A stretch of DNA of 64,000 nt from Salinispora mooreana. GTDB lineage: Bacteria > Actinomycetota > Actinomycetes > Mycobacteriales > Micromonosporaceae. The notes beneath the pieces are model-generated. The model searched no databases. It was not told the DNA's origin and saw only the letters and a program-made list of their open reading frames with translations. Shown here piece by piece: positions 1-64,000 of this stretch (positions are counted from its first letter, which is position 1; every line of letters starts with the position of its first letter). The translations under genes were made by a program, and so were the position numbers. The DNA lies in the NCBI RefSeq assembly GCF_000379065.1, contig NZ_KB900614.1:3288484-3352483 (forward strand). The letters run 5' to 3'.

Positions 1-1911
1 CACCGACACCAACTGCACAACCCCATTCACCACACCACCATGAGTAACCTCCACACCCTTCGGCACACCCGTCGAACCAGACGTATACATCACATACGCC
101 ACATTCTCCGGAACGATGCGCGGCGCATGGGCGAGTCGAGGCAGCTTCTTATCCGTCAAATCGACGGCGTCGAGCAACAGGGTGGAGACGTTCGATGTCG
201 GCAATGCCGAGGAAGTCGCGGCATCGGTGAGCAGAAGGGTCGGCCGGGCGTCTTCCACTATCGCTGCAAGGCGCTCCGACTTATACGCCGGGTCGATCGG
301 CAGGTAGGCGGCACCACACTTGAACACCGCCAGGACGGCTACGACGAGGTCGGCGGAGCGCGGCAGGGCGACCGCCACCACCCCCCCGGTGGAGGCACCC
401 CTGGCACGCAGGAGCGCCGCCAGACGGCCAGCTCGTTCCTCGAGCATTCGATAGGTCAGCTCATCGTGACCCGCGATCACCGCCGTCCGCTCGGGGTGCT
501 CGGCGGCCTGGCGAGAGACGAGTTCGTCGACGGTCAGCTCGGGAACAGACTGACTGGTAGCACTCCGTGACTGCAGAAGATCACTACGTTCCTGCGCGTC
601 CAGCACGTCGATCGTGTCGATCCGGGCCGCGGGCTGGGCGAGGACCTGACGCAGCACCCGCACCAACCGGTCCGCGATCGCCTGGGCACTGTCGTGGTCG
701 TACAGGTCGGTGGCGTACTCGAGCCGCCCCTCGGCGCCGCCCCCGACGCGAGGAATCATGTTGAAGAAAAGGTCAAACTTGGCCGTACCCGTGAAGGCCG
801 GCTGGAAGCTCACCCGAAGGCCGGGAAGGTCGACCACCGGCCATGGGATCTGCCAGGCGCACATGACCTGGAACAACGGGTGATACGCCGTCGACCGCTC
901 CGGATTCAGCAACTCCACCAGACGCTCAAACGGAACATCCTGATGGTCATACGCGGCCAGCGCATCCGCTCGAACCCGCCGCAACACCTCACTAAACGAC
1001 GGACCACCCGACACATCAACCCGCAGAACCCACGTATTGACGAAGAACCCCACCAACTCCGCCAACGCCTCATCAGCACGACCCGCGATCGGACCACCGA
1101 TCGCCACATCCTCACCAGCACCCAGCCGCGACAACAACACCGCCAACGCCGACTGCATCACCATCGACAGCGTCGCGCCCTCTTGTGCCGCGAGCTCGGA
1201 CATGGCGTCTACGACGGCGGGCCCCAGCTGGAACTCGATCAGGCCCCCGCGGTGGCTCGCGACGGGCGGCCGAGAGCGGTCGGTGGGCAGGTTCAGCAGC
1301 CTCGGACCACCGTCCAGCTTGCCGCGCCAGTAGTCGATCTGGGCCCCGGCGACACTGCCAGCACTCTCGTCCGCCAGCAGGTCGCGCTGCCAGAGGGCAT
1401 AGTCCGCGTACTGCACCGGCAGTTCTCGCCACTGCGGCGACCGGTCCTCGCGACGCGCGGAATAGGCGGCCACGAGGTCGCGCACGAACGGATCCGCCGA
1501 CTCACCATCGCAGGCGATGTGGTGGACGGTGAGAACCAGCACATGGTGCGATTCGTCCTGCCGCATCAGCAGGGCACGAATGGGAATCTCCTCGGCCAGG
1601 CGGAACGGGATCGCGACCTCGGACGCCACCCTCGCGGGGACCTCCTCCGGCGCAACGTCCACCACATCCATGTTGAAAGAGATCTCGGAAAGGGGAACGA
1701 CCCGCTGGAAGGCTTCGCCTACGGCGTCTTCCACGATTCTCGTCCGAAGAACCTCGTGCCTGTCGATGACATCGCGGATAGCGGATCGCAGGGCAGGCAC
1801 GTCGACGATGCCGTCCAGCTTCAGCACGAAGGGCCCATTGTAGGTGGCCGAAGGGCCTTCAAGCTTGTGCAAGAACCAAAGCCGACTCTGCGCGAACGAC
1901 AACGGAATCAT
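1..1911 (-). CDS. Nonribosomal peptide synthetase, C-A module, 5' part (truncated by window edge)
   Basis: The frame covers the first ~637 residues of an NRPS and runs off the left edge. Residues ~4-430 are a condensation domain (start motif LSFAQSRLWFLHK; catalytic HHIACDG with the HH at ~130-131), which joins an upstream peptidyl chain to the next amino acid. An adenylation domain starts near ~460 (LTYRMLEERAGRLA, AVFKCGAAYLPIDP, core YTSGSTGVPKG near ~605) and is cut before its specificity pocket. Because the protein opens with a C domain, an upstream module or acyl starter should lie on another polypeptide. ATG 1911 is preferred because GGGGAG lies 10 bases upstream; ATG 1929 is an in-frame alternative just after a stop. 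Codon use is patchy (see findings). Product unknown. Confidence 0.93.
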   Translation of the reverse strand, partial: MIPLSFAQSRLWFLHKLEGPSATYNGPFVLKLDGIVDVPALRSAIRDVIDRHEVLRTRIVEDAVGEAFQRVVPLSEISFNMDVVDVAPEEVPARVASEVAIPFRLAEEIPIRALLMRQDESHHVLVLTVHHIACDGESADPFVRDLVAAYSARREDRSPQWRELPVQYADYALWQRDLLADESAGSVAGAQIDYWRGKLDGGPRLLNLPTDRSRPPVASHRGGLIEFQLGPAVVDAMSELAAQEGATLSMVMQSALAVLLSRLGAGEDVAIGGPIAGRADEALAELVGFFVNTWVLRVDVSGGPSFSEVLRRVRADALAAYDHQDVPFERLVELLNPERSTAYHPLFQVMCAWQIPWPVVDLPGLRVSFQPAFTGTAKFDLFFNMIPRVGGGAEGRLEYATDLYDHDSAQAIADRLVRVLRQVLAQPAARIDTIDVLDAQERSDLLQSRSATSQSVPELTVDELVSRQAAEHPERTAVIAGHDELTYRMLEERAGRLAALLRARGASTGGVVAVALPRSADLVVAVLAVFKCGAAYLPIDPAYKSERLAAIVEDARPTLLLTDAATSSALPTSNVSTLLLDAVDLTDKKLPRLAHAPRIVPENVAYVMYTSGSTGVPKGVEVTHGGVVNGVVQLVSV

Positions 1912-1929
1912 TGGATTCGTACTCCCCAT

Positions 1930-2763
1930 TCATATTCGGACGCGCGCATCGCCGATCAGGAAGTACGGACATCGCACACATTCGGACAGCTTGTCGATCG
2001 AGCACTCTGCCCGCTGGTCCTGATCTGTCGGACTGGACCCGCGTGGCACTGCTAAGGGCTGCCCAGACCTGGGTTCGAGCCTAACGAGGTCCGCCCCCGG
2101 ACTCCAGGTTCCATGGCCACGCGGACGACATTGCGATCGGAACTCGTCTCGCCGGCGGGACACCGCGATAGCCCTTTGCGCAGAAACCCTGGCATGAAGC
2201 CGAAGTGACGACGGGTCGGCGGTACACGCTCCCGCCGCCACCCGATGATGGCGTAGAAGTGCAATTCCGCAACGCGCACTGCCCGACTCCTGCATGCCGG
2301 CGCAAGACCTCCGGCCCGTTTTCGCTGAGGAGCGTCCTCCCCGCGAAACATCGGAGCGTCGAGCTGGTCCTCCAGAAGCCTGGTGTGGGCAATCACGAAG
2401 AGGAGGGACCGCCGAACAGAAGTCGCGCGCTGTAGGCAGTCACCGGCTGCCATCCTGACCTTGCCTCTTCACGGCCGCGACAGTCGCCACACTCGTCTCG
2501 TCAAGGCCGTCCGCGCCAGAGAGTGCCTGGTGTGCCGAAGAGTCCGCCGGTTCTCCGACGAGCTACGCGGATACGCACCAACCGATGGTGATATGACCGA
2601 ACCACGCAGCCTTACTTTATGCGCTGCAGGCAAGACTGAGGTCTTCATCATCGTGATGGGCCTGGTTACTGGTGGGTACGGGGGAAGATCTGTCGACATA
2701 GGAGGAGGCTCCCGGTGAGACAGCAGTCGACCACATCCCGATGTCCCAACCGGGATCCTCGCT
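1930..2763. other. Upstream region of the NRPS gene, no supported gene
   Basis: About 830 bases with no frame I can match to a family. The short frames on both strands look like chance high-GC frames. A GGAGGAGG ribosome-binding-like site at 2700-2707 precedes a GTG at 2715, but its frame runs straight into the transposase remnant that starts at 2764. It may be the 5' end of a gene broken by insertion. The NRPS promoter must lie in the left part, but I see no clear -35/-10 pair. Confidence 0.5.
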
Positions 2764-3222
2764 GTGCTGTCCCACCCGTCCGCGGTCACGCTGTCCAGCC
2801 GCCCCCCCCCTGAACCACGCTGCCCGACCTCATCCGCGCCGAACGCACCCGCCGCCGGGGCCGGTGGTGATGCCTCGACGCCGGCCAGCAGGCCCTACTC
2901 GCCCTGGCCCATCTCCGTAACGGTGGCCCATCCTCCGTCTTGCCTGCGGCTTCGCGGTCAGCGTCACGACCGCCTGGCAGTACGTCCGGGAAGCCATCGA
3001 CCGGGTCGCAGACCAAAGGCCGTACCACTCTGGAACACAGGCGCCACGGGATCAACGCACAGGTCGTCGCGGAATGCAAGGGATGCCTCATCTTGGCCCC
3101 GCCCGCCCTGCCCGGGGCCGTGTACGACCTGACCGCCGCCCGCACCCACGGCCTGATCGACGCACTGGCCAACGCCAAGGTATTGACCTTCGCGGCTTGG
3201 CGTACCCGCAGCGACAACGCCA
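2764..3222 (+). pseudogene. IS5-type DDE transposase remnant (DDE_Tnp_4 like)
   Basis: Broken transposase. The N-terminal motif VLSHPSAVTLSSR starts at GTG 2764. Helix-turn-helix pieces (GQQALLALAHLRN, GFAVSVTTAWQYVREAID) and a catalytic-domain piece (HRRHGINAQVVAECKG, PALPGAVYDLTAARTHG) follow, split over different frames with in-frame stops. Their order and spacing match IS5-family transposases of actinomycetes. The part after KVLTFA, with the remaining acidic catalytic residues, is missing, and an IS110-like piece follows at once. No active element. I did not find inverted repeats. Confidence 0.8.
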
Positions 3223-3229
3223 CCCTGGC

Positions 3230-3450
3230 CGCGTCCGCTCCGAAGCCGCGTTCGCTGCCCTGGCCGACGCGTCACCGCCACCGGCTCAACCGCAGCGGCG
3301 ACCGACGCCTCAGTCGAGCGCTCCACACCGTCGCGCTGGTTCGTTTGGGGCACGACCCGCGCACCCGCGAAGGACGCACCAACGCGAGACCATACGCAGC
3401 CTCAGGCGCTACATCAGCCGGCGACCCTTCCGGGCCCTGACGGCGCCACT
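3230..3450 (+). pseudogene. IS110/IS116-family transposase C-terminal remnant
   Basis: Three short pieces in different frames match the C-terminal transposase_20 region of IS110-type transposases in the right order: RSEAAFAALADASP, then RHRLNRSGDRRLSRALHTVA with DPRTRE, then RETIRSLRRYISRRPFRALT. At least two frameshifts separate them, and the N-terminal DEDD catalytic half is absent. The piece is fused directly to the IS5-type remnant upstream, so one insertion or a deletion joined two dead elements. Confidence 0.75.
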
Positions 3451-3594
3451 CAGCCACCAGCACCACTTGACAGCTATCGAAGCATCTGTGAACCCGGCAT
3501 CCACCATCGGATCACCCGATGCCATACGACGTTCTCAAAGGGCGTCGAGGGTGTGCTTGTATTCTGCGTGGCAGAAGTTCTCTATTCTGCGGCT

Positions 3595-4347
3595 CTACTC
3601 CACAGCGGCAAAGGACGCTGGGGCGAAGTCATGAGTCGCCGAGCGCACCAAATTCTCGACCCATTCGCTGAGGCTCAGCCCACAAGAACTCGCCAGCCGG
3701 ACGCACAGGTCCAACTGTTCGGGCGCGAGACGCACCTGGATGGCCGTGGGCTTGGCAGACCCCTCGCAACGCTCCGAGCTCGATGTCTGCCAATCGTCAG
3801 TGCCGCGCTCGGCGAGGCTGTGCCGCACCTCTCGGCGGAGTCGATTCCGTGACCACTGCTCCTCCTCAGCCCTGCGCAGCCAATATGCCCGCTCCGGCTC
3901 GCTCAGCCGCGCCACCTCGGCGTGGTGCGCGATACTCAGACTCGCGACCCGCCGCTCGTGCGGAAACTTCCGCGCAATCCACGCGTAGTTCCGCAAAGTC
4001 TGATAGTCGAGGCCGGTCCGCTTGATCGCTTCCCGGTATCGACCGCTGAATGCAGTTTCGCCGAAGATCAGCCAGTCAGCCAGCCACCACGCGGATGAGT
4101 TCGAGGCCATCTGCAACTGCATCCCGATGTCTTCCCAGACGTGCTGGGCGAGACCGCTCGGGAAGAGAATTCCCGCCTTGGTAACCGTCACCGGACCGGA
4201 GAACCGCATCACGACCGCTGATGAGGAGGCCCTGATGCCTACCGCCTTACCAGCCTCATGACAACCCTGGCCAATCGACCCGTGTGCATTCTCGGCCGGC
4301 TTTAATCGGCCATCCGTCATCACCATGCACTCGTCACCTTCCCCCAT
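3595..4347 (-). CDS. lmbU: LmbU-family antibiotic-cluster transcriptional activator
   Basis: The 250-residue protein resembles LmbU of the lincomycin cluster and related activators such as NovE and HmtD, which bind promoters of biosynthetic genes. Conserved features in the middle are SSAWWLADWLIFGE, DYQTLRNYAWIARKFP, and HHAEVARL followed by W-S-RN-LRREVR. The C-terminal ~60 residues (VRLAPEQLDLCVRLA, LSLSEWVENLV) look like a ribbon-helix-helix-like segment. ATG 4347 has GGAG 8 bases upstream; ATGs at 4326 and 4320 are alternatives. Leu15 is a TTA codon, downstream of all three starts, so translation should depend on the rare bldA-type leucyl tRNA. It probably controls the neighbouring NRPS cluster (inference from position). 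Gene symbol is by family resemblance only. Confidence 0.85.
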   Translation of the reverse strand: MGEGDECMVMTDGRLKPAENAHGSIGQGCHEAGKAVGIRASSSAVVMRFSGPVTVTKAGILFPSGLAQHVWEDIGMQLQMASNSSAWWLADWLIFGETAFSGRYREAIKRTGLDYQTLRNYAWIARKFPHERRVASLSIAHHAEVARLSEPERAYWLRRAEEEQWSRNRLRREVRHSLAERGTDDWQTSSSERCEGSAKPTAIQVRLAPEQLDLCVRLASSCGLSLSEWVENLVRSATHDFAPASFAAVE

Positions 4348-4350
4348 ACG

Positions 4351-4396
4351 ATGATCTCCACACTGAAGATGATCTCCGCGCTGAAGATGATCTCGA
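4351..4396. repeat. 18-bp direct repeats upstream of the LmbU gene
   Basis: Two full 18-base units (4351-4368 and 4369-4386, ATGATCTCCACACTGAAG and ATGATCTCCGCGCTGAAG) are followed by a partial third unit to about 4396. They sit in the leader just before the LmbU start codon, with the ribosome-binding GGAG of the LmbU gene inside the first unit. They could be an operator or an effect on the leader RNA. Confidence 0.75.
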
Positions 4397-4581
4397 TCCT
4401 ACGTCGGTAGACATGAGACAGGAAGCTGACAGGACTTTTGCCAGGGCTTTTAAAAGGGCCGGTATATCCGTTTTAGTAATTTCTTGCATCACTGTCACTA
4501 CAGATCACGAATTGCACATTTTCTTCACTATGGATCGCATGTCGATGTGATCTTCCGTGGTGATCGCTGTAGGCCGGGGTG

Positions 4582-4890
4582 ATGAGGTATCCCGATGGTG
4601 GTGGGTTGTCCGCGCGGGGGCGAGCGAAGCGTGCGGCGGTACGGCGGCAGGCGGGGTGGGTCTCGGTGCCGGTTGGATGAGGGTCGGCTGCGGCGGCTGA
4701 CCGACGCGTTGGAGCACGGCCGGGCGATCCATGGGGTTGAGTAGTGATCACCGGTGGACCCTGGCGCGGGTCGGAGCTGATCGCCCGGATGTTCCACACC
4801 CGGTACACGCTGCGTGACACGGCGAACATCTTGTACCGGTTGGGCTGGTCGATGCAGGTCCCCGTGCATCGGCACCGGCAGCGGGTCCCA
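4582..4890 (+). pseudogene. IS630-type transposase N-terminal remnant
   Basis: ATG 4582 opens MRYPDGGGLSARGRAKRAAV, the usual start of a family of actinomycete winged-helix IS630 transposases. The next stretch is shortened and frame-broken (CRLDEGRLRRLTDALEHG, then tandem stops). A further piece reads WTLARV-like bases, LIARMFHTRYTLRDTANILYRLGW and QVPVHRH. The DDE catalytic half is absent. A dead fragment on the tRNA side of the accessory region. Confidence 0.75.
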
Positions 4891-5208
4891 CCTCAGACGC
4901 AGGGTTCCGGCACGGATCCCGCAGCGGGCTCGTTCCGTGGCGAGCAGACCAGCGAGGTGAACCACTGTGTGCTCGCGTACCGGCAGGACAGCGGTATGGC
5001 GCGTCTCGGACTTCCGGGCACCGGGTTACTACGCACCGGAATCACACCGTTGCGCGGATTGGCTCAGTGTTCGAGGTAGCCGTCCACGTAGCGGGGGTCG
5101 CGCAGCGCCGCCCGCAGGAACGCCAGTTACCACCGGACCCCCGGCACCCGTCGTAGCTGGCGCGACCAGCCGGAAGGGCCGCCGGCCGGTTGATTCGGCC
5201 CAGGTGGG

Positions 5209-5659
5209 TCAGCCGAAGCAGGTGGGCACCGGGTTCGGGCTGCCGACGCAGTTGGTGGGGTGAGTTGCTCACGAGTAGCGCCGGGCCGACCACGGTCACG
5301 GTGCCGGCGTTGTAGACACCATCAGGCGGCTCGGCAGAGCTATTCCTAGTGATCTTGACATCGCTGCACACCAGGGCGTTGGTGGCGCCGCTGTAGACGC
5401 CACCGGCGACCGCTCCAGCACCGAGAGCCCGGTTGCGGGAGATTTCGCTGTGCCGAATGGCCACCTGGTTGCCGGCAGCGCCCTCGTTGACGAACACCCT
5501 GCCGCCGTTGCCCGCCAGGGCGGCGTCGTCAACAATCCTGCTATCCGCCAACGTCACCCCAGTATTGCCGACGACCGCACCGTCCAGGCAGACCGCTGGC
5601 CCCGGGAACCCGGTCGCGCCCACATGTTTGTAGGGGGCTTCCGGGGGATGATTCACCAT
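5209..5659 (-). pseudogene. Right-handed beta-helix (pectin-lyase-like) protein remnant, frameshifted
   Basis: About 130 residues show repeated short beta-helix rungs (GVTLADSRIVDDAAL, VAIRHSEISRNRALG, ALVCSDVKITRNS, GTVTVVGPALLVSN), as in surface or secreted parallel beta-helix proteins. The frame changes in a four-G run at 5257-5260; after one base is removed it reads TNCVGSPNPVPTCFG and stops at 5209, a sensible C-terminus. No signal peptide or full N-terminus remains upstream of 5659. Probably the 3' end of a lost gene. Confidence 0.6.
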
Positions 5660-5674
5660 CGCACAGACAAAGAC

Positions 5675-5712
5675 TAAGGCCCTGACTGAAATTCTTGCTG
5701 GTCAGGGCCTTA
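5675..5712 (-). terminator. Hairpin terminator downstream of tRNA-Ala
   Basis: A perfect 12-base inverted repeat (TAAGGCCCTGAC at 5675-5686 and its complement at 5701-5712) with a 14-base loop, 6 bases past the tRNA 3' end. On the minus strand it is followed by a T-richer stretch, which fits termination of the tRNA transcript. Confidence 0.75.
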
Positions 5713-5718
5713 TCGGTG

Positions 5719-5792
5719 TGGAGCTGAGGGGATTTGAACCCCTGACCCCCTCGATGCGAACGAGGTGCGCTACCGGTCTGCGCCACAGCCCC
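5719..5792 (-). tRNA. tRNA-Ala (anticodon CGC)
   Basis: The reverse strand folds as a full tRNA. The acceptor stem GGGGCTG pairs with CAGCTCC (one G-U). The D arm is GCGCAGACCGGTAGCGC. The anticodon stem CCTCG/CGAGG encloses the loop TTCGCAT, giving anticodon CGC (reads GCG, Ala). The T arm CAGGGGTTCAAATCCCCT is intact. The discriminator is A and CCA is not encoded. Its 3' side faces the accessory region at 1-5.7 kb, the usual side for island integration. Confidence 0.95.
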
Positions 5793-5964
5793 TCCGCCGG
5801 CGTGCCGGCGTGGGTCCCACTCGGCATTCACCGAGCGGGCCGGCGATAAGGCTAACAGGTCCCTGACCGCCCTGCGAATCGCCCCCGACCCGGCGAAGGG
5901 GTTGCGACGCGACCCGAGTGGGTGGGTGGGTGCCCGGTTCCGGCTGGGCGGGCAATTTCCGAGT

Positions 5965-6777
5965 TCAGGCCGGCTGAGCACCACGGCCGGCCTGGTACGG
6001 GCGCCCGCGGAGGCCGCCGGCACGCCGGTAGGAGACGGTCCCGCCGTTCGCCGCCGCCGGCAGGTCCGCCGGCCGGTCCAGACCCATCGCGGTACGGCGC
6101 ACCGACTCCCGCTGGGCCGCCAGGCGGCGCTGTGCTTCACGCCGCACCGCGGCCCGGCGCGCCTGCTCGCGCCGCACCTCGGCTTGGCGGGCGGCCAGCC
6201 AGGCCGCCTCGCGGGCGGCGGCCCGGCGGCGGCGCTGGTCAGCGAGGGCGCGAGAGCGCAGGTGGGCGACGTAGGCCAGGAGCAGGGTGCCGGTGACCGC
6301 GAAGCCGATCCAGAATCCGGGGCTGACGACGAGCACTCCGACCAACTCGACGGAGTTGAGTAGGAGCAGCGCGGCGAGCACCCGCCGCCGCCGGTAGATG
6401 GCTGGGGCGTGCTGGCGGCGGCGCGGCAGGGGCCGGCGGGGGCCGGCAGCCGGGCGCCCGCCGAGCCGACGTTGCCGGTGGGGCTTCGCTGACACCGCGC
6501 GCAGCTGGTCCGACCGGCGGAACCCTGATGCCTGGTCGACGACGGCGGCACCGGAGTCCACACTTTCACTTAAAGTAACCGACAGCGAACGTGGTGGATT
6601 TATTGGCCGGCGACCTGGGACAGTGCGGCGTCGTCGACGGCGCTGGAGCACCCGCGCCGTCGACTTCGCCCGCTCCGCCGCCAGCCGCTCGGTCGCGTCG
6701 TACCGGCGGACCAGGGCCGGCGCCAGGGCGAGCAGGCCGGCGGCGGCGAGGACGGCGAGGAGCACCGAGGTCGGCAC
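5965..6777 (-). CDS. sepX: SepX/GlpR-type divisome membrane protein
   Basis: A 270-residue membrane protein. An N-terminal TM (PTSVLLAVLAAAGLLALAPA) is followed by a basic linker, two adjacent TMs near residues 130-180 (VLAALLLLNSVELVGVLVV, WIGFAVTGTLLLAYVAHL) and a long Arg/Ala-rich coiled segment. This plan, beside galU, a MoeA-like gene and an acetyltransferase, matches the SepX protein of Streptomyces and the GlpR receptor of corynebacteria, which bring the gephyrin-like Glp to the division site. I start at GTG 6777, where GGGAGG lies 7 bases upstream; ATG 6795 is an alternative. It ends the minus-strand gene row. Function by homology and position. Confidence 0.75.
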   Translation of the reverse strand: MPTSVLLAVLAAAGLLALAPALVRRYDATERLAAERAKSTARVLQRRRRRRTVPGRRPINPPRSLSVTLSESVDSGAAVVDQASGFRRSDQLRAVSAKPHRQRRLGGRPAAGPRRPLPRRRQHAPAIYRRRRVLAALLLLNSVELVGVLVVSPGFWIGFAVTGTLLLAYVAHLRSRALADQRRRRAAAREAAWLAARQAEVRREQARRAAVRREAQRRLAAQRESVRRTAMGLDRPADLPAAANGGTVSYRRAGGLRGRPYQAGRGAQPA

Positions 6778-6962
6778 CCTCACCCCTCCCGTCACCGAAT
6801 TTCAGGCAAGCACAGGCCAGCGCCGGACGATCTTTCATATTTCGGCCTGGAGCCGAAGATCCTACGGTTGGACTGCAAATGCCGTAGCTTGCAGTTACCT
6901 GAGGTTACGGGCGACGGCACCGGATGACGGCTCGCCGCGCCGATCGTCCCAGCCGGGACCGC

Positions 6963-7610
6963 TCAGCCAGTCGCTGCCCGCAGCCGGCACCAACGGGCCA
7001 GCAGGCCCCCCTCGGCCGCCACGTCCTCGCTGGTCAGGGCGTACCCGATGTGGTCACGCCAGGCGCCGTCGATGTGCATGTAGCGCACGTGGTACGCCTC
7101 CTCGCGAAAGCCCAGCTTCTCCATCACCCGGCGCGACGGCTGGTTCTCCGGGCGAATGCTGATCTCGATCCGGTGCAGCCCACCCGGCCCGAAGGCGTGG
7201 TCCACGGCGAGGGCAAGCGCGGTAGGGATGATGCCTCGCCCCGCCACCCGCGAATCCACCCAGTAGCCGACACAGCCCGAGCAGAACGCCTGGCGCACGA
7301 TGCTGCCGACATTCAGATGCCCGACCAGACGGTCCCGTCCTCCCTCGCGGAGACAGACCACAAACGGCATGCTCTCGCCGATCCGGGCCGCGCGGCGCTG
7401 CTCCCGATACACCCAGCGAAAGGCATCGAGTGAGTTCAGGTCCGCCCAGGCACCCGGGAGAGACGCCTCCCAGGGGGCGAGCCACGCCTCGTTGGCGCGG
7501 CGCACCTCAGACCAGGCCACCGCGTCCGAACGTCGGTAGGGCCGCAACGACACCGGACCATCGGCCAACACGGCGGGCCATCCCTGCGTGCGGCGTCCCA
7601 GAAGGCTCAC
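6963..7610 (-). CDS. GNAT N-acetyltransferase, RimJ/RimL type
   Basis: A 215-residue GNAT protein. Motifs in order are VSLRPYRRSD (start of fold), VGHLNVGSI, YWVDSRVAGRGIIPTAL (acetyl-CoA pyrophosphate loop, Q/RxxGxG/A type), HRIEISIRPENQPSRRVMEKLGFR and the terminal Y-R-hydrophobic strand. RimJ/RimL enzymes acetylate N-terminal amines of ribosomal proteins, but many relatives act on other proteins or small amines, so the substrate is open. It lies between the MoeA-like gene and sepX, a conserved place in actinomycetes. GTG start at 7610. Confidence 0.85.
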   Translation of the reverse strand: MSLLGRRTQGWPAVLADGPVSLRPYRRSDAVAWSEVRRANEAWLAPWEASLPGAWADLNSLDAFRWVYREQRRAARIGESMPFVVCLREGGRDRLVGHLNVGSIVRQAFCSGCVGYWVDSRVAGRGIIPTALALAVDHAFGPGGLHRIEISIRPENQPSRRVMEKLGFREEAYHVRYMHIDGAWRDHIGYALTSEDVAAEGGLLARWCRLRAATG

Positions 7611-7653
7611 CCGGCTGATCCTCCGCCCGCAGCGCCGGCCGGGGCAAGCATCC

Positions 7654-8967
7654 TCACCGACGTCGGTCCAGCAGCAACACGTCCACGGTGGAACCCGCTG
7701 CGGCGGTGGTCACCCGCTCACCGAGCACCAACAACCCGTTCGCCTCGGCCAGCCCGGACAGGGCAAGGGGCCCGCCACGCAGCGGCTGGACGGTGTAGCC
7801 GCCGCCGCGCCGTTCCGCGACCTGCGCCGGCCGAAACTCACGCAACCCCGCCGGCGAGGAGATCGTCTCCAGCAGATGTCCCCGAACGCCAGGGCGAAAG
7901 ACCGGCTCCGCCCCAGCCAGCATATTGATCACCGGCCGCGCCAGTACCTCGAAACCGATCAGTGCCGCCCCCGGATCACCAGGCAGGCAGACCACCGGTA
8001 CCTCCTCCGGGCCGACCGTGCCGAACCCGAGCGCGGTGCCGGGGTAGAGCGCCACCTCGGTGAAGGCCACCGGTCCGGTCCGGTTCCCCTCCCGACGGGA
8101 GAGAATCCGCCGGACCATGTCGCCCGGCCCGGTGCCGGTGCCCCCGGTAGTGATGATCAGATCGGCCCGCAGGGTCTGGTCCTCCAGCAGGCCACGCAAC
8201 CCCTCCGGGTCGTCGTCGCAGATGCCCACCCGGAACGCGAGAGCACCGGCCTCGGCCGCCGCCGCGGTCAGGGCGTGCGAGTTCACGTCCACCACCTGGC
8301 CGGGTTGGCTGCCCCGCCCCACCTCGACAAGTTCGTCACCGGTCGCCACGACCACCACGCGTGGGCTGGGCCGGACCACCACATGGCCGATTCCGGTTGC
8401 GGCGAGCACGGCGACCAGTGCCGGCGAGACGTAGGTACCGGCCCGGGCTAGCAACGTGCCGGCCGCGATCTCCTCACCGGCCTTGCGGACGCTGTACCCC
8501 CGCTTCGGTACTCGGTGGATCTCCACCGAGGCCATGCCCTGGTCGGTCCACTCGACCGGAACCACCACGTCCGCGCCAATCGGCAGCGGCGCCCCGGCGG
8601 CCACCGAGAAACAGGCCCCCGGGGTGAGTCGGACCGGACGCCAACTAGCGGCGCCCAGATCACCGACGACGTTGAGCTGCACGACCCGCCCGCCCGGCGA
8701 GCCGGCCTGGGCCGACGGGTAGCCGACGCCCCGGCCACCGGCGGCAATGTCCTCCCAGCACGCCGCATACCCGTCCACGGCTGCCTGGTCGAAGGCCGGG
8801 ACGGAGTGCGTCGCGACGACATCCTCAGCGAGGACGTTTCCGTACGCCTGGGTGAGGTCGAGGTCGAGTGGCGGCAGCGCACGCAACCTGCGCAGCACAC
8901 TGCCCAGGTAGTCGGCGAGCGGCGTCAACTCGTTCACGGCCGCCTCGGCGTCGGCCGTCGCGGTCAT
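7654..8967 (-). CDS. moeA: Gephyrin-like molybdotransferase (MoeA/Glp)
   Basis: A 437-residue MoeA-family protein. N-terminal MoeA domains (LADYLGSVLRRLRAL, ATHSVPAFDQAAVDGYAA) are followed by the nucleotide-binding fold with VVATGDELVEVG, DVNSHALTAAA and TTGGTGTGPGDMV, then the C-terminal domain (LPGDPGAALIGFEVLARP). MoeA inserts molybdate into adenylylated molybdopterin. In corynebacteria the paralogue Glp instead binds FtsZ and the membrane receptor GlpR, and the gene order here fits Glp. ATG 8967 overlaps the galU stop as ATGA, so translation is coupled. Enzyme or division role cannot be settled from sequence alone. Confidence 0.9.
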   Translation of the reverse strand: MTATADAEAAVNELTPLADYLGSVLRRLRALPPLDLDLTQAYGNVLAEDVVATHSVPAFDQAAVDGYAACWEDIAAGGRGVGYPSAQAGSPGGRVVQLNVVGDLGAASWRPVRLTPGACFSVAAGAPLPIGADVVVPVEWTDQGMASVEIHRVPKRGYSVRKAGEEIAAGTLLARAGTYVSPALVAVLAATGIGHVVVRPSPRVVVVATGDELVEVGRGSQPGQVVDVNSHALTAAAAEAGALAFRVGICDDDPEGLRGLLEDQTLRADLIITTGGTGTGPGDMVRRILSRREGNRTGPVAFTEVALYPGTALGFGTVGPEEVPVVCLPGDPGAALIGFEVLARPVINMLAGAEPVFRPGVRGHLLETISSPAGLREFRPAQVAERRGGGYTVQPLRGGPLALSGLAEANGLLVLGERVTTAAAGSTVDVLLLDRRR

Positions 8968-9920
8968 GTACCCGGACCACCCGAGGAGCCCGCGTTGACA
9001 AAGTCGGCGAGCCACTTTCGGAACTCGGCGCCAAGGTCATCGCGTTCCGCGGCGATCTGCACGACGGTCTGGAGATAGCCCAACGGCATGCCCGTGTCGT
9101 ACCGGGTTCCCCGGTAGACGATGGCGTGCACCGGCACCCCCTCCGTGCGCAGGATCTCCATCGCATCGGTCAGTTGGATCTCGCCGCCACTGCCCGGATC
9201 GGTCCGGCCGATCGCGTCGAAGATGCGGCCAGGAAGGACGTAACGGCCCAACACGGCGAGATTGCTGGGAGCCTCCTCCGGCTTCGGCTTCTCCACCAGG
9301 CCGGTCACCCGTACCACGTCGCCGATGTCGGCGAGTTCCGCCTCGGCTGAAGCCACCGAGGCGATGCCGTAACGGGTGGTCTGGTCGGGTTCGACCTCGA
9401 AGAAGGCCAGCACGACGCCGCCCGTACGGGCCTGCAGCTCCAACATGGCCGGCAGCAGCGGCTCAGCCGGCTTCAGGAACTCGTCCCCGAGCAGCACCGC
9501 GAAGGGCTGGTCCCCGATGTGGGACTCGGCGTAGCCGACGGCGTGGCCGAGCCCGAGCTGATCCGGCTGCCGGCAGGTGTAGATGGCGGCCAGGTCCTCG
9601 GTCCGCTTGACCGCGGCCAACAGCTCCGGCTTCTTCGCGAGCCGCTCTTCCAAGTCGGGACGGCGGTCGAAATGATCAACTATGGCGGTCTTGCCGCGCC
9701 CGGTGATCAGCAGGACGTCGGTGATCCCGGCCTGGGCGGCCTCCTCGACGATGTATTGCAACACGGGCCGGTCAACCACGGGGAACAGTTCCTTGGGCAC
9801 CGCTTTGGTGGCGGGCATGAAGCGGGTGGCGAGCCCGGCGGCCGGAATGACCGCCTTGACCGCGCGGGGACCGCCGGTTGCGGTGGCCGTCGATGGAGGA
9901 TCTGCTGAGTGCTCCGACAT
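8964..9920 (-). CDS. galU: UTP--glucose-1-phosphate uridylyltransferase
   Basis: A 318-residue GalU. It has the nucleotidyltransferase signature AAGLATRFMPATKAVPKELF at residues ~27-46, then ITDVLLITGRGK, GLGHAVGYAE, LLGDEF (metal-binding Asp), VEKPKPEEAPSNLAVLGRYV and the TDAMEIL region. It makes UDP-glucose from UTP and glucose-1-phosphate for cell-wall glycans, trehalose and exopolysaccharide. It starts 9 bases after the stop of the GGDEF gene and overlaps the next gene by 4 bases, so these genes are very likely cotranscribed. Confidence 0.95.
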   Translation of the reverse strand: MSEHSADPPSTATATGGPRAVKAVIPAAGLATRFMPATKAVPKELFPVVDRPVLQYIVEEAAQAGITDVLLITGRGKTAIVDHFDRRPDLEERLAKKPELLAAVKRTEDLAAIYTCRQPDQLGLGHAVGYAESHIGDQPFAVLLGDEFLKPAEPLLPAMLELQARTGGVVLAFFEVEPDQTTRYGIASVASAEAELADIGDVVRVTGLVEKPKPEEAPSNLAVLGRYVLPGRIFDAIGRTDPGSGGEIQLTDAMEILRTEGVPVHAIVYRGTRYDTGMPLGYLQTVVQIAAERDDLGAEFRKWLADFVNAGSSGGPGT

Positions 9921-9929
9921 GCCGCGAGA

Positions 9930-12146
9930 CTATCGGCCACGGCTCTGCCGTGGCGGGTGAGGACCGGAAGTCGCACCGCGGGGAGTGACCGCCCCCGACC
10001 CCGGCGCCACCTCGGTCTCCGACCCGTTCCCACCAGCGGCACCGGGCTGGGCCGACGGCTCGCGCCGCGCGCTGGCTCGAAGCGGCCCCTCGTCCGAGCT
10101 CACCGGCGGCACGGGCGCGGGCGCCTTCGCCGCCCCGGCGACCCGGCAGGTGTCTCGGCCGCTGGCTTTCGCCGCGTACAGGGCTTGGTCAGCAGCATTG
10201 AGTACCTCCTGTCCGGTGCGGCCGTGGTCGGGGTGGACCGCGACGCCAATGGAGACGGTCACCGGCACCAGGACCGGGGCAGCCAACCCGCCGACGGCGA
10301 TCGGGGTGTCCCGTACCACCGCACCGAGCCGCTCCGCGACGATGGCCGCACCCGTGGCGTCGGTCTCCGGTAGCAGCACCACAAACTCCTCTCCCCCCAA
10401 CCGAAAGGCGAGGTCGACCTCACGGATCTCGCCGCGGATCCGCCGGGCGAACTCGACCAGCACCCGGTCCCCGGCGGCGTGCCCGTGGGTGTCGTTGACG
10501 TGTTTGAAGCGGTCCAGATCGAGGGCGAGGACGCTGAGCATTCGGCCGAACCGGATGGCTCGTTCCACCTCACGGCGAAGCGACTGGCGCAGGTAGCGGT
10601 AGTTCCAGAGGCCGGTGAGCGGATCGGTCAGCGACAGCCGCTGGGTCTCCTCGTGCACCCGGACGTTGTCCACCGCCACCGCGGCGTGCCCGGCGAAGGT
10701 ACGGAGCGTGACCAGGCCATCGTCGTCGAACTCCTCCCCGCCGAGCCGGTCGTAGAGGGCGAGCACGCCGAACGTTGCCGGCGCCGCACCATCAGGCGGG
10801 CCACCCGGGCGGGGAGACGGACTGTCAGCCCGCGAGGCGCCGCCGTCCCGCGGGGCCGCGAAGGGCACCGCGATATACGTCCGGCAGGGGGGCTCCCCCG
10901 ACAGCGCCGCGGCCGGCTCCACCCGGCCGCGGCGCGCCTCTCCGCTGACCGCTACCGCCCCCACCAGGTCGGCCAGCGGCACCCGGAGCGGCCCCGGCTC
11001 ACCGGCCGGCGCCTCGAGCCCTTCGGTGGCCTGCGCGACCAGCGACCCGTCCGGATCGACGAGGAGTACCGCCCCCGCTCGGGCGCCAGTCGCCGCGATT
11101 GCGCTGTGCAGGATGACCCGCAGGATGCCCTGCAGGTCATGGGTGCTGGCCAAGGTGTCCCCCAGCACCTCCAGGTGTCCGCGCAGCTGGTCCCGGCTGC
11201 TGGTCAGGGCGGCAACGTAGGTGCCGGTCTCCCGGGTCATCCGGTTGAATGCCCCAGCCAGCCGCCCGATCTCGTCCCGGCCGCGCACCGGCACCCGCGT
11301 GGTCAGGTCACCCCGGGCCACCCGGTCCACCGCCCCCGCCAGTTCGGCCAAGGGCCGGCTGGTGGCCCGGGCCAGGCGTCCGGCGACGACGACCGCCAAC
11401 AGCACGGCCAGCAAGACGGCGGCGACCAGAGCGGCGTACAGGCTGGGGGGTCGGTCACTCGGAACGGAGAGCACCAGCGACAGCGGCTGCCGGTCGGACG
11501 GGTCAACCCGCCGCAGATACCGACCGTCGTCGGTGCCCACCACCTGCTCACCGTCCAGTCCACCGACAGCCCCGAGTACCGCCTCGCGTACTCCCGCCGA
11601 CTCGGTGGTGTGCCGGAGCCGGCTGGCCGGGTCCGGGCCGTCGAGCAGGGTGACCGCCGCCCCGGTGAGCACCGCCAGCCGCGCCACGAACGCGGGGTCG
11701 ATCGGCTGCGCGGCGGTGACCGCCCCCTGTGCGGCCCCGCTGGCATCCCGGAGGTCCACCCGGGCGGCCAACGCGCCGGGCGGGACGTCGGCCGGGGTAC
11801 GGGCCGCGCAGTCCCGCCAGGACGCGGCGGGCAGTGGCGTGGTGGCGTGGAGCACCTGGCCGCCAACGTCGGTAACCCGCACGGCGGCGGCGAGACCCCG
11901 ATCGACCACCCGCCCCGCGGCGGCCGCCCGATCGGCGGCGAGGGCCACCACCTCCGCGGCGGCCCGCAGCTGCTGGCAGAGCGCGTCAACCGCGGTTCGG
12001 ACGGTGGTCGCGGCAACCGCGAGCCGGTCGGCGGACTGACTTCGATCGATGCTGGTCACAGCGAACCCCACGAAGTACGCCCCGACCAGCACCGGGCCGG
12101 CCACCACCGTGAGGAAGGCTGCGGTTAAGCGTGCCCGTAGTGTCAC
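9930..12146 (-). CDS. Membrane HAMP-GAF-GGDEF diguanylate cyclase
   Basis: About 738 residues. TM1 (LTAAFLTVVAGPVLVGAYF) leads to a ~200-residue sensor region outside the membrane. TM2 (LVAAVLLAVLLAVVVAG) is followed by a HAMP domain (RPLAELAGAVDRVARGDL), a GAF-like domain of ~150 residues and a C-terminal GGDEF domain with DLDRFKHVNDTHGHAAGD and the active-site loop GGEEF near residue 580. REVD five residues before GGEEF is an inhibitory I-site. It should therefore make c-di-GMP with product inhibition. I start at GTG 12146 (GGGGGGA 4 bases upstream); ATG 12200 would add a basic leader. It heads the galU-glp-sepX row. Confidence 0.9.
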   Translation of the reverse strand: MTLRARLTAAFLTVVAGPVLVGAYFVGFAVTSIDRSQSADRLAVAATTVRTAVDALCQQLRAAAEVVALAADRAAAAGRVVDRGLAAAVRVTDVGGQVLHATTPLPAASWRDCAARTPADVPPGALAARVDLRDASGAAQGAVTAAQPIDPAFVARLAVLTGAAVTLLDGPDPASRLRHTTESAGVREAVLGAVGGLDGEQVVGTDDGRYLRRVDPSDRQPLSLVLSVPSDRPPSLYAALVAAVLLAVLLAVVVAGRLARATSRPLAELAGAVDRVARGDLTTRVPVRGRDEIGRLAGAFNRMTRETGTYVAALTSSRDQLRGHLEVLGDTLASTHDLQGILRVILHSAIAATGARAGAVLLVDPDGSLVAQATEGLEAPAGEPGPLRVPLADLVGAVAVSGEARRGRVEPAAALSGEPPCRTYIAVPFAAPRDGGASRADSPSPRPGGPPDGAAPATFGVLALYDRLGGEEFDDDGLVTLRTFAGHAAVAVDNVRVHEETQRLSLTDPLTGLWNYRYLRQSLRREVERAIRFGRMLSVLALDLDRFKHVNDTHGHAAGDRVLVEFARRIRGEIREVDLAFRLGGEEFVVLLPETDATGAAIVAERLGAVVRDTPIAVGGLAAPVLVPVTVSIGVAVHPDHGRTGQEVLNAADQALYAAKASGRDTCRVAGAAKAPAPVPPVSSDEGPLRASARREPSAQPGAAGGNGSETEVAPGSGAVTPRGATSGPHPPRQSRGR

Positions 12147-12231
12147 TCGATCCCCCCGGGACTTCGCCGGCCGATGCCTGCGATGCTGACACAGAGTCAC
12201 TCCCGGATGAGCCCTGCGTCAGGAGTGTTGC

Positions 12232-12861
12232 GTGCCAGATTTTTCTGATCGAGCGCAAGTGACCCGCGAGGCGAAGTTCGCGACGCGGACCAGATTGCTC
12301 GCCCGCCGTCGACGACTCGGCGACGCCGAACGGGCCACCGCCGCCCGACAGGTTCAGGCCGGCCTGGTCGCCCTGGTCCGCCGACTGCGCCCGCGCCGGA
12401 TGACGGCGTACCTGCCAATCGCCACCGAACCGGGCGGCGCGGACCTGCCGACGGTGCTGCACGCCGCGCTGCCGGAGGGGGCCGAACTGCTGCTGCCGGT
12501 GCTCCGGGCCGACCTCGACCTGGACTGGGCGCCGTGGACCGGGCCCGACGATCTGGCAGCCGCCGGCCGGGGGATGCGGGAGCCGACCGCGCCCCCGCTC
12601 GGCCGGGCCGCGTTCGCAACGGCCGACCTGGTGGTGCTGCCGGCGCTGGCGGTGGACCGGCGGGGGGTGCGCCTGGGGCGGGGTGGCGGCTCGTATGACC
12701 GGGCACTCGCCCGGGTCCCGGCGACCACCCTGACCGTGGTGCCGCTGCACGAGGGTGAGCTGGTCAACGCGCTGCCGGCGGAGCCACACGACCGTCCGGT
12801 CCACGCTGTGGTCACCCCGGCCGACGGCCTGCGTACGCTGGACGCTGCCGCACCGCGCTGA
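12232..12861 (+). CDS. 5-formyltetrahydrofolate cyclo-ligase
   Basis: A 209-residue MTHFS/YgfA family enzyme, converting 5-formyl-THF to 5,10-methenyl-THF with ATP. N-terminal KFATRTRLLARRRRL supplies the basic ATP/folate-binding segment. TAYLPIATEPGGADLPTVL follows, and VDRRGVRLGRGGGSYDRAL is the family signature that binds phosphate and Mg. GTG start with AGGAG 6 bases upstream. It is divergent from the GGDEF gene and 115 bases before the FmdB gene, a common pairing in actinomycetes. Confidence 0.93.
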   Translation: MPDFSDRAQVTREAKFATRTRLLARRRRLGDAERATAARQVQAGLVALVRRLRPRRMTAYLPIATEPGGADLPTVLHAALPEGAELLLPVLRADLDLDWAPWTGPDDLAAAGRGMREPTAPPLGRAAFATADLVVLPALAVDRRGVRLGRGGGSYDRALARVPATTLTVVPLHEGELVNALPAEPHDRPVHAVVTPADGLRTLDAAAPR

Positions 12862-12976
12862 ACCCGCGCTGGTGTCGCGCCCCACACGTCCGCTGGACGA
12901 ACCCGGGGGTGATGACGCACCATTGGCACTCGAATATGCCGAGTGCCAACCGACAGTGTCAGTTCCGGAGGAGAAC

Positions 12977-13378
12977 GTGCCCACGTACCAGTACACCTGC
13001 ACCGCGTGTGGCCACCAGCTCGAGGCGGTGCAGTCTTTCACCGACGCGCCGCTGACCGAGTGCCCGACCTGCGCGGGGCGGTTGCGGAAACTGTTCAACT
13101 CCGTCGGCATCGTGTTCAAGGGGTCGGGCTTCTACCGCACCGACTCCCGCACCGACTCCGGCTCAGGCTCGGGTGGCACGGCCAGCAAGCCCGCCGCCGC
13201 GAGCAACGAGTCCGGCTCGTCGAGCGGATCAGCCTCGAGCGACTCGACCTCGAGCGGATCAGCCTCGAGCGGCTCGACGTCGAACGGTTCCGCCGCGGGT
13301 GACTCAACCTCGAAGAGCGCCGGCGCCTCCTCCGCGTCGGGCGGCACGAAGACCCCCGCAGCCAGCAGCACCAGCTGA
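12977..13378 (+). CDS. FmdB-family zinc-ribbon protein with Ser/Gly-rich tail
   Basis: A 133-residue protein. Residues 1-55 are the FmdB zinc ribbon (PTYQYTCTACGHQLE, CPTCAGRLRKLF, two CxxC pairs) ending in GIVFKGSGFYRTD. The rest is a low-complexity Ser/Gly/Ala/Thr tail, partly built from a 30-base DNA repeat. FmdB proteins are proposed regulators; a direct role is not established. GTG start with GGAGGAG close upstream (12967-12973). It follows the folate cyclo-ligase gene. Confidence 0.9.
   Translation: MPTYQYTCTACGHQLEAVQSFTDAPLTECPTCAGRLRKLFNSVGIVFKGSGFYRTDSRTDSGSGSGGTASKPAAASNESGSSSGSASSDSTSSGSASSGSTSNGSAAGDSTSKSAGASSASGGTKTPAASSTS
13220..13279. repeat. 30-bp tandem repeat within the FmdB tail
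   Basis: Two 30-base units (13220-13249 and 13250-13279) differ at two positions, with a partial third after them. Each encodes a 10-residue Ser/Gly/Thr-rich block, so the tail length can vary by unit changes without a frameshift. Confidence 0.8.
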
Positions 13379-13642
13379 GCACAGGCGGGTCGATCCCGCC
13401 CCACCACCCGCGTTGACCACGGGCAGCACCCTGTCGTGAAACGGGTCCTTCATCGGAGCCGTCAGCACGCAGGGGCTGCCGTGATCGCTGTGGTTCAGCT
13501 CGGTGCCAGGGGGCTGACCGACAGGGTCAGAGGTTCACGCTGGTGTCGTCCGGCCAGCCCCGGTCCCCCAACGGCCAACAACGGGACGACACTCACATGT
13601 GCGACCCATCCACCGCCAGTGCCACTATCCAGCCTTTCATGA

Positions 13643-13825
13643 TCAGTCCCAGTGCGGCGGGCGCTGCTCGAGCAGCCAGGCATCGTTTCCGCCGGCCGGT
13701 TCCCCCCAGCCCTGGTCGGTGTCGTCGGCAGCCCGCTCCGGCAGCATCGAGCCACCGTCATCGTGCAGCTTGCTCGGACGCTCCTCGGCACGCGCGCCGG
13801 ATCTCCCGGGCTCCTGGTGGGTCAC
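13643..13825 (-). CDS. Small acidic hypothetical protein (60 aa)
   Basis: Short frame from GTG 13825 reading VTHQEPGRSGARAEERP and ending LLEQRPPHWD. It is acidic and tryptophan-containing, with no TM segment and no domain I recognise. The C-terminal pattern W-LLxxRPPHW looks like a conserved protein rather than a chance frame. It is divergent from the Pro-rich membrane protein at 13920, with 94 bases between starts. The start codon is not certain; a longer in-frame leader also exists. Function unknown. Confidence 0.55.
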   Translation of the reverse strand: MTHQEPGRSGARAEERPSKLHDDGGSMLPERAADDTDQGWGEPAGGNDAWLLEQRPPHWD

Positions 13826-13919
13826 GAACGCCAACCCTAGCCCAGCGCGTGCCGACTCCAGCCCGGCGCGTCGGCCACCAGACGGCACCGCCTGCTGCCC
13901 CTTGGTAGCGTCAGCGGGC

Positions 13920-14312
13920 ATGACGACTCCCGGCAGCTCCGCGGACGACTGCTGGCGACCCCCCGGTGCCGGCGCGGCCAGCGCGTCCGATCCGGCCGAC
14001 GCGCCCAATCCACCTGGCACTCCCCACCCCGCCGGCGCCCCGGCCGGCACACCCAACCCGACCCCCGGCCCAGTGCCGAGGACTCCGGCCGGCGGATACA
14101 CCGGCCCACCGCCGACCACCCCGCCACCAGCCGACTGGCAGCCGCCGTTGCACCTCCAGCCACCGCCGCCACGACAGCTCCCCGAACAGGACCTGACGGC
14201 CCTGGACCTGGCCGAGCAGCGGGCACAGCACTTCACCTGGACCGTAGGAGCGGTCGCCGCCGTGATTCTGCTGGTGCTCAGCTGCGCGTTCTGCCTCCGG
14301 CTGGTGCGCTGA
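13920..14312 (+). CDS. Proline-rich single-TM membrane protein
   Basis: 130 residues from ATG 13920. Residues ~1-85 are very rich in Pro, Ala, Gly and Thr (disordered). A conserved-looking stretch QDLTALDLAEQRAQHFTW follows, then one TM near the C-terminus (VGAVAAVILLVLSCAFCL) and the end RLVR. It is probably a tail-anchored or single-pass protein. It ends 4 bases before the convergent DUF2231 gene. I do not know its function. Confidence 0.6.
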   Translation: MTTPGSSADDCWRPPGAGAASASDPADAPNPPGTPHPAGAPAGTPNPTPGPVPRTPAGGYTGPPPTTPPPADWQPPLHLQPPPPRQLPEQDLTALDLAEQRAQHFTWTVGAVAAVILLVLSCAFCLRLVR

Positions 14313-14315
14313 CCG

Positions 14316-14798
14316 TCAGAGGGTGGTTCCCCAGACCGCCTCGGCGCCGGTATGCCCGGTGAGAGCGACGTAGACGAGACTGACCACGGCGAACGCGATC
14401 ACCGCCACCGACAGCACGTGGGTCACCCAACGAGGCGGTTTCGGCACCCGTGCGTGGCCGCTGGTCAGCACAAGCAGCACGACGGCGGTGACGGCCAACG
14501 CCAGTGCGTACCAGAAGGTCAGGTCGCCGTACCGAGAGTGCTCAGCGATCTGGTCGACGATCGGCCCCTGTACTCCGCGGGCGGTGAAGACATCGGTCAG
14601 CTCCGCGCCGGACTGCACCGCAACCCATGCGGTAGCCGGTGCTGTCACCGCCAGCAGGACGAGCGCCCAGTCGATGCGGGACCGGAATCGAGGCAGCGCG
14701 ACATAGGTGATCGACACCAGCGCGAGCAGCGGCACGAAGACGACTACCGCGTGCACCACAAGAACGTGGGCGGGTAGCCCCATGAACTCCTTGAACAT
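14316..14798 (-). CDS. DUF2231 integral membrane protein
   Basis: 160 residues with four predicted TMs: HVLVVHAVVVFVPLLALVS, WALVLLAVTAPATAWVAV, FWYALALAVTAVVLLVL and VLSVAVIAFAVVSLVYVAL. The opening GLPAHVLVVHAVVVFVPL, with its two His residues, is the DUF2231 signature. The family is of unknown role, sometimes linked to heme or redox functions. A Fur-type regulator gene lies divergently upstream, so metal or redox control is possible but not shown. Confidence 0.85.
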   Translation of the reverse strand: MFKEFMGLPAHVLVVHAVVVFVPLLALVSITYVALPRFRSRIDWALVLLAVTAPATAWVAVQSGAELTDVFTARGVQGPIVDQIAEHSRYGDLTFWYALALAVTAVVLLVLTSGHARVPKPPRWVTHVLSVAVIAFAVVSLVYVALTGHTGAEAVWGTTL

Positions 14799-14925
14799 GC
14801 GTACCTCCGGTGATTGCCGGCACGGGACGGCCAGCCTACGGTCGCCCGGGCCACCCGCCTAGGCCTCGTACCCCAGCTACCCGCAGTCGTGATCAATCCG
14901 GGTCACCCGGCGGTTCGGCTCTCGG

Positions 14926-14958
14926 TGTCGCGCTCGGTTGTCGCGCTCGGTTGTCGCG
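14926..14958. repeat. 13-bp tandem repeats before the Fur gene
   Basis: TGTCGCGCTCGGT occurs at 14926-14938 and 14939-14951, and its first 7 bases recur at 14952. The array ends about 15 bases before the Fur start codon, where an autoregulatory site could be. Confidence 0.6.
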
Positions 14959-14973
14959 TGCTGTCATTGGCGC

Positions 14974-15402
14974 ATGTCCAGTGGTGAGGAGCTGCTTCGG
15001 TCGAAGGGCCTGCGGGTAACCCGCCCCCGCCTCGCGGTCCTCGACGTGCTCGCCGCCGGCGGTCACCTGGAGGTGGACGAGATCGCCCGCCGGGTCCGGG
15101 AGCGCCTCAACTCGGTCTCCACGCAGGCGGTCTACGACGTGCTCGGCGCGCTGTCCCGGGCCGGACTGTCCCGCCGGATCGAGCCGGCCGGCAGCCCCGC
15201 CCGCTACGAGGCTCGCGTTGGCGACAATCACCACCACGCGGTCTGTCGGGGCTGCGGCGACATCGCCGACGTGGACTGCACCGTCGGCGAGGCCCCCTGT
15301 CTCGACCCGAACACCGCCCACGGTTTCGAGGTGGACGAGGCCGACGTGACCTTCTGGGGTCTCTGCCCCCGCTGCCAGGCCCGCCGCCTCGCCGACGACT
15401 GA
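14974..15402 (+). CDS. Fur-family metal/peroxide-responsive repressor
   Basis: A 142-residue Fur-family protein. The winged helix is in residues ~1-80 (LLRSKGLRVTRPRLAVLDVL, STQAVYDVLGALSRAGL) and the metal/dimer domain follows (NHHHAVCRGCGDIADVDC), with a terminal CPRC that makes the structural zinc site with CRGC. The motif set resembles actinomycete FurA/CatR-type peroxide or iron sensors, but no katG is adjacent. The start at ATG 14974 gives the usual family length. Tandem repeats lie immediately upstream. The inducer is not settled by sequence. Confidence 0.9.
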   Translation: MSSGEELLRSKGLRVTRPRLAVLDVLAAGGHLEVDEIARRVRERLNSVSTQAVYDVLGALSRAGLSRRIEPAGSPARYEARVGDNHHHAVCRGCGDIADVDCTVGEAPCLDPNTAHGFEVDEADVTFWGLCPRCQARRLADD

Positions 15403-15496
15403 CGGCGAACCGACTCACCGCTCGGGAGCCGGCACGAGCGGTACGCCGGGCTCGTCCGATCCGATGCTCGAGGCGGTGCACGCCGCTGCGCCGGCG

Positions 15497-16405
15497 TCAC
15501 CCGCCGTCGGTCACCCGCTCCACGGCGGCCCACGGATCCTTCCCCGGCGTCTGCGCACCGGCCGGACAGTGCCGCCGGAAGTCACACCAGCCGCAGCGCG
15601 GCCCCGGGGCGGAGGGGAAGGCCTGGTCCGGGTCACCGCCGGCGGCAACCGATCGCTCACCGGCCATGATGTCCCGGGCGGTCTCCTCGGCCCGGGACAC
15701 CTGCCGCGCAAGCGACTCCGGGCTGTGCTCGTGCGCGGCGATCGTCCCGGTCGGCAGGTGATGCAGCTCCACCCGGCGACACGGTTTACGGAAAACCCGC
15801 TCCGCCGCGTACGCGTAGAGCGCCAGCGCCTGCGAGCCACGGGCATCGTCGGTGTCCAACCCAGCCCGGCCGGTCTTGTAGTCCACGATGGCGAGCTCCG
15901 CCCCCGCCGGCCCGACCCGGGAGTCGATCCGGTCAGCGCGGCCGTTGAACGCCAGCACCCCGGTCTTCACCGCGACCACCCGCTCCACCCCCAGCGGTTC
16001 GGTCTCCGGGTCAAGCGTCGCCACGTATGCCTCCAGCCAGCCCAGCGCCGTTCGGAACGCGGCCCGCTCCTGCTCGTGATCCCGGTAGCCGTCGCGGACC
16101 CAGGTGCCCTTGAGCAGCGTCGCCAGCGCCGCCGACCGCCGCCGGTCAACGGGGAGCCCATGCCAGTTCTTCAACGCGGTGTGCAGGCTGGCGCCGAGCG
16201 AGTTGTGCGCCCAGGGCGGCCCCTTTGGCGGGGCGGGGCGGTCTAGGTAGGAGTAGCGGTAGCGCCGTGGGCAGTCCGCGTACGCGCCGAGTTTGCTGGG
16301 GGTACAGACGAAGAGCCGCTCCGGCATGCCCTCGAAGCCGAGCTGTTCGGGCTCGCCGGCGCGGGGTCGCGGCGGGGTGGTGGAGGGTCGGCCTGCTCGT
16401 CGCAC
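15497..16405 (-). CDS. RecB-family PD-(D/E)XK exonuclease-like protein
   Basis: A 302-residue single-domain nuclease of the PDDEXK_1 (RecB/AddB C-terminal) type. It has TPSKLGAYADCPRRYRYSYL, typical of the iron-sulfur-cluster nuclease family, FNGRADRIDSR (first Asp), and AIVDYKTGR (catalytic D-x-K). The Cys residues CPRRYRYSYL early and CGWCDFRRHCP late fit a 4Fe-4S site. It probably acts in DNA end processing or repair. The minus-strand neighbour is MarC, 31 bases downstream of its stop reading toward it. Confidence 0.88.
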   Translation of the reverse strand: MRRAGRPSTTPPRPRAGEPEQLGFEGMPERLFVCTPSKLGAYADCPRRYRYSYLDRPAPPKGPPWAHNSLGASLHTALKNWHGLPVDRRRSAALATLLKGTWVRDGYRDHEQERAAFRTALGWLEAYVATLDPETEPLGVERVVAVKTGVLAFNGRADRIDSRVGPAGAELAIVDYKTGRAGLDTDDARGSQALALYAYAAERVFRKPCRRVELHHLPTGTIAAHEHSPESLARQVSRAEETARDIMAGERSVAAGGDPDQAFPSAPGPRCGWCDFRRHCPAGAQTPGKDPWAAVERVTDGG

Positions 16406-16436
16406 AGCGCGATCCTGCCATCCGCCCCCGACAGAG

Positions 16437-17051
16437 TCAGCCCGCGGTCATGTACTGGGTGACGAAGGCGGCCACCGCGTCGGCGATCAGCTGGACCGCG
16501 ATCGCCGCCAGCAGCAGTCCGGCGATCCGGGTCAGCACCTCGATCCCACCCGGACGCAGGATTTTGACGATCCCGCCGGAGAAGCGGAGCACTATCCAGA
16601 CGGCGAGTAGCACAGCGACGATCGCGCCGGCGATCGCGGTGATGTCGGCCGGGCCATCGGCCTGCTGCATGAAGAGCATCGTGGCCACGATCGCCCCGGG
16701 ACCGGCGAGCAGCGGGGTACCCAGCGGCACCAGCGCGATGTTCGAGGTGACCTGCTGGCTGGGGTCGTCCGATTTGCCGGTCAACAGTTCCAGGGCGACC
16801 AGCACGAGCAGCAGGCCACCGGCGGCCTGCAGGGCGGGCAGGTCCACGTGCAGGTAGGCGAGCAGGGTCGAGCCCGCCACCGCGAAGATCGCGATCACCC
16901 CGAGCGCCAGCGCCACCGCCTGCCAGGCCGCCCGATGCCGGTCCCGGACTGACAGGGGTCCGGTCAGCGCCAGAAAGATGGGCATCATGCCCGGCGGGTC
17001 AACGATCACAAGCAGGGTTACGAAGACCTCGCCGAAGAGCTTGATATCCAC
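16437..17051 (-). CDS. MarC-family membrane protein
   Basis: A 204-residue protein of the MarC/UPF0056 family with six TMs; the first is FGEVFVTLLVIVDPPGMMPIFLALT, a clear family start. Further motifs are VALVPLGTPLLAGPGAI and GIEVLTRIAGLLLAAIAVQ. MarC proteins have unknown transport function; the name came from an antibiotic-resistance locus but they do not confer that phenotype. It lies in a minus-strand series with the PHP and PH-domain genes. Confidence 0.92.
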   Translation of the reverse strand: MDIKLFGEVFVTLLVIVDPPGMMPIFLALTGPLSVRDRHRAAWQAVALALGVIAIFAVAGSTLLAYLHVDLPALQAAGGLLLVLVALELLTGKSDDPSQQVTSNIALVPLGTPLLAGPGAIVATMLFMQQADGPADITAIAGAIVAVLLAVWIVLRFSGGIVKILRPGGIEVLTRIAGLLLAAIAVQLIADAVAAFVTQYMTAG

Positions 17052-17091
17052 CGGATCAACCTAACGGCGCCGGAATGGACGACACACCGCC

Positions 17092-17946
17092 TCACCCGGA
17101 TGCGACGCTGGTCACGCCGGCGGCGACGATCCGCTCGTAGGCCTGCGGGTCGGTGGTGAAGGCGCCCAGCCGGACCGTCTTGTGGGCGCCGTGGAAATCC
17201 GACGCGCCGGTCACCAGCAGCCCCAGATCGGCGGCGAGCGCCCGGACGTGCGCCCGCTCGGCGGGGGTGTGGTCCTCGTGGTCCGCTTCCAACCCGGCCA
17301 GTCCGGCGGCGGCGAGGTCCGCGATGAGTTCGTCGGGAACCACTCGACCACGCCGGGTCGCCCGGGGGTGGGCGAATACCGGGACGCCCCCGGCTGCCCG
17401 GACCAACCGGATCGCCTCGAAGACCTCGATGTCCTCCTTGGGCAGGCGGTACCGCCCTCCCAGCCAGTCCGGACCGAACGCCTCACTCGTCGTCGCGACC
17501 AGTCCGGCCCGGATGAGGGTTTGGGCGATGTGTGGCCGGCCGACCGTCCCGCCCCGTGCGGCGGCCAGGGTCTCCGACCAACTCACCTCCAGACCGTCAG
17601 CCTGGAGCAGCCGGACGATCCGCTCGCCCCGTTCGACGCGGGCGTGCCGGACCCGGCTCAGCGCCGCGGTGAGGTCCGGGTCATCCGGGTCGAAGAGGTA
17701 CGCGAGCAGGTGCAGCGGCACGGCGGGATCCTCCCCGTCCCACCGGCAGGACAGCTCCGCACCACGGACCAGCCGCAGCCCGGCCGGGAGCGCCCGGACC
17801 GCCGGCTCCCAGCCGGCCGTGGTGTCGTGGTCGGTGATCGCGACGACGTCGAGACCGGCGGCTGCCGCCGCCTGGACCAACTCGCCGGGGGTGAGGGTGC
17901 CGTCGCTGGCGGTGGAGTGGGCGTGCAGGTCGATCCGGGTGTTCAC
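17092..17946 (-). CDS. PHP-domain phosphoesterase (TrpH/YciV type)
   Basis: A 284-residue PHP-domain protein. The N-terminal RIDLHAHSTASDGTLTP gives the metal-binding HxH and D. VVAITDHDTTAGW, RGAELSC, GVPVFAHPRAT and VTGASDFHG supply the remaining His/Asp ligands. Relatives (RNase AM/YciV) degrade RNA 5' ends or act on 3',5'-nucleotide bisphosphates. GTG start. It is 12 bases from the PH-domain gene upstream, so they are likely cotranscribed. Confidence 0.9.
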   Translation of the reverse strand: MNTRIDLHAHSTASDGTLTPGELVQAAAAAGLDVVAITDHDTTAGWEPAVRALPAGLRLVRGAELSCRWDGEDPAVPLHLLAYLFDPDDPDLTAALSRVRHARVERGERIVRLLQADGLEVSWSETLAAARGGTVGRPHIAQTLIRAGLVATTSEAFGPDWLGGRYRLPKEDIEVFEAIRLVRAAGGVPVFAHPRATRRGRVVPDELIADLAAAGLAGLEADHEDHTPAERAHVRALAADLGLLVTGASDFHGAHKTVRLGAFTTDPQAYERIVAAGVTSVASG

Positions 17947-17958
17947 TCCGCTGCCGCC

Positions 17959-18834
17959 TCAGGCGCCATCGTCGGCCTTCGCCTCGTCGGCTTCCTTGCC
18001 CAGCCGCGCCTCGACCGCCTGCGGCTCGTACATCTCCTCGACGACACGCAGGTAGAGCTCGTTCGGGTTGGGCAGGTTCTTGATCTCACGCAGCGCCTGC
18101 TCCTGACCGGCGGACTCGAGGACGAACGTGCCGTAGTTGAGCGCTCGCCCGGCCGGCGTCTGCTCGTATTTCATGTCGGTGACGCGGACCAACGGCATCA
18201 TCGCCACTCGGCGGGTGATGATGCCGTTGACCACCATCACCCGCTTGTTGGTCAGGATGAACCGGTCGTACCACCAGTCGGCGACCCGCCACGCCACCCA
18301 ACCCATCACGGCGAACCAGGCCAGCACCGCGGCGGTTGTCAGCCCCCCGACATCCCGCCCGGCGAGGAAGCCGGAGAGGTATCCCAGCACAAAGGTGGCG
18401 ACGACGCCGATGAGCAGTGGGGTGGCGAGGTGAATCCAGTGTCGCTTCCACTCACCCCGGTACCGCTCGGTGGGGAAGAGGTAACGGGCGACGAGGGAGC
18501 TGGGCTCATCCTCCAGCGGCAGGACCCGGCGCGGCGCCATGCCGGCCGCGTCCGCCCGCAGGCCGGCGAGCTCGTCCTCGGAGATCTGCGGCGGCTGGTA
18601 TTCGGCCTCGGGGTCTGGAATCCAGGTCCGCCCCGACCGGCTGTCGTCGGCGAAGCCGGGCCCCTCGCCCAGCCTCGTCTCGTCGAACGGACCGGGACCC
18701 TGGAACGGGGGTGGACCGGATCCGTAGCCGGATCCGTCCTCTGGGCCGATGCGAGGAATCGACTCCGTGTCGCGCTCCCGACGCTCCCGGTCGGGGTCGT
18801 CGGGGTCGAAGGGGGGACCGGAGGGGCTGCCCAT
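17959..18834 (-). CDS. Bacterial PH-domain membrane protein
   Basis: 291 residues. About 125 are acidic and disordered at the N-terminus (GSPSGPPFDPDD, ISEDELAGLRADAAGM). Two TMs (WIHLATPLLIGVVATFVLG; TAAVLAWFAVMGWVAWRVA) follow, then a bPH_2 domain (YDRFILTNKRVMVVNGIITR, VTDMKYEQTPAGRALNYGTF, LESAGQEQALREIKNLPNP). Membrane-facing PH domains of this type are widespread and of unknown function. It lies 6 bases from a small TM gene and 12 bases before the PHP gene. Confidence 0.9.
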   Translation of the reverse strand: MGSPSGPPFDPDDPDRERRERDTESIPRIGPEDGSGYGSGPPPFQGPGPFDETRLGEGPGFADDSRSGRTWIPDPEAEYQPPQISEDELAGLRADAAGMAPRRVLPLEDEPSSLVARYLFPTERYRGEWKRHWIHLATPLLIGVVATFVLGYLSGFLAGRDVGGLTTAAVLAWFAVMGWVAWRVADWWYDRFILTNKRVMVVNGIITRRVAMMPLVRVTDMKYEQTPAGRALNYGTFVLESAGQEQALREIKNLPNPNELYLRVVEEMYEPQAVEARLGKEADEAKADDGA

Positions 18835-18840
18835 CGTCGG

Positions 18841-18999
18841 CTAGGCGACGATGTTGGTGACGAACTCGCCAAACCCCTGGGCGATGTCCACAAGGCCGCC
18901 GCCGAGCGACTTGAAGACGTCCGCCGCGGAGTTCGGCCGGTAGGCCACGAAAAAGATCAGGAATGCGATACCGGCCCAGGTGAGGACCTTCTTGACCAT
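18841..18999 (-). CDS. Small single-TM protein (52 aa)
   Basis: 52 residues from ATG 18999: MVKKVLTWAGIAFLIFFVAY, then a short amphipathic tail (KSLGGGLVDIAQGFGEFVTN). One TM with a positive inside end. A GAGAGG lies ~12 bases upstream. It sits directly before the PH-domain protein gene, a pairing I recall in other actinomycetes, and is probably a real conserved small protein of unknown role. Confidence 0.75.
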   Translation of the reverse strand: MVKKVLTWAGIAFLIFFVAYRPNSAADVFKSLGGGLVDIAQGFGEFVTNIVA

Positions 19000-19325
19000 G
19001 ACGGGCCATCCTCTCGCGCGGGCGCCGGGTCCGATTACCGCAGCGACACTCAGAGTATCAGCGTGATGTCGTACAGTTATTTCACTGTGTCCGTTCTCCG
19101 ACATTCCGGGGGACCTGTCAAGCCCTCCGGCCGGTCCGGAGCTGGTGCGCCATGCCTGAGCCCGGGCGCGTCCACTTCGAGAGGTTGCGCTGAACAACCC
19201 ACCGAGCAACGACCCGCACTCGCCGGCCAGGCTATCGCATGCGGCCACAATCCCCGAGCTTCACCGGCCGACGCGCTTCGATCCGTTGGTGATCTCACAC
19301 CACACAGTGGAGGGATTGCCCCACC
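19000..19325. other. Intergenic region, no gene seen
   Basis: 326 bases between the TrmH stop and the small TM gene (both minus strand). It has a less GC-rich patch at 19050-19100 (on the minus strand AACTGTACGACATCACGC, then GATACTCT), where a promoter for the 18999 gene could lie. I see no clear hairpin or RNA gene. Confidence 0.4.
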
Positions 19326-19949
19326 TCAGGCCGGCGTTGGCCCGCCGTAGGACCGGATCCAGGCGTGCATGGCGATACCACTGGCCACGCCGGCGTTGAT
19401 CGAACGGGTCGAGCCGTACTGGGCGATCGAGAAGAGCTGGTCGCAGGCGGCCCGAGCGGGTTCGGACAGACCCGGGCCCTCCTGGCCAAAGAGCAGCACG
19501 CACCGCCGGGGCAGCGTGGCCGTCTCCAGCGGTCGACAACCCGGCAGATTGTCGATGCCCACCACCGAAAGCCCGGCACCCGTCGCCCAGGCGACGAAGC
19601 CCTCGATCGTCTCGTGGTGCCGCACATGTTGGTAACGGTCGGTCACCATCGCGCCGCGTCGATTCCACCGGCGGCGGCCGACAATATGGACCTCGGCGGC
19701 GAGGAAGGCGTTGGCGTTGCGGACCACGGTGCCGATGTTCAGATCGTGCTGCCAGTTCTCGATCGCCACATGAAAGTCGTGCCGCCGCTGGTCCAGGTCT
19801 GCGATGACGGCCTCCTGCCGCCAGTAGCGGTACCGGTCAACAACGTTGCGTCGGTCACCGTGCTCCAGCAGGTCAGGGTCGTAGCGCGGATCGTCCGGCG
19901 GGGCGCCCTGCCACGGCCCCACCCCGACCTCAAACTGCTCACCGGTCAC
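19326..19949 (-). CDS. TrmH/SpoU-family RNA 2'-O-methyltransferase
   Basis: 207 residues with SPOUT trefoil-knot motifs: NIGTVVRNANAF (motif 1, catalytic Arg), VLLFGQEGPGLSE (motif 2) and QYGSTRSINAGVASGIAMH (motif 3). These bind S-adenosylmethionine in the knot and methylate a ribose in tRNA or rRNA. An N-terminal extension (DRRNVVDRYRYWRQEAVIAD) may help substrate binding. I use GTG 19949 (AGGA 3-4 bases upstream). The frame opens further upstream, but that part overlaps the next gene and has no family features. The exact RNA target is unknown. Confidence 0.92.
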   Translation of the reverse strand: MTGEQFEVGVGPWQGAPPDDPRYDPDLLEHGDRRNVVDRYRYWRQEAVIADLDQRRHDFHVAIENWQHDLNIGTVVRNANAFLAAEVHIVGRRRWNRRGAMVTDRYQHVRHHETIEGFVAWATGAGLSVVGIDNLPGCRPLETATLPRRCVLLFGQEGPGLSEPARAACDQLFSIAQYGSTRSINAGVASGIAMHAWIRSYGGPTPA

Positions 19950-19984
19950 GGGTCCTAGAGGGTACGGCCAACCGGGTGCGCCAC

Positions 19985-20479
19985 TCAGCCCAGCCCCAGG
20001 GCATCCCCGAGTCGATCGAGGAATTGGCGGTCGCTGCGGGCAACCGGCCCGCCCTGACTCGACCCGGCTCGGCAGACCCGGGCGGCGACCGACTGCACCC
20101 ACTGTCGGTAGGCGGCCGAGTCGGCCGGATCCGCTCGCCGCTCGAGCAGCCGGGCCGCCGCACGGGCGACGGCGAGCAGTTCGGTGGTGTCGGCCAGTGG
20201 CCCACCCGGCGCGCTCGACGCACCGTCGTGCCGGGCATAGATCGTGGCCACCACCGCGCGAACCAGGTCACTGTCGGAGGACCGGCCGGCGGCGACGGCG
20301 TCGAGGCCGGCCAGCCCGGCGGCGACCTCCCGCACCGGCGCCTGGATGACGGTAACGACGACGGTCCAGCTGGGCAGGCTGGAGAGCAGGTCCCACTCCG
20401 CGGCGGAGTAGGGCAGATCGGTCAGCGGTACGGCATGGCGACCAGCGACGGGCGGCTCGCCGGCGAGGGAGTGGCTCAT
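19985..20479 (-). CDS. Hypothetical protein (164 aa)
   Basis: I do not recognise this protein. It begins MSHSLAGEPPVAGRHAVP at ATG 20479 with GGAGG 5 bases upstream, which settles the start. It is mostly helical (DLPYSAAEWDLLSSLPSWTV, LLAVARAAARLLERRADPAD, RQFLDRLGDALGLG), with no TM segment and no signal peptide. The helical layout with repeated Asp residues faintly recalls TerB-like proteins, but that is not enough for a call. It lies 35 bases before the TrmH gene, reading in the same direction. Confidence 0.7.
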   Translation of the reverse strand: MSHSLAGEPPVAGRHAVPLTDLPYSAAEWDLLSSLPSWTVVVTVIQAPVREVAAGLAGLDAVAAGRSSDSDLVRAVVATIYARHDGASSAPGGPLADTTELLAVARAAARLLERRADPADSAAYRQWVQSVAARVCRAGSSQGGPVARSDRQFLDRLGDALGLG

Positions 20480-20615
20480 AGGAACCTCCGGCGCCAGCAT
20501 AAGCCCCGATTACCAAGAAAAGACCAGCAAACGGGGAGTGCCGGATAAATCCGCAATAGCGCGAAGGGTGGGGCCACGCCGGAAGCCTTCCGGAACCTCC
20601 GGCGCGGCAACGCCG

Positions 20616-21131
20616 TCAGCGCGGCGTGGGGAAGCTCGGCCGCTCCAGATCCACCCCGTCGGCGGCCGTGGCCTCGGCGTACGCCTTCTTCGGCACCATG
20701 ACCTTGCGCCGGAACACACACACCAGGATGCCGTCCTGGTTGTAGCCGCGGGTCTCGACGGCCACCACACCGCGGTCCGGCTTCGAGGAGGACTCCCGCT
20801 TGTCCAGGACCGTGGTCTCGCCATAGATCGTGTCGCCGTGGAACGTCGGGGCGACGTGACGCAGAGATTCGACCTCCAGGTTGGCGATCGCCTTGCCGCT
20901 GACATCGGGCACCGACATGCCGAGCAGCAGTGAGTAGACGTAGTTGCCGACCACGACGTTGCGGGTGAACTGACTCGCGGTCTCGGCGTAGTGCGCATCC
21001 AGGTGGAGCGGGTGGTGGTTCATCGTGAGCAGGCAGAAGAGATGGTCGTCGTACTCCGTGACCGTCTTGCCCGGCCAGTGCCGGTAGACCGCGTCCACCT
21101 CGAATTCCTCGTAGTAGCGGCCGAACTGCAT
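20616..21131 (-). CDS. MaoC-family hydratase (mesaconyl-CoA hydratase-like)
   Basis: 171 residues forming a hot-dog-fold hydratase. NHHPLHLDAHYA is the MaoC active-site region (Asp and His pair), followed by VVVGNYVYSLLLGMSVPDVSG and PTFHGDTIYGETTVLDKRESS. Relatives in Streptomyces and Rhodobacter ethylmalonyl-CoA pathways hydrate mesaconyl-CoA to methylmalyl-CoA. An acyl-CoA dehydrogenase and a CitE-like lyase of the same route lie 2.5 and 6 kb away on the same strand. The exact substrate is inference. ATG start. Confidence 0.85.
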   Translation of the reverse strand: MQFGRYYEEFEVDAVYRHWPGKTVTEYDDHLFCLLTMNHHPLHLDAHYAETASQFTRNVVVGNYVYSLLLGMSVPDVSGKAIANLEVESLRHVAPTFHGDTIYGETTVLDKRESSSKPDRGVVAVETRGYNQDGILVCVFRRKVMVPKKAYAEATAADGVDLERPSFPTPR

Positions 21132-21686
21132 CCTGATCCCCCTTCGACGGGCGGTGATGAGTTCGGCACAGCATGCCCTACCGATGGTTAAGGCGAACCG
21201 GGGGACAACGCTGGTCGGGAAAAGTCACACCAGCGCCACCCGAGGCCGGACGCAATGAGCGGCGGGGCCCTCCCCGGCACCCGCCGCCCACGCTCTGATG
21301 CGACAGATTCTGCCGCACCACGACACAGTCCAACAGAGACGGGGATCACAGTTTTCTTTTTGTTACATTACTCAGCGTAACTCACATCCCTCCTGCAAGT
21401 GACCACGGTAAATCCGATAGCTCCATGTCAAGGCTCAAGTTACCGACCCGTAGGCGCAGTGTCACCAAGGTCGGTTGAGAGCGCTCCCACTACCCCTGGT
21501 AACGCAAATGCGACATGCACTTGCGTATTGCAGCACCCACCCGTAACCCATGAACATCGATGAGCTCAACCCCCTCCGTAACCGAACCAGCGACGGCGGC
21601 GTTTCGGCCATCGGGGCCCGGGAATTCCACGCGGCACGCCCTGGTTCGACCAGAGGTAGTTGTTCCACGCGATCGGAGAGATTGAG
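21132..21686. other. Long AT-richer regulatory region between maoC and trxA
   Basis: 555 bases with a marked drop in GC at ~21345-21385, including a GTTAC...GTAAC inverted repeat at about 21364-21383, a LacI-type palindrome at 21476-21489 and an ACGCAA...TTGCGT pair near 21503-21527. No frame on either strand matches a family. It probably carries promoters for both flanking genes, and perhaps those of a lost gene. Confidence 0.5.
21476..21489. promoter_or_regulatory. CebR-like LacI-family operator
   Basis: TGAGAGCGCTCCCA matches the Streptomyces CebR operator TGGGAGCGCTCCCA at 13 of 14 positions. CebR represses cellulose/cello-oligosaccharide genes. None of those genes is in the immediate neighbourhood (nearest is trxA, ~200 bases away), so the site's target is unclear. 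Confidence 0.5.
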
Positions 21687-22049
21687 ATGGCAACCGTTGA
21701 GCTGACCACGGCGAACTTCGACGAGTTGACCGGCGGCGACGGAATCGTGCTGGTGGACTTCTGGGCCGACTGGTGCGGCCCCTGCAAGCGGTTCGCCCCG
21801 GTGTACGAGCGCTCCTCGGAGAAGCACCCAGACATCGTCTTCGGCAAGGTCGACACCGAGGCACAGCAGGAGCTGGGCGCAAAGTTCGACATCCGCTCCA
21901 TCCCAACGATCATGGCGATCCGCGACGGCGTCATCGTCTTCGCCCAGCCCGGCGCGCTACCGGAGGCGGCCCTCGAGAACCTGATCGAACAGGTCGAGGC
22001 GCTGGACATGGACGACGTCCGCAAGAAGCTCGCCGAGCACCCCCACTGA
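21687..22049 (+). CDS. trxA: Thioredoxin
   Basis: 120 residues with the thioredoxin fold and active-site WCGPC in FWADWCGPCKRFAPVYE, then FGKVDTEAQQELGAKF, the cis-Pro loop IRSIPTIMAI and a short helical C-terminal extension. The start MATVELTTANFDELTG at ATG 21687 has GGAGAG ~6-11 bases upstream. It reduces protein disulfides in the cytoplasm. It is followed 62 bases later by a radical SAM gene that has its own LexA-like box, so it is probably independently controlled. Confidence 0.95.
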   Translation: MATVELTTANFDELTGGDGIVLVDFWADWCGPCKRFAPVYERSSEKHPDIVFGKVDTEAQQELGAKFDIRSIPTIMAIRDGVIVFAQPGALPEAALENLIEQVEALDMDDVRKKLAEHPH

Positions 22050-22086
22050 CCTACCCGGCGGCACACCCACAGCGCTTGCCACCGTT

Positions 22087-22102
22087 TCGTACTTGTGTTC
22101 GA
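22087..22102 (+). promoter_or_regulatory. LexA (SOS) box-like site
   Basis: TCGTACTTGTGTTCGA matches the actinobacterial LexA box TCGAAC-N4-GTTCGA at 11 of 12 fixed positions. It ends 9 bases before the ATG of the radical SAM gene, a place where bound LexA would block transcription or translation start. Confidence 0.6.
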
Positions 22103-22111
22103 ATACCAGCC

Positions 22112-23149
22112 ATGCGCTGGGACAGCCTCGCCGCCGATTCGAGCACGACCGGCCTCGACGGGTCAGCGCCAGCGACGCCACCCCTGCCGCTGGCGCTGAC
22201 CGGCGCCAGCGCCCGCAGCTTCCCCACGCCCGACTTCGCCGGCATGACCTTCTATGAAATCCAGGCAAAGTCGATCATCAACCGGGTCCCGAGCACCGCC
22301 CGGGTCCCCTTCGAGTGGACCATCAACCCATATCGGGGTTGCAGTCACGCGTGCGTGTACTGCTTCGCCCGCAACACGCACAGCTACCTCGGACTCGACG
22401 CCGGTGCCGACTTCGACCGACGAGTGATCGTCAAAACCAATGCTGGCGAGGTACTCCGCCGAGAACTGGCAGCACCCAGCTGGCGGGGCGCGCCGATCGC
22501 CATGGGCACCAACGTGGATTGCTACCAACGAGCCGAGGGACGCTACCGGCTCCTACCGGAGATCATCAACGCGCTACGGGATTTCGCCAACCCCTTCTCG
22601 ATCCTCACCAAGGGCACCCTCATCCTGCGTGACCTTCCCCTGCTCCGCCAGGCCGCCCAGGTGACCCAGGTCAGCCTGGCCTGCTCGCTGGGCTTCGTGG
22701 ACGAACGCCTCTGGCGAGCGGTCGAGCCGGGCACGCCGAGCCCAGGTCGCCGGCTACACGTGGTCCGCCAGCTCACCGAGGCCGGCTTCGCCGTCGAGGT
22801 GCTGATGGCACCGATCCTGCCCGGCCTCAGCGACGACGACGAGTCCATCGAGGCGACCGTGGCGGCGATCGCCGCCGCCGGGGCGACCGGTGTGACCCCG
22901 ATCGCGCTACACCTGCGGGCCGGCGCTCGGGACTGGTATGCCCGGTGGCTCGGTCGCGCCTATCCGCACCTGGTCCCCCGCTACCGTGAGCTGTACGGGG
23001 GCGGCGCGTACTCTCCGCAGTCGTACCAGCGGGAGCTGACCGCCCGGGTCCGGATCGCGGCCCGGCGGCACGGCCTACATCCCGGCGCTCCCCGGGACGC
23101 CCCGCGACCCCCCGGCCGGCCGCACGCTGAGCAGCTCAGTCTGCTCTAG
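22112..23149 (+). CDS. Radical SAM protein (Rv2578c/SplB-like)
   Basis: 345 residues. The radical SAM cluster motif CSHACVYC (CxxxCxxC, residues ~80) lies after EWTINPYRGC. Then come IAMGTNVDCYQRAE, SILTKGTLILRDLPLL and PILPGLSDDDES, typical of the Rv2578c family, which is distantly related to spore photoproduct lyase. The C-terminal ~50 residues are Arg-rich. It likely holds a 4Fe-4S cluster and cleaves S-adenosylmethionine. The reaction is not known. ATG 22112. A LexA-like box overlaps its promoter region, pointing to DNA-damage control. Confidence 0.9.
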   Translation: MRWDSLAADSSTTGLDGSAPATPPLPLALTGASARSFPTPDFAGMTFYEIQAKSIINRVPSTARVPFEWTINPYRGCSHACVYCFARNTHSYLGLDAGADFDRRVIVKTNAGEVLRRELAAPSWRGAPIAMGTNVDCYQRAEGRYRLLPEIINALRDFANPFSILTKGTLILRDLPLLRQAAQVTQVSLACSLGFVDERLWRAVEPGTPSPGRRLHVVRQLTEAGFAVEVLMAPILPGLSDDDESIEATVAAIAAAGATGVTPIALHLRAGARDWYARWLGRAYPHLVPRYRELYGGGAYSPQSYQRELTARVRIAARRHGLHPGAPRDAPRPPGRPHAEQLSLL

Positions 23150-23270
23150 CCGCCCCACCGGGTTCCTCGGCCCACCCTGCCAGCCCCCTCGGCCAGCACT
23201 GCCGGTGGTACCGCATCGGCGCACCCGTGCTCCGGCAGTCCGCCACGAGCAGCGGCGTTAGAGTCGATGG

Positions 23271-23678
23271 ATGCGCACGCCCCAGCAGATCCTCGCCGAC
23301 GCCGCCGTCATCGCCGTTGTCGGCGCGTCCCGTGACCAGCGAAAGCCCGCCCACACCGTGCCGCTACAGCTACACCAGCACGGCTGGCGGATCATCCCGA
23401 TCAACCCTGCCGTGGACGAGTTGTTCGGCGAGCGCGCCTACCCGTCCCTCGCCGACCTCCCGCACCCAGTCGACCTGGTGGACGTGTTCCGCCCGGCCGA
23501 TGATGCGGTGGAGGTCGTCCGCTCGGCCGTCGCGATCGGCGCACCGGCGGTCTGGCTGCAACTCGGCATCGTCTCCCCGACGGCCCGGCGGATCGCCACC
23601 GACGCTGGCATCGACTACGTCGAGGACCGCTGCCTCGCCGTCGAACGCGCCGCCGCCGGCCTGAGCCGCCGAGACTGA
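23271..23678 (+). CDS. CoA-binding domain protein (YccU-like)
   Basis: 135 residues. A Rossmann-type CoA-binding domain (VIAVVGASRDQRKPAHTVP, GWRIIPINPAV, YPSLADLPHPVDLVDVFRP, PAVWLQLGIVSPTARRIA) covers nearly the whole protein, as in YccU and the N-terminal part of ADP-forming acetyl-CoA synthetases. It may bind CoA and act in metal or redox responses; no catalytic domain is attached. ATG start. Convergent with the acyl-CoA dehydrogenase, 8 bases apart. Confidence 0.9.
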   Translation: MRTPQQILADAAVIAVVGASRDQRKPAHTVPLQLHQHGWRIIPINPAVDELFGERAYPSLADLPHPVDLVDVFRPADDAVEVVRSAVAIGAPAVWLQLGIVSPTARRIATDAGIDYVEDRCLAVERAAAGLSRRD

Positions 23679-23686
23679 CCAGGACG

Positions 23687-24883
23687 TCAGAGCCGGTACT
23701 CCCGGAGCAGACCACGGGAGATGATGGTCTTCTGGATCTCCGAGGTGCCCTCACCGATGAGCAGGAACGGGGCCTCCCGCATCAGGCGCTCGATCTCGTA
23801 CTCCTTGGAGTAGCCGTAGCCACCGTGGATACGGAATGCCTCCTGGACCACCTCGGCGCAATACTCGGAGGCGAGCAGCTTGGCCATGCCGGCCTCGACA
23901 TCGTTTCGCTGACCAGCGTCCTTGAGCCGGGCGGCGTTGACCATCAACGCATGCGCGGCCTCGATCTTCGTCCCCATCTCGGCCAGCTTGAACGCGATGG
24001 CCTGATGTGTGGCGAGCGGCTGGCCGAAGGTACGGCGCTGCTGCGCGTACGCGGCGGCCAGCTCGAAGGCACGGATGGAGATGCCGCAGGCACGGGCCGC
24101 CACGTTCACCCGGCCCACCTCGATTCCGTCCATCATCTGGTAGAAGCCGCGACCGACCTGTTCTGCTCCGCCGAGCACCGCGGACTCGGGGACGGTCACA
24201 CCGTCGAGCACCATCTCGGTGGTCTCGACCCCCTTGTAGCCCATCTTGTCGATCTTCCCTGGGATGGTGAGGCCCGGAGCGGTCTCACCAAAGCCCGGCT
24301 CCTTCTCCAGCAGGAAGGTGCTCATGTTCCCGTACACCGAATCGGCGCCGGTGTCGGTCTTGACCAAGGTGGCAACCACCGATGCGTACGCCCCGTTGGT
24401 CAGCCACATCTTCTGGCCGTTCAGGACGTAATCCGCACCGTCCCGGACCGCCCGTGAGGTGATCGCCGAGACGTCGGAGCCGCACTCCGGCTCGGACATC
24501 GAGAAGGCCCCGCGTACCTCGCCGGTCGCCATCTTCGGCAGTAGCCGAGCCCGCTGGTCGACCGAGCCGTGCTGAGAGATCAGGTACGCCACGATGAAGT
24601 GGGTGTTGACGATGCCGGAGATCGACATCCAGCCCCGGGACAGCTCCTCGACCACCAACGCGTAGGTCAGCAGGGACTCCCCCAGGCCGCCGTACTCCTC
24701 GCCGATGGTCAGGCCGAACAGCCCCATCTCGCGCATCCCGTCCAGGATGTCGGCCGGGTACTCGTCGGCGTGCTCCAACCGCTGGGCGTGCGGGATGATC
24801 TCCTTGTTCGCGAACTCCCGGACGGTTTCCAGAATCGACTGTTGCACGTCGGTCAGGCCGGGTGTCTGGGCGAGTCGAGCCAT
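23687..24883 (-). CDS. Acyl-CoA dehydrogenase (methylsuccinyl-CoA dehydrogenase candidate)
   Basis: 398 residues with the whole ACAD fold. Motifs are the N-terminal helical domain, the FAD-site strand AFSMSEPECGSDVSAI, WLTNGAYASVVATLV, RRTFGQPLATHQAIAFKLAEM, IHGGYGYSKEYEIERLMREA and the ending IGEGTSEIQKTIISRGLL. The catalytic base is probably the Glu of REA-FLLIGEGTSE. The family position and the neighbours MaoC (20.6 kb) and CitE (27.2 kb) fit (2S)-methylsuccinyl-CoA dehydrogenase of the ethylmalonyl-CoA pathway. Short-chain acyl-CoA oxidation is the alternative. Confidence 0.9.
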   Translation of the reverse strand: MARLAQTPGLTDVQQSILETVREFANKEIIPHAQRLEHADEYPADILDGMREMGLFGLTIGEEYGGLGESLLTYALVVEELSRGWMSISGIVNTHFIVAYLISQHGSVDQRARLLPKMATGEVRGAFSMSEPECGSDVSAITSRAVRDGADYVLNGQKMWLTNGAYASVVATLVKTDTGADSVYGNMSTFLLEKEPGFGETAPGLTIPGKIDKMGYKGVETTEMVLDGVTVPESAVLGGAEQVGRGFYQMMDGIEVGRVNVAARACGISIRAFELAAAYAQQRRTFGQPLATHQAIAFKLAEMGTKIEAAHALMVNAARLKDAGQRNDVEAGMAKLLASEYCAEVVQEAFRIHGGYGYSKEYEIERLMREAPFLLIGEGTSEIQKTIISRGLLREYRL

Positions 24884-25045
24884 ATCCGCCTCCGGGTCGG
24901 TGCGCTACTCGGGGGGAACTAGTGCCCGGCTAGTATCGGCGGCACGAGCGCTGCCGCCAAGGTGACCAGTCCTCGAACCGCTGTGAAAAGTTTCACCAGC
25001 CGGGGTAGCGTCCGGCCACAGGGAGCTCGGCAGGAGGAAAAAGTC

Positions 25046-25585
25046 GTGAGCCAGCCACCGTCGCCCGGTCCACCGGATCCCGACCGGCCCGTGTCCCCGT
25101 GGGAACAGCCCAACGCCGGCCCAGAGCCGTCCCCCTCGTACGAAACCGGCCCGAACCAGCCGCTGGAGCACGGTACCGCGCAGGGCAGCCAGCCCCAGTC
25201 GGGGCAGCAACAGTGGGAACAGCAGCAACACTGGGGGCAGCAGCCACAGTGGGAACAGCAGCAACACTGGGGGCAGCAGCCACAGTGGGAACAGCAGCAA
25301 CACTGGGGGCAGCAGCCGCACCATCTCTATGCCCCTCCCCAAAGCCCGCCGACGAACATCCTGGCCGTTCTCTCCCTGGTCTTCGCCTTCGTATTCGCAC
25401 CTGCTGGCATCGTCCTCGGCCATGTGGCCCGCCGCCAGCTACGCACCAGTGGCGAGTCCGGTGGCCAACTCGCCACTGTGGGCCTGGTCCTGAGCTACAT
25501 CTTCACCGTGCTCGGCCTGCTGGCCTGCTGCGGATTAGTGTTTGTGGCCAGCGCCCCCATCCCCGGCAGCCCCGACGGGTACTGA
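25046..25585 (+). CDS. DUF4190 membrane protein with Gln/Trp repeat tail
   Basis: 179 residues from GTG 25046 (AGGAGGAAA at 25032). Residues ~1-105 are a Pro/Gln-rich region carrying three identical 12-residue units QWEQQQHWGQQP. The C-terminal ~75 residues are a DUF4190 domain with two TMs (NILAVLSLVFAFVFAPAGIVL and ATVGLVLSYIFTVLGLLACCG) around the HVARRQLRTSGESG loop. Function unknown. A second DUF4190 protein starts at 26696. Confidence 0.85.
   Translation: MSQPPSPGPPDPDRPVSPWEQPNAGPEPSPSYETGPNQPLEHGTAQGSQPQSGQQQWEQQQHWGQQPQWEQQQHWGQQPQWEQQQHWGQQPHHLYAPPQSPPTNILAVLSLVFAFVFAPAGIVLGHVARRQLRTSGESGGQLATVGLVLSYIFTVLGLLACCGLVFVASAPIPGSPDGY
25211..25318. repeat. 36-bp coding tandem repeat, 3 units
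   Basis: Three 36-base units (25211-25246, 25247-25282, 25283-25318) are identical apart from the last base of the third. Each encodes QWEQQQHWGQQP. The near-perfect identity points to recent or ongoing expansion or contraction. Copy number should vary between strains without a frameshift. Confidence 0.95.
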
Positions 25586-25673
25586 GTCGGGACGCCTCAC
25601 GGTCCCCGGAGGCGTGGGCGGGCCCCTCGGTGCCGACCTGCGGCCCCGCCCACCTCGGCCCGAGAGTCGCCGG

Positions 25674-26429
25674 TCAGCGGAACTGCGCCTCGCGCACGCT
25701 GTTGCCGCCGTCCACCACCAGCATCTGGCCGGTGATGTAGGAGGCAGCCGGCGAGCAGAGGAACGCGATGGACGCCGCCACCTCGTCCGGCGTACCCGGA
25801 CGACCGACCGGCGTGCCCAGTCCTTGTTTGAGCTCGGCCATCGTTGACGCGGCGGTGTGGATGGTCCCCGGGGCCACCGCGTTGACGGTCACCCCGTCCG
25901 CAATCATCTCCATCGCCAACGCCCGGGTCAGCCCGACGACGCCAGCCTTGGCCGCCGCGTAGGCGGCCTCGGTCGGCAAGGCGTTGACCGGCCCCGCGGT
26001 CGCCGCCAAGCTCACGATCCGGCCCCAACCCCGCTCGGCCATCCCGCCGATGAACGCGCGGCTACACAGGAAGGCGGTGGTGAGGTTGCGATCGATCTCA
26101 CCGTGCCACTCCTCGTAGCTGAGCTGGGCGACCGGCCGCAGTACCTCCGGACTCGCCCGACTCGCCAAGCCGGCATTGTTGACCAGCACCTCAACGTCAC
26201 CGAGTTGCTCGGTGACCGCATCCGCCAAGGCACCGACCTCCGACTCGTCGGTCAGGTCAGCCACAAATCCGGTGACCCCCAACTCGGCGGCGCGCTCGTG
26301 GATGCGACGAGTCGTGGAGACGATGGCGACCCGCGCGCCCAGGTCGGCGAGGCGACGCGCGGTCGCGTAGCCGATGCCGTCCGGGCTGCCGGCTCCGGTC
26401 ACCAACGCCACCCTTCCGTCGAGCCGCAT
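25674..26429 (-). CDS. SDR-family oxidoreductase (3-oxoacyl-ACP reductase-like)
   Basis: 251 residues. The NAD(P) site is [14 protein letters not shown] (an insertion in the usual TGxxxGIG), followed by [21 protein letters not shown], catalytic Tyr and Lys in [18 protein letters not shown], and [20 protein letters not shown]. The substrate is not predictable. ATG 26429 has GGAG 9 bases upstream; an Arg-rich frame upstream (to 26573) is probably noncoding. It lies between the two DUF4190 genes on the opposite strand. Confidence 0.88.
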
Positions 26430-26695
26430 GGTGACCAGCTCCGGCAGGGGCACGTGCTCGTCCTGCCCGCTCTGCCCAACCGGGTCACCGCCCGTCGCTC
26501 GGCTACGGCGGGCCGCGCCGCGGCGACTCGCGTCTCGTCTCGGTCGGCTACCGGCTCTCGCGTCAATCGCCATGCCAGAATCCTGCCCGTTTGCCCCGGG
26601 CCGATCAACGCGGCGCGGTGGCGGTTTCCCCGAATTTCCTTCGGCTGACTACCCTGACAACTCACCAACACCCTGTGGGAGAGCAGACCAAGGCC

Positions 26696-27217
26696 ATGAC
26701 CTATCCCCCCTCCGCCGGCGACTGGCAGGACCCTGCTCGACCGCTTACCGGAGTGCCGGACGACAGTCCACAGCACGCCAATCCGGGGCAGCAACCCATT
26801 CCTTCCGCCCCGACGAGCAGCCAACCCGGGCCCGGCCAGCCCACCGGGGGCGTTCTCTACCCTCCAACCGGCCCGTACCCGGGCGCCTACCCGGCGGGCG
26901 GCTACCCGCAGCCGACGTACCCGGGCTACGGGTACCCGCAGCCGAAGACGAACGGTCTGGCCACCGTCGCCCTGGTGTTGTCACTGGTCGGTATCGTGTT
27001 CTGCCTCACCGCGCCGGCTGGCGCGATCCTCGGCCACGTCGCCCAGAAGCAGATCCGGGAAACCGGCGAGGGCGGCGACGGTGTGGCGAAGGCCGCGATC
27101 ATCAGCGGCTGGATCCTGACCGGCCTGGCAGCACTCGTCGCCGTCTTCTACGTGGTGGTGTTCGTCGTGATGGTGTTCGTCCTTGTCGCCGCTGCCGAAA
27201 CCACGAGCACCGTCTGA
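26696..27217 (+). CDS. DUF4190 membrane protein, Pro/Gly/Tyr-rich
   Basis: 173 residues from ATG 26696. The N-terminal ~80 residues are Pro/Gly/Tyr-rich (YPGAYPAGGYPQ, YPGYGYPQPK). The DUF4190 domain follows (LATVALVLSLVGIVFCLTAPAGAILGH), then HVAQKQIRETGEGGDG and a second TM (AALVAVFYVVVFVVMVFVLV). It has the same build as the protein at 25046, so the two are probably diverged paralogues. Its last base abuts the convergent CitE gene. Function unknown. Confidence 0.85.
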   Translation: MTYPPSAGDWQDPARPLTGVPDDSPQHANPGQQPIPSAPTSSQPGPGQPTGGVLYPPTGPYPGAYPAGGYPQPTYPGYGYPQPKTNGLATVALVLSLVGIVFCLTAPAGAILGHVAQKQIRETGEGGDGVAKAAIISGWILTGLAALVAVFYVVVFVVMVFVLVAAAETTSTV

Positions 27218-28174
27218 CTACTGCGCCGCCGGGGTGAAGGAAGAGGTACGAACCAGCCCGGCCGCTCGGCCCTTCGCCGCGATCACCAACGCCATCTTGC
27301 GCGACGCCTCGTCAATCATCTCGTCGCCGAGCATCACCGCGCCGAGCTTCCCCCCGGCCTCCGAGGTGTAGTGCTGGTAGGCGTCGAGAATCAGCTCGGC
27401 GTGGTCGTAGTCGTCCTGGGCCGGCGAGTAGACCTCGTTTGCGGCCTCCAGCTGGCCCGGGTGCAGCACCCACTTCCCGTCGAAGCCGAGCGCGGCGGAC
27501 CGCTTGGCCACGTCGCGGAACCCGTCAACATCCCGGATCTGCAGGAATGGGCCGTCGATCGCCTGCTTGTCATGCATCCGGGCAGCCATCAGGATGCGCA
27601 TCAGAATGTAGTGGTAGGGATCGCCCGGATAGTCCGGAATCAGCGCCCCGACCGTCAACGACCTCATGTTGATCGAGGCCATGAAGTCGGCGGGGCCAAA
27701 GATGATGGTCTCCACCCGGGGCGACGCCGCGGCGATCACGTCAACGTTCACCAGGCCGGCCGCGTTCTCGATCTGCGCCTCGATACCGATCCGCCCGACC
27801 TCGAGGCCGAGTGTCTTCTCCACCTGGGTGAGGGTGAGATCCAGCCACTGCACCTGGCCGGCGTCCTGCACCTTCGGCAGCATGATGCAGTCCAGGTTGG
27901 CACCGGCGCCCTCGACAACATCGATAACGTCCCGGTACGTCCAGGGAGTGGTCAGGTCGTTCACCCGGACCACCCGGGTCTTGCCGGTCCAGTCGCCCTC
28001 GTTGAGGGCGGCGACGATGTTCTTCCGCGCGTCCGGCTTAGCGAGCGGGGCGACCGCGTCCTCAAGATCGAGGAAGACCTGATCGGCGGGGAGGCCCTGC
28101 GCCTTACCCAACATCTTGACGCTGGAACCCGGTACCGCGAGGCAGGACCGACGGGGGCGACCGACTGCGGTCAT
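27218..28174 (-). CDS. HpcH/HpaI aldolase, CitE-like (methylmalyl-CoA lyase candidate)
   Basis: 318 residues. CitE/Mcl TIM barrel: RRSCLAVPGSS at the N-terminus, VFLDLEDAVAPLAK (metal-binding acidic pair), VVRVNDLTTPWTY (Arg for CoA), IEAQIENAAGLVNVD (Glu) and IIFGPADFMASI (Asp metal ligand). It most likely cleaves malyl/methylmalyl-CoA to glyoxylate plus acetyl- or propionyl-CoA, the last step of the ethylmalonyl-CoA pathway with the MaoC and dehydrogenase genes above. The HWE-type substrate loop was not resolved. Convergent with the DUF4190 gene with zero gap. Confidence 0.9.
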   Translation of the reverse strand: MTAVGRPRRSCLAVPGSSVKMLGKAQGLPADQVFLDLEDAVAPLAKPDARKNIVAALNEGDWTGKTRVVRVNDLTTPWTYRDVIDVVEGAGANLDCIMLPKVQDAGQVQWLDLTLTQVEKTLGLEVGRIGIEAQIENAAGLVNVDVIAAASPRVETIIFGPADFMASINMRSLTVGALIPDYPGDPYHYILMRILMAARMHDKQAIDGPFLQIRDVDGFRDVAKRSAALGFDGKWVLHPGQLEAANEVYSPAQDDYDHAELILDAYQHYTSEAGGKLGAVMLGDEMIDEASRKMALVIAAKGRAAGLVRTSSFTPAAQ

Positions 28175-28304
28175 GTATGCGCTCCTTCCAGCATCCGGCG
28201 ACAGGCCGGCGCCACCTCAACATGCAGACGATGTGGACTTGACGATCCAAACAGGCGGCGTATCGATCCCAGAGTACGTGGGGAGGCCACGGTAACCTCG
28301 TGCC

Positions 28305-29180
28305 GTGACTGCGGTGAACGGACCTGTGGAAGATCTCACTGGGCGTCGGCTGACAGTGGTGACCGGAGCCAGCTCCGGCATCGGCCTCGCCGCCGCAATC
28401 GAGCTGGCCTGCCGCGGCGACCAGGTGGTACTGGTCGGGCGTGACTCGGCCCGCCTCCACGCCGCCGCCGAGCAGGTCCGGGACGCCGCCGGCGAGCTGC
28501 CGGAGGTGTTCCGCGCGGACTTTGCCGTCCTCGACGATGTCCGTGCCCTGGCGGCGCGGCTGCGCGCCGCGTACGACCGGATCGATGTGCTGGCCAACAA
28601 CGCCGGGGCGATCGTGCTCGAGCCGACCACCACCGTTGATGGCTACGAGCTGTCGATTCAGACCAACCATCTCGCGCCGTTCCTGTTGACCAACCTCCTG
28701 CGGGATCGACTCGGCCGGGTCGTGGTGACCGCGTCCGCCGCCCACCGCAGCGGGTCGCTGGACCCGAACGACCTCAACCAGCCGCTGCACCGGTACCGCG
28801 CGATGAGCGTCTACGGCACCAGCAAACAGGCAAACATCCTGTTCACCACGGAGGCAGCCCGACGCTGGCGGGACCTGCCGACGTACTGCTTCCACCCGGG
28901 CGTGGTGCGGACCCGGTTCGGCGGCGGCAGCCGGCTGATCACCTTCGCCATGCGCCTGTTGCCGGCCCGCAGCGCAGAAAAGGGGGCCGAGACCCTGGTC
29001 TGGCTCGCCAACCAGGCCCCAGAACGGCTCCACAGCGGCGGGTACTACCAGGATCTACGGCTCCGCCAACCAGCCCGGAAGGCAACTGATCCGCAGTTGG
29101 CCGCTCAGCTCTGGGAAGCCAGCGCAAAGGCGGTCGGCATCGACGGTAGCCCGGAATCCGGGACGGGTCACGCGGGCTGA
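28305..29180 (+). CDS. SDR-family oxidoreductase (retinol dehydrogenase-like)
   Basis: 291 residues. LTVVTGASSGIGLAAAIEL (cofactor site), FAVLDDVRALAARL, VLANNAGAIVLEP, catalytic YGTSKQAN (Tyr-x3-Lys) and CFHPGVVRTRFGG. The WW-domain-oxidoreductase/retinol dehydrogenase branch often lacks a close substrate assignment. GTG start at 28305. The 3' end overlaps the convergent EamA gene by 13 bases. Confidence 0.88.
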   Translation: MTAVNGPVEDLTGRRLTVVTGASSGIGLAAAIELACRGDQVVLVGRDSARLHAAAEQVRDAAGELPEVFRADFAVLDDVRALAARLRAAYDRIDVLANNAGAIVLEPTTTVDGYELSIQTNHLAPFLLTNLLRDRLGRVVVTASAAHRSGSLDPNDLNQPLHRYRAMSVYGTSKQANILFTTEAARRWRDLPTYCFHPGVVRTRFGGGSRLITFAMRLLPARSAEKGAETLVWLANQAPERLHSGGYYQDLRLRQPARKATDPQLAAQLWEASAKAVGIDGSPESGTGHAG

Positions 29181-30088
29181 CTCCGGGTGCTGCTGTGGAT
29201 CACCACCGCGACGCCCACCAGAAGCAACGCCAGGCCCGGCAACGCTGACGGCTGCGGCAGCTGGCCCAGCCAGACCCAGCCGATCAGCGCCGCACCCGGT
29301 GCCTCCAACAAGATCAGCATACTGACCGTGGTGGCCGAGACCCGACGCAGCGCGTAGGTGAACATCGAATGACCAAGCAGCTGGGCACCGGCCACCAGGG
29401 CCAGCACCGCGAGCCAGGTACGGATGTCGAAGCCGGACAACCGCACCCCACCGATCCAGCAGACCACCAGCAGGACCAGAGCGCAGACGCCGTAGCAGAC
29501 GGTGGTGTACGTGGTGGTGCTGACCGTTCGCCGGGCCTGCTCACCCAGGGCCGTGTAGACCGCGGCGAACATTCCGCCGAGAATCGCGAGTAGATCACCG
29601 AGGAACGCCGGATCGGAGAGCGCGAAGTCGGCTCCGGTGGCCAGTGCCGCGCCGGCGACCGCCACGCCGATGCCGGCCCACACCGCCCTCGGCAGTCGCC
29701 GACCCTGGGCCTGCGCGATCAGCCCCTGCCATACCGGTTGGGTGGCGACCAGCGCGGTGGCCGCCGCCACCGTGGTGAGCTTGGCGCTCGGCATCCAGGT
29801 GGCGAAGTGCGCGGCGAGCGCGACACCGGAGAGAACACAGTACCGGCCGGCGCGTCGTCCGGCCGGAGCGGCCAACGCCCGCAGCTCTGCCCGCCGAAAG
29901 AGCAGGGTGGCCGGACTGAGCACCGCGGTCGAGAGCAGGTTGCGCCAGAAGGCTACTGCCAGGGCCGGTGCGGCAGCGAAAGCCACCAGCGGCGCGGAGG
30001 ACGACACGGCGAGCACCGCGAGGGCGAGCGCGCCGACGGTCAGCGGCTCCGGCGGCAGCCGGTAGGGCAGGGCGGGCACGAGGAGCAA
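29168..30088 (-). CDS. EamA/DMT-family transporter
   Basis: 306 residues with ten predicted TMs in two EamA repeats (ALALAVLAVSSSAPLVAFAAA, LTTVAAATALVATQPVW, WAGIGVAVAGAALATG, TWLAVLALVAGAQLLGHSM, MLILLEAPGAALIGWVWLG). The loop RRVSATTVSMLILLEAP is typical of the second half. It is probably an exporter of small metabolites in the cytoplasmic membrane; the substrate is unknown. The start (ATG 30088) is not backed by a strong ribosome-binding site. Confidence 0.88.
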   Translation of the reverse strand: MLLVPALPYRLPPEPLTVGALALAVLAVSSSAPLVAFAAAPALAVAFWRNLLSTAVLSPATLLFRRAELRALAAPAGRRAGRYCVLSGVALAAHFATWMPSAKLTTVAAATALVATQPVWQGLIAQAQGRRLPRAVWAGIGVAVAGAALATGADFALSDPAFLGDLLAILGGMFAAVYTALGEQARRTVSTTTYTTVCYGVCALVLLVVCWIGGVRLSGFDIRTWLAVLALVAGAQLLGHSMFTYALRRVSATTVSMLILLEAPGAALIGWVWLGQLPQPSALPGLALLLVGVAVVIHSSTRSQPA

Positions 30089-30177
30089 TAGTCACACGTA
30101 TCCGAAGCCGGCTCGATCAGCCTTCGACTACGATCGTCCGCGACTCACCGCCAACCCCTCACCGCCGAAAGGCCCCC

Positions 30178-30936
30178 ATGCCCCGGTTCCAGGCGGTGCT
30201 CTTCGACTTCTTCGGCACGCTGACCTGCGCCGTGCAGCGCGGCAGCGCCCACCGTACGACGGCCGAGCTGCTCGGTTGCCCGCCGGAGGTGCTCGTCAAC
30301 GTCCTCAACCGCACCTACTACCAGCGCGCCACCGGCGCCCTGGGCACCGCCGAGGCGACCCTGCGCTGGGTCTGTGCGCAGGCCGGGGTTCGACCCTCAA
30401 CCGAGGCGCTCCGGTCGGCGGTGATCGCCCGATTCCGCGCCATCCGCGCCGACACCCGCCTTCGCACCGAGGCAGTACCCACCCTCGCCGCGCTGCGCCA
30501 GCGCGGGCTCCGGATCGGGTTGGTCAGTGACTGCACCCATGAACTGCCCGCCCTCCTACCGCAGTTGCCGATCGATCCGCTCCTGGATGTCCGAGTCCTC
30601 TCGGTCCAGTTCGGGCGCTGCAAGCCCGACCCGGAGCTGTACCGGGCTGCCTGCCGGCACCTGGGCCTGACGCCCGCCACCTGCCTGTACGTGGGGGACG
30701 GAGGGAGCCAGGAACTAACCGGGGCGGAACGGGCCGGGCTGCACGCGGTACGCCTGGCGGCCCCGGACCTCGCTGGCCATCTGACCTTCAACCCGGACAC
30801 CGGCTGGACCGGACCGGAGCTGACCTCGCTGGCCGACGTGGTTGACCTGATCGACCGGGCCGACGCCGACTCCGGGTCGCCGGGGGCGACCGGACCCGCC
30901 GCACACCGGCAGCCGGCGGAGGTCAGTATCGGCTGA
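30178..30936 (+). CDS. HAD-superfamily hydrolase
   Basis: 252 residues. HAD motif I LFDFFGTLTC (catalytic Asp in DFFGT), cap helix region, motif II LVSDCTHE, motif III RCKPDPELYR (Lys) and motif IV YVGDGGSQELTGAERAG. In motif IV the usual second Asp is replaced by Gln-Glu around DGGSQE, so activity is probable but not certain. Likely a small phosphatase. ATG 30178. Confidence 0.88.
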   Translation: MPRFQAVLFDFFGTLTCAVQRGSAHRTTAELLGCPPEVLVNVLNRTYYQRATGALGTAEATLRWVCAQAGVRPSTEALRSAVIARFRAIRADTRLRTEAVPTLAALRQRGLRIGLVSDCTHELPALLPQLPIDPLLDVRVLSVQFGRCKPDPELYRAACRHLGLTPATCLYVGDGGSQELTGAERAGLHAVRLAAPDLAGHLTFNPDTGWTGPELTSLADVVDLIDRADADSGSPGATGPAAHRQPAEVSIG

Positions 30937-30938
30937 GG

Positions 30939-31448
30939 TCAGCGCCGTCGCACGCGGTGCAGCCGGAGCGGCTTACGAGCCGCCCGAACCACCGCCGCCG
31001 GGCGGGGTGGCTGGGCCAGCGAAGCGGTGGGAAGTGCCGGGCCGGCCAGCGGATCGCCGGCGGGAACGAGGCGGTTGAGCGCGCAGCCGACGGTCGCCCA
31101 GCGGGCCACGAGGTCGGCAGCCGAACCTGGTGCGTTCAGCCGCTTCGCCGCAACCAGCGGCGCGCTGGTCTCCCAGTCTTCGGTGTCGGGCAGCAGCCGG
31201 GTCACTTCCGCCGGCCAGGTGACGATCCGGCCGCCGTGATCGCCCCGCAGCGTGACCTCCGCCCGCCTCGCATCGGCGAGCCCGGGAGCGGTCTGCTCGC
31301 CCGGCCCGCTGACCACGAGGAGCCCGCCCGCCTGGGGCACACACCAGAGCGCGGATGCCGGGCCGTCGGCGACACCGACCCAGGCGATGGCCGCCTTCTT
31401 CAGCGCCTCGTCAACCAGCAGGTTGCTGCGTCGTACCGCGTCACTCAC
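30939..31448 (-). CDS. Hypothetical protein (169 aa)
   Basis: 169 residues from GTG 31448 (GGGA close upstream). It opens VSDAVRRSNLLVDEALKKAA, has a central stretch GLLVVSGPGEQTAPGLADA and RADVT-like EVTLRGDHGG, and a basic C-terminus (KPLRLHRVRRR). The middle could be a flavin-reductase-like split-barrel relative, but I cannot assign a family. It follows the HAD gene convergently by 2 bases. Function unknown. Confidence 0.6.
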   Translation of the reverse strand: MSDAVRRSNLLVDEALKKAAIAWVGVADGPASALWCVPQAGGLLVVSGPGEQTAPGLADARRAEVTLRGDHGGRIVTWPAEVTRLLPDTEDWETSAPLVAAKRLNAPGSAADLVARWATVGCALNRLVPAGDPLAGPALPTASLAQPPRPAAVVRAARKPLRLHRVRRR

Positions 31449-31508
31449 TCCCGCATCCTCCCGCACCCCACCGCCGGTCCGCACCCCCACGGTCGGGGTG
31501 GATGCGGC

Positions 31509-32378
31509 TCAGCCGACGAACGGCGGGATCACGATCTCGCCCCGGGCCACCGGCGCCACCCCGCCGGTGACGGTAGCGCCGAGGGCAGCCCCGTCGGCCG
31601 CGGTAACCGTGCAGGCCAGCGCGGATGGTCGGTTGATCTCGCTGCCCTGGCGAACGGCGTAACCGGTTCGGCCCACGCCAGGCAGCCACCCACTGGCCAC
31701 CAACCACACCCCCAGCCCCAGTGCGGCCGACCCGGTCGCCGGATCCTCCGGCACGCCCAGCCCGGGGACGAAGACCCGGGTGTGCGCGGTCCGCGACTCG
31801 GCATCCCAGGAGAAGACAACGATACGCTCCACTCCGCACCGCCGGGCTACCACCGGATTCAGCCGGGCGCGTGGCACCGCGTGCGGATGGACCGGTAGGT
31901 ACGGGAATTCCCGGCCGCAGCCGGCCACCCGGGGCGCCGGCCCGGCCTGGTCAACCCCGGTGAGGCCGACCAGCTCCAGCAGCGGCCCCGGATCCAGTTC
32001 GGGGCCGAGCGTCGGCGTACCTCCGGTCAGCGTCGCGCCGGTCGCGGTAACCTCGATCGGTAGCACACCGGCGCCGCACTCCTGCCGCACCCAGCCGGCG
32101 GCGAAGAGACCACGCCGGCTGGCGGTGACCGCCGCGCCGACACTCGGGTGGCCGGCGAACGGCAACTCGTCAACCGGGGTGAAGATCCGCGCTCGATAGG
32201 TGGCGTCGGCCCGGGTGGGTGGGAGCACGAACACCGTCTCGGAGAGGTGGAACTCCAGTGCGAGCGCCTGCATCTGCTCCGTGGCCAACCCGTCGGCCCC
32301 GAACACCACCGCCAAGGGGTTACCGGCAAAGGGGCGATCGGTGAAGACGTCCACGATCTCGTAGGCCAGGGTCGACAT
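31509..32378 (-). CDS. PhzF-family isomerase
   Basis: 289 residues from ATG 32378 (MSTLAYEIVDVFTDRPFAGN is the family start). The catalytic Glu lies in FHLSETVFVLPP, DELPFAGHPSVGAA is conserved, and RVFVPGLGVPEDPATGSAALG is the C-terminal-half signature. PhzF-type enzymes isomerise 2,3-dihydro-3-hydroxyanthranilate or proline-like compounds; the real substrate here is unknown. It lies between a hypothetical gene and the MgtE_N/CBS gene, not in a phenazine cluster. Confidence 0.9.
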   Translation of the reverse strand: MSTLAYEIVDVFTDRPFAGNPLAVVFGADGLATEQMQALALEFHLSETVFVLPPTRADATYRARIFTPVDELPFAGHPSVGAAVTASRRGLFAAGWVRQECGAGVLPIEVTATGATLTGGTPTLGPELDPGPLLELVGLTGVDQAGPAPRVAGCGREFPYLPVHPHAVPRARLNPVVARRCGVERIVVFSWDAESRTAHTRVFVPGLGVPEDPATGSAALGLGVWLVASGWLPGVGRTGYAVRQGSEINRPSALACTVTAADGAALGATVTGGVAPVARGEIVIPPFVG

Positions 32379-32411
32379 GCTGATAGACAATAGGCACTTA
32401 GGCTGGTTTCC

Positions 32412-33698
32412 GTGAGTACGCCGACCCGGGTCTACATCGCCCGGCTCGCTGGCGTCGCCGTCTACGACCCCAACGGTGACCAGGTGGGCCGGGTACGCGA
32501 CGCGGTAGCTCGGCTACGGGCCACGAAGCACCCGCCGGAGGTGGTCGGGCTGGTCGCCGAGATGCCGATGCGGCGGCGGATCTTCCTCTCGATCAACCGG
32601 ATCACCTCGATCGACTCGGGCGCTGTGGTCCTCGGCACCGGTACCCTCAACCTGCGCCGTTTCGAGAAGCGCCCGAACGAGCTGCTCGTCCTCCAGGAGC
32701 TGCTCGACCGGCGGGTGCAGATCCACCCGGACGGGTTGGCCGGGGTCGTGGTGGATGTCGCGATGGAGGCGACTCGCGACGAGTGGACGTTGACCCGGGT
32801 CGCCGTCCGCGAGCACACCGGCCGACTCACCCGCCGCGGCAACCTGCGCCAGATCGAGTGGGACCGGGTCCGCGGGTTGAGCGGGATCGCCGACAACCGG
32901 GGTACCGCCAACCTGCTGGCGGTCCTGGAGGAGATGCGCCCCGCGGACCTGGCGAACGCCCTGCAGGACCTGCCCGACAAACGGCGCAACGAGATCGCCG
33001 CCGCCTTCGACGACGAACGGCTCGCCAACGTCCTCAGCGAGTTGCCGGAGCACGACCAGGTGGAGGTCCTGGCCGCACTGGACCGAGAGCGGGCCGCGGA
33101 CGTGCTGGAGCAGATGGACCCGGACGACGCCGCCGACCTGCTCGGCGCGCTACCGCCACCGGAGCAGGATGTCCTGCTCGACCTGATGGAGCCGGACGAG
33201 GCCGATCCCGTACGCCAACTCCTCAAGTACACGCCGGGCACGGCCGGCTCGGTGATGACCTCCGAGCCGGTGATTCTGCCCCCGGATGCCACGGTGGCCG
33301 AGGCACTGGCCCGAATCCGCGAACCCCAGCTCTCCCCCGCGGTGGCCGCCCAGGTCTTCGTCACCCGGGCGCCGATGACCACACCGACCGGCCGCTACCT
33401 CGGAATCGTGCACTTCCAACGGCTGCTGCGGGAACCCCCGGCCGACCTGTTGGGCGGGGTGGTGGTCAACGACATCGACCCGCTGCGGCCGGTCACCCCG
33501 CTACCTGAGATCACCCGCCGGATGGCCACCTACGACCTGGTCGCCATGCCGGTGATCGACCGCAGCAGCCGCCTGGTGGGCGCGGTCACCGTGGACGACG
33601 TACTGGATCAGCTGCTGCCTCGGGACTGGCGGGACCGGGACGCGCGGCCGCCCGCCCCGGTCGTCACCGCCGAGTCGTCGGACGCAGCGGATGGTTGA
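32412..33698 (+). CDS. MgtE N-terminal and CBS-domain protein without channel domain
   Basis: 428 residues. An N-terminal PRC-barrel-like domain (VYIARLAGVAVYDPNGDQVG, MRRRIFLSINRITSID) is followed by the MgtE_N superhelix (LPDKRRNEIAAAFDDERLAN, EMDPDDAADLLGALP-like repeats) and two CBS domains (VMTSEPVILPPDATVAEAL; YDLVAMPVIDRSSRLVGAV). The Mg-channel TM part is missing, so it may sense Mg or nucleotides and partner with another protein. The next gene (DUF1003) overlaps by 8 bases. The same gene pair occurs in mycobacteria (Rv1232c/Rv1231c). Confidence 0.92.
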   Translation: MSTPTRVYIARLAGVAVYDPNGDQVGRVRDAVARLRATKHPPEVVGLVAEMPMRRRIFLSINRITSIDSGAVVLGTGTLNLRRFEKRPNELLVLQELLDRRVQIHPDGLAGVVVDVAMEATRDEWTLTRVAVREHTGRLTRRGNLRQIEWDRVRGLSGIADNRGTANLLAVLEEMRPADLANALQDLPDKRRNEIAAAFDDERLANVLSELPEHDQVEVLAALDRERAADVLEQMDPDDAADLLGALPPPEQDVLLDLMEPDEADPVRQLLKYTPGTAGSVMTSEPVILPPDATVAEALARIREPQLSPAVAAQVFVTRAPMTTPTGRYLGIVHFQRLLREPPADLLGGVVVNDIDPLRPVTPLPEITRRMATYDLVAMPVIDRSSRLVGAVTVDDVLDQLLPRDWRDRDARPPAPVVTAESSDAADG

Positions 33699-34296
33699 GC
33701 GGCGGCGGCCGGAGCGGTTGGACCAGCCACGCGAGGTCCGGCGCGTCCAGCTGCCCCGGTTCGACCCGGAGGCATTCGGCAGATGGTCGGAGGCGATCGC
33801 CCGGAGGATGGGCACCGCCCACTTCATCGTCTACATGACGGTGGTGATCGCCGCCTGGTTCAGCTGGAACACGCTCGCCCCCGCGCACCTTCGGTTCGAC
33901 CCGTACACCTTCACGTTTCTGACCCTGATGTTGTCGTTGCAGGCGAGCTACGCGGCGCCGCTGATCCTGCTCGCCCAGAACCGCCAGGCGGACCGGGACC
34001 GGCTGGCGCTGGAGGAGGACCGGCGTCGGGCGACCGCCCAGAAGGCCGACACCGAGTACCTGGCCCGGGAGATCGCCGCGCTCCGGAACGCGATGGGTGA
34101 GGTCGCCACCCGCGACTTCCTCCGCTCCGAGTTGGCCCGGCTCGCCGAGGAGCTGGATGACGCCGCCCAACGCCGGCTACGCCGGCAACACCGGGCCCCG
34201 GGGTGGCCGGTCGACGGGGACGGGCTCGACGAACCCCGGGATGAGGTGGAGACTGACGCGGCCGGCGACGGCCGCACCGGTGCCGGCAACAGGTGA
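33691..34296 (+). CDS. DUF1003 membrane protein
   Basis: 201 residues, starting inside the last codons of the MgtE_N gene (8-base overlap, so coupled translation). Two TMs (TAHFIVYMTVVIAAWFSWN and YTFTFLTLMLSLQASYAAPL) with the family signature LMLSLQASYAAPLILLAQNRQ. A long charged helical C-terminus (DRDRLALEEDRRRATAQ) follows. Role unknown; the pairing with the MgtE_N protein suggests a shared membrane function. Confidence 0.92.
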   Translation: MVERRRPERLDQPREVRRVQLPRFDPEAFGRWSEAIARRMGTAHFIVYMTVVIAAWFSWNTLAPAHLRFDPYTFTFLTLMLSLQASYAAPLILLAQNRQADRDRLALEEDRRRATAQKADTEYLAREIAALRNAMGEVATRDFLRSELARLAEELDDAAQRRLRRQHRAPGWPVDGDGLDEPRDEVETDAAGDGRTGAGNR

Positions 34297-34353
34297 TCGC
34301 CGCCGCTGCCACCCAGGGCGGCGCCACATCGTGGCCGACGTAGCATTGCCGTC

Positions 34354-35502
34354 ATGTCTGCACCCGCCAACACCGTCTCCGACGCGATTCAGGCCGCCCT
34401 GGCCACTGTCAACGACCCGGAGATCCGCCGTCCCATCACGGAGTTGGGCATGGTCCGCTCCGCGGCGATCGGCGACGACGGTGTGGTTCAGGTTGAGCTG
34501 CTGCTTACCGTCGCCGGCTGCCCGCTGAAGGAGAAGCTGCGCTCGGACATCACGGCCGCCGTGGGCGCGGTGCCGGGGGTGACGGGGGTGGAGATCGAAT
34601 TCGGCGTGATGAGCCCCGAGCAGCGCAAGGAGCTCCAGACCACGCTACGCGGCGGCGGCACCGACGAGGAGCCGGTGATTCCGTTCGCCCAGCCCGGCTC
34701 CCGCACCCGGGTGTACGCGGTGGCCAGCGGCAAGGGCGGGGTCGGCAAGTCCAGCGTGACGGTCAACCTGGCGGCAGCGCTGGCCGCCCGGGGGCTCTCC
34801 GTCGGGGTGGTCGACGCGGACATCTACGGCCACTCGGTGCCGCGGATGCTCGGGGCCGAAGGGCGTCCCACCCGCGTCGAAGACATGATCATGCCGCCCG
34901 AGTCGCACGGCGTGAAGGTCATCTCAATCGGGATGTTCACCCCGGGCAATGCCGCCGTGGTGTGGCGCGGCCCGATGCTGCACCGGGCACTACAGCAGTT
35001 CCTCGCCGACGTGTACTGGGGCGACCTGGACGTGCTCCTGCTCGATCTGCCCCCGGGCACCGGTGACGTGGCGATCTCGCTGGCCCAGCTGCTGCCCAAC
35101 GCCGAGATCCTGGTGGTCACCACGCCGCAGACCGCTGCCGCCGAGGTGGCGGAGCGGGCCGGCGCGATCGCGTTGCAGACCCACCAGCGGGTGGTCGGTG
35201 TCATCGAGAACATGTCGTGGCTGGAGCTGCCGGACGGCACCCGGATGGAGGTCTTCGGGGCCGGCGGCGGCCAATCGGTTGCCGATTCGCTGACGAAGGC
35301 CATCGGCGCGCAGGTGCCGCTGCTTGGTCAGATCCCGCTCGACACCCGGGTCCGCGAGGCCGGCGACGAGGGCAACCCGGTCGTGCTCGCCGAGCCGACC
35401 TCCCCCGCCGCCGCGGCGCTGGGCCAGGTCGCCGACCGGCTCGCGGTACGACGCGAGTCGCTGCTCGGCAAACCGCTGGGCCTCAAGCCGGCCGGCAACT
35501 AG
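34354..35502 (+). CDS. mrp: Mrp/NBP35-family iron-sulfur carrier ATPase (ApbC)
   Basis: 382 residues. The N-terminal MIP18/DUF59 domain (ALATVNDPEIRRPITELGMV) is followed by a P-loop ATPase with the deviant Walker A GKGGVGKSS, DADIYGHSVPRMLG, LDLPPGTGDV (Walker B) and QTAAAEVAERAG. It carries and hands over Fe-S clusters in the cytoplasm. The typical carrier CxxC near the C-terminus is not visible, as in several actinobacterial Mrp proteins. ATG 34354. Convergent with the tyrosine phosphatase gene. Confidence 0.93.
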   Translation: MSAPANTVSDAIQAALATVNDPEIRRPITELGMVRSAAIGDDGVVQVELLLTVAGCPLKEKLRSDITAAVGAVPGVTGVEIEFGVMSPEQRKELQTTLRGGGTDEEPVIPFAQPGSRTRVYAVASGKGGVGKSSVTVNLAAALAARGLSVGVVDADIYGHSVPRMLGAEGRPTRVEDMIMPPESHGVKVISIGMFTPGNAAVVWRGPMLHRALQQFLADVYWGDLDVLLLDLPPGTGDVAISLAQLLPNAEILVVTTPQTAAAEVAERAGAIALQTHQRVVGVIENMSWLELPDGTRMEVFGAGGGQSVADSLTKAIGAQVPLLGQIPLDTRVREAGDEGNPVVLAEPTSPAAAALGQVADRLAVRRESLLGKPLGLKPAGN

Positions 35503-35584
35503 CGCAACCCGGTCGAGCCGCTCTCCCCGAGACCTCTTTCTGGACCGGCGGTCAGCCGATCAGGTGGGGTGCTGGACCCGCCGG

Positions 35585-36346
35585 TCAGCCGGTCAGTCGG
35601 GCTCGCAGGTTGCTGACCTCGGCTGCGGTCAGGCCGTTCTCGAGGAGGTAGCCGGGCATCGTCAGGGCGGCGACCGTCGAACTCAGCGATGTCTCGATGG
35701 TGATGTTCCGAGTCGCCAGGAACTCGGTCACCTTGACGAGTTGGTCGGGAGCGCCGAGCTCGGCGTAGCGCTGCCGCATCCGCTCGTAGGAGAGCAGGTA
35801 GTCCGCGATGATCTCCTCCGGCGTCGCCTCCGCCAAGGTCAGCAACACCAGCGCGAGCAGCCCGGTCCGGTCCTTACCGCCGGAGCAGTGAAACAGCACG
35901 CAGCCCGACGCGGCGGTGCTGATCGCCCGGACGGCGGCTATCACCCGCTCCGACTGCTCGGCCAGCATCGCCGGGTAGTACAGCGGTGACGCCAGGTTAT
36001 CGATCTTCTCCCAGTGCGCATAGAAGGGTGTGCCAACCGGTTCGAGCGGCACCTGCACCGTCGTGATCCCCGCTGGTCTGGGCGCGCTGTCCTGCCCGTA
36101 CTCGTCGGCGTTACGCAGATCGACGACCGTGCGAACCCCGTAGGCCCAGGCGGCCGCCCACCCCGTCGCGCTCAGGCGGTTCGGCTCCTCCATCCGGACC
36201 ACCGCACCCGGCCGCACCCGCCCGAGCCCGCCCAGATCCCGAACGTTGACACACCCGTCCCAGGAGAGCTCCCTGGCCTGCGCCACCGTCGTGTCGTCGC
36301 CGTCGGCACCGACGAGCGACGTCGATCCACAGTCGGTGTCAGTCAT
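35585..36346 (-). CDS. Protein-tyrosine/serine phosphatase (PtpA-like Y_phosphatase3)
   Basis: 253 residues. The P-loop signature FHCSGGKDRTG (Cys-x5-Arg) gives catalytic Cys and Arg. The N-terminal NVRDLGGLGRVRPG and VRTVVDLRNADEYG match the DUF3-type atypical dual-specificity phosphatases (MptpB-like), and the C-terminal SLSSTVAALTMPGYLLENGL closes the domain. It removes phosphate from Tyr/Ser/Thr or phosphoinositides. It starts with ATG 36346 and lies between mrp and tatB. Confidence 0.9.
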   Translation of the reverse strand: MTDTDCGSTSLVGADGDDTTVAQARELSWDGCVNVRDLGGLGRVRPGAVVRMEEPNRLSATGWAAAWAYGVRTVVDLRNADEYGQDSAPRPAGITTVQVPLEPVGTPFYAHWEKIDNLASPLYYPAMLAEQSERVIAAVRAISTAASGCVLFHCSGGKDRTGLLALVLLTLAEATPEEIIADYLLSYERMRQRYAELGAPDQLVKVTEFLATRNITIETSLSSTVAALTMPGYLLENGLTAAEVSNLRARLTG

Positions 36347-36395
36347 GCCCCGGCATGGTAGTTCGGCCGCGCAATCAGGCCCGGCCAGGCATCAG

Positions 36396-36824
36396 TCAGG
36401 TCGCGTCGTCGTAGCTGATCCGAGGAGTGGGCGCGGGCGAGGCACCGCCGGTCGCCTGGACCGGACGGCTAGCTGGGCGGCTTGCCGGGTCAACGGCGGT
36501 GGCGACATCCTTCAGCTCCTCGTGCACGCTGGTGACATCGGCCCGCAGGTTGTCGTAGACCCCCTGCAACGGCTTCCGAATCGCCGCCTCATCCTCCTCG
36601 CTGAGCAGGTGCTTGCGAACGAACGCCTTCGGATGTAGGTCCTGGAGCTGGATGTCGGTGCCCAGTTCCCGACTCAGGTCGGTGGTGGCGTTGGTCGCCA
36701 TCCGGCGCAGGTTACGCACCATCCGCAGACCGTCACCGATGACCGCGGGCAGCCGATCACCGAAGATCAGCAGCGCCAGGAGCAGCAGCGCACCGATCTC
36801 CCACCAGTTCAGGTTGTCGAACAC
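36396..36824 (-). CDS. tatB: Sec-independent translocase subunit TatB
   Basis: 142 residues. N-terminal TM (WWEIGALLLLALLIFGDRLP) with the TatB Glu and a Pro hinge, then an amphipathic helix and an acidic/Pro-rich tail. The sequence starts MFDNLNWWEI as in actinomycete TatB. TatB recruits folded twin-arginine cargo and passes it to TatA/TatC, not found in this window. It lies 73 bases downstream of htrA, as in mycobacteria (Rv1223-Rv1224). Confidence 0.92.
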   Translation of the reverse strand: MFDNLNWWEIGALLLLALLIFGDRLPAVIGDGLRMVRNLRRMATNATTDLSRELGTDIQLQDLHPKAFVRKHLLSEEDEAAIRKPLQGVYDNLRADVTSVHEELKDVATAVDPASRPASRPVQATGGASPAPTPRISYDDAT

Positions 36825-36897
36825 CGCACGATCCTCCCTTCGGCCTCAGCGCAAGCCTACGCACGTCACAGGCTAGCCCGGCAGGGGGCCGAGCGGC

Positions 36898-38181
36898 TCA
36901 CTTCACATCCGCGACCAGGGTCACCGAGGCGTTTCGCCGGGACGTGCCACGCCGGTACTCCACCACCACCACGGACCCGGGTGCGAACTTACGGACCAGG
37001 GCGATCAGATCAGTCGGCTCGTTCGTCGGCAGCCCGTTGAACGTGACGATCACGTCATTCGCCCGCAGCCCGGCGCCGGCCGCCGGGCCGGACGGCGCCA
37101 CCGAGACCAACCGCACCCCCACCCCGGCACCCACACCCGCGCCGCCCACCTGGGCGCCGATCACCGTACGACGGGCCTTGCCGGTGCCGATGATGTCCTG
37201 GGTGATCCGCTTGGCCTGGTTGATCGGAATCGCGAAGGCGAGCCCGATGTTGCCGGCCTCCTGCCCCTCGGCGACCAGCGACTTGATCGTGGAGTTGACC
37301 CCGATCACCCGCCCGGCACCGTCCACGAGGGGGCCGCCGGAGTTGCCATGGTTGACCGCCGCGTCGGTCTGGATCGCCGCGTAGTAGCGGGTGGGGCCGC
37401 CCGGCTCGCCCGCCCGCATCGTCCGGTCGAGGGCGCTGATGATGCCGGCGGTGACCGTGTTGGTCAGGGAGAGCGGCGACCCGACGGCCAACACCGGGTC
37501 GCCGACCGCGAGCGCTTCCGAATCACCGAACGCCACCGGGCGCAGCCCCTCCTTCGTGACCTTGATAACCGCGATGTCCGACTCCGGATCCTGGCCGACG
37601 AGAGTGGCCGAGGTGGAGCTCCCGTCATTGAAGATCACTGTGGCCGGCCCGGTCGCGCCCGCCACCACATGGTCGTTGGTAATCACATAGCCGTCGGTGG
37701 TGGCGATGAAGCCGGAACCCTCACTCATCCCGTCGGGGCCCGCCACCCGAACCGTGACCACGCTCGGCAGCACCCGCTCGGCCACCCCGGCGAGCGACTC
37801 CGGCCGACGCTGGGCCAGCTCCGGCGGCTGGATCGGGGCACCGCCGAGAACCGGGGCGGTACCGCCCCGGATCGCGAACGCGTAACCGAGCGCGCCCCCC
37901 AGCGCACCAGCGAGTAGTGCGGTGACCAGCGAAATGATCAGCAGGTGCCGCAGGGTGGGACGGGTCGACGAATCCGGGTCGGTGACCGGCTCCGGCTCGG
38001 TGCCGGGAACCGGTGCGGCGGGCACGACCACCGCCGCCGGTGCCAGCGGATCCCGCCACGGGTCGGCCAACGCGTCAGACCACCAGGGCGAACCCGGGCC
38101 ACCCGGCGGAGGAGGGGCCGACGACGAGCCCGCCGCTGTGGCACCCGTCCCGGGCTGGCGCCAGTCCCAGCCGTCGGTCAC
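36898..38181 (-). CDS. HtrA/DegP-type membrane-anchored serine protease with PDZ domain
   Basis: 427 residues. A cytoplasmic Pro/Gly-rich segment, one TM (LLIISLVTALLAGALGGALG), a trypsin-like domain with YVITNDHVVAGA (His), ESDIAVIKV (Asp) and NHGNSGGPLVDG (Ser), then a PDZ domain (SVAPSGPAAGAGLRANDVI). It degrades or refolds damaged extracytoplasmic proteins. GTG 38181 is chosen because GGAGG lies 7 bases upstream; a longer frame starts at 38226. Expected upstream partners sigE/rseA are missing from this position (see findings). Confidence 0.93.
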   Translation of the reverse strand: MTDGWDWRQPGTGATAAGSSSAPPPPGGPGSPWWSDALADPWRDPLAPAAVVVPAAPVPGTEPEPVTDPDSSTRPTLRHLLIISLVTALLAGALGGALGYAFAIRGGTAPVLGGAPIQPPELAQRRPESLAGVAERVLPSVVTVRVAGPDGMSEGSGFIATTDGYVITNDHVVAGATGPATVIFNDGSSTSATLVGQDPESDIAVIKVTKEGLRPVAFGDSEALAVGDPVLAVGSPLSLTNTVTAGIISALDRTMRAGEPGGPTRYYAAIQTDAAVNHGNSGGPLVDGAGRVIGVNSTIKSLVAEGQEAGNIGLAFAIPINQAKRITQDIIGTGKARRTVIGAQVGGAGVGAGVGVRLVSVAPSGPAAGAGLRANDVIVTFNGLPTNEPTDLIALVRKFAPGSVVVVEYRRGTSRRNASVTLVADVK

Positions 38182-38509
38182 GTCGCTGCCTCCCACTCGT
38201 CCCGGGTTCATCCGCGCCAACCACACCCGACCGGTTGCACTCGTTCGAACACCGCCTCCAGGATTGCACGGAAGCCACGGGTGGAGTCACGGTTGCCCAC
38301 CGTGATCGTCGATGTCGGGACGCGCGGCTGCGCCCCGTGCACATCGCCTAGGCTCACAGTGCCCCACTCACCCCTGAAGGGCGTGTTCCGATCACGCTGC
38401 CGCAGCACCCGGAGCCCGCTCTGACCCGAACGCCGTCCGGAGGTGTCCCATCGCCACGGTCGCCAATTCCGGCTCTTCGGCCCAGGCTCTGCAACTCGCC
38501 GAGTCGTAC
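38182..38509. other. Intergenic region between htrA and the O-methyltransferase
   Basis: About 330 bases between divergent genes. No frame here resembles SigE or RseA, the proteins found at this place in mycobacteria. At 38439-38452 a GGAGG is followed by ATC, possibly the true start of the methyltransferase. Both promoters must be here, but I cannot name -35/-10 boxes with confidence. Confidence 0.45.
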
Positions 38510-39097
38510 GTGACCGAGGATCTCGTACTCCGCACCGCCCGCGCGCTCGCCCACGAGGTCGGCCTCGAGGCGGTGACCCCCGGTGCGGGTGCGGCCCTGC
38601 GGCTGCTGGCCGCCGCGGGGAACGCCCGCGCGGTGGTGGAGATCGGCACCGGCACCGGTGTCAGCGGTGTCTGGCTGCTGCGCGGCATGCGCCCCGACGG
38701 GGTGTTGACCACGATCGACGGTGAGATCGAGCACCAGCGCATCGCCCGCCGGATCTTCACCGAGGCCGGTTTCACCTCCGGCCGGAGCCGGATCATTACC
38801 GGTCGCGCGCTGGACGTGCTGCCACGCCTCGCCGACGGTGCGTACGACCTCGTGTTCGTTGACACCGAGGCGACTGGCTTCGCCGCCTGCGTGGAGGCCG
38901 CCCACCGGCTGCTCCGACCGGGCGGAGTGCTCGCCCTCAACGGCGCCCTGGCCGACGGCCGGATCGCCGACCCTGCCGCCCGGGACGTGGAGACGGTGAC
39001 CACCCGAGAGACGATCAAGGCGATCCGGGAGTCTGAGCACTGGATTCCCGCCCTGCTCCCGGTCGGCCACGGGCTACTCACCGCGGTGCGCGGCTAG
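38510..39097 (+). CDS. O-methyltransferase (caffeoyl-CoA OMT-like)
   Basis: 195 residues from GTG 38510; SAM-binding VVEIGTGTGVSGVWLLRGM, motif TTIDGEIEHQ, DLVFVDTEATG and LLRPGGVLALNGAL. It is the equivalent of mycobacterial Rv1220c. The homologous N-terminus (AQALQLAESYVTED) begins before this GTG. The frame is open back to ATC 38450, which sits 6 bases after GGAGG, but has no ATG/GTG/TTG. A rare AUC start or a sequence error is possible. Substrate unknown. Confidence 0.82.
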   Translation: MTEDLVLRTARALAHEVGLEAVTPGAGAALRLLAAAGNARAVVEIGTGTGVSGVWLLRGMRPDGVLTTIDGEIEHQRIARRIFTEAGFTSGRSRIITGRALDVLPRLADGAYDLVFVDTEATGFAACVEAAHRLLRPGGVLALNGALADGRIADPAARDVETVTTRETIKAIRESEHWIPALLPVGHGLLTAVRG

Positions 39098-39186
39098 GCA
39101 ACCGCAGGTCGGCTCCCCGGTGGGAGCTCCAGCGGAGAGCCAGAGCTCCCACCGGCAGGGCCGGCCGCCCGACCGTCCGGAGCCGG

Positions 39187-40659
39187 TCACGTCTCCCCGA
39201 GCGTCTCCAGCCAGCGCAGGAGCGAACGGACGCCCCAGCCGGTGGCGCCCGGCGTCAACTCCGCGTCCGCCCCTTCCGACCAGGACGGTGCCGACATGTC
39301 GACATGCACCCACCGGTCCCGCAGCTCACCGAGGAACTCGCGCAGATAGAGTGCCGCCACCACCGACCCGGCGCCCTGGGCCGGCGCGCTGAACAGATCG
39401 GCGAGGTCGCTGCGGAGGTAGTCGACGTAGTCGGTCGGCAGCGGCAACCGCCACGCCGCTTCACCGGCCGCGTCGACCGCCGCCAACAGGTCCCCGGCGA
39501 GGCGGTCGTCCTCGCTGTACAGGGCGGCGGTGCGCTTGCCCAGCGCCACCGCGTTCGCACCGGTCAGCGTGGCCAGATCGACGACCAGGTCGGGCTGGTG
39601 TTCCCGTACGGCGTAGGCGAGCGCGTCGGCGAGGACCAGCCGGCCCTCGGCGTCGGAGTTGGTGGTCTCGCTGGTCACGCCCCCGTAGTGGCGGATGATG
39701 TCACCCGGCCGGAACGCGGCGCCGCTGACCATGTTCTCGGCGAGCGGGGCGAGGGTGGTGACCCGGACCGGTAGCTGCCGCAGGGCCGCCCCCAGCGTGG
39801 CCGCCACCACCGCCGCCGCGCCGGCCATATCCTTGCGCATGAGCTTCATCCCGGCCCGGGGTTTGATCGAGATTCCCCCGGTGTCGAAGGTGATCCCCTT
39901 GCCGACCAGCACGACGTGCATCCGCGGCCCGGCCGGCCGCCAGTCCAGCTCGACGAGACGGGGACCGTTGGCGGAGCCGGTGCCCACAGCGACGATCCCG
40001 CCGAAGCCCTCGGCGGCCAGCTCATCCGGTTCCCGGACCCGCAGGTGCAGGTCGGGGATGCCGGCCGCGGCGTCGGCCACCTGCCCGGCGAACCACTCCG
40101 GGTTCTTCACCGACGAGGGCATGTTCACCAGGTCGCGGGCGAGCCGGGTCATCTCCGCGGTGGTGCGGGCGCCCGCGACCACGTCGGCGTACTCCGCCGG
40201 ATCTGGCGCCACCAGGTCAACCGCGGCCAGGGCGGGTGCGGCCTTGTCGGCACCGAGCCGGAACCGGTACGAGGCCAGCAGCAGCCCTTCCACCAGCCCC
40301 CGTACGGCCGCTGGGGTGGCAGCAGCCGGGAGCGGGAGCGTGACGTGCTCCGCATCGGCCGCCGCCCGGGCGAGGGCGGCCCCGGCCGTTCGCCAGGCCG
40401 CCTCGTCCCCGGCCCCGATGCCGAACGGGAACAGGCGGGCCGGCACCCGTCCGGGTCGGATCTGGTTCCAGGTCTGGCCGGCAGCACCGCCCAGTCGCGC
40501 GACCGGCAGCAGCGCGGCGAGTTCGTCGGCGACCCCATCCGGCAGGGCCGCCGTGACGGGCACCGGCTGAGCTGATGGTTCCGCCTCGACAGCGGGTTGG
40601 ACGGGCAGGGCCAGGACATCGAGCCGCTCAGGCTCAGCGAGTAGACGGATGGCGAGCAC
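39187..40659 (-). CDS. pepA: Leucyl aminopeptidase (M17)
   Basis: 490 residues. The N-terminal macro-like domain is followed by the two-metal catalytic domain: GKGITFDTGGISIKP, MRKDMAGAAAVVAATLGAA and the signature NSDAEGRLVLADALAYA. The metal-binding Lys, Asp and Glu residues are all present. It trims N-terminal residues in the cytoplasm. I start at GTG 40659 (GGAAGG ~11 bases upstream); a longer frame from 40725 has no family features. Confidence 0.93.
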   Translation of the reverse strand: MLAIRLLAEPERLDVLALPVQPAVEAEPSAQPVPVTAALPDGVADELAALLPVARLGGAAGQTWNQIRPGRVPARLFPFGIGAGDEAAWRTAGAALARAAADAEHVTLPLPAAATPAAVRGLVEGLLLASYRFRLGADKAAPALAAVDLVAPDPAEYADVVAGARTTAEMTRLARDLVNMPSSVKNPEWFAGQVADAAAGIPDLHLRVREPDELAAEGFGGIVAVGTGSANGPRLVELDWRPAGPRMHVVLVGKGITFDTGGISIKPRAGMKLMRKDMAGAAAVVAATLGAALRQLPVRVTTLAPLAENMVSGAAFRPGDIIRHYGGVTSETTNSDAEGRLVLADALAYAVREHQPDLVVDLATLTGANAVALGKRTAALYSEDDRLAGDLLAAVDAAGEAAWRLPLPTDYVDYLRSDLADLFSAPAQGAGSVVAALYLREFLGELRDRWVHVDMSAPSWSEGADAELTPGATGWGVRSLLRWLETLGET

Positions 40660-40864
40660 GCGACGCCGTACCTTCCAGGAGAAGCCTGCGGAGCGACCTC
40701 CGCAGAACAGGAGAAAAATGCGCAAAGCGGCTACCGGGGCAGCACGTGGGGTCGGCCGACGACCGGCGGTGGCCGCCCGGCACTCCGGGTGGCCACGGCC
40801 TCGCCGTCCGCTTCAGCATGCCTGCGACCACCGGCGCGCGGACGCCGGTGGACCAGGAGGCAGA

Positions 40865-40895
40865 TGGACCGTCCACGCGGGGCGCGGACGGTCCA
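40865..40895 (-). terminator. Hairpin terminator after the DUF3117 gene
   Basis: A perfect 10-base stem (TGGACCGTCC at 40865-40874 and its complement at 40886-40895) with an 11-base GC-rich loop, starting 3 bases past the DUF3117 stop codon on the minus strand. Confidence 0.65.
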
Positions 40896-40898
40896 CAC

Positions 40899-41066
40899 TC
40901 AGCCGGCAGCCGCCCTCAGCGCGTCACCGAGCGCGGTGGCCTCGTCCGGAGTCATCTCGACGACGAGCCGGCCACCGCCCTCCAGCGGGACTCGCATGAC
41001 GATGCCACGGCCCTCCTTGGTGACTTCCAGCGGACCGTCGCCCGTCCGCGGCTTCATCGCCGCCAT
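40899..41066 (-). CDS. DUF3117 protein (55 aa)
   Basis: 55 residues from ATG 41066: MAAMKPRTGDGPLEVTKEG, then MRVPLEGGGRLVVEMTPDEA. This is the whole DUF3117 family, highly conserved in actinobacteria (Rv1211). It is followed directly by a terminator. Function unknown, but the conservation and small size suggest a regulatory or structural role. It is positioned between pepA and the PaaX gene. Confidence 0.92.
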   Translation of the reverse strand: MAAMKPRTGDGPLEVTKEGRGIVMRVPLEGGGRLVVEMTPDEATALGDALRAAAG

Positions 41067-41256
41067 GTTGTCTCCCCTCAGACCTGAACCAGGGTCGGTG
41101 GGTTGCCCCACAGCCACTTCGCCACGACCACCCGCAACCTTCACCGGGGTGTCGACCAACGATTTTCCCTGATGAACACCGCCGGACCCAAACCGAGGCA
41201 GTATTGATGTAACAGAACCTAGCTTATCCCGAGAAGGCCTGTCACAATGTGCGGTC

Positions 41257-42075
41257 ATGCAGGCACGGTCGGCACTCTTCGACCTGTACGGTGACCACCT
41301 CCGGCCCCGAGGTGGCCGGGCACAGGTCGCCGCTCTGGTCAAGCTACTGGCGCCCCTGGGCATCGCACCGCCAGCAGTACGGACGGCGGTCTCCCGGATG
41401 GTGCGCCAGGGCTGGCTCGAACCCCTCCGGATGGCCACCGGACCCGGATACGCGATCACCCCGAAAGCCGCTCGCCGGTTGGACGAGGCGGCCACGCGGA
41501 TCTACCGCACTGGCAAAACCGGCTGGGACGGGCGCTTCGACCTGCTCGTCGTGGCGGCACCGACCACCCGCCGGGAACGCCAGCGCCTCGCCGCGAACCT
41601 GAGCTTCCTCGGCTACGGCACGCTCGACGAGTGCACGTGGGTGGCCACCCGACCGGGTGAGGACGTTGACCTACTCCTCGACGAGGCGGGGGTGCGCTAC
41701 GAGCGGTTCACCGCGGCGCACGTCGCCGGCACGCCGGGCGCGATGGGCGTCGTCCGCCGCGCCTGGGACCTCGCCGAGATCGGCCGGGCATACGATCAGT
41801 TCGTCGCCGAACAGCGGGCGCTGCTCGGCGGGGTCACCGTTCGCAGTCCCGACGAGGAGGCGTACGCCGCCCGGTTTCGGCTCGTGCACGCCTGGCGCAC
41901 CTTCCTGTTCCGGGACCCGCAGCTGCCGCCGGCGCTGCTCCCCGAGCGGTGGCCGGGCACCGCCGCGGGCAGCTTCTTCGACCGCCACGCGGCCCGGCTG
42001 CGGCCGGCCGCCGACCGCTACGTCGAGGCCTGTCTCGACGTCGGTAACCGCATCACTGGACAGAAGGGTCATTGA
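41257..42075 (+). CDS. PaaX-family transcriptional regulator
   Basis: 272 residues. N-terminal winged helix (PPAVRTAVSRMVRQGWLEPL), then the PaaX domain (ATRIYRTGKTGWDGRFDLLV) and the C-terminal domain with ARFRLVHAWRTFLFRDPQLPP. PaaX regulates phenylacetate catabolism through phenylacetyl-CoA. It is followed 4 bases later by an enoyl-CoA hydratase gene of the PaaG type, but the paaABCDE/K core is not in this window, so only a small part of the pathway is here. Confidence 0.9.
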   Translation: MQARSALFDLYGDHLRPRGGRAQVAALVKLLAPLGIAPPAVRTAVSRMVRQGWLEPLRMATGPGYAITPKAARRLDEAATRIYRTGKTGWDGRFDLLVVAAPTTRRERQRLAANLSFLGYGTLDECTWVATRPGEDVDLLLDEAGVRYERFTAAHVAGTPGAMGVVRRAWDLAEIGRAYDQFVAEQRALLGGVTVRSPDEEAYAARFRLVHAWRTFLFRDPQLPPALLPERWPGTAAGSFFDRHAARLRPAADRYVEACLDVGNRITGQKGH

Positions 42076-42079
42076 CACC

Positions 42080-42871
42080 GTGACCGAGCCACTCCTCATC
42101 GACCGCACCGACGCCGTCGTCACCCTCACCCTGAACCGCCCCACGGCCATGAACGCGCTCGACACCGCCCTGAAGGAGGCGTTCCGGGACGCCCTGGCCG
42201 AGTTGGAGGGCGACCGAAGCTGCCGGGCGGTGGTGCTGGCCGGGTCCGGCGGTTCGTTCAGCGCCGGTCAGGACCTGCGCGAGCACGTACGGACGATGGA
42301 GTCCGCCGAGGGTAACCCGCTGGACACCGTGGGAACGCACTACAACCCGATCGCCGCCCGGCTGGCGGGCATGGCCAAACCCGTCATCGCCGCCGTGGGT
42401 GGCATGGCCGCCGGGGCGGGTGCCTCACTGGCCTTCCTCGCCGACATCCGGATCGGTGGACCCTCCACCAGCTTCCTCATGGCGTTCGCCAAGGTTGGGC
42501 TCGCCGCCGACACCGGCGCCTCGTGGACGCTGCCCCGGCTCGTCGGCCACGCCAAGGCCGTCGAGCTGCTGATGCTCGCCGAGCCGGTACGGGCGGCGGA
42601 GGCCCACCAGCTCGGCCTGCTCAACCGGCTGGTCGCGACCGACGAGGAGGTGCTGCCGGCGGCGCAGGAGTTGGCCGCTCGGTTGGCGGCTGGCCCGACC
42701 ATCGCGTACGGGGCGATCAAACGACAGCTCTCCATCGCGGACGCGGGCACGCTCGCTGATGCCCTGGCCGCCGAGGCGCAGGCTCAGTCGATCTGCGGCG
42801 CCACCGCCGACCACCGGTCCGCCACCATGGCCTTCGTCGCCAAGCAGAGGCCGGTCTTCGAGGGCCGCTGA
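42080..42871 (+). CDS. Enoyl-CoA hydratase/isomerase (PaaG-like)
   Basis: 263 residues from GTG 42080. Crotonase fold: LTLNRPTAMNALDTALKEAF, the oxyanion-hole strand VVLAGSGGSFSAGQDL, AAVGGMAAGAGASLAFLADI, FLMAFAKVGLAADTGASWTL and LPRLVGHAKAVELLML. The Asp of AADTGAS is the usual acid residue of PaaG-type isomerases. Together with the PaaX gene just upstream this suggests a role in phenylacetyl-CoA or a related acyl-CoA breakdown. Confidence 0.88.
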   Translation: MTEPLLIDRTDAVVTLTLNRPTAMNALDTALKEAFRDALAELEGDRSCRAVVLAGSGGSFSAGQDLREHVRTMESAEGNPLDTVGTHYNPIAARLAGMAKPVIAAVGGMAAGAGASLAFLADIRIGGPSTSFLMAFAKVGLAADTGASWTLPRLVGHAKAVELLMLAEPVRAAEAHQLGLLNRLVATDEEVLPAAQELAARLAAGPTIAYGAIKRQLSIADAGTLADALAAEAQAQSICGATADHRSATMAFVAKQRPVFEGR

Positions 42872-42875
42872 CGAC

Positions 42876-42906
42876 ACCCGGGGGGGGCGAAGCCGCCCCC
42901 CGGGGT
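42876..42906. terminator. Bidirectional GC-rich hairpin
   Basis: An imperfect inverted repeat of G- and C-runs around GCGAAGCC (42887-42894), between the convergent enoyl-CoA hydratase gene and the 42906 gene. Likely a shared terminator. Confidence 0.5.
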
Positions 42907-43520
42907 CAGTCGTCTTCCTCCGGGTCCTGGTTGGCCTCCTCGCCGAGGACGAACGCCCGCATGGCCAGCTCGTTGCCGGAGGGCCAGACGAATGCGGGTA
43001 GCTCGCGGGGGCCCAACTCCTGCACGTAGGCCCAGAACTCCCGGACCGCCTCCGCCGATGACCCGGCCTCGATCGGCAGGTCGAGACTGACCATCCAGGA
43101 CTGCCGTGGCGGGGGCGGACCAAGCTGGTCGACCAGCGCCTGGAAGGCCGTCGGGTCCAGCGGTGTGACCGGCCCGTCGACCGTCAGGGCATCGGCCAAC
43201 ACCGGGGAGTCGAAAGACCGTCGGGTGTAGGTGATCACCAGCCGCGGCTCGACCCGCTCCGCGGGCGGTCCTTCCGGAAGCAGGTCACCGATGTCGGTGA
43301 CCTGCCCCAGCGCGACCAGCCTCGACGGCGCGTCGGTCAGCACCGCTACCTGGTCGCCGGGGCGCGGCCGAGCTCCCTCGGCAGCAGCGATCAGCTCAAG
43401 CGTGTCATGGTGCACGAGCCGCTCGGCCTCCAACCGCCCCGGCGGCAGCAGCACGGCCCAGGTGTCCGCGCCGTCGGTACGGGTCGTCCGGTCGGTCCGG
43501 TCCGCGGTGTCGGTCGTCAT
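42906..43520 (-). CDS. Hypothetical acidic protein (204 aa)
   Basis: I do not recognise a named family. It starts MTTDTADRTDRTTRTDGADT at ATG 43520, which overlaps the Tag stop codon as ATGA (coupled); ATG 43529 is an alternative. The middle has DTWAVLLPPGRLEAERLVHH and DQVAVLTDAPSRLVALGQVT, resembling EVE/PUA-like surface segments, and ends in FVLGEEANQDPEEDD. No TM. Its coupling to the DNA repair gene tag suggests a shared context. Confidence 0.75.
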   Translation of the reverse strand: MTTDTADRTDRTTRTDGADTWAVLLPPGRLEAERLVHHDTLELIAAAEGARPRPGDQVAVLTDAPSRLVALGQVTDIGDLLPEGPPAERVEPRLVITYTRRSFDSPVLADALTVDGPVTPLDPTAFQALVDQLGPPPPRQSWMVSLDLPIEAGSSAEAVREFWAYVQELGPRELPAFVWPSGNELAMRAFVLGEEANQDPEEDD

Positions 43521-44116
43521 GCGCTCCATCTCATCACGTCGTCATCGCCAGCCGGCACGTGGCAACCGACGAGATGGTCGTCAACCATGCCGGTGGCCTG
43601 CATCAGCGCGTAGGCGGTGGTCGGGCCGACAAACCGGAAGCCGCGCTTCTTCAACGCCTTCGCCATCGTGGTGGACTCCACGGTCAGCGCCGGCACCTGC
43701 GCGAACGACGCCGGCCGTTCGCGTCGCGGAGGCGGAGCAAACGACCAGAGTAGGGCGGAGAGGCCGACCGGAAGTTCCAGCGCGACCCGCGCGTTGGAGA
43801 TCGCCGCCTCGATCTTGGCCCGGTTGCGGACGATGCCGGTGTCATCGAGCAGCCGGGCGACGTCCGCCGCGGAGAAGGCTGCGACCGACTCGATCCGGAA
43901 CCCGTCGAACGCCTCCCGAAAGGCGGCCCGCTTCCGCAGGATGGTCAGCCACGACAGCCCGGACTGGAACGCCTCCAGCGTCATCCGTTCGTAGAGGGCG
44001 TCGTCGCCGTGCAGCGGGCGGCCCCACTCGGTGTCGTGGTAGACGGCGTAGTCGGGCGTGCTCGCCCCCCAAGCGCAGCGAGATGAACCGTCAGCACCGA
44101 TTACGAGGTCAGTCAC
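43517..44116 (-). CDS. tag: DNA-3-methyladenine glycosylase I
   Basis: 199 residues. Tag fold: RCAWGASTPDYAVYHDTEWG, AFQSGLSWLTILRKR, FRFVGPTTAYALMQATGMV and the zinc-binding pair in HLVGC, with the N-terminal Cys of RCAWG as a third ligand and an early His (YHDTEW) as the fourth. It removes 3-methyladenine from DNA. It begins a minus-strand pair with the hypothetical protein gene, coupled by ATGA; SRPBCC and DivIVA-like genes follow upstream. Confidence 0.92.
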   Translation of the reverse strand: MTDLVIGADGSSRCAWGASTPDYAVYHDTEWGRPLHGDDALYERMTLEAFQSGLSWLTILRKRAAFREAFDGFRIESVAAFSAADVARLLDDTGIVRNRAKIEAAISNARVALELPVGLSALLWSFAPPPRRERPASFAQVPALTVESTTMAKALKKRGFRFVGPTTAYALMQATGMVDDHLVGCHVPAGDDDVMRWSA

Positions 44117-44179
44117 CCGTCAACGCTACGACACCCCACCGACGCCTCGGCAGTGGCCGGCAGTGGCCGGGCGCGCGCA

Positions 44180-44701
44180 TCAGGGGAGGCGGCCCTGCTC
44201 CACCCGCCGCCCGAAACGCCGGAGGGCCTGCGTCAGGCCGACCTTCGAGCCGGGCCAGAGGAAGGGCCATACGACCCGTCCGACCGCCCCGCCCGGGAGC
44301 TGGAACCACTCGTGCCAGACGACCTGGGTCCGCCCTCCGGCCAGCTGGGTACACCGCAGCACGCCGGGGCCGCGCAGCAGCTTCCCGCAGTGGACCACAC
44401 GCACCTCGTACGGTGCGTCCACCCGGACCACCCGCATCTCGTCACGGAGTGTGGCCGGCCCGACCGCGGTGACCGCCTCGACCAGACTGCCCTCGCCACC
44501 ATCGCCCTCGACCACCCGGACCTTCGTGAAGGGGATCCATTCGCCCTGTCGTTCCCAGGAGACGAGCGCCGCGAAGACCTGCTCGGCCGACGCGTCAACG
44601 ATCACCGCGGCGGTAACCTCGGCGGCTCCCGGCCGCGCCACCTCCCGCAGTTCAGCGCCGTCCGGGGCGGTCCACTCCTCGGCGCCGTCCCCCGCCGTCA
44701 C
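44180..44701 (-). CDS. SRPBCC-fold protein (START/polyketide cyclase-like)
   Basis: 173 residues. SRPBCC lipid/ligand-binding fold: AAVIVDASAEQVFAALVSWE, QGEWIPFTKVRVVEGDG, YEVRVVHCGKLLRGPG and a basic helical C-terminus GLTQALRRFGRRVEQGRLP. It binds a hydrophobic ligand in a helix-grip pocket; the substrate is unknown. It overlaps the DivIVA-like gene by ATGA, so they are translated together. Confidence 0.88.
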   Translation of the reverse strand: MTAGDGAEEWTAPDGAELREVARPGAAEVTAAVIVDASAEQVFAALVSWERQGEWIPFTKVRVVEGDGGEGSLVEAVTAVGPATLRDEMRVVRVDAPYEVRVVHCGKLLRGPGVLRCTQLAGGRTQVVWHEWFQLPGGAVGRVVWPFLWPGSKVGLTQALRRFGRRVEQGRLP

Positions 44702-45315
44702 ACCGACTCCGACCGAGCGGTCGAGTCGGCTACGCCCGCCGACCGGGCGTCGTCCGCCGGCCCACCCACGACCTCGCCGCCGGAGCGGGCCGCGGAATCC
44801 GACCGGGTCTGGTCAACGGATCGAGCTTCGGGGTCTGGCTCGGCCTCGCCGCCGGAGCGGGCCTCGTCCGCCGACTCGTCAGCGGCCTCGCCGGTGTGCG
44901 GTTGGGGCGGCGGCGCTGCGTCACCGGGCGGGTCGCCGACGGCCCCGGGGCGCGCTCCGGCGGCCTGCTCACGGGCGCGCAGGAGCGCATCAGCGTCGGC
45001 GTTGCGCCCCTCACGCAACGCGGTGACCTCTGCCTCCAGCACCCCGATCAGCTCCGTCTTGTAGCCAATGTCGTACGCCGCCCGGCGCATCGCCTGGTCG
45101 ACCTGAGCCATGCGGTACCCACGCAACGCCGTGTCGAACCGCACCTGACCAACATCGGACTCCCGCAGCGGGCGATTGCCAGGCAGGGGCACCGCCGTCC
45201 CGTCGGGCTCGGCTGGCACAAGACCCGAATCCCGACCGGTGACCAACACCGCCACACCGAAGACCACCGCCGCGACGGTGAGCGCCGCTACCAACAGGAG
45301 CAGAACCTGACCCAT
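44698..45315 (-). CDS. DivIVA-domain membrane-anchored protein
   Basis: 205 residues. N-terminal TM (VLLLLVAALTVAAVVFGVAVLV), then a DivIVA-type N-terminal segment (DVGQVRFDTALRGYRMAQVD, QAMRRAAYDIGYKTELIGVL) with coiled-coil potential, and a long acidic, Ser/Asp-rich tail. DivIVA domains recognise curved membrane at cell poles and septa; this shortened, TM-tethered version occurs in actinobacteria next to the folP/gpgS region (compare Rv1209). It is a good candidate for a cell-growth protein. Confidence 0.85.
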   Translation of the reverse strand: MGQVLLLLVAALTVAAVVFGVAVLVTGRDSGLVPAEPDGTAVPLPGNRPLRESDVGQVRFDTALRGYRMAQVDQAMRRAAYDIGYKTELIGVLEAEVTALREGRNADADALLRAREQAAGARPGAVGDPPGDAAPPPQPHTGEAADESADEARSGGEAEPDPEARSVDQTRSDSAARSGGEVVGGPADDARSAGVADSTARSESV

Positions 45316-45468
45316 GCACCAAATCGTGGCACGTCAACCGGGGCAGGGCGACCCCACCACCCCGGATCCCCAGTGAGCAGGCGAATCGACCGCCGGTCCG
45401 GCCGGCACGGTGGTGACCGACTAGCGTCGTGACGGCCGGGAGGTCCGGCGACACCCTCGGGAGGCGGG

Positions 45469-46338
45469 ATGGCGGACGCACTGCGGCTCGGCCGGCGAAC
45501 CTTCGGCCCCGGCGAGCTCGGAGTCATGGCGATCATCAACCGCACCCCGGATTCGTTCTTCGACCGGGGCGCGACCTTCGGGCAGGAGAGTGCACTACGC
45601 GCGGTGGAGCGTGCGGTTGCCGAGGGCGCGGACATCATCGACATCGGCGGGGTCAAGGCCGGCCCTGGTGCCGAGGTCGACGCGGCCGAGGAGATCCGCC
45701 GGACCGTGGCCACCATCGCCGCGGTCCGCGCCGCCTTCCCCGACGTGGTCATCTCGATCGACACCTGGCGTGCCGAGGTAGCCGTGGCGGCGGTGGCCGC
45801 CGGTGCGGACCTGCTGAACGACACGTGGTCCGGCACCGATCCAGCACTGGCTCAGGTCGCGGCGGAGACCGGCGCCGGGCTGCTCTGCTCACACGCGGGC
45901 GGACTGACGCCGCGTACCCGGCCGCACCGGGTCGCCTACGACGACGTAGTGGCAGACGTGGTGGCGACCGTGACCGGCCTCGCCGAGCGGGCGGTGTCGC
46001 TGGGGGTACGGCCCGACGGCATTCTGATCGACCCAGCCCACGATTTCGGTAAGAACACCCACCACTCCTTGGAGATCACCCGCCGCCTCGACGAACTCGC
46101 CGGGACCGGCTGGCCGCTGCTGGTTGCCCTGTCGAACAAGGACTTCATCGGCGAGACCCTGGACCTACCGGCCGTCGAACGACTGGAAGGAACCCTCGCC
46201 GCCACCGCAATCTCCGCCTGGCTGGGTGCCCGGGTGTTCCGGGCGCACCAGGTCCAGGCGACCCGCCGGGTCCTGGACATGGTGGCCACCATCCGGGGGG
46301 ACCGCCCACCCGCGTCCACCCGGCGGGGCCTGGCGTAG
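45469..46338 (+). CDS. folP: Dihydropteroate synthase (FolP2-like)
   Basis: 289 residues. GVMAIINRTPDSFFDRGATF (N-terminal signature), EGADIIDIGGVKAGPGAE, VISIDTWRAEVA, DPAHDFGKNTHHSLEITRRL. A TIM barrel with the pterin-binding residues DPAHDFGKNT. In mycobacteria FolP1 is the active enzyme and FolP2 (Rv1207) is the copy at this locus, thought not to make folate. Position matches FolP2. The catalytic loop 1 looks intact, so the activity is unclear. Confidence 0.9.
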   Translation: MADALRLGRRTFGPGELGVMAIINRTPDSFFDRGATFGQESALRAVERAVAEGADIIDIGGVKAGPGAEVDAAEEIRRTVATIAAVRAAFPDVVISIDTWRAEVAVAAVAAGADLLNDTWSGTDPALAQVAAETGAGLLCSHAGGLTPRTRPHRVAYDDVVADVVATVTGLAERAVSLGVRPDGILIDPAHDFGKNTHHSLEITRRLDELAGTGWPLLVALSNKDFIGETLDLPAVERLEGTLAATAISAWLGARVFRAHQVQATRRVLDMVATIRGDRPPASTRRGLA

Positions 46339-46379
46339 CGCACCGCCACCGCAGCCCCCGGGCCGACGTGGCCGAACGG

Positions 46380-46757
46380 TCAGGTCCAGCGCAGGATGTT
46401 CTTCCGCCACGCGTAGAGGATGCCCAGCGCCAGCACCGCCACGAAGATCGCCATCTCCACGACGGTAACCAGCCCGTAGCCGCGCCGGTTGAAGATCACG
46501 GCCCAGGGGAAGAGAAACACCGCCTCGACCGCGAACAACACGTACAGGTAGGCGTACACGTAGTAACGGATCTGGGCTTGGGCCCAGTCACCGCCCACCG
46601 GGTCCAGCCCACACTCGTAGGCAGCGCGCTTACCAGGCGGCTCGGCAGGGCGGGCGGGGCGCAACACCCGATTGGCCGAGAAGGCCGTCACGAAGAAGAG
46701 CAGACTGGCGAGGAGCAGGAGCCCGAGCGTCGCATAGGAGCCCAGGTAGCCGGTCAC
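46380..46757 (-). CDS. nuoA: NADH-quinone oxidoreductase subunit A (orphan)
   Basis: 125 residues with three TMs (YATLGLLLLASLLFFVTAFSA, YVYAYLYVLFAVEAVFLFPWA, VEMAIFVAVLALGILYAWR). The family signature is KRAAYECGLDPVGGDWAQAQ. NuoA forms part of the proton-channel arm and is normally in a nuoA-N operon. Here no nuoB-N genes are on either side: it is followed by a convergent folP and preceded by the C39 gene. It may be a relic of a second complex I cluster. GTG start. Confidence 0.92.
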   Translation of the reverse strand: MTGYLGSYATLGLLLLASLLFFVTAFSANRVLRPARPAEPPGKRAAYECGLDPVGGDWAQAQIRYYVYAYLYVLFAVEAVFLFPWAVIFNRRGYGLVTVVEMAIFVAVLALGILYAWRKNILRWT

Positions 46758-46819
46758 GGTGGCTCAGACTACCGGTCCGATCCCCGGCCCGCACCCGCCC
46801 GTTCGCGAACGACGACAAC

Positions 46820-46849
46820 AAGGGCCGGCCCCTCGTGGGGCCGGCCCTT
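46820..46849 (-). terminator. Perfect 13-bp hairpin after the C39 peptidase gene
   Basis: AAGGGCCGGCCCC (46820-46832) pairs perfectly with 46837-46849 around a TCGT loop, 15 bases past the C39 stop on the minus strand. No clear T-run, as is common in high-GC actinomycetes. Confidence 0.75.
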
Positions 46850-46864
46850 GGCGGTTGGTGGGGG

Positions 46865-47521
46865 TCAGCTGGTGGAGTAGCCGCGGGTGGCGATCCAGTC
46901 GGCGAGGGCGTCGGTGGTGATCCAGTATTCGGCGGTGTTCGGGTTCGCGGAGTCGGCGATCTTCACCTGGTCGCCGGCGTCGCGGTAGCCGGTGACGGAG
47001 ATGTAGTGGCCGCCGGCGAAGGAGTGGGTCTCGCCGTTGGTGTCGGTGGCGGTGCCGGCGATGTTGGCCACGATGGCGCGGCCGTCGTCGACGGTGCGGA
47101 TGATGTCCTCGCGCAGGGTGTCGGTCTGCTTGTCGTCGGCCATCGGGGTGGAGATCTCGACGCTGCGGTACACGTCGTGGCCGGTCTCGGTGTTCAGCAC
47201 CGGGGTGATGTCGTTGATGGAGTCGGTGCCGGACTGGGTGGTGCCCATCCGCTCGGCCATCGCGTCCATGTCGATGTTCTTGCCCTGCACGGACAGGGCG
47301 TTGCGGGCGGCGGCGGGGCCGCAGTAGTAGAAGTTCGGCTGGGCTTCGTAGTCGACCGGGAGCACGCGGGTGTCGTCGCGCTCGGTCTGCGTGGTGGGCT
47401 GCGTGGTGGGCTGCGTGGTGGGGGCGGCGAAGGCGGCGCTGGCGGGGGCGGCGATGGCGCCACCGGTGGCGATCAGGCCAGCAGCGGTCAGGGCGGTCTT
47501 ACGGAGGATGTCGGTACGCAT
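46865..47521 (-). CDS. Secreted C39-family cysteine peptidase
   Basis: 218 residues from ATG 47521. A signal peptide (RTDILRKTALTAAGLIATGG to ASAAFA) is followed by a short PTTQ repeat, then the peptidase domain: NFYYCGPAAARNAL (catalytic Cys ~67), late GGHYISVTGY (His) and DSANPNTAEYW (Asp/Asn). This is the stand-alone C39-like type rather than an ABC-transporter N-domain. It likely cleaves peptides outside the cell. A CRP-like box lies ~270 bases upstream. A terminator follows. Confidence 0.88.
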   Translation of the reverse strand: MRTDILRKTALTAAGLIATGGAIAAPASAAFAAPTTQPTTQPTTQTERDDTRVLPVDYEAQPNFYYCGPAAARNALSVQGKNIDMDAMAERMGTTQSGTDSINDITPVLNTETGHDVYRSVEISTPMADDKQTDTLREDIIRTVDDGRAIVANIAGTATDTNGETHSFAGGHYISVTGYRDAGDQVKIADSANPNTAEYWITTDALADWIATRGYSTS

Positions 47522-48266
47522 GATGGTCGAAGCCTTCCGCTCGGGGGTGCCGCGGACGCGGGGGGCGCGCCAGCGGGTCGCACGAGGTGGTTCGAGATGA
47601 GAACGAATAGGGGGTCCCGCCCGGCGGGGTGCTACTCGGGCGGCCCGGGGATGTAACCAACGCCGGTCCGGCGGCATTCCACCGGCGGGCGGCCACCGGC
47701 GGTCCGGTGGGGCGGTGGGGCGCTCACGGCTGCCCCGCATGGTTACGCCAGGTATAACCACCGGCCCCCGGCACCGATTCCCCGCCAACCGTGACCCGAG
47801 TCACAGTACAAAACGTCAGATACCTCACAATCGGTGACCCAATTTGGCCCAAAATTCCGAATCAACCATAAAGCGCACCACTGTGTGGCGGCGGTGCCGA
47901 CAGCCGAGAATCGGCTTCACCCACAACCCATTGACCAGCCAGGGACCCCGGAGCGGCCAACGAGTGCCGGAGATGCAGAGCCGCCGGGGCCAGCGAGGCA
48001 GTCGGGTGATCTGGATTACGACACCGGGCCAAAAATAGCTGTAAAACGGTCATCTACTCGCCAAATCAAGTCTCAGTCGCCGGACCTCTCGAGCTGGCGA
48101 GGAGGTGATCCGACGTAGGCTCTCAGGTGAGAAACGACAGCAGGCCGGACAACCACACGAGGTGGGTCACGGCGGCGCGCCGAGGAGGCCATGTGACCGG
48201 GCAAGGCGAGGTCAGGAGCGAGTGCGGCAGTCCGGGCGACCGCGCCGACCGAAGCGAGGTGCGGTC
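47522..48266. other. Divergent promoter region between C39 gene and korA
   Basis: 745 bases. The C39-side 250 bases are very GC-rich. 47760-47880 is AT-richer and carries a CRP-like palindrome (47790-47805) and TTTGGCCCAAA (47843-47853). On the minus strand TTGTGA then TACTGT, 16 bases apart, could be a C39 promoter. I see no separate gene. Confidence 0.5.
47790..47805. promoter_or_regulatory. CRP/GlxR-like palindrome
   Basis: CGTGACCCGAGTCACA fits the CRP/GlxR consensus TGTGA-N6-TCACA at 9 of 10 fixed positions. It lies between the C39 peptidase gene and korA and could act on either. Confidence 0.5.
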
Positions 48267-50114
48267 ATGACCAAGAAACTCCGTCAACTGGACCGCGTGG
48301 TCATCCGCTTCGCCGGGGACTCCGGCGACGGGATGCAGCTCACCGGCGACCGATTCACCTCCGAAACTGCGCAACTCGGCAACGACATCTCCACGCTGCC
48401 CAACTTCCCCGCGGAGATCCGCGCACCCGCCGGGACGCTGCCCGGAGTGTCAAGCTTCCAGGTGCACTTCGCCGACTACGACATCCTCACCCCCGGCGAC
48501 TCGCCGAACGTCCTGGTCGCGATGAACCCGGCCGCGCTCAAGGCCAACCTCGCCGACCTGCCGCGCGGAGCCGACATCATCGTCAACACCGACGAGTTCA
48601 CCCGACGCAACCTGGCCAAGGTCGGCTACCAGGCCAACCCGCTCGAGGACGACTCACTCGCCGGCTACACGGTGCACCCGGTGGCGTTGACCTCGATGAC
48701 CGTCGGCGCGCTCGCCGACCACGAGGTCTCCAAGAAGGACGCAGAACGAGCCAAGAACATGTTCGCGCTGGGCCTGCTGAGCTGGATGTACTCCCGGCCG
48801 TACGAGTCGACCCTGCGGTTCCTGGAGCGCAAGTTCGCGACCCGGCCGGAGCTGGTCGCGGCCAACGTCGCAGCCTTCAAGGCCGGCTGGAACTTCGGCG
48901 AGACGACTGAGGACTTTGCGGTCCGGTACGAGGTCAAGCCGGCGAAGATGCACCCGGGGACCTACCGGAACATCACCGGCAACATGGCGCTGTCACTCGG
49001 TCTGGTGGCTGCCGGAGTCCGCTCCGAGCTGCCGGTCTTCCTCGGCGCCTACCCGATCACCCCGGCGTCGGACATCCTGCACGAGCTGAGCAAGCACAAG
49101 CGCTTCGGCGTACTCACCATGCAGGCCGAGGACGAGATCGCAGCCATCGGCGCGGCCCTCGGCGCCTCGTACGGCGGGGCGCTCGGCGTCACCACCACCA
49201 GCGGTCCCGGCGTCGCGCTCAAGAGCGAGACCATCTCCCTCGCGGTGGCCCTGGAGCTGCCGCTGGTCATCGTGGACGTGCAGCGGGCTGGGCCGTCAAC
49301 CGGTATGCCGACCAAGACCGAGCAGGCCGACCTGAGCATGGCCCTCTTCGGCCGACACGGTGAGGCGCCGGTGGTGGTGCTCGCGCCGAAGTCCCCGGCC
49401 GACTGCTTCTACGCGGCGTTGGAGGCGGCCCGGATCGCGCTGACCTACCGCACGCCGGTGATCCTCCTCTCCGACAACTACGTGGCCAACGGCTCCGAGC
49501 CGTGGCTACTCCCCGACGTCGAGTCCCTGCCCGACCTGCGAGTCGACTTCGCCACCCGACCCAACGGCGAGGACGGCGCCACTTTCCTGCCATACCTGCG
49601 GGACCCGGAGACCCTGGCCCGGCCCTGGGCTGTCCCCGGCACGCCCGGCTTGGAGCACCGCATCGGCGGGCTGGAGAAGGCCGACAAGACCGGCGACATC
49701 TCGTACGACCCGGCCAACCACGACCTCATGGTGCGGACCCGTGCCGCCCGGATCGAGGCGATCCCGGTGCCCGACCTCGAGGTCGAGGACCCGGACGGTG
49801 ACGCCCGGGTGCTGGTGCTCGGCTGGGGGTCCACGTACGGTCCGATCGGCGCGGCCTGCCGTGGCCTGCGCCAACGCGGGCTCTCCATCGCCCAGGCGCA
49901 CCTGCGGCACCTCGCCCCGATGCCGGCCAACCTCGGCGAGATCCTGCGCTCCTACGAGCGGGTGGTCATCCCCGAGATGAACCTCGGTCAGCTCGCCCAC
50001 GTGATCCGCGCCCGACACCTGGTCGACGCGATCGGCTACAACCAGGTACACGGGCTGCCGTTCACCGCCAACGAGCTGGAGACGATGCTGGAAGAGGTCC
50101 TGAAGAATGTCTGA
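48267..50114 (+). CDS. korA: 2-oxoacid:ferredoxin oxidoreductase alpha-gamma subunit
   Basis: 615 residues. The N-terminal ~190 form the gamma domain (VIRFAGDSGDGMQLTGDRFT, ISTLPNFPAEIRAPAGTLPG). The rest is the alpha subunit: GAYPITPASDILHELSKHKR, MQAEDEIAAIGAALGASYGG, TSGPGVALKSETISLAVALE, VQRAGPSTGMPTKTEQADL. With KorB it converts 2-oxoglutarate (or another 2-oxoacid) plus CoA to acyl-CoA and CO2 with reduced ferredoxin. ATG 48267 is set by GAGG 9 bases upstream. It overlaps korB by 8 bases. Confidence 0.94.
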   Translation: MTKKLRQLDRVVIRFAGDSGDGMQLTGDRFTSETAQLGNDISTLPNFPAEIRAPAGTLPGVSSFQVHFADYDILTPGDSPNVLVAMNPAALKANLADLPRGADIIVNTDEFTRRNLAKVGYQANPLEDDSLAGYTVHPVALTSMTVGALADHEVSKKDAERAKNMFALGLLSWMYSRPYESTLRFLERKFATRPELVAANVAAFKAGWNFGETTEDFAVRYEVKPAKMHPGTYRNITGNMALSLGLVAAGVRSELPVFLGAYPITPASDILHELSKHKRFGVLTMQAEDEIAAIGAALGASYGGALGVTTTSGPGVALKSETISLAVALELPLVIVDVQRAGPSTGMPTKTEQADLSMALFGRHGEAPVVVLAPKSPADCFYAALEAARIALTYRTPVILLSDNYVANGSEPWLLPDVESLPDLRVDFATRPNGEDGATFLPYLRDPETLARPWAVPGTPGLEHRIGGLEKADKTGDISYDPANHDLMVRTRAARIEAIPVPDLEVEDPDGDARVLVLGWGSTYGPIGAACRGLRQRGLSIAQAHLRHLAPMPANLGEILRSYERVVIPEMNLGQLAHVIRARHLVDAIGYNQVHGLPFTANELETMLEEVLKNV

Positions 50115-51141
50115 GCCCGTCGCCCTCAAGCTCACCGCGAAGGACTTCAAGTCCAACCAGGAGGTGCGGTGGTGCCCCGGCTGTGGTGACTACGCGATCC
50201 TCGCCGCTGTCCAGGGCTTCATGCCGGAGCTGAACATTCCCCGGGAACGAATCGTCTTCGTCTCCGGTATCGGCTGCTCGTCGCGTTTCCCGTACTACAT
50301 GAACACGTACGGGATGCACTCGATCCACGGTCGCGCCCCAGCGATCGCCACCGGCCTCTCCACCACCCGCCCCGACCTCTCCGTCTGGGTGGTCACCGGG
50401 GACGGCGACGCGCTGTCGATCGGCGGCAACCACCTGATCCACGCGCTACGGCGTAACGTCAACCTGAAGATCCTGCTGTTCAACAACCAGATCTACGGCC
50501 TTACCAAGGGGCAGTACTCCCCCACCTCCGAGGTTGGCAAGATCACCAAGTCGACCCCGGTCGGCTCGGCAGACGCGCCGTTCAACCCACTCTCGCTGGC
50601 GCTGGGCGCGGAGGCCACGTTTGTCGCCCGCACCATCGACTCCGACCGCAAGCACCTGCAGTCGGTGCTCCGGGCCGCCGCCGAGCACGAGGGCTCGGCC
50701 TTCGTGGAGATCTACCAGAACTGCAACATCTTCAACGACGGTGCCTTCGAACAGCTCAAGGGGCCCGCCACCCGGGACGACTCGCTGATCCGGCTGGAAC
50801 ACAACCAGCCGATCACGTTCGGCCGGGACGGACAGTTCTGCGTCGTACACCCGGCCGGCGGCTTCGGCCTGGAAGTCCGCGAGACCGCGGCCACCGCGGC
50901 GGAGGAGATCGTGGTCCACGATGCCACCATCACCGACCCGGCGTACGCGTTCGCCCTGTCCCGGCTGCCGGGTCTGGACCTGCGCAACACCCCGATCGGG
51001 GTGTTCCGTTCGGTGCGGCGGCCGTCGTACGACAGCGTGGTGCAGGAGCAGCTCGACGCCGCCCGGGCGACGGTGACCGACACTCGGGAGCAGCAGTTCG
51101 CCGGCCTGCTGCACAGCGGCGACACCTGGACGATCGACTGA
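50107..51141 (+). CDS. korB: 2-oxoacid:ferredoxin oxidoreductase beta subunit
   Basis: 344 residues. WCPGCGDYAILAAVQGF (conserved cysteines), VFVSGIGCSSRFPYYMNTYG, the thiamine-pyrophosphate segment VVTGDGDALSIGGNHLIHAL and FNNQIYGLTKGQYSPTS. This is the TPP-binding catalytic subunit; it lacks a separate ferredoxin domain. Overlaps the korA stop by 8 bases; the pair is closed by a strong hairpin at 51194. Confidence 0.94.
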   Translation: MSEPVALKLTAKDFKSNQEVRWCPGCGDYAILAAVQGFMPELNIPRERIVFVSGIGCSSRFPYYMNTYGMHSIHGRAPAIATGLSTTRPDLSVWVVTGDGDALSIGGNHLIHALRRNVNLKILLFNNQIYGLTKGQYSPTSEVGKITKSTPVGSADAPFNPLSLALGAEATFVARTIDSDRKHLQSVLRAAAEHEGSAFVEIYQNCNIFNDGAFEQLKGPATRDDSLIRLEHNQPITFGRDGQFCVVHPAGGFGLEVRETAATAAEEIVVHDATITDPAYAFALSRLPGLDLRNTPIGVFRSVRRPSYDSVVQEQLDAARATVTDTREQQFAGLLHSGDTWTID

Positions 51142-51193
51142 GCCGCGGGCTGGTGCCTGCGCACGCCGGGTAGCCGGGCTGCGTCGGTGCATA

Positions 51194-51227
51194 CCGCTTC
51201 CGGAGCATGGCCGCGCTCCGGAAGCGG
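51194..51227 (+). terminator. Perfect 13-bp hairpin terminator after korB
   Basis: CCGCTTCCGGAGC (51194-51206) pairs perfectly with 51215-51227 around an 8-base loop, 52 bases past the korB stop. It closes the korAB operon. Confidence 0.75.
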
Positions 51228-51269
51228 CACGGGCACGCAGGATATCGACGTGGAGCGCAGCGGCGGGCC

Positions 51270-51328
51270 CTGAGGACATCGGCGCGGGGCTCAGGACATC
51301 GGCACGGGGGCTCAGGACATCGGGCTGG
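51270..51328. repeat. Three short repeats of the K-channel gene 3' end
   Basis: CTGAGGACATCGGCGCGGGG (51270-51289), CTCAGGACATCGGCACGGGGG (51290-51310) and CTCAGGACATCGGGCTGG (51311-51328). Read on the minus strand each has ATGTCCTGA-like bases, so the stop of the potassium-channel gene is repeated twice behind it. Confidence 0.7.
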
Positions 51329-52331
51329 ATGCCCGACGGTCGTCGCGGACGTGCACGAGCATGTCGCCGGTTTCGATGACCCCGCCGGCCCGATCGGCGA
51401 GGGTGACCACCTTGCCCCGCCGCACCAGCGCGATAACCAGGGCGTCCAGCTCGCGGGGGGAGCGGCCAACCTCGTGCCGCTCGGCCGACCGCATCGCGAG
51501 CGCCATCCCCTGACCGGGCGTGAGTAGGTCCTCCACGACCTCGATCAACGGCGGCGCGGAGGTGGAGAGACCCAGCAGCCGACCGGCGGTCGCCGACGAG
51601 ACGATCACGTGATGGGCACCGCTCTGTTTGAGCAGCGGGGCGTTCTCCGCCTCCCGGGCCGCGGCGATGATCCGCACCTGTCCCGCGGTGAGCTGCCGGA
51701 CGGTCAGTGCCACCAACACCGCAGCGTCGTCACTGTCAGTCGCGATGATCACTGCCTTGGCGGTCCGGACGTGTGCCTCGTTGAGGGTGGCCGAGCGGGT
51801 CGCCGATCCCTCGATCGCCACCAAACCGGCCGAGGTCGCCTGCCGCAGGGCAGCGCCACTGCGTTCGACCACCACGATCCTGGACTTGTCGAAACCATTC
51901 TCGAGCAGGGCGGAGATCGCACTACGACCCTTGGTCCCGTAGCCGCAGATGATGACGTGATCCTTCACAGCTCTCCTCCACCGCGACAGGCGAAGGCCGG
52001 TCCGGTACTGCTCGGTCAGGACTTCCAGGGTGGTGCCGACCAGGATGATCAGAAAGATGACCCGGGCCGGGGTGATGTAGAGGACGTTGAGCAGGCGGGC
52101 CGACTCCGAGACCGGGGCGATGTCGCCGTACCCGGTGGTGGAGAGGGAAACCACAACGTAGTAGAAGCAGTCAAGGAGGCTCAGCCCGTCCGAGTCGCGG
52201 TTGGCGTCCCGATAACCGTCGCGGTCGAGCCACACCACGGCGACGCTGGCAAGGATGAGCCCGAGGGCCGCGGCCAGCCGCAGACTCAACGCGCTCAGCG
52301 GATCGCGCCGTTGCGCCGGGAAATGAATCAC
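51312..52331 (-). CDS. Two-TM potassium channel with TrkA_N/RCK domain
   Basis: 339 residues from GTG 52331 (MIHFPAQRRDPLSAL-type start). TM1 (LRLAAALGLILASVAVVWLD), pore helix and selectivity filter STTGYGD, TM2 (VIFLIILVGTTLEVL), then an RCK domain: HVIICGYGTKGRSAISALLE, AIIATDSDDAAVLVAL and a TrkA_C-like end. It is a K+ channel with ligand-gated RCK, in the cytoplasmic membrane. The frame is open to 52475 but the upstream part has no family features. Confidence 0.9.
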   Translation of the reverse strand: MIHFPAQRRDPLSALSLRLAAALGLILASVAVVWLDRDGYRDANRDSDGLSLLDCFYYVVVSLSTTGYGDIAPVSESARLLNVLYITPARVIFLIILVGTTLEVLTEQYRTGLRLSRWRRAVKDHVIICGYGTKGRSAISALLENGFDKSRIVVVERSGAALRQATSAGLVAIEGSATRSATLNEAHVRTAKAVIIATDSDDAAVLVALTVRQLTAGQVRIIAAAREAENAPLLKQSGAHHVIVSSATAGRLLGLSTSAPPLIEVVEDLLTPGQGMALAMRSAERHEVGRSPRELDALVIALVRRGKVVTLADRAGGVIETGDMLVHVRDDRRASSPMS

Positions 52332-52492
52332 CGTTCGCCCCGCCCACACTCCGCTGCCAGCCGCACGCCCACAACATAGCGGGTCAGGGGTAGCTCGGAT
52401 GGCGAGGCGGCCGGGACGACGCCACAACAGCCCCGACGGGCATGATAGGAGCTGTCTCCCTCGGACAACGGCCAACGAAAGCGAGGCGGAGC

Positions 52493-53065
52493 ATGTCCTT
52501 GCTCAGACGAGTCATCGGCGGGGTGTTGCGCCGGCTACGGGTGCGGCAGGGCCGCACGCTGCGGGAGGTGGCTGCCGCCGCCGGGGTCTCCATGCCGTAC
52601 CTGTCCGAGGTGGAGCGGGGGCGTAAGGAGGCCTCGTCCGAGGTACTCGCGGCGGTCTGCCGGGCGCTCGGGATCCGCCTCTCCGACCTGCTTGGGGAGG
52701 CTCGGGACGAGCTACGTCGCCTGGAGCGGCCCGAGCCGATCGGGTTCACCATCGGCGAGGTCAACCGAACGCCGAGCTCCCGCGTGGAGCCGGCCCGGCA
52801 GCACTCGGTCCGGACCGGGCTACCCGGCGGCGGCCCCACCGCCCGCGATGCCAGCCAGGTGCACCTTCGACTGGGCTCACCTGGGCTGCCCATCGGTGGC
52901 GCGGGGCTGGCGCCGATCGGGCCCGCGTTGACCGGCAACCCGTCAGGAGGGGCCGGCCTACGAGTCCGATTGATCGCTGCGGCGCCGGCTGCCCGCCCCG
53001 CCGCACGAAGCTCGTGGCGGGCCCAGCGGCTCACTCGGGCCCGCCGGCAGCGGGCTCGGCGCTAA
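52493..53065 (+). CDS. XRE-family regulator (ClgR/PopR-like)
   Basis: 190 residues from ATG 52493. HTH_XRE in residues ~14-70 ([53 protein letters not shown]) very close to ClgR/PopR of actinomycetes, which activate clp protease genes. The rest is a Pro/Gly/Arg-rich tail (ARRQRARR at the end), longer than usual for ClgR. clpP follows 145 bases downstream with a palindrome between. It probably controls clpP and perhaps itself. Confidence 0.85.
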
Positions 53066-53098
53066 CCCAACCGGACGCCCCGCGCCGATCTGCTCTGG

Positions 53099-53123
53099 GC
53101 CGATCTGCTGCCGGCAGATCGGC
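53099..53123. promoter_or_regulatory. Palindromic operator before clpP (ClgR/PopR-like box)
   Basis: GCCGATCTGC-TGCCG-GCAGATCGGC: 10-base arms with a 5-base centre, containing the core CTGCCGGCAG at 53108-53117. I recall PopR boxes in Streptomyces centred on the same core. GCCGATCTGCT is also directly repeated at 53084. It ends 88 bases before the clpP start. Confidence 0.6.
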
Positions 53124-53210
53124 TACCTCCTCCTGCACCGGCGCGCGCACGCTGGACGGGCCGGCTCCCGGGCGGTCCCCCGCCCGCCGACGCGCTGGAG
53201 GTAGCACCTA

Positions 53211-53795
53211 ATGATCAAAATGTTGGACGATGGGCAGCAGGGCTTCGGCGACCAGGTCTTCGAGCGGCTGTTGAAGGAACGCATCGTCTTCCTCGGCACC
53301 GAGGTGACCGACGAGTCGGCCAACCGGGTCTGCGCCCAGATCCTGCTGCTGGCCGCCGAGGACCCGGACCGAGACATCACCCTCTACATCAACTCTCCCG
53401 GCGGCTCGGTGAGCGCGGGGATGGCCGTCTACGACACGATGCGCTTTGTCCGCAACGACGTGGCGACGCTGGCGTTGGGCATGGCCGGCTCGATGGGGCA
53501 GTTCCTCCTCTGCGCCGGGACGGCGGGCAAACGGTACGCGTTGCCACACTCGTGGATCCTCATGCACCAGCCCTCCGGTGGGATGAGGGGCACCGCCGCG
53601 GACATCCGGATCCAGGCGGAGAACCTCCTGCACATAAAGAAGACCATGCAGGGGCTGATCGCCCAGCACAGCGGTCGGACGCTGGCGGAGATCCAGCGGG
53701 ACTGGGACCGGGATCGCTGGTTCACCCCGGAGCAGGCCCGCGAGTACGGCCTCATCGACCACGTCATCACACAGGCGGCGGAGCTCGCCCGCTGA
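53211..53795 (+). CDS. clpP: ATP-dependent Clp protease proteolytic subunit
   Basis: 194 residues from ATG 53211 (GGAGGT upstream). YINSPGGSVSAGMAVYDTM (oxyanion region), LGMAGSMGQFLLCAGT (catalytic Ser), HSWILMHQPSGGMRGTAADI (catalytic His) and the third catalytic residue (Asp) in WDRDRWFTPEQAREYGLIDH. It forms the tetradecameric chamber and needs a Clp ATPase. With only one clpP and a PopR/ClgR-like regulator it resembles Streptomyces clpP3 rather than clpP1P2. Confidence 0.94.
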   Translation: MIKMLDDGQQGFGDQVFERLLKERIVFLGTEVTDESANRVCAQILLLAAEDPDRDITLYINSPGGSVSAGMAVYDTMRFVRNDVATLALGMAGSMGQFLLCAGTAGKRYALPHSWILMHQPSGGMRGTAADIRIQAENLLHIKKTMQGLIAQHSGRTLAEIQRDWDRDRWFTPEQAREYGLIDHVITQAAELAR

Positions 53796-53895
53796 GCCAC
53801 CAGCCATCGGTCGGGCAGAAGCCGCACGGATCGGCCGGACGTGCTGCTACGGCGTATATTGTCCTCCGCTCACTGATTGGCGCCGACCCTTCTCC

Positions 53896-55020
53896 TTGAC
53901 AGCAACGGAGCCTCCGCCGAACCACCGGACGCCCCTTGCCGACCGGATCGGGCCGGCCAACCAGATCTGCTGGAGGCCCGGACCGTTGGAAGTCCTCGCC
54001 GTCTTCGAAAAGCTCGTGCCGGTGGCGTTGGCTCTCGGCGCCGGTGTGTTGTTCGCCCAGCGGAGCGTCGTCAGCGCGGCGAGCTCGAAGGCGTTCGCGG
54101 ACTTCGCCTTCCTCTTCGCCGTGCCGTGCTACCTGTTCGCCGCCATCTACCGCAGCGACCTGGGTGCCCTGTTCGCCTGGCGCGCTCTCGCCGGCTACGC
54201 CGTCACGGCGGGGATCGCCATGGCCGTGGTCGGGGTGCTGGCCCGGCTGACCACCACCCGCGAGCCCCGGCAACTCGCGTTGCGGATCATGGCGGCGGTC
54301 CAGGTCAACACCGCGTATTTCGCGGTACCCGTGTTCATCATGCTCTTTGGCGACGCAGCGCCGGTCTTTCCGATCCTGCTGTTCCAGGTGTGCGTCCTCT
54401 CCCTGGTCGTCCTGGCCATCATGGAGCTCCATGGAGCGCCGGTTACGGGCATACCGGCTGGCCAGGCCGTACCGGCCTCGGTTAGGGCCGGTGGGCCACG
54501 ACCGACGCAGCCGACCGGCGGGCCACCAGCACCGCCGCAACTCCGAAGCTGGCGCAGCCAAGCAGGCCGGGCGGTGTGGGGTTCCCTCACCACTCCGATC
54601 GTCCTGGCGTGCAACGCCGGCCTCCTGCTCAACCTGCTGGCCTTCCGGATGCCGGAGCCCCTACTCGACGGATTCGATTTCGTCGGTGCCGCGGCGGCGC
54701 CGATCGCGCTCTTCGCCCTGGGCCTGCACCTGGGCGGCAGCGGGATCAGCTTCCGTCACACCAGTGGCGAGGAGATCTGGCTGATCGCCGTCAAGTGCCT
54801 GCTGTTCCCGTTCGCGGTCTGGCTGGCCGCCGCGCACGTCTTCGGTATTCACGGCCCCTGGCTGACCTATCTCGTCCTCATCGCGGCGATGCCGGCACCA
54901 CAGAGCCTGTTCATCGTCGCGCAGCGCTACGGCGTTGATGTAGAGATGTCGGCCGCACTGGTGGTGAAGAGCTCGGTCGCGGCGCTACTGCTGCTGCCAC
55001 TCTGGATCCACTGGACGTAA
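53896..55020 (+). CDS. AEC-family (auxin efflux carrier-like) transporter
   Basis: About 374 residues from TTG 53896; TTG 53986 is an alternative, closer to usual family starts. Ten predicted TMs: VPVALALGAGVLFAQRSVV, LAGYAVTAGIAMAVVGVLA, AYFAVPVFIMLFGDAAPVFP, TPIVLACNAGLLLNLLAFRM, LIAAMPAPQSLFIVAQRYGV and others. A Pro-rich loop of ~50 residues (QAVPASVRAGGPRPTQPTGG) splits the middle, where AEC proteins have a variable loop. Likely exports organic acids or amino-acid-like compounds. Confidence 0.88.
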   Translation: MTATEPPPNHRTPLADRIGPANQICWRPGPLEVLAVFEKLVPVALALGAGVLFAQRSVVSAASSKAFADFAFLFAVPCYLFAAIYRSDLGALFAWRALAGYAVTAGIAMAVVGVLARLTTTREPRQLALRIMAAVQVNTAYFAVPVFIMLFGDAAPVFPILLFQVCVLSLVVLAIMELHGAPVTGIPAGQAVPASVRAGGPRPTQPTGGPPAPPQLRSWRSQAGRAVWGSLTTPIVLACNAGLLLNLLAFRMPEPLLDGFDFVGAAAAPIALFALGLHLGGSGISFRHTSGEEIWLIAVKCLLFPFAVWLAAAHVFGIHGPWLTYLVLIAAMPAPQSLFIVAQRYGVDVEMSAALVVKSSVAALLLLPLWIHWT

Positions 55021-55086
55021 GCGGGGTGAACTCGCTCCCCACACCCCTGCACGGCGAGACCAGAGCCAACCCCGACCAACGATGAC

Positions 55087-55377
55087 TCACTCAATCTGCG
55101 TCATGTCCGTAAAATTGTATTCGTCAATCTTGCCGGCGGTCGCAGCCATGTACTCCTGCAGGTGCGGGACGTGCTTGTGAGCCTCCCAGATCTCGCGGGT
55201 CTCCCAGTTCTCGTAAAGGAAGAAATGAGCCGGGTCGTTATTGTCCTGGTGCAGGTCGAAGTTTATGCACCCCTCCTCCGCTCGAGTTAACGGGAGAAGC
55301 TTTTTCAACTCGGCTTTGACCAGGTCCACCTGGCCCGGCTTGGCATGAACGTTGGCAACAATGGTCAAGTGCGACAT
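55087..55377 (-). CDS. Antibiotic biosynthesis monooxygenase (ABM) domain protein, copy 1
   Basis: 96 residues, the whole ABM fold (LTIVANVHAKPGQVDLVKAE, EEGCINFDLHQDNNDPAHFF, LYENWETREIWEAHKHVPHL). These dimeric proteins oxidise or simply bind small aromatic or quinone-like metabolites. It is about two-thirds identical to the protein of copy 2 (55593-55883) and shares the upstream bases. Fewer GC bases at third positions than neighbours. Function unknown. Confidence 0.9.
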   Translation of the reverse strand: MSHLTIVANVHAKPGQVDLVKAELKKLLPLTRAEEGCINFDLHQDNNDPAHFFLYENWETREIWEAHKHVPHLQEYMAATAGKIDEYNFTDMTQIE

Positions 55378-55592
55378 GCGGAACTCCTGGTCACCTGGTC
55401 GTTCATTGTGGAACTTCCTCAGCCTAGTGGAGGAGTCCGCACCAAGCCCAGCGAATCACCGAAGGAGCGCTCGAGGTTGATCAGGCAGTCGTCACCCTGG
55501 ACCTCGACCGGACTCCGGCCCCGGACACACTGGGCACCACCGCCACGTCCCACCCCCGCAGGACGCAGCCGAGCCACACACCCTAACGACCG

Positions 55593-55883
55593 TCAATCAA
55601 TGTGGGTCATCTCGTTGAGTATGAAGTCATCCACTTTACCGGCGGTCGCCGCGGCGTACGCCTGTAGGTGTGCGGCGCTCATGTGGGCCTGCCAGAGGTC
55701 GCGGGACTCCCAATTCTCGTAGAAGACGAAGTGGGCCGGATTACTGTTGTCCTGGTGCAGATCATAGTTGATACACCCCTTCTCTTCACGAGTAATCGGG
55801 ATGAGCTTTTTCAGCTCCGCCTTGACCAGGTCCACCTGGTCCGGCTTGGCGTGAATGTTGGCAACAATAGTCAGGCGTGGCAT
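55593..55883 (-). CDS. Antibiotic biosynthesis monooxygenase (ABM) domain protein, copy 2
   Basis: 96 residues from ATG 55883: LTIVANIHAKPDQVDLVKAE, EKGCINYDLHQDNSNPAHFV, FYENWESRDLWQAHMSAAHL. I count 64 of 96 positions identical to copy 1. A longer frame begins at 55904, but the start that matches copy 1 is 55883. The two genes are in the same direction 215 bases apart, with matching leader sequences: a tandem duplication. They could form a heterodimer. Confidence 0.9.
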   Translation of the reverse strand: MPRLTIVANIHAKPDQVDLVKAELKKLIPITREEKGCINYDLHQDNSNPAHFVFYENWESRDLWQAHMSAAHLQAYAAATAGKVDDFILNEMTHID

Positions 55884-56029
55884 GTTGTACTCCTGTCGCC
55901 GCATCGTTCATTTGTGGAACTTCTTCACGCTAGCGGAGGAGTCCACCCCCAGCCACCAAGTCGCCAGATGAGGGTTCAAAATTGATCAGGTGGTCGTAGA
56001 TCGTACGGCGCGACGCGGCGTACCCGCCC

Positions 56030-57247
56030 TCACGGTCCGGTCGCGGCCGCATGGACGGACTTCACCGCCTCCACCACCACCGACGGAACCTCGTCCTGCA
56101 CCCAGTGGCCGTGGGTGCTGTCCCGCCACTGGCCGACGACCGCGCTGGGGTGCCACTCCGACAGGAACCGCTCCAGCGGATACCAGTAGGCCGCACCGGT
56201 CTCATCGTCCACGCAGTTGGTCCGGGTGGTGACCGCCGCGGTCTCCGGGTGATAGCCGGGCTGGCAGAGTTCCCGTTCACCGCCGAGAATCGCCAGGTCG
56301 ACCTTGTACGGCCCGAAGGCCGTGTCGTCGCCGAAGGCGAAGAAGACCGGCTTCGACCGCAGCGCGGCCAGTTCCCGGTCGAGTTGGTCGAGGAAGGCAC
56401 CGTCCGCGATGGTCGCCATGGCGGAGATGTGCACGGGCTGGGTCACCTCCGGGTAGCGCAGGTCATGCGGGGGTTCCAGGGTGAGGTAGGGCCCCCACAT
56501 CGCGTCCCGCAGCGCCGCGTACTCCGCCGATCCTTCCACCGCGTTGCGTTCGGCGACCCCGATCGCACCACGGCGGATGAGCTCGCCCTGCGTGTAGAAC
56601 TCTGGCTCCAGCTGCGCATGGCGCCCACGGTCGTGCACCGCGTGCATGAATCCGGTCCGCCCCTGGTCGATGTGGTCGAGCTGCCAGGCCCAGGTGTTCA
56701 TCAGCACGAGACCCCGCACCTTCTCCGGGGTGGCGACTCCGGCGGCCAGTCCGATGGGTCCACCCCAGTCCTGCAGCACCAGGTAGAGATCCTCTAGGGC
56801 CAGGTCGGCGATGAAGTCCCGCAGCACCGTCGTGTGCGAACTCGGCAGGTAGTCGAATTCGCTGACCCTCGGCTTGTCGGAGAACCCGAAACCGAGGTGG
56901 TCGGTGAGGATCACCCGAAAGCCAGCCGCGCGCAACGGGTCGACGATCTTCCGGTAGATCATGCTCCAGGTGCCGTTCCCGTGGACCGCCAGAACGGTGC
57001 CCTTGGGGGCATGGCCCGCCGCTGGTGGTAAGTCCACATAGTGGTATGCGAACCCACGCCACTCGTAAACCTTCGACTGGAACGGGTATACGCTCTCCGC
57101 CACCGGAAACGGCCGTTCCCATTCCGGGGTAGCCCTGCTGTCCCGCCGCGGGACGCCGCTACCGGTGGCGGCTGCCAGGGCGGCGAGGGTCAGCACCACC
57201 GACGCCACGAGGAGGCGAACAGAAATCTTCCTCGACCTACCGCTCAC
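56030..57247 (-). CDS. Exported haloalkane-dehalogenase-like alpha/beta hydrolase
   Basis: 405 residues from GTG 57247 (GGGGAG 6 bases upstream). A basic start and signal peptide/TM (ISVRLLVASVVLTLAALAAA) is followed by a hydrolase of the haloalkane dehalogenase/epoxide hydrolase branch: VLAVHGNGTWSMIYRK, DHLGFGFSDKP, nucleophile Asp in LVLQDWGGPIG, FFAFGDDTAFGP and catalytic His in STHGHWVQDE. No lipobox Cys, so it is likely exported or tethered by an N-terminal TM. The halide-binding Trp after the nucleophile is present. Substrate unknown. Confidence 0.88.
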   Translation of the reverse strand: MSGRSRKISVRLLVASVVLTLAALAAATGSGVPRRDSRATPEWERPFPVAESVYPFQSKVYEWRGFAYHYVDLPPAAGHAPKGTVLAVHGNGTWSMIYRKIVDPLRAAGFRVILTDHLGFGFSDKPRVSEFDYLPSSHTTVLRDFIADLALEDLYLVLQDWGGPIGLAAGVATPEKVRGLVLMNTWAWQLDHIDQGRTGFMHAVHDRGRHAQLEPEFYTQGELIRRGAIGVAERNAVEGSAEYAALRDAMWGPYLTLEPPHDLRYPEVTQPVHISAMATIADGAFLDQLDRELAALRSKPVFFAFGDDTAFGPYKVDLAILGGERELCQPGYHPETAAVTTRTNCVDDETGAAYWYPLERFLSEWHPSAVVGQWRDSTHGHWVQDEVPSVVVEAVKSVHAAATGP

Positions 57248-57441
57248 GGCAATCTCCCCAATCCCAACGACCTGGTCGGAGAGCAGCACGATCTCAGCCC
57301 ATGGCCGGCGAACCGCTCCCGTCATAGCGAGCCTAGGAACGCAAGGGTGGGCCAGGACATACGGCGTGCCAGCCAGTCTTTACTGGGGACAGCCCTACCC
57401 GAATTGGCGGCGCAATACGGTCCGCTGTCCCTAACGGCGCC

Positions 57442-58146
57442 TCAGCGAGAGGACGTCCAGCCCTGCTGATGCAGCCGTTCGATGCCCTCCAGCAACAGGT
57501 CCAGGGCGAACTCGAACTCAAACTGGTCGTCGCAGCCACGCCCCACCACCGACGCATCGTCGTGGGAGGCCACCACGGCGATCTCTGCAAGGTTCGGGAA
57601 TCGGTCGGCGAACTGCGCTGGTAGGGCCGCCGGCGGCTCCGGACTGCTCGCGCCGCTCCGGCCGGCTTTCCGTGCGGCGTCGAAGAGTTCCTGACTGAAG
57701 CCCAGGATGCGGCTGCCCATCGCGTGCATCACGTGGTGGGCAAGGTCAACGGAGAAGCCGCCGCCTCGGAACGTCCCGACCATCGAGTCGAGGTAGGCGA
57801 GGATGCCCGGCGTCGCCGTCTGCTGTGACTCGATGGCGAGGGACATCCAGGGGTGACGCTGCAGCACCCGCCGCGCGGAGAGAATTCGCTCCCGGACCGC
57901 ATGCTTCCAGCCACCGTCGGCCACCGGCGGGTCGATCTCGTCGACGACCACATCGATCATGCCGGCGACCAGTTCGTCCTTGTTGGCCACGTGCTTGTAG
58001 AGGGCCATCGGCACGACACCCAGGTCCTGGGCAAGGTTGCGCATGCTGAGGGAGTCGATCCCGGCCTCGTCGGCGAGCGTGACAGCGGCCCGCAGGACTC
58101 GCTCTCTGCTCAACGGCGTTCGGCGCACCTCGGTCTGCTCAGCCAT
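57442..58146 (-). CDS. TetR-family repressor with TetR_C_1 domain
   Basis: 234 residues from ATG 58146 (GAGG 7 bases upstream). N-terminal HTH (VLRAAVTLADEAGIDSLSMR, NLAQDLGVVPMALYKHVAN) and a TetR_C_1-type ligand domain (VLQRHPWMSLAIESQQTATP, HHVMHAMGSRILGFSQELFD). A frame open to 58227 runs through the operator region and is unlikely. The divergent quinone-reductase-like gene has two matching palindromes in its promoter, so this is its likely repressor and autorepressor. Confidence 0.9.
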   Translation of the reverse strand: MAEQTEVRRTPLSRERVLRAAVTLADEAGIDSLSMRNLAQDLGVVPMALYKHVANKDELVAGMIDVVVDEIDPPVADGGWKHAVRERILSARRVLQRHPWMSLAIESQQTATPGILAYLDSMVGTFRGGGFSVDLAHHVMHAMGSRILGFSQELFDAARKAGRSGASSPEPPAALPAQFADRFPNLAEIAVVASHDDASVVGRGCDDQFEFEFALDLLLEGIERLHQQGWTSSR

Positions 58147-58188
58147 CTCGGTTCCTCGTCTCCAGCGGTGCTGGAAACCATAACCGCC

Positions 58189-58217
58189 TTGACGAGTGTA
58201 CGGCGTACACCTATTCT
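58189..58217 (+). promoter_or_regulatory. Sigma-70-type promoter for the quinone-reductase-like gene
   Basis: TTGACG (58189-58194), 17-base spacer, TATTCT (58212-58217). The left palindrome lies inside the spacer, so bound TetR would block RNA polymerase directly. Confidence 0.75.
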
Positions 58218-58243
58218 GTTCAGGCATCAGCGTACGCCGTACA
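58197..58243. promoter_or_regulatory. Paired TetR operator palindromes
   Basis: TGTACGGCGTACA at 58197-58209 is a perfect 13-base palindrome. A second near-identical site in the opposite orientation, CGTACGCCGTACA, lies at 58231-58243 (palindromic core GTACGCCGTAC 58232-58242). The centres are 34 bases apart, about three helix turns. Confidence 0.8.
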
Positions 58244-58256
58244 CCTTGGAGTGAAA

Positions 58257-59240
58257 ATGAAGGCCATCGTGCAAGACCGCTACGGGCCGCCGGAGTCCCT
58301 CACCCTCGCGGAGGTTGACCCCCCGGCACCCGCCGCCAACGAGGTGCTGGTGCGGGTCGAAGCCGCAGCCCTCAACGCCTATGACTGGCATGTGCTGCGC
58401 GGCGACCCCCGGCTGGCACGGTTGGCGCTGGGCCGGTCAAGGCCCCGGGCCCACATCCGTGGTCGCGACTTCGCCGGCGTGGTGGAATCCGTCGGCGAGA
58501 ACGTTCAGCAGTTCCGCCCCGGCGATGCGGTCTTCGGCGATCTCGGCGACGCCAACGGCGCCTTCGCCGAGTACGTCCGCGTACCCGAAACGCTGATCGC
58601 ACCGAAGCCGAGCAACCTGACGCCGCGGCAGGCCGCCAGCCTGCCGCTCGCCGGCGTCACCGCACTCATGGGGCTGGCTGACCTCGGGCGGGTCGAGCCC
58701 GGCCACCGCGTCCTGATCAACGGCGCCTCCGGCGGCGTCGGCACCCTCGCCGTGCAGCTGGCCAAGGCGCTCGGCGCGAGCGTGACCGCGGTGTGTAGCA
58801 CCCGCAACACCGACCTGGTCCGCTCCCTCGGCGCCGATCATGTCGTTGACTACACCCGGAGCGACTTCACCCACGACTTCCAGCCCCACGATGTCGTGTT
58901 CGACCTGGTCGGCAACCGCTCGCTCACCGCACTCCGGCGAGTGCTGACCCCCGCCGGGATGTTGATCCTCTCCGGCGGCGGGGTCTACCGCGGCGGTAGC
59001 CTCGTCGGACCGGTCTGGCTCATTACCCGCGGGCGACTGCTGGCACCCTTCGTCCGACACCGCATCGCCGTTCTCACCACCATGCCCAGCCGCAAGCACC
59101 TCGACCTGCTCCGCGACCATGCCGAGACCGGCGACCTCACCCCGGTTATCGACCGGAGCTACCCGCTGCACGAGGTACCGCAAGCACTGAGGTACCTCGA
59201 AGGCGGACACGCGCGGGGGAAAGTAGTGATCACCATCTGA
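58257..59240 (+). CDS. NAD(P)-dependent alcohol dehydrogenase/quinone oxidoreductase (MDR)
   Basis: 327 residues from ATG 58257 (GGAG 5 bases upstream; GTG 58251 is possible). Zinc-lacking MDR: MKAIVQDRYGPPESLTLAEV, GRDFAGVVESVGENVQQFRP, VLINGASGGVGTLAVQLAKA (NADPH site), GADHVVDYTRSDF, LEGGHARGKVVITI. It probably reduces quinones or enones with NADPH. Controlled by the divergent TetR through the paired operators. Confidence 0.9.
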   Translation: MKAIVQDRYGPPESLTLAEVDPPAPAANEVLVRVEAAALNAYDWHVLRGDPRLARLALGRSRPRAHIRGRDFAGVVESVGENVQQFRPGDAVFGDLGDANGAFAEYVRVPETLIAPKPSNLTPRQAASLPLAGVTALMGLADLGRVEPGHRVLINGASGGVGTLAVQLAKALGASVTAVCSTRNTDLVRSLGADHVVDYTRSDFTHDFQPHDVVFDLVGNRSLTALRRVLTPAGMLILSGGGVYRGGSLVGPVWLITRGRLLAPFVRHRIAVLTTMPSRKHLDLLRDHAETGDLTPVIDRSYPLHEVPQALRYLEGGHARGKVVITI

Positions 59241-59275
59241 GGCGTAACGGGCGCCATCGCGGGTAGAAGCCGGGT

Positions 59276-61066
59276 GTGGCGGAGATCAGTGACTATGCGT
59301 TTCTGGGCGACTGCCAAGGCGCGGCGTTGGTGTCGGCGGACGGTTCGGTGGACTGGTGGTGTCCACCCCGGTTCGACGGGCCAAGCGTCTTCGCGCGGCT
59401 ACTCGGCACCGCTGGCGGCCACTGGTGGATCCGACCGCACGGGCAGTACACGACGAGCCGCTGCTACCTCGACGGCACGATGGTCGTCCAGACCGACTTT
59501 CACACCCAGGACGGGGTGCTGCGGCTGACCGATGCGCTCAGCCTCGGCGTCGGGGAACGCGGTCACCAGATCGGCCTCGGCTCGCCGCACGTCCTCCTGC
59601 GCCGGGTCGATGCCATCGTCGGCCCGGCGCAGGTGACGGTCGAGGTGGCGGCCCGGCCCGAGTACGGCCTGGTCAGCCCCACCGTTTCCGACGCCACGAC
59701 AGGGATCGAGATCTCCGGCGGCGCCGATCGACTCACCCTGACCAGCGACCACGACCTGACCATCGATGGTTCCGTGGTGACCGGAGAGTTCAGCCTCGCC
59801 GAGGGGGAGAGCGCGGTCTTCGCACTGCACCACCGATGGGCCACCCACCCACCGACGATTCCCCTCGACGGGCGGGCGGCGCTGCGGGACACCATCGCCG
59901 CCTGGCGGTCCTGGGACCGCATTCACCAGGGCTACCGAGGGCCGTACCGGGAGCAGGTCCGACGCAGTGCCCTCGTGCTGCAGGCGCTGACCTACCAGCC
60001 AACCGGAGCCGTGATCGCCGCCCCCACCACCTCCCTGCCGGAGGAGGTCGGTGGCGAGGCGAACTGGGACTACCGTTTCGGCTGGCTCCGCGACGGCGCC
60101 TTCACCCTGAAGGCGCTCTGGGTCGCCGCCTGCCCGGACGAGGCACACCGGTTCTTCGACTGGATGGCCGAGTCGGTGGGCTCGGTGGAGGCCGAGGACC
60201 ATGTCCCGATCATGTTCGGCGCGGGTGGCGAGCGTGATCTCACCGAACACACCCTCGAGCACCTTGAGGGCTACCGGGACAGCCGCCCGGTGCGGGTCGG
60301 CAACGACGCCTGGCTACAGAAGCAACTCGACGTCATCGGCGAGGTCATCGAGTGCGCCTGGGTCCTGCGGGACCAGCTCACCGAGCTGTCGCCCGCCGCC
60401 GCCAGCCTGCTCCGTTCCCTGGCCGACCGGGCCGTGGACACCTGGCGGGAGCGGGATGCCGGAATCTGGGAGGGGCGTGAGGGTCAGCGGCACTACCTGA
60501 CCTCGAAGGTGATGTGCTGGTTGGCCCTCGACCGGGCCGTCAAGCTCGCCGGGCTTCTGGATGCCGAGGCGAAGGTCCCGCAGTGGACGGAGGCGATGGC
60601 GCAGGTCCGGGCGGCGATCCTGGAGGAGGGGTGGAACAGCTCGACCAGGGCGTTCACCGGTGCCTTCGGCTCCGACCACCTGGATGCCGGAGTCCTGGTC
60701 ATGCCCATCCTCGGGTTCCTCCCCGCCGACGACGACAAGATCCTGGCCACGGTCGATGCCATCGAGCGGGACCTGGTCCAGGACGGCCTGGTGCAACGCT
60801 GGACCCGGGCCGGGGACGAGGGCGCCTTCATCATCTGCTCGTACTGGCTGGTCCAGGCCCTGGCCCTGGCCGGGCGCCTCGACCGGGCCCGGCAGGTCTT
60901 CGAGACCGTCACCGCGCGGGCGAACGATCTCGGCCTGCTCGCCGAGGAGATCGACCGACGCGACGGACGCCTGATCGGCAACTTTCCCCAGGCGTTGTCC
61001 CACATCGGTCTGATCAACGCCGCCTGGACCATCGGCCAGGCCGAGGCCGCGGGAACCAGTAGGTAG
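59276..61066 (+). CDS. Glycoside hydrolase family 15 (glucoamylase/trehalase)
   Basis: 596 residues from GTG 59276. N-terminal beta-sandwich (ISDYAFLGDCQGAALVSADG, SVDWWCPPRFDGPSVFARLL) and the (alpha/alpha)6 barrel with NWDYRFGWLRDGAFTLKALW, EHLEGYRDSRPVRVGNDAW and GAFIICSYWLVQALALAG. Such actinomycete GH15 proteins often act as trehalase or on short alpha-glucans; no signal peptide, so intracellular. Overlaps by one base an alternative GTG start of the following SDR gene. Confidence 0.92.
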   Translation: MAEISDYAFLGDCQGAALVSADGSVDWWCPPRFDGPSVFARLLGTAGGHWWIRPHGQYTTSRCYLDGTMVVQTDFHTQDGVLRLTDALSLGVGERGHQIGLGSPHVLLRRVDAIVGPAQVTVEVAARPEYGLVSPTVSDATTGIEISGGADRLTLTSDHDLTIDGSVVTGEFSLAEGESAVFALHHRWATHPPTIPLDGRAALRDTIAAWRSWDRIHQGYRGPYREQVRRSALVLQALTYQPTGAVIAAPTTSLPEEVGGEANWDYRFGWLRDGAFTLKALWVAACPDEAHRFFDWMAESVGSVEAEDHVPIMFGAGGERDLTEHTLEHLEGYRDSRPVRVGNDAWLQKQLDVIGEVIECAWVLRDQLTELSPAAASLLRSLADRAVDTWRERDAGIWEGREGQRHYLTSKVMCWLALDRAVKLAGLLDAEAKVPQWTEAMAQVRAAILEEGWNSSTRAFTGAFGSDHLDAGVLVMPILGFLPADDDKILATVDAIERDLVQDGLVQRWTRAGDEGAFIICSYWLVQALALAGRLDRARQVFETVTARANDLGLLAEEIDRRDGRLIGNFPQALSHIGLINAAWTIGQAEAAGTSR

Positions 61067-61092
61067 TGGCAGTCGAGGAAAGGAGCACGTTG

Positions 61093-61872
61093 ATGAGCGG
61101 ACGACTGATGGGTAGAACCGCCCTGATCACCGGCTCGGACTCCGGTATCGGGCAGGCCACCGCGATCGAGTTCGGCCGGGAGGGCGCCGACGTGGTGGTG
61201 CACTACCTGCATGACCATGCGGGGGCGAGCCACACCAAGGCCGAAATCGAAAAGGCGGGTCGACGCGCCGTGGTGGTGCAGGGCGACATCAGCGTCGAGC
61301 ACCAGGTCGAGGCGATGTTCGACGAGGCCTTGGCGACCTTCGGAGAGCTGGACATCCTGATGAACGACGCCGGGGTGGACGCGTCCGGCATCCCGGTCGC
61401 CGATCTGGACACCGAGACCTGGGACCGCGCCATCCGCACCAACCTGTACGGGATGTTCTTCTGCTGCCGGCGGTTCGTCCGGCACCGCCGCGACCACGGC
61501 GGACACGGGAAGATCATCAACATCACCTCCATCCACCAGGAGGTGGCCCGGGCCGGCGGCGCCGACTACGACGCCAGCAAGGGCGGCATGCTGGAGCTGG
61601 CCAAGAGCATCGCGCTGGAGGTCGCCCCGATACACATGAACGTCAACAACATCGGGCCGGGCATGGTGCTCACTCCGTTCAACCAACGCGCGATCGACGA
61701 CCCGCAGTACCTGGAGGAGCAGGTGCAGTCGATCCCGTGGAAGCGGGCCGCCCAGCCGGAGGAGATCGCGAAGCTCGCCGTCTTCCTGGCCAGCGACGAC
61801 GCCAACTACGTCACCGGGTCGACCTACTTCATGGACGGTGGCCTCATGCAGAACCAGGGGCAGGGCGCGTAG
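61093..61872 (+). CDS. SDR-family oxidoreductase (glucose 1-dehydrogenase-like)
   Basis: 259 residues from ATG 61093 (GGAG 7 bases upstream; GTG 61066 would give ten extra residues). TALITGSDSGIGQATAIEF, VQGDISVEHQVEAMFDEAL, ILMNDAGVDASGI (Asp replaces the second Asn of NNAG), catalytic YDASKGGMLELAKSIALEV, FLASDDANYVTGSTYFMDGG. Coupling to GH15 suggests sugar oxidation (glucose freed by the hydrolase), as inference. Confidence 0.9.
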   Translation: MSGRLMGRTALITGSDSGIGQATAIEFGREGADVVVHYLHDHAGASHTKAEIEKAGRRAVVVQGDISVEHQVEAMFDEALATFGELDILMNDAGVDASGIPVADLDTETWDRAIRTNLYGMFFCCRRFVRHRRDHGGHGKIINITSIHQEVARAGGADYDASKGGMLELAKSIALEVAPIHMNVNNIGPGMVLTPFNQRAIDDPQYLEEQVQSIPWKRAAQPEEIAKLAVFLASDDANYVTGSTYFMDGGLMQNQGQGA

Positions 61873-61899
61873 GGCGCGCTCCGACGCGAAGGGGGGACG

Positions 61900-62121
61900 G
61901 TCGGCGCCGCGATCGGGCGCGACATGCGCTGGGAGGATGTCCCCCCTCCGGCCATCCGCCCGATGCTGGCCGAGGCGATGGGGAGCCCCGCCTGCACGGA
62001 GATGGCGTTGACCGGCTGGGCATCGATGGTGGAGACACCGAAGCAGGTGGCCGACGATGTCGCGACGGCACTGGGGCGGCCTGCACGCACCTTCGCCCAG
62101 TGGGCCGCCGACCTCGCCTGA
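61900..62121 (+). pseudogene. C-terminal fragment of an NmrA-like NAD(P)-binding protein
   Basis: The frame (ATG 61924) reads MRWEDVPPPAIRPMLAEAMG, EMALTGWASMVETPKQVADD and ends TALGRPARTFAQWAADLA, the usual tail of NmrA-type NAD(P)H-binding proteins. The Rossmann N-terminus is missing; the preceding bases are the end of the SDR gene. Likely a deletion remnant. Confidence 0.55.
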
Positions 62122-62145
62122 ACCGCCCCGGGGGCCCGGCTTCAG
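62118..62145. terminator. Imperfect hairpin between convergent genes
   Basis: CTGAA...TTCAG arms around a CCCCGGGGG centre at the end of the NmrA fragment and before the SMP-30 stop. A weak candidate for a bidirectional terminator. Confidence 0.35.
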
Positions 62146-62159
62146 GGTCATCAGCCGCT

Positions 62160-63071
62160 TCATTCCGGGTAGCGGGCGCCGTTGAAGGTGACCCGCAGCG
62201 CGTACACCGACCGGCCGGCGGTGATGTAGAGCTGGTTGCGTTTCGGTCCACCGAAGGTGAGATTGGCGACGGGCTCGGGCAGGAGCAACTTCCCGATGAG
62301 GCTGCCATCGGGAGCGAAGCAGTGCACGCCGTCCCAGGCCGCGGCCCAGACTCGGCCGGCGTCATCGACGCGCAGCCCGTCGAAGCGGCCGTAGTCACAC
62401 TCGGCGAAGATCTTGCCGCCGCTGAGGGTGTCGTCGGCGGCGACGTCGAAGACCCGGATGTGGCTGGGTTCCTGTCGCGTGTCGACGATGAACAGCCGTT
62501 GTTCGTCCGGCGAGAACGCCAGCCCGTTGGGGCGGAAGAAGTCGTCCGCGACCACCCGCAGGTCCCCGGTGCGGGGGTCGAGCCGAAACACATAGCACGA
62601 GCCGCCGAACTCGGGCTCGGCCCTGTTGCCCTCGTAGTCACTGTTGATGCCGTAGCTCGGGTCGGTGAACCAGATCGTGCCGTCGGACCGGACCACGACA
62701 TCGTTGGGACTGTTGAGCCGCCTGCCGGTGTAGCGGTCTGCCAACACGGTGATCGTTCCGTCGTGCTCGGTGCGGGTCACCCGCCGGCTTCCCTGCTCGC
62801 AGGTGATCAGCCGGCCCTGCCGGTCGATCGTGTTGCCGTTGGCGTAGCCCGAGGGTTGGCGGAACACCCCGACCGCGCCGGTGGTCTCGTCCCAGCGCAG
62901 CAGCCGATCGTTCGGGATGTCGCTCCACACCAGGTAGCGCCCGGCCGTGAAGTAGACCGGGCCTTCCGACTTCCGCGCGTCGCCGTGCAGGACCTCAAGA
63001 ACGAAGTCACCGTCGAGGTCCCGGAAACGCTCGTCCAGCAGTCGGAACTCAGCAGGGACTGTATCAGGCAT
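62160..63071 (-). CDS. SMP-30/gluconolactonase family protein
   Basis: 303 residues, six-bladed beta-propeller: HGDARKSEGPVYFTAGRYLV (metal Glu), SDIPNDRLLRWDETTG, NSPNDVVVRSDGTIWFTDPS (Asn/Asp site), FFRPNGLAFSPDEQRLFIVD, DGLRVDDAGRVWAAAWDGVH. It opens the lactone of an aldonic acid such as glucono-1,5-lactone, which would follow glucose dehydrogenase chemistry. No signal peptide. An Lrp-type regulator is divergent from it. Confidence 0.92.
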   Translation of the reverse strand: MPDTVPAEFRLLDERFRDLDGDFVLEVLHGDARKSEGPVYFTAGRYLVWSDIPNDRLLRWDETTGAVGVFRQPSGYANGNTIDRQGRLITCEQGSRRVTRTEHDGTITVLADRYTGRRLNSPNDVVVRSDGTIWFTDPSYGINSDYEGNRAEPEFGGSCYVFRLDPRTGDLRVVADDFFRPNGLAFSPDEQRLFIVDTRQEPSHIRVFDVAADDTLSGGKIFAECDYGRFDGLRVDDAGRVWAAAWDGVHCFAPDGSLIGKLLLPEPVANLTFGGPKRNQLYITAGRSVYALRVTFNGARYPE

Positions 63072-63167
63072 ATTGACCTCCTAGCAGGATGATGTTCTAC
63101 AGCAAAGCCTGCCTTCCGAATCTGGTAAGGTCAAGTTGTTCATCTTTCCAATCCCGATGGGTGTTCG

Positions 63168-63623
63168 ATGCTTGACGATATTGACCGCGTCCTGGTGACC
63201 CGCCTGCAGCAGGACGCGACCCAGTCCTACGCGGCCCTCGGCGCGGCCGTTGACCTGTCCGCCGGTTCGGCACACGAACGCGTACGTAAGCTGCGCGAGC
63301 GGGGCGTGATCCGGCGTACCACCGTTGACGTCGATCCGGCCGCAGTCGGCCGGGGCGTGCTCGCCTACGTGATGCTCGGCGCCGACGCGTGGATGGGGGA
63401 CGCGGCCACCCGGGACGCACTCGCGGCTATACCCGAAATCCAGGAGGCACACATCACCGCCGGCACGGCGAGCGTGCTGGTGAAGGTTCGCACCGCCACC
63501 ACCGAGGACCTGCAAGCCCTCCTGAGACGCCTCTTCGCCATCGACGGAGTCACCAGCACCCAGACCATCGTCGTCCTGGAGTCGTTCTTCGAACGGCCGA
63601 TCAGCGTTGACCCGGCTCGCTGA
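63168..63623 (+). CDS. Lrp/AsnC-family transcriptional regulator
   Basis: 151 residues. Winged helix MLDDIDRVLVTRLQQDATQS, YAALGAAVDLSAGSAHERVR, KLRERGVIRRTTVDVDPAAV, then the RAM (ACT-like) effector domain EIQEAHITAGTASVLVKVRT, LLRRLFAIDGVTSTQTIVVL. Small amino-acid-sensing regulator. Divergent from the SMP-30 gene with 96 bases between; probably acts on it and on its own promoter. Confidence 0.92.
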   Translation: MLDDIDRVLVTRLQQDATQSYAALGAAVDLSAGSAHERVRKLRERGVIRRTTVDVDPAAVGRGVLAYVMLGADAWMGDAATRDALAAIPEIQEAHITAGTASVLVKVRTATTEDLQALLRRLFAIDGVTSTQTIVVLESFFERPISVDPAR

Positions 63624-63688
63624 GCACAGCCCCGACCGTCAGCCGAGGCACCGGGCAGACCCGACCTCCGGCGCGGAGCCAAGGGCGT

Positions 63689-64000
63689 TCACACCTGCTG
63701 CTCCGCATCCCGCTCGGCAGCGTCAATCGCGCTGTCGGTCACCCAGAACAATCCGATGACCAGGCTGAGCGCCAGCACACCCATGACCGCGAAGACCGCG
63801 CGCAGGCCAAGCCACTCCGCCAACAGACCGCCGGTGAGCGCACCGAGAGGCATGCCGCCCCAGGCCAGCATCCGGTAACTGCTGTTGACCCGGCCAAGCA
63901 GCCGGTTGGGGGTGATCCGCTGGCGGAGCGAGATCGTGATGACGTTCCAGGTGGCGACCAGAATCCCGCCCCCGAAGTAGACGGCGCCCACCACGTACGG
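63689..64000 (-). CDS. MFS transporter, C-terminal part (truncated by window edge)
   Basis: The frame runs off the right edge and shows the last ~104 residues of an MFS transporter, with the last four TMs (AVYFGGGILVATWNVITISL, MPLGALTGGLLAEWLGLRAV, FAVMGVLALSLVIGLFWV) and motif-like NRLLGRVNSSYRMLAWG. The C-terminus ends in an acidic tail DAAERDAEQQV. It is a proton-coupled exporter of unknown substrate. Confidence 0.85.
   Translation of the reverse strand, partial: PYVVGAVYFGGGILVATWNVITISLRQRITPNRLLGRVNSSYRMLAWGGMPLGALTGGLLAEWLGLRAVFAVMGVLALSLVIGLFWVTDSAIDAAERDAEQQV

Follow-up and report, generated by a model that had tools for sequence, protein, structure and literature searches.

A putative receptor diguanylate cyclase as a candidate member of the actinobacterial glp-sepX division locus

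Homologues of two actinobacterial division proteins, Glp and SepX, are encoded in a single gene row of Salinispora mooreana, whose first gene specifies a membrane protein with a GGDEF domain. Does this protein serve division, or does its gene merely stand nearby? An earlier note on this DNA had proposed that the row connects c-di-GMP to septation and to UDP-glucose supply. Here we examine the proposal in the window, by which we mean the whole stretch of 64,000 nucleotides from this Micromonosporaceae genome, and in related loci of other genomes.

The gene row and its products

All five open reading frames are present on the minus strand, and family matches agree with the identities assigned earlier, confirming that the row of receptor, galU, glp, GNAT and sepX genes is genuine:

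9930..12146 (alternative start 12200), minus strand: putative receptor diguanylate cyclase gene, first in the row
8964..9920, minus strand: galU-like gene, UTP-glucose-1-phosphate uridylyltransferase (family matches)
7654..8967, minus strand: glp-like gene, gephyrin/MoeA-type homologue of the divisome scaffold (family matches, alignment)
6963..7610, minus strand: GNAT acetyltransferase gene, RimJ-like (family matches)
5965..6777 (alternative start 6795), minus strand: sepX/glpR, membrane divisome protein (family match)
12232..12861, plus strand: 5-formyltetrahydrofolate cyclo-ligase (FCL) gene, divergent from the receptor gene

The junctions are as tight as had been described. A gap of 9 nt separates the receptor gene from galU, galU and glp overlap in ATGA (8967-8964), and 43 nt lie between glp and the GNAT gene; the last gap, before sepX, measures 167 nt from GTG 6795 or 185 nt from GTG 6777.

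The receptor gene encodes the following parts, all on the minus strand:

11445..12071: dCache-like extracytoplasmic sensor, residues ~26-234, with the cysteine pair C57/C113 (aligned to solved folds)
11235..11378: HAMP domain (family match)
10671..11138: GAF domain (family match)
10152..10631: GGDEF domain (family match, motifs)
10424-10413: I-site RxxD, here REVD, within the GGDEF domain
10397-10383: active site GGEEF, within the GGDEF domain

Family scores exceed the cut-offs for GGDEF (PF00990, 150.6 bits versus 23.8), HAMP (66.3 versus 25) and GAF (27.5 versus 22.4). With GGEEF and DLDxFK retained, the domain has the sequence features of a diguanylate cyclase, and the receptor probably makes c-di-GMP; the claim that a membrane GGDEF protein with an I-site heads the row thus stands, both motifs being intact. 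Among 96 distinct GGDEF domains, one of them (in locus L206) located ~4.5 kb away from galU, RxxD is kept in all 96, and 92 have GG[DE]E with F, L, V or I as the next residue.

The sensor is assigned to the dCache type from a predicted outer domain of two PAS-like folds in tandem, flanked by two transmembrane helices, the helices being taken from the structure model together with the sequence. An AlphaFold model of residues 1-289 has a mean pLDDT of 85.6. Its sensor matches the LuxQ fold best (3c30; Z 11.7, rmsd 3.5, 175 aligned residues), with KinD, PscC, DctB and Tlp3 within ~1 Z of LuxQ, and no Pfam Cache family was found by sequence at E<=0.001. For the GAF domain, Foldseek ranked the DosS/DosT GAF high among solved folds; a heme-binding reading was nevertheless set aside, as confidence in the 690-residue model is low (mean pLDDT 75.3, pTM 0.40).

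The galU product has GalU as its top family, at 288.6 bits, below the curated TIGR01099 cut-off of 326.8. Similarly, Glp_gephyrin (NF045515) is the top family for the Glp product, and its 407.3 bits exceed the 288.2 of MoeA_actino; as this score lies under the curated cut-off of 475, we call the protein Glp-like. According to the accessible text of PMC10522489, Glp of Corynebacterium glutamicum, a MoeA that has taken on a new role, binds FtsZ through a loop between Met361 and Tyr369. Placed by eye against 8bve, the putatively corresponding stretch in the window likewise counts 9 residues and ends in Tyr, with Met replaced by Val. The genome has a second MoeA-like gene, at C1:4026666, in whose product this stretch is shorter and lacks the Tyr; the presence of this second gene and of sepX beside glp is the context of a Glp. 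The second MoeA-like gene and the family ranking make a MoeA enzyme the less likely product of glp. The open reading frame preceding that second gene looks Mog/MoaB-like by eye.

The sepX product, encoded near glp, scores 191.9 bits with SepX_GlpR_4 (NF050101; cut-off 110) and is thereby a SepX/GlpR protein. Its matches to NCBIfam SepX/GlpR models relate it to SepX of Streptomyces, a membrane division protein; the main text of PMC8748795 on that protein contains no c-di-GMP, galU, moeA or "synten". In C. glutamicum, as in the window, glp and glpR/sepX adjoin in a conserved context; the accessible text of PMC10522489, however, names no cyclase or receptor there, and neither galU nor diguanylate cyclase occurs in its main text. 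The GGDEF cyclases CdgA-CdgF of Streptomyces venezuelae resemble the receptor, CdgE being a GAF-GGDEF protein, but none of the six is listed in PMC6205966 as sensor-HAMP-GAF-GGDEF, and HAMP is absent from its accessible text. RgsP of Sinorhizobium meliloti is likewise a membrane sensor with c-di-GMP domains and is septal and polar, but as described in the accessible text of PMC6107284 it has a 7TMR-DISM sensor and an EAL domain and belongs to another phylum. As the earlier note had supposed, no description of a link between such a receptor and division was found in the literature searched.

Spread and natural variants of the arrangement

Is the row peculiar to this genome? The order FCL, divergent from receptor-galU-glp, occurs in 24/24 loci (L001-L024; 22 titled Micromonosporaceae and two metagenome-assembled genomes, MAGs, titled only Actinobacteria or Actinomycetota) and in 0/11 loci of Kocuria, Geodermatophilaceae, Nitriliruptorales and one Actinomycetales MAG (L025-L035). 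These 35 loci come from 80, the other 45 being titled outside Actinobacteria or only "Bacterium". From this difference, the receptor-galU-glp arrangement exceeds chance. The genes rimJ and sepX are visible in 23 of the 24; L004 ends inside glp.

Searches of three overlapping samples at E<=1e-20 or 1e-25 detected the receptor in 86 genomes, some matches spanning HAMP-GAF only. It occupies one place per genome at these thresholds, split matches apart, and in 79 of the 86, by a hand count, glp lies no more than ~2.5 kb away on that contig and strand. The seven counted as unlinked differ in kind. In G146, galU-glp sits on another contig than the receptor, and the 1.3 kb before its galU are free of the receptor, likely the one true separation; in G035 the receptor adjoins galU, but glp is present only as a fragment; G045 and G209 gave no glp match; and G062, G207 and G229 have glp, or part of galU, on another contig than the receptor. 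Prevalence varies by sample, at 37/41, 29/101 and 26/118 genomes. Where the junction could be scored, in 35 family members besides the window's own copy (two more were not scorable; counted by hand), a galU start 9-10 nt past the receptor stop is possible in 26.

We then consider 140 fetched loci, comprising all family matches, most receptor-positive genomes, the window's own genome and, from each family, one or a few more, families here being the tool-given groups f1-f52. Outside this set are the receptor-positive G045, G075, G209 and eight genomes of the window's genus; G035 and G207 were centred on the receptor, as glp was not found. The receptor is present in 78 of the 140, a count that gives no prevalence because the loci were hand-chosen; 11 loci were left unscored. 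Among the 78, some are cut by contig ends, and G143 (f22) contributes only a short GGDEF protein that lacks the sensor. By family, the receptor is at the glp locus in 17 of the 46 with fetched glp loci, and both sampled genomes of f33, presumed Streptomycetaceae, lack it there, unlike the window. FCL, present in 124/140, is kept about as well as the receptor and has no obvious link to division, so conserved adjacency alone does not prove joint function. Furthermore, FCL stands without the receptor in 51 of the 140 loci, from 30 families; division there therefore does not need the receptor. Receptor and Glp distances correlate with r=0.82 (3915 pairs), within the 0.77-0.90 spanned by all gene pairs of the locus, and receptor presence is patchy: a Glp tree of 137 rows (126 scored), many of whose forks are weak, requires 14 or more changes.

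Natural variants separate the parts of the arrangement. G181 and G164, both of f43, have no galU relative in the genome at E<=1e-20; in G181 the start codon of glp overlaps the stop codon of the receptor gene in the sequence GTGA, and in G164 a possible glp start lies ~60 nt past the receptor. Since the receptor directly precedes glp where galU is missing, its tie appears to be with glp and not with UDP-glucose. Four other genomes, G052, G065 and G084 (f13) and G063 (f11), lack the whole GGDEF domain; their sensor, HAMP and GAF are kept at the locus and end 9 to ~60 nt before galU. Given these losses and the degenerate sites GGEAF and SESDF, found across f5, f13 and f11, cyclase activity is dispensable in some lineages. 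With GGDEF absent from four sampled genomes, the protein may in some lineages serve something other than c-di-GMP.

Upstream elements

Three elements lie upstream of genes in the row:

6894..6908, minus strand: direct repeat GTAACCTCAGGTAAC upstream of sepX, resembling an MtrA/GlnR-type site
12179..12187, minus strand: conserved block AGCATCGCA upstream of the receptor gene, extended -10-like by eye
12187..12199, unstranded: BldD-box-like palindrome TGACTCTGTGTCA before the receptor gene

The repeat upstream of sepX belongs to that gene alone and is conserved in the Micromonospora group, which makes a simple operon of five genes, as first proposed, less plausible. An MtrA consensus was sought in PMC5845573 and not found.

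The block before the receptor gene occurs in 43 of 70 partly redundant receptor leaders. The control was a tiling of the same loci on one strand, with the leaders left in, and 22 of its 5148 windows contain the block. A sigma-70 scan of 5700-12400 found no promoter. The palindrome, scored against what we take to be the BldD-box consensus, overlaps this promoter-like block. Its exact form is found only in the window's genome among the scored leaders, and nine further leaders carry it in the corresponding position with one mismatch; one-mismatch matches at the start codon of other loci are dictated by coding sequence. An exact box has a chance of ~2.5e-4 per 116-base stretch (first-order model), and across the window boxes at <=1 mismatch show no enrichment (5 found, 6.1 expected). 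A BldD-regulated promoter before the receptor gene is a lead only.

What the receptor may do at this locus

The reading we tentatively prefer, at a little under an even chance, is that the glp-sepX division locus has long included the dCache-HAMP-GAF-GGDEF protein as a dedicated component, best read as an envelope receptor serving the Glp/SepX module. Its predicted architecture, its intact catalytic and inhibitory motifs, its place before galU-glp in many families and the tight junctions come from sequence; the role in division we infer. The dCache domain would bind an extracytoplasmic small molecule or wall-related ligand and signal through HAMP and GAF, whereupon GGDEF would produce self-limited c-di-GMP in the same cells as Glp and SepX, perhaps at their very site, and so tune septum formation; in lineages without GGDEF, the sensor would act through contact alone. 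Against this reading, contact of the receptor with Glp, SepX or FtsZ is not visible in sequence, the Glp of the window scores below its curated cut-off, and sepX has an upstream element of its own. A rather doubtful version makes the protein a divisome receptor first, whose dCache-HAMP-GAF part would read an outside signal and act directly on Glp/SepX, with the cyclase as an optional output, inactivated or dropped in several lineages.

It is doubtful that the gene is a bystander that has long adjoined a housekeeping locus and stays there because rearrangement is slow and the promoter region shared, without any functional tie to Glp or SepX. Such a neighbour would fit the similar retention of FCL, the similar distance correlations and the patchy presence, but not the tight junction with galU, the receptor directly before glp where galU was lost, or a sensor that outlives the cyclase at the same spot. 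That the cyclase feeds a cell-wide c-di-GMP pool read by BldD-like regulators, its place in the row serving only co-expression at septation or sporulation, is quite unlikely, even though Streptomyces development is under c-di-GMP control via BldD (accessible text of PMC6205966), an exact box-like palindrome precedes the gene and the genome has 15 other GGDEF places. Against it stand the restricted occurrence of the exact form, its overlap with the promoter-like block, the lack of enrichment and our assumed consensus. Most improbable is that cyclase and GalU together drive a c-di-GMP-activated, UDP-glucose-using polysaccharide synthase. The nearest junction of the receptor is indeed with galU, and OpgH and UgtP are UDP-glucose-dependent glucosyltransferases. 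The two connect nutrition with division elsewhere, as the accessible texts of PMC3723540 (OpgH) and PMC5889556 (UgtP) report. Nevertheless, no PilZ domain was found in the genome at E<=0.001, and the two f43 genomes keep the receptor with glp after losing galU, which weakens any UDP-glucose or exopolysaccharide reading. Of the original interpretation, then, the gene row stands, with a linkage deeper than foreseen, while the UDP-glucose arm and the single transcript have lost ground.

In conclusion, the recurrence of this arrangement in many actinobacterial families hints at an outside signal wired to cell division. We know of no earlier environmental receptor of an actinobacterial Z-ring scaffold, and if the protein is a divisome receptor it would be the first. 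Which part of the protein serves division can be tested on the natural forms: cyclase intact, cyclase degenerate, only the sensor left, and a receptor unaccompanied by galU. Standing before the genes of an FtsZ-binding scaffold and its membrane partner, the receptor is a direct candidate for relaying outside conditions to the Z-ring.

Architecture of the row and its receptor cyclase

Five genes had previously been described as a single minus-strand row, and this arrangement was borne out, with 9 nt between the receptor gene and galU, an ATGA overlap of galU and glp, 43 nt ahead of rimJ and, depending on the choice of sepX start, 167 or 185 nt ahead of sepX.

9930-12146, minus strand: receptor gene, encoding an outer sensor-HAMP-GAF-GGDEF protein
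8964-9920, minus strand: galU
7654-8967, minus strand: glp
6963-7610, minus strand: rimJ (GNAT acetyltransferase)
5965-6777, minus strand: sepX/glpR
12232-12861, plus strand: FCL, the divergent 5-formyltetrahydrofolate cyclo-ligase gene

Pfam and NCBIfam assigned GGDEF, HAMP, GAF, GalU-like, Glp-like, GNAT and SepX/GlpR families to the row; the GalU and Glp scores lay below the curated cut-offs, yet each was the top-ranked family for its protein. The window GalU is 84-89% identical to those of ten loci, nine from Micromonospora and one from Verrucosispora, which places the window in the Micromonosporaceae. The genome comprises 5.2 Mb in 3 contigs. A tRNA-Ala (CGC) gene lies just 3' of sepX (5718-5792, minus strand), and beyond it an LmbU-family regulator gene (3595-4347).

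The receptor consists of a transmembrane helix, an outer domain and a second helix, followed by HAMP, GAF and GGDEF domains. Its active site, GGEEF, and I-site, REVD, agree with the earlier note's description of a membrane GGDEF protein with an I-site. In an AlphaFold model of residues 1-289 (mean pLDDT 85.6), the predicted N-terminus resembles dCache sensor domains such as LuxQ (Z 11.7, rmsd 3.5, 175 aligned), and the scores for KinD, PscC, DctB and Tlp3 differ from that by no more than about one Z unit. Of 89 aligned relatives, 70 and 71 retain the respective cysteines of an outer-domain pair, most of the others showing a gap there. In the accessible text on the six Streptomyces cyclases CdgA-CdgF, none is listed with this sensor-HAMP-GAF-GGDEF build (PMC6205966).

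Conservation and variation beside glp

FCL lay divergent to receptor-galU-glp in all 24 loci of a first comparison (22 Micromonosporaceae and two MAGs assigned to phylum only), and rimJ and sepX were present in 23, that is, wherever the contig extended far enough. The receptor was found at this place in none of the 11 other actinobacterial loci compared with them. A 515-residue query (sensor, HAMP, GAF and the start of GGDEF) matched 37 of 41 genomes at family level, 29 of 101 at order level and 26 of 118 at class level; these samples overlap and together hold 86 distinct positive genomes. By a hand count using Glp searches of the same samples, receptor and glp share contig and strand, at most about 2.5 kb apart, in 79 of the 86.

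From receptor or Glp matches we selected 140 regions, a choice that favours positives, so that the counts are not prevalences. In 78 of them, from 17 of 46 families, galU/glp had as neighbour the receptor, the sensor portion of it or, once, only a short GGDEF protein; 51, from 30 families, had FCL and no receptor, and the remaining 11 were not scored either way. A Glp tree of 137 rows (75 positive, 51 negative) required at least 14 presence/absence changes, with many weak forks and no shuffled control. Because the receptor gene always occupies the same place, we read its distribution as old presence with many losses, repeated gain being the alternative on so weakly forked a tree.

Two actinobacterial genomes of family-level group f43, G181 (L183) and G164 (L198), 100 and 98% complete, carry the receptor directly 5' of glp and contain no galU relative at E<=1e-20. 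The junction is a GTGA overlap in G181, and a possible glp start lies about 60 nt beyond the receptor in G164; merely a short galU-like stretch separates the two genes in G212 of the same group. Thus, the receptor stays with glp after galU loss.

Among 96 distinct GGDEF domains, GG[DE]E followed by F, L, V or I was retained in 92 and RxxD in all 96. Sensor, HAMP and GAF are kept and the GGDEF domain is missing in G052, G065 and G084 (f13) and G063 (f11), where the gene ends 9 to about 60 nt upstream of galU. At the receptor's place in loci L149, L150, L151 and L162, the sensor-HAMP-GAF protein carries no output domain that could be recognised. The active site is a degenerate SESDF in G093 (f13) and GGEAF in G044 and G072 (f5); in G072 (L172) the receptor gene is also split into several reading frames. 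Motif retention and the GGDEF-less variants together show a cyclase that is usually intact and a sensor that can outlast it.

Putative regulatory elements

The block AGCATCGCA was found 5' of the receptor in 43 of 70 partly redundant leaders, versus 22 of 5148 control windows, which cover a single strand of these loci and do not exclude the leaders. By eye it resembles an extended -10 element. In the window's genome it adjoins an exact palindrome like the BldD box, and a one-mismatch form occupies the same spot in nine other receptor leaders; BldD-type control is a candidate, offered as a lead only. A second exact palindrome of this kind, TTACTCAGCGTAA, lies at 21368-21380.

A different element precedes sepX:

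6894-6908, minus strand: direct repeat GTAACCTCAGGTAAC, between rimJ and sepX, MtrA/GlnR-like

Of 155 loci, 18 carry its strict form, GTAACn5GTAAC, in this position (9/37 of the family genome sample, 9/29 of those from database records), with no further occurrence across 1.62 Mb of these loci; the relaxed GTNACn5GTNAC occurred there in 22 of 155, versus 14 places elsewhere. The repeat resembles MtrA/GlnR-type sites, and sepX probably has its own promoter in the Micromonospora group. The MtrA and GlnR consensuses are alike, according to a published account (PMC9045223).

Bearing on Glp, SepX and division

Glp binds FtsZ and GlpR in Corynebacterium glutamicum (PMC10522489, PMC11733289), and Glp is probably no longer an active enzyme (PMC11733289), as stated in the accessible parts of these reports. 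Compared with the C. glutamicum protein, the stretch of the window Glp placed by eye at the FtsZ-binding loop is equally long and keeps the Tyr but not the Met. The genome also has a second, divergent MoeA-like gene (G000:C1:4026666-4027811, L249). In many loci small ORFs with weak glp-profile matches (about 18-72 bits) lie between glp and rimJ, for example at 8094-8669 of L180 in the glp orientation; perhaps they are Mog/MoaB-like genes, and the window has none between its glp and rimJ.

The main rival to a functional tie holds that the receptor is a bystander, merely sitting in a conserved neighbourhood; FCL, present in 124 of the 140 regions, is a fair control for it. A role of the row in UDP-glucose or polysaccharide metabolism is weakened, and with it the UDP-glucose supply arm of the earlier note: galU is lost in genomes still holding receptor and glp, and no PilZ domain is found in the window's genome at E<=0.001. 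A link between such a receptor, galU and glp-sepX appears undescribed, there being none among the literature matches listed, whose scope excluded subscription papers, supplements, figures and most preprints.

In conclusion, the reading with most support takes the first gene's product as an envelope receptor cyclase serving the Glp/SepX module. Its anatomy, conservation and linkage are direct observations. A precedent is RgsP of Sinorhizobium, which in the text available (PMC6107284) is a sensor bearing c-di-GMP domains yet fulfils its part in growth without c-di-GMP. On the receptor reading, the outer domain would sense a ligand and the receptor would signal onward, and this signalling may affect septa.
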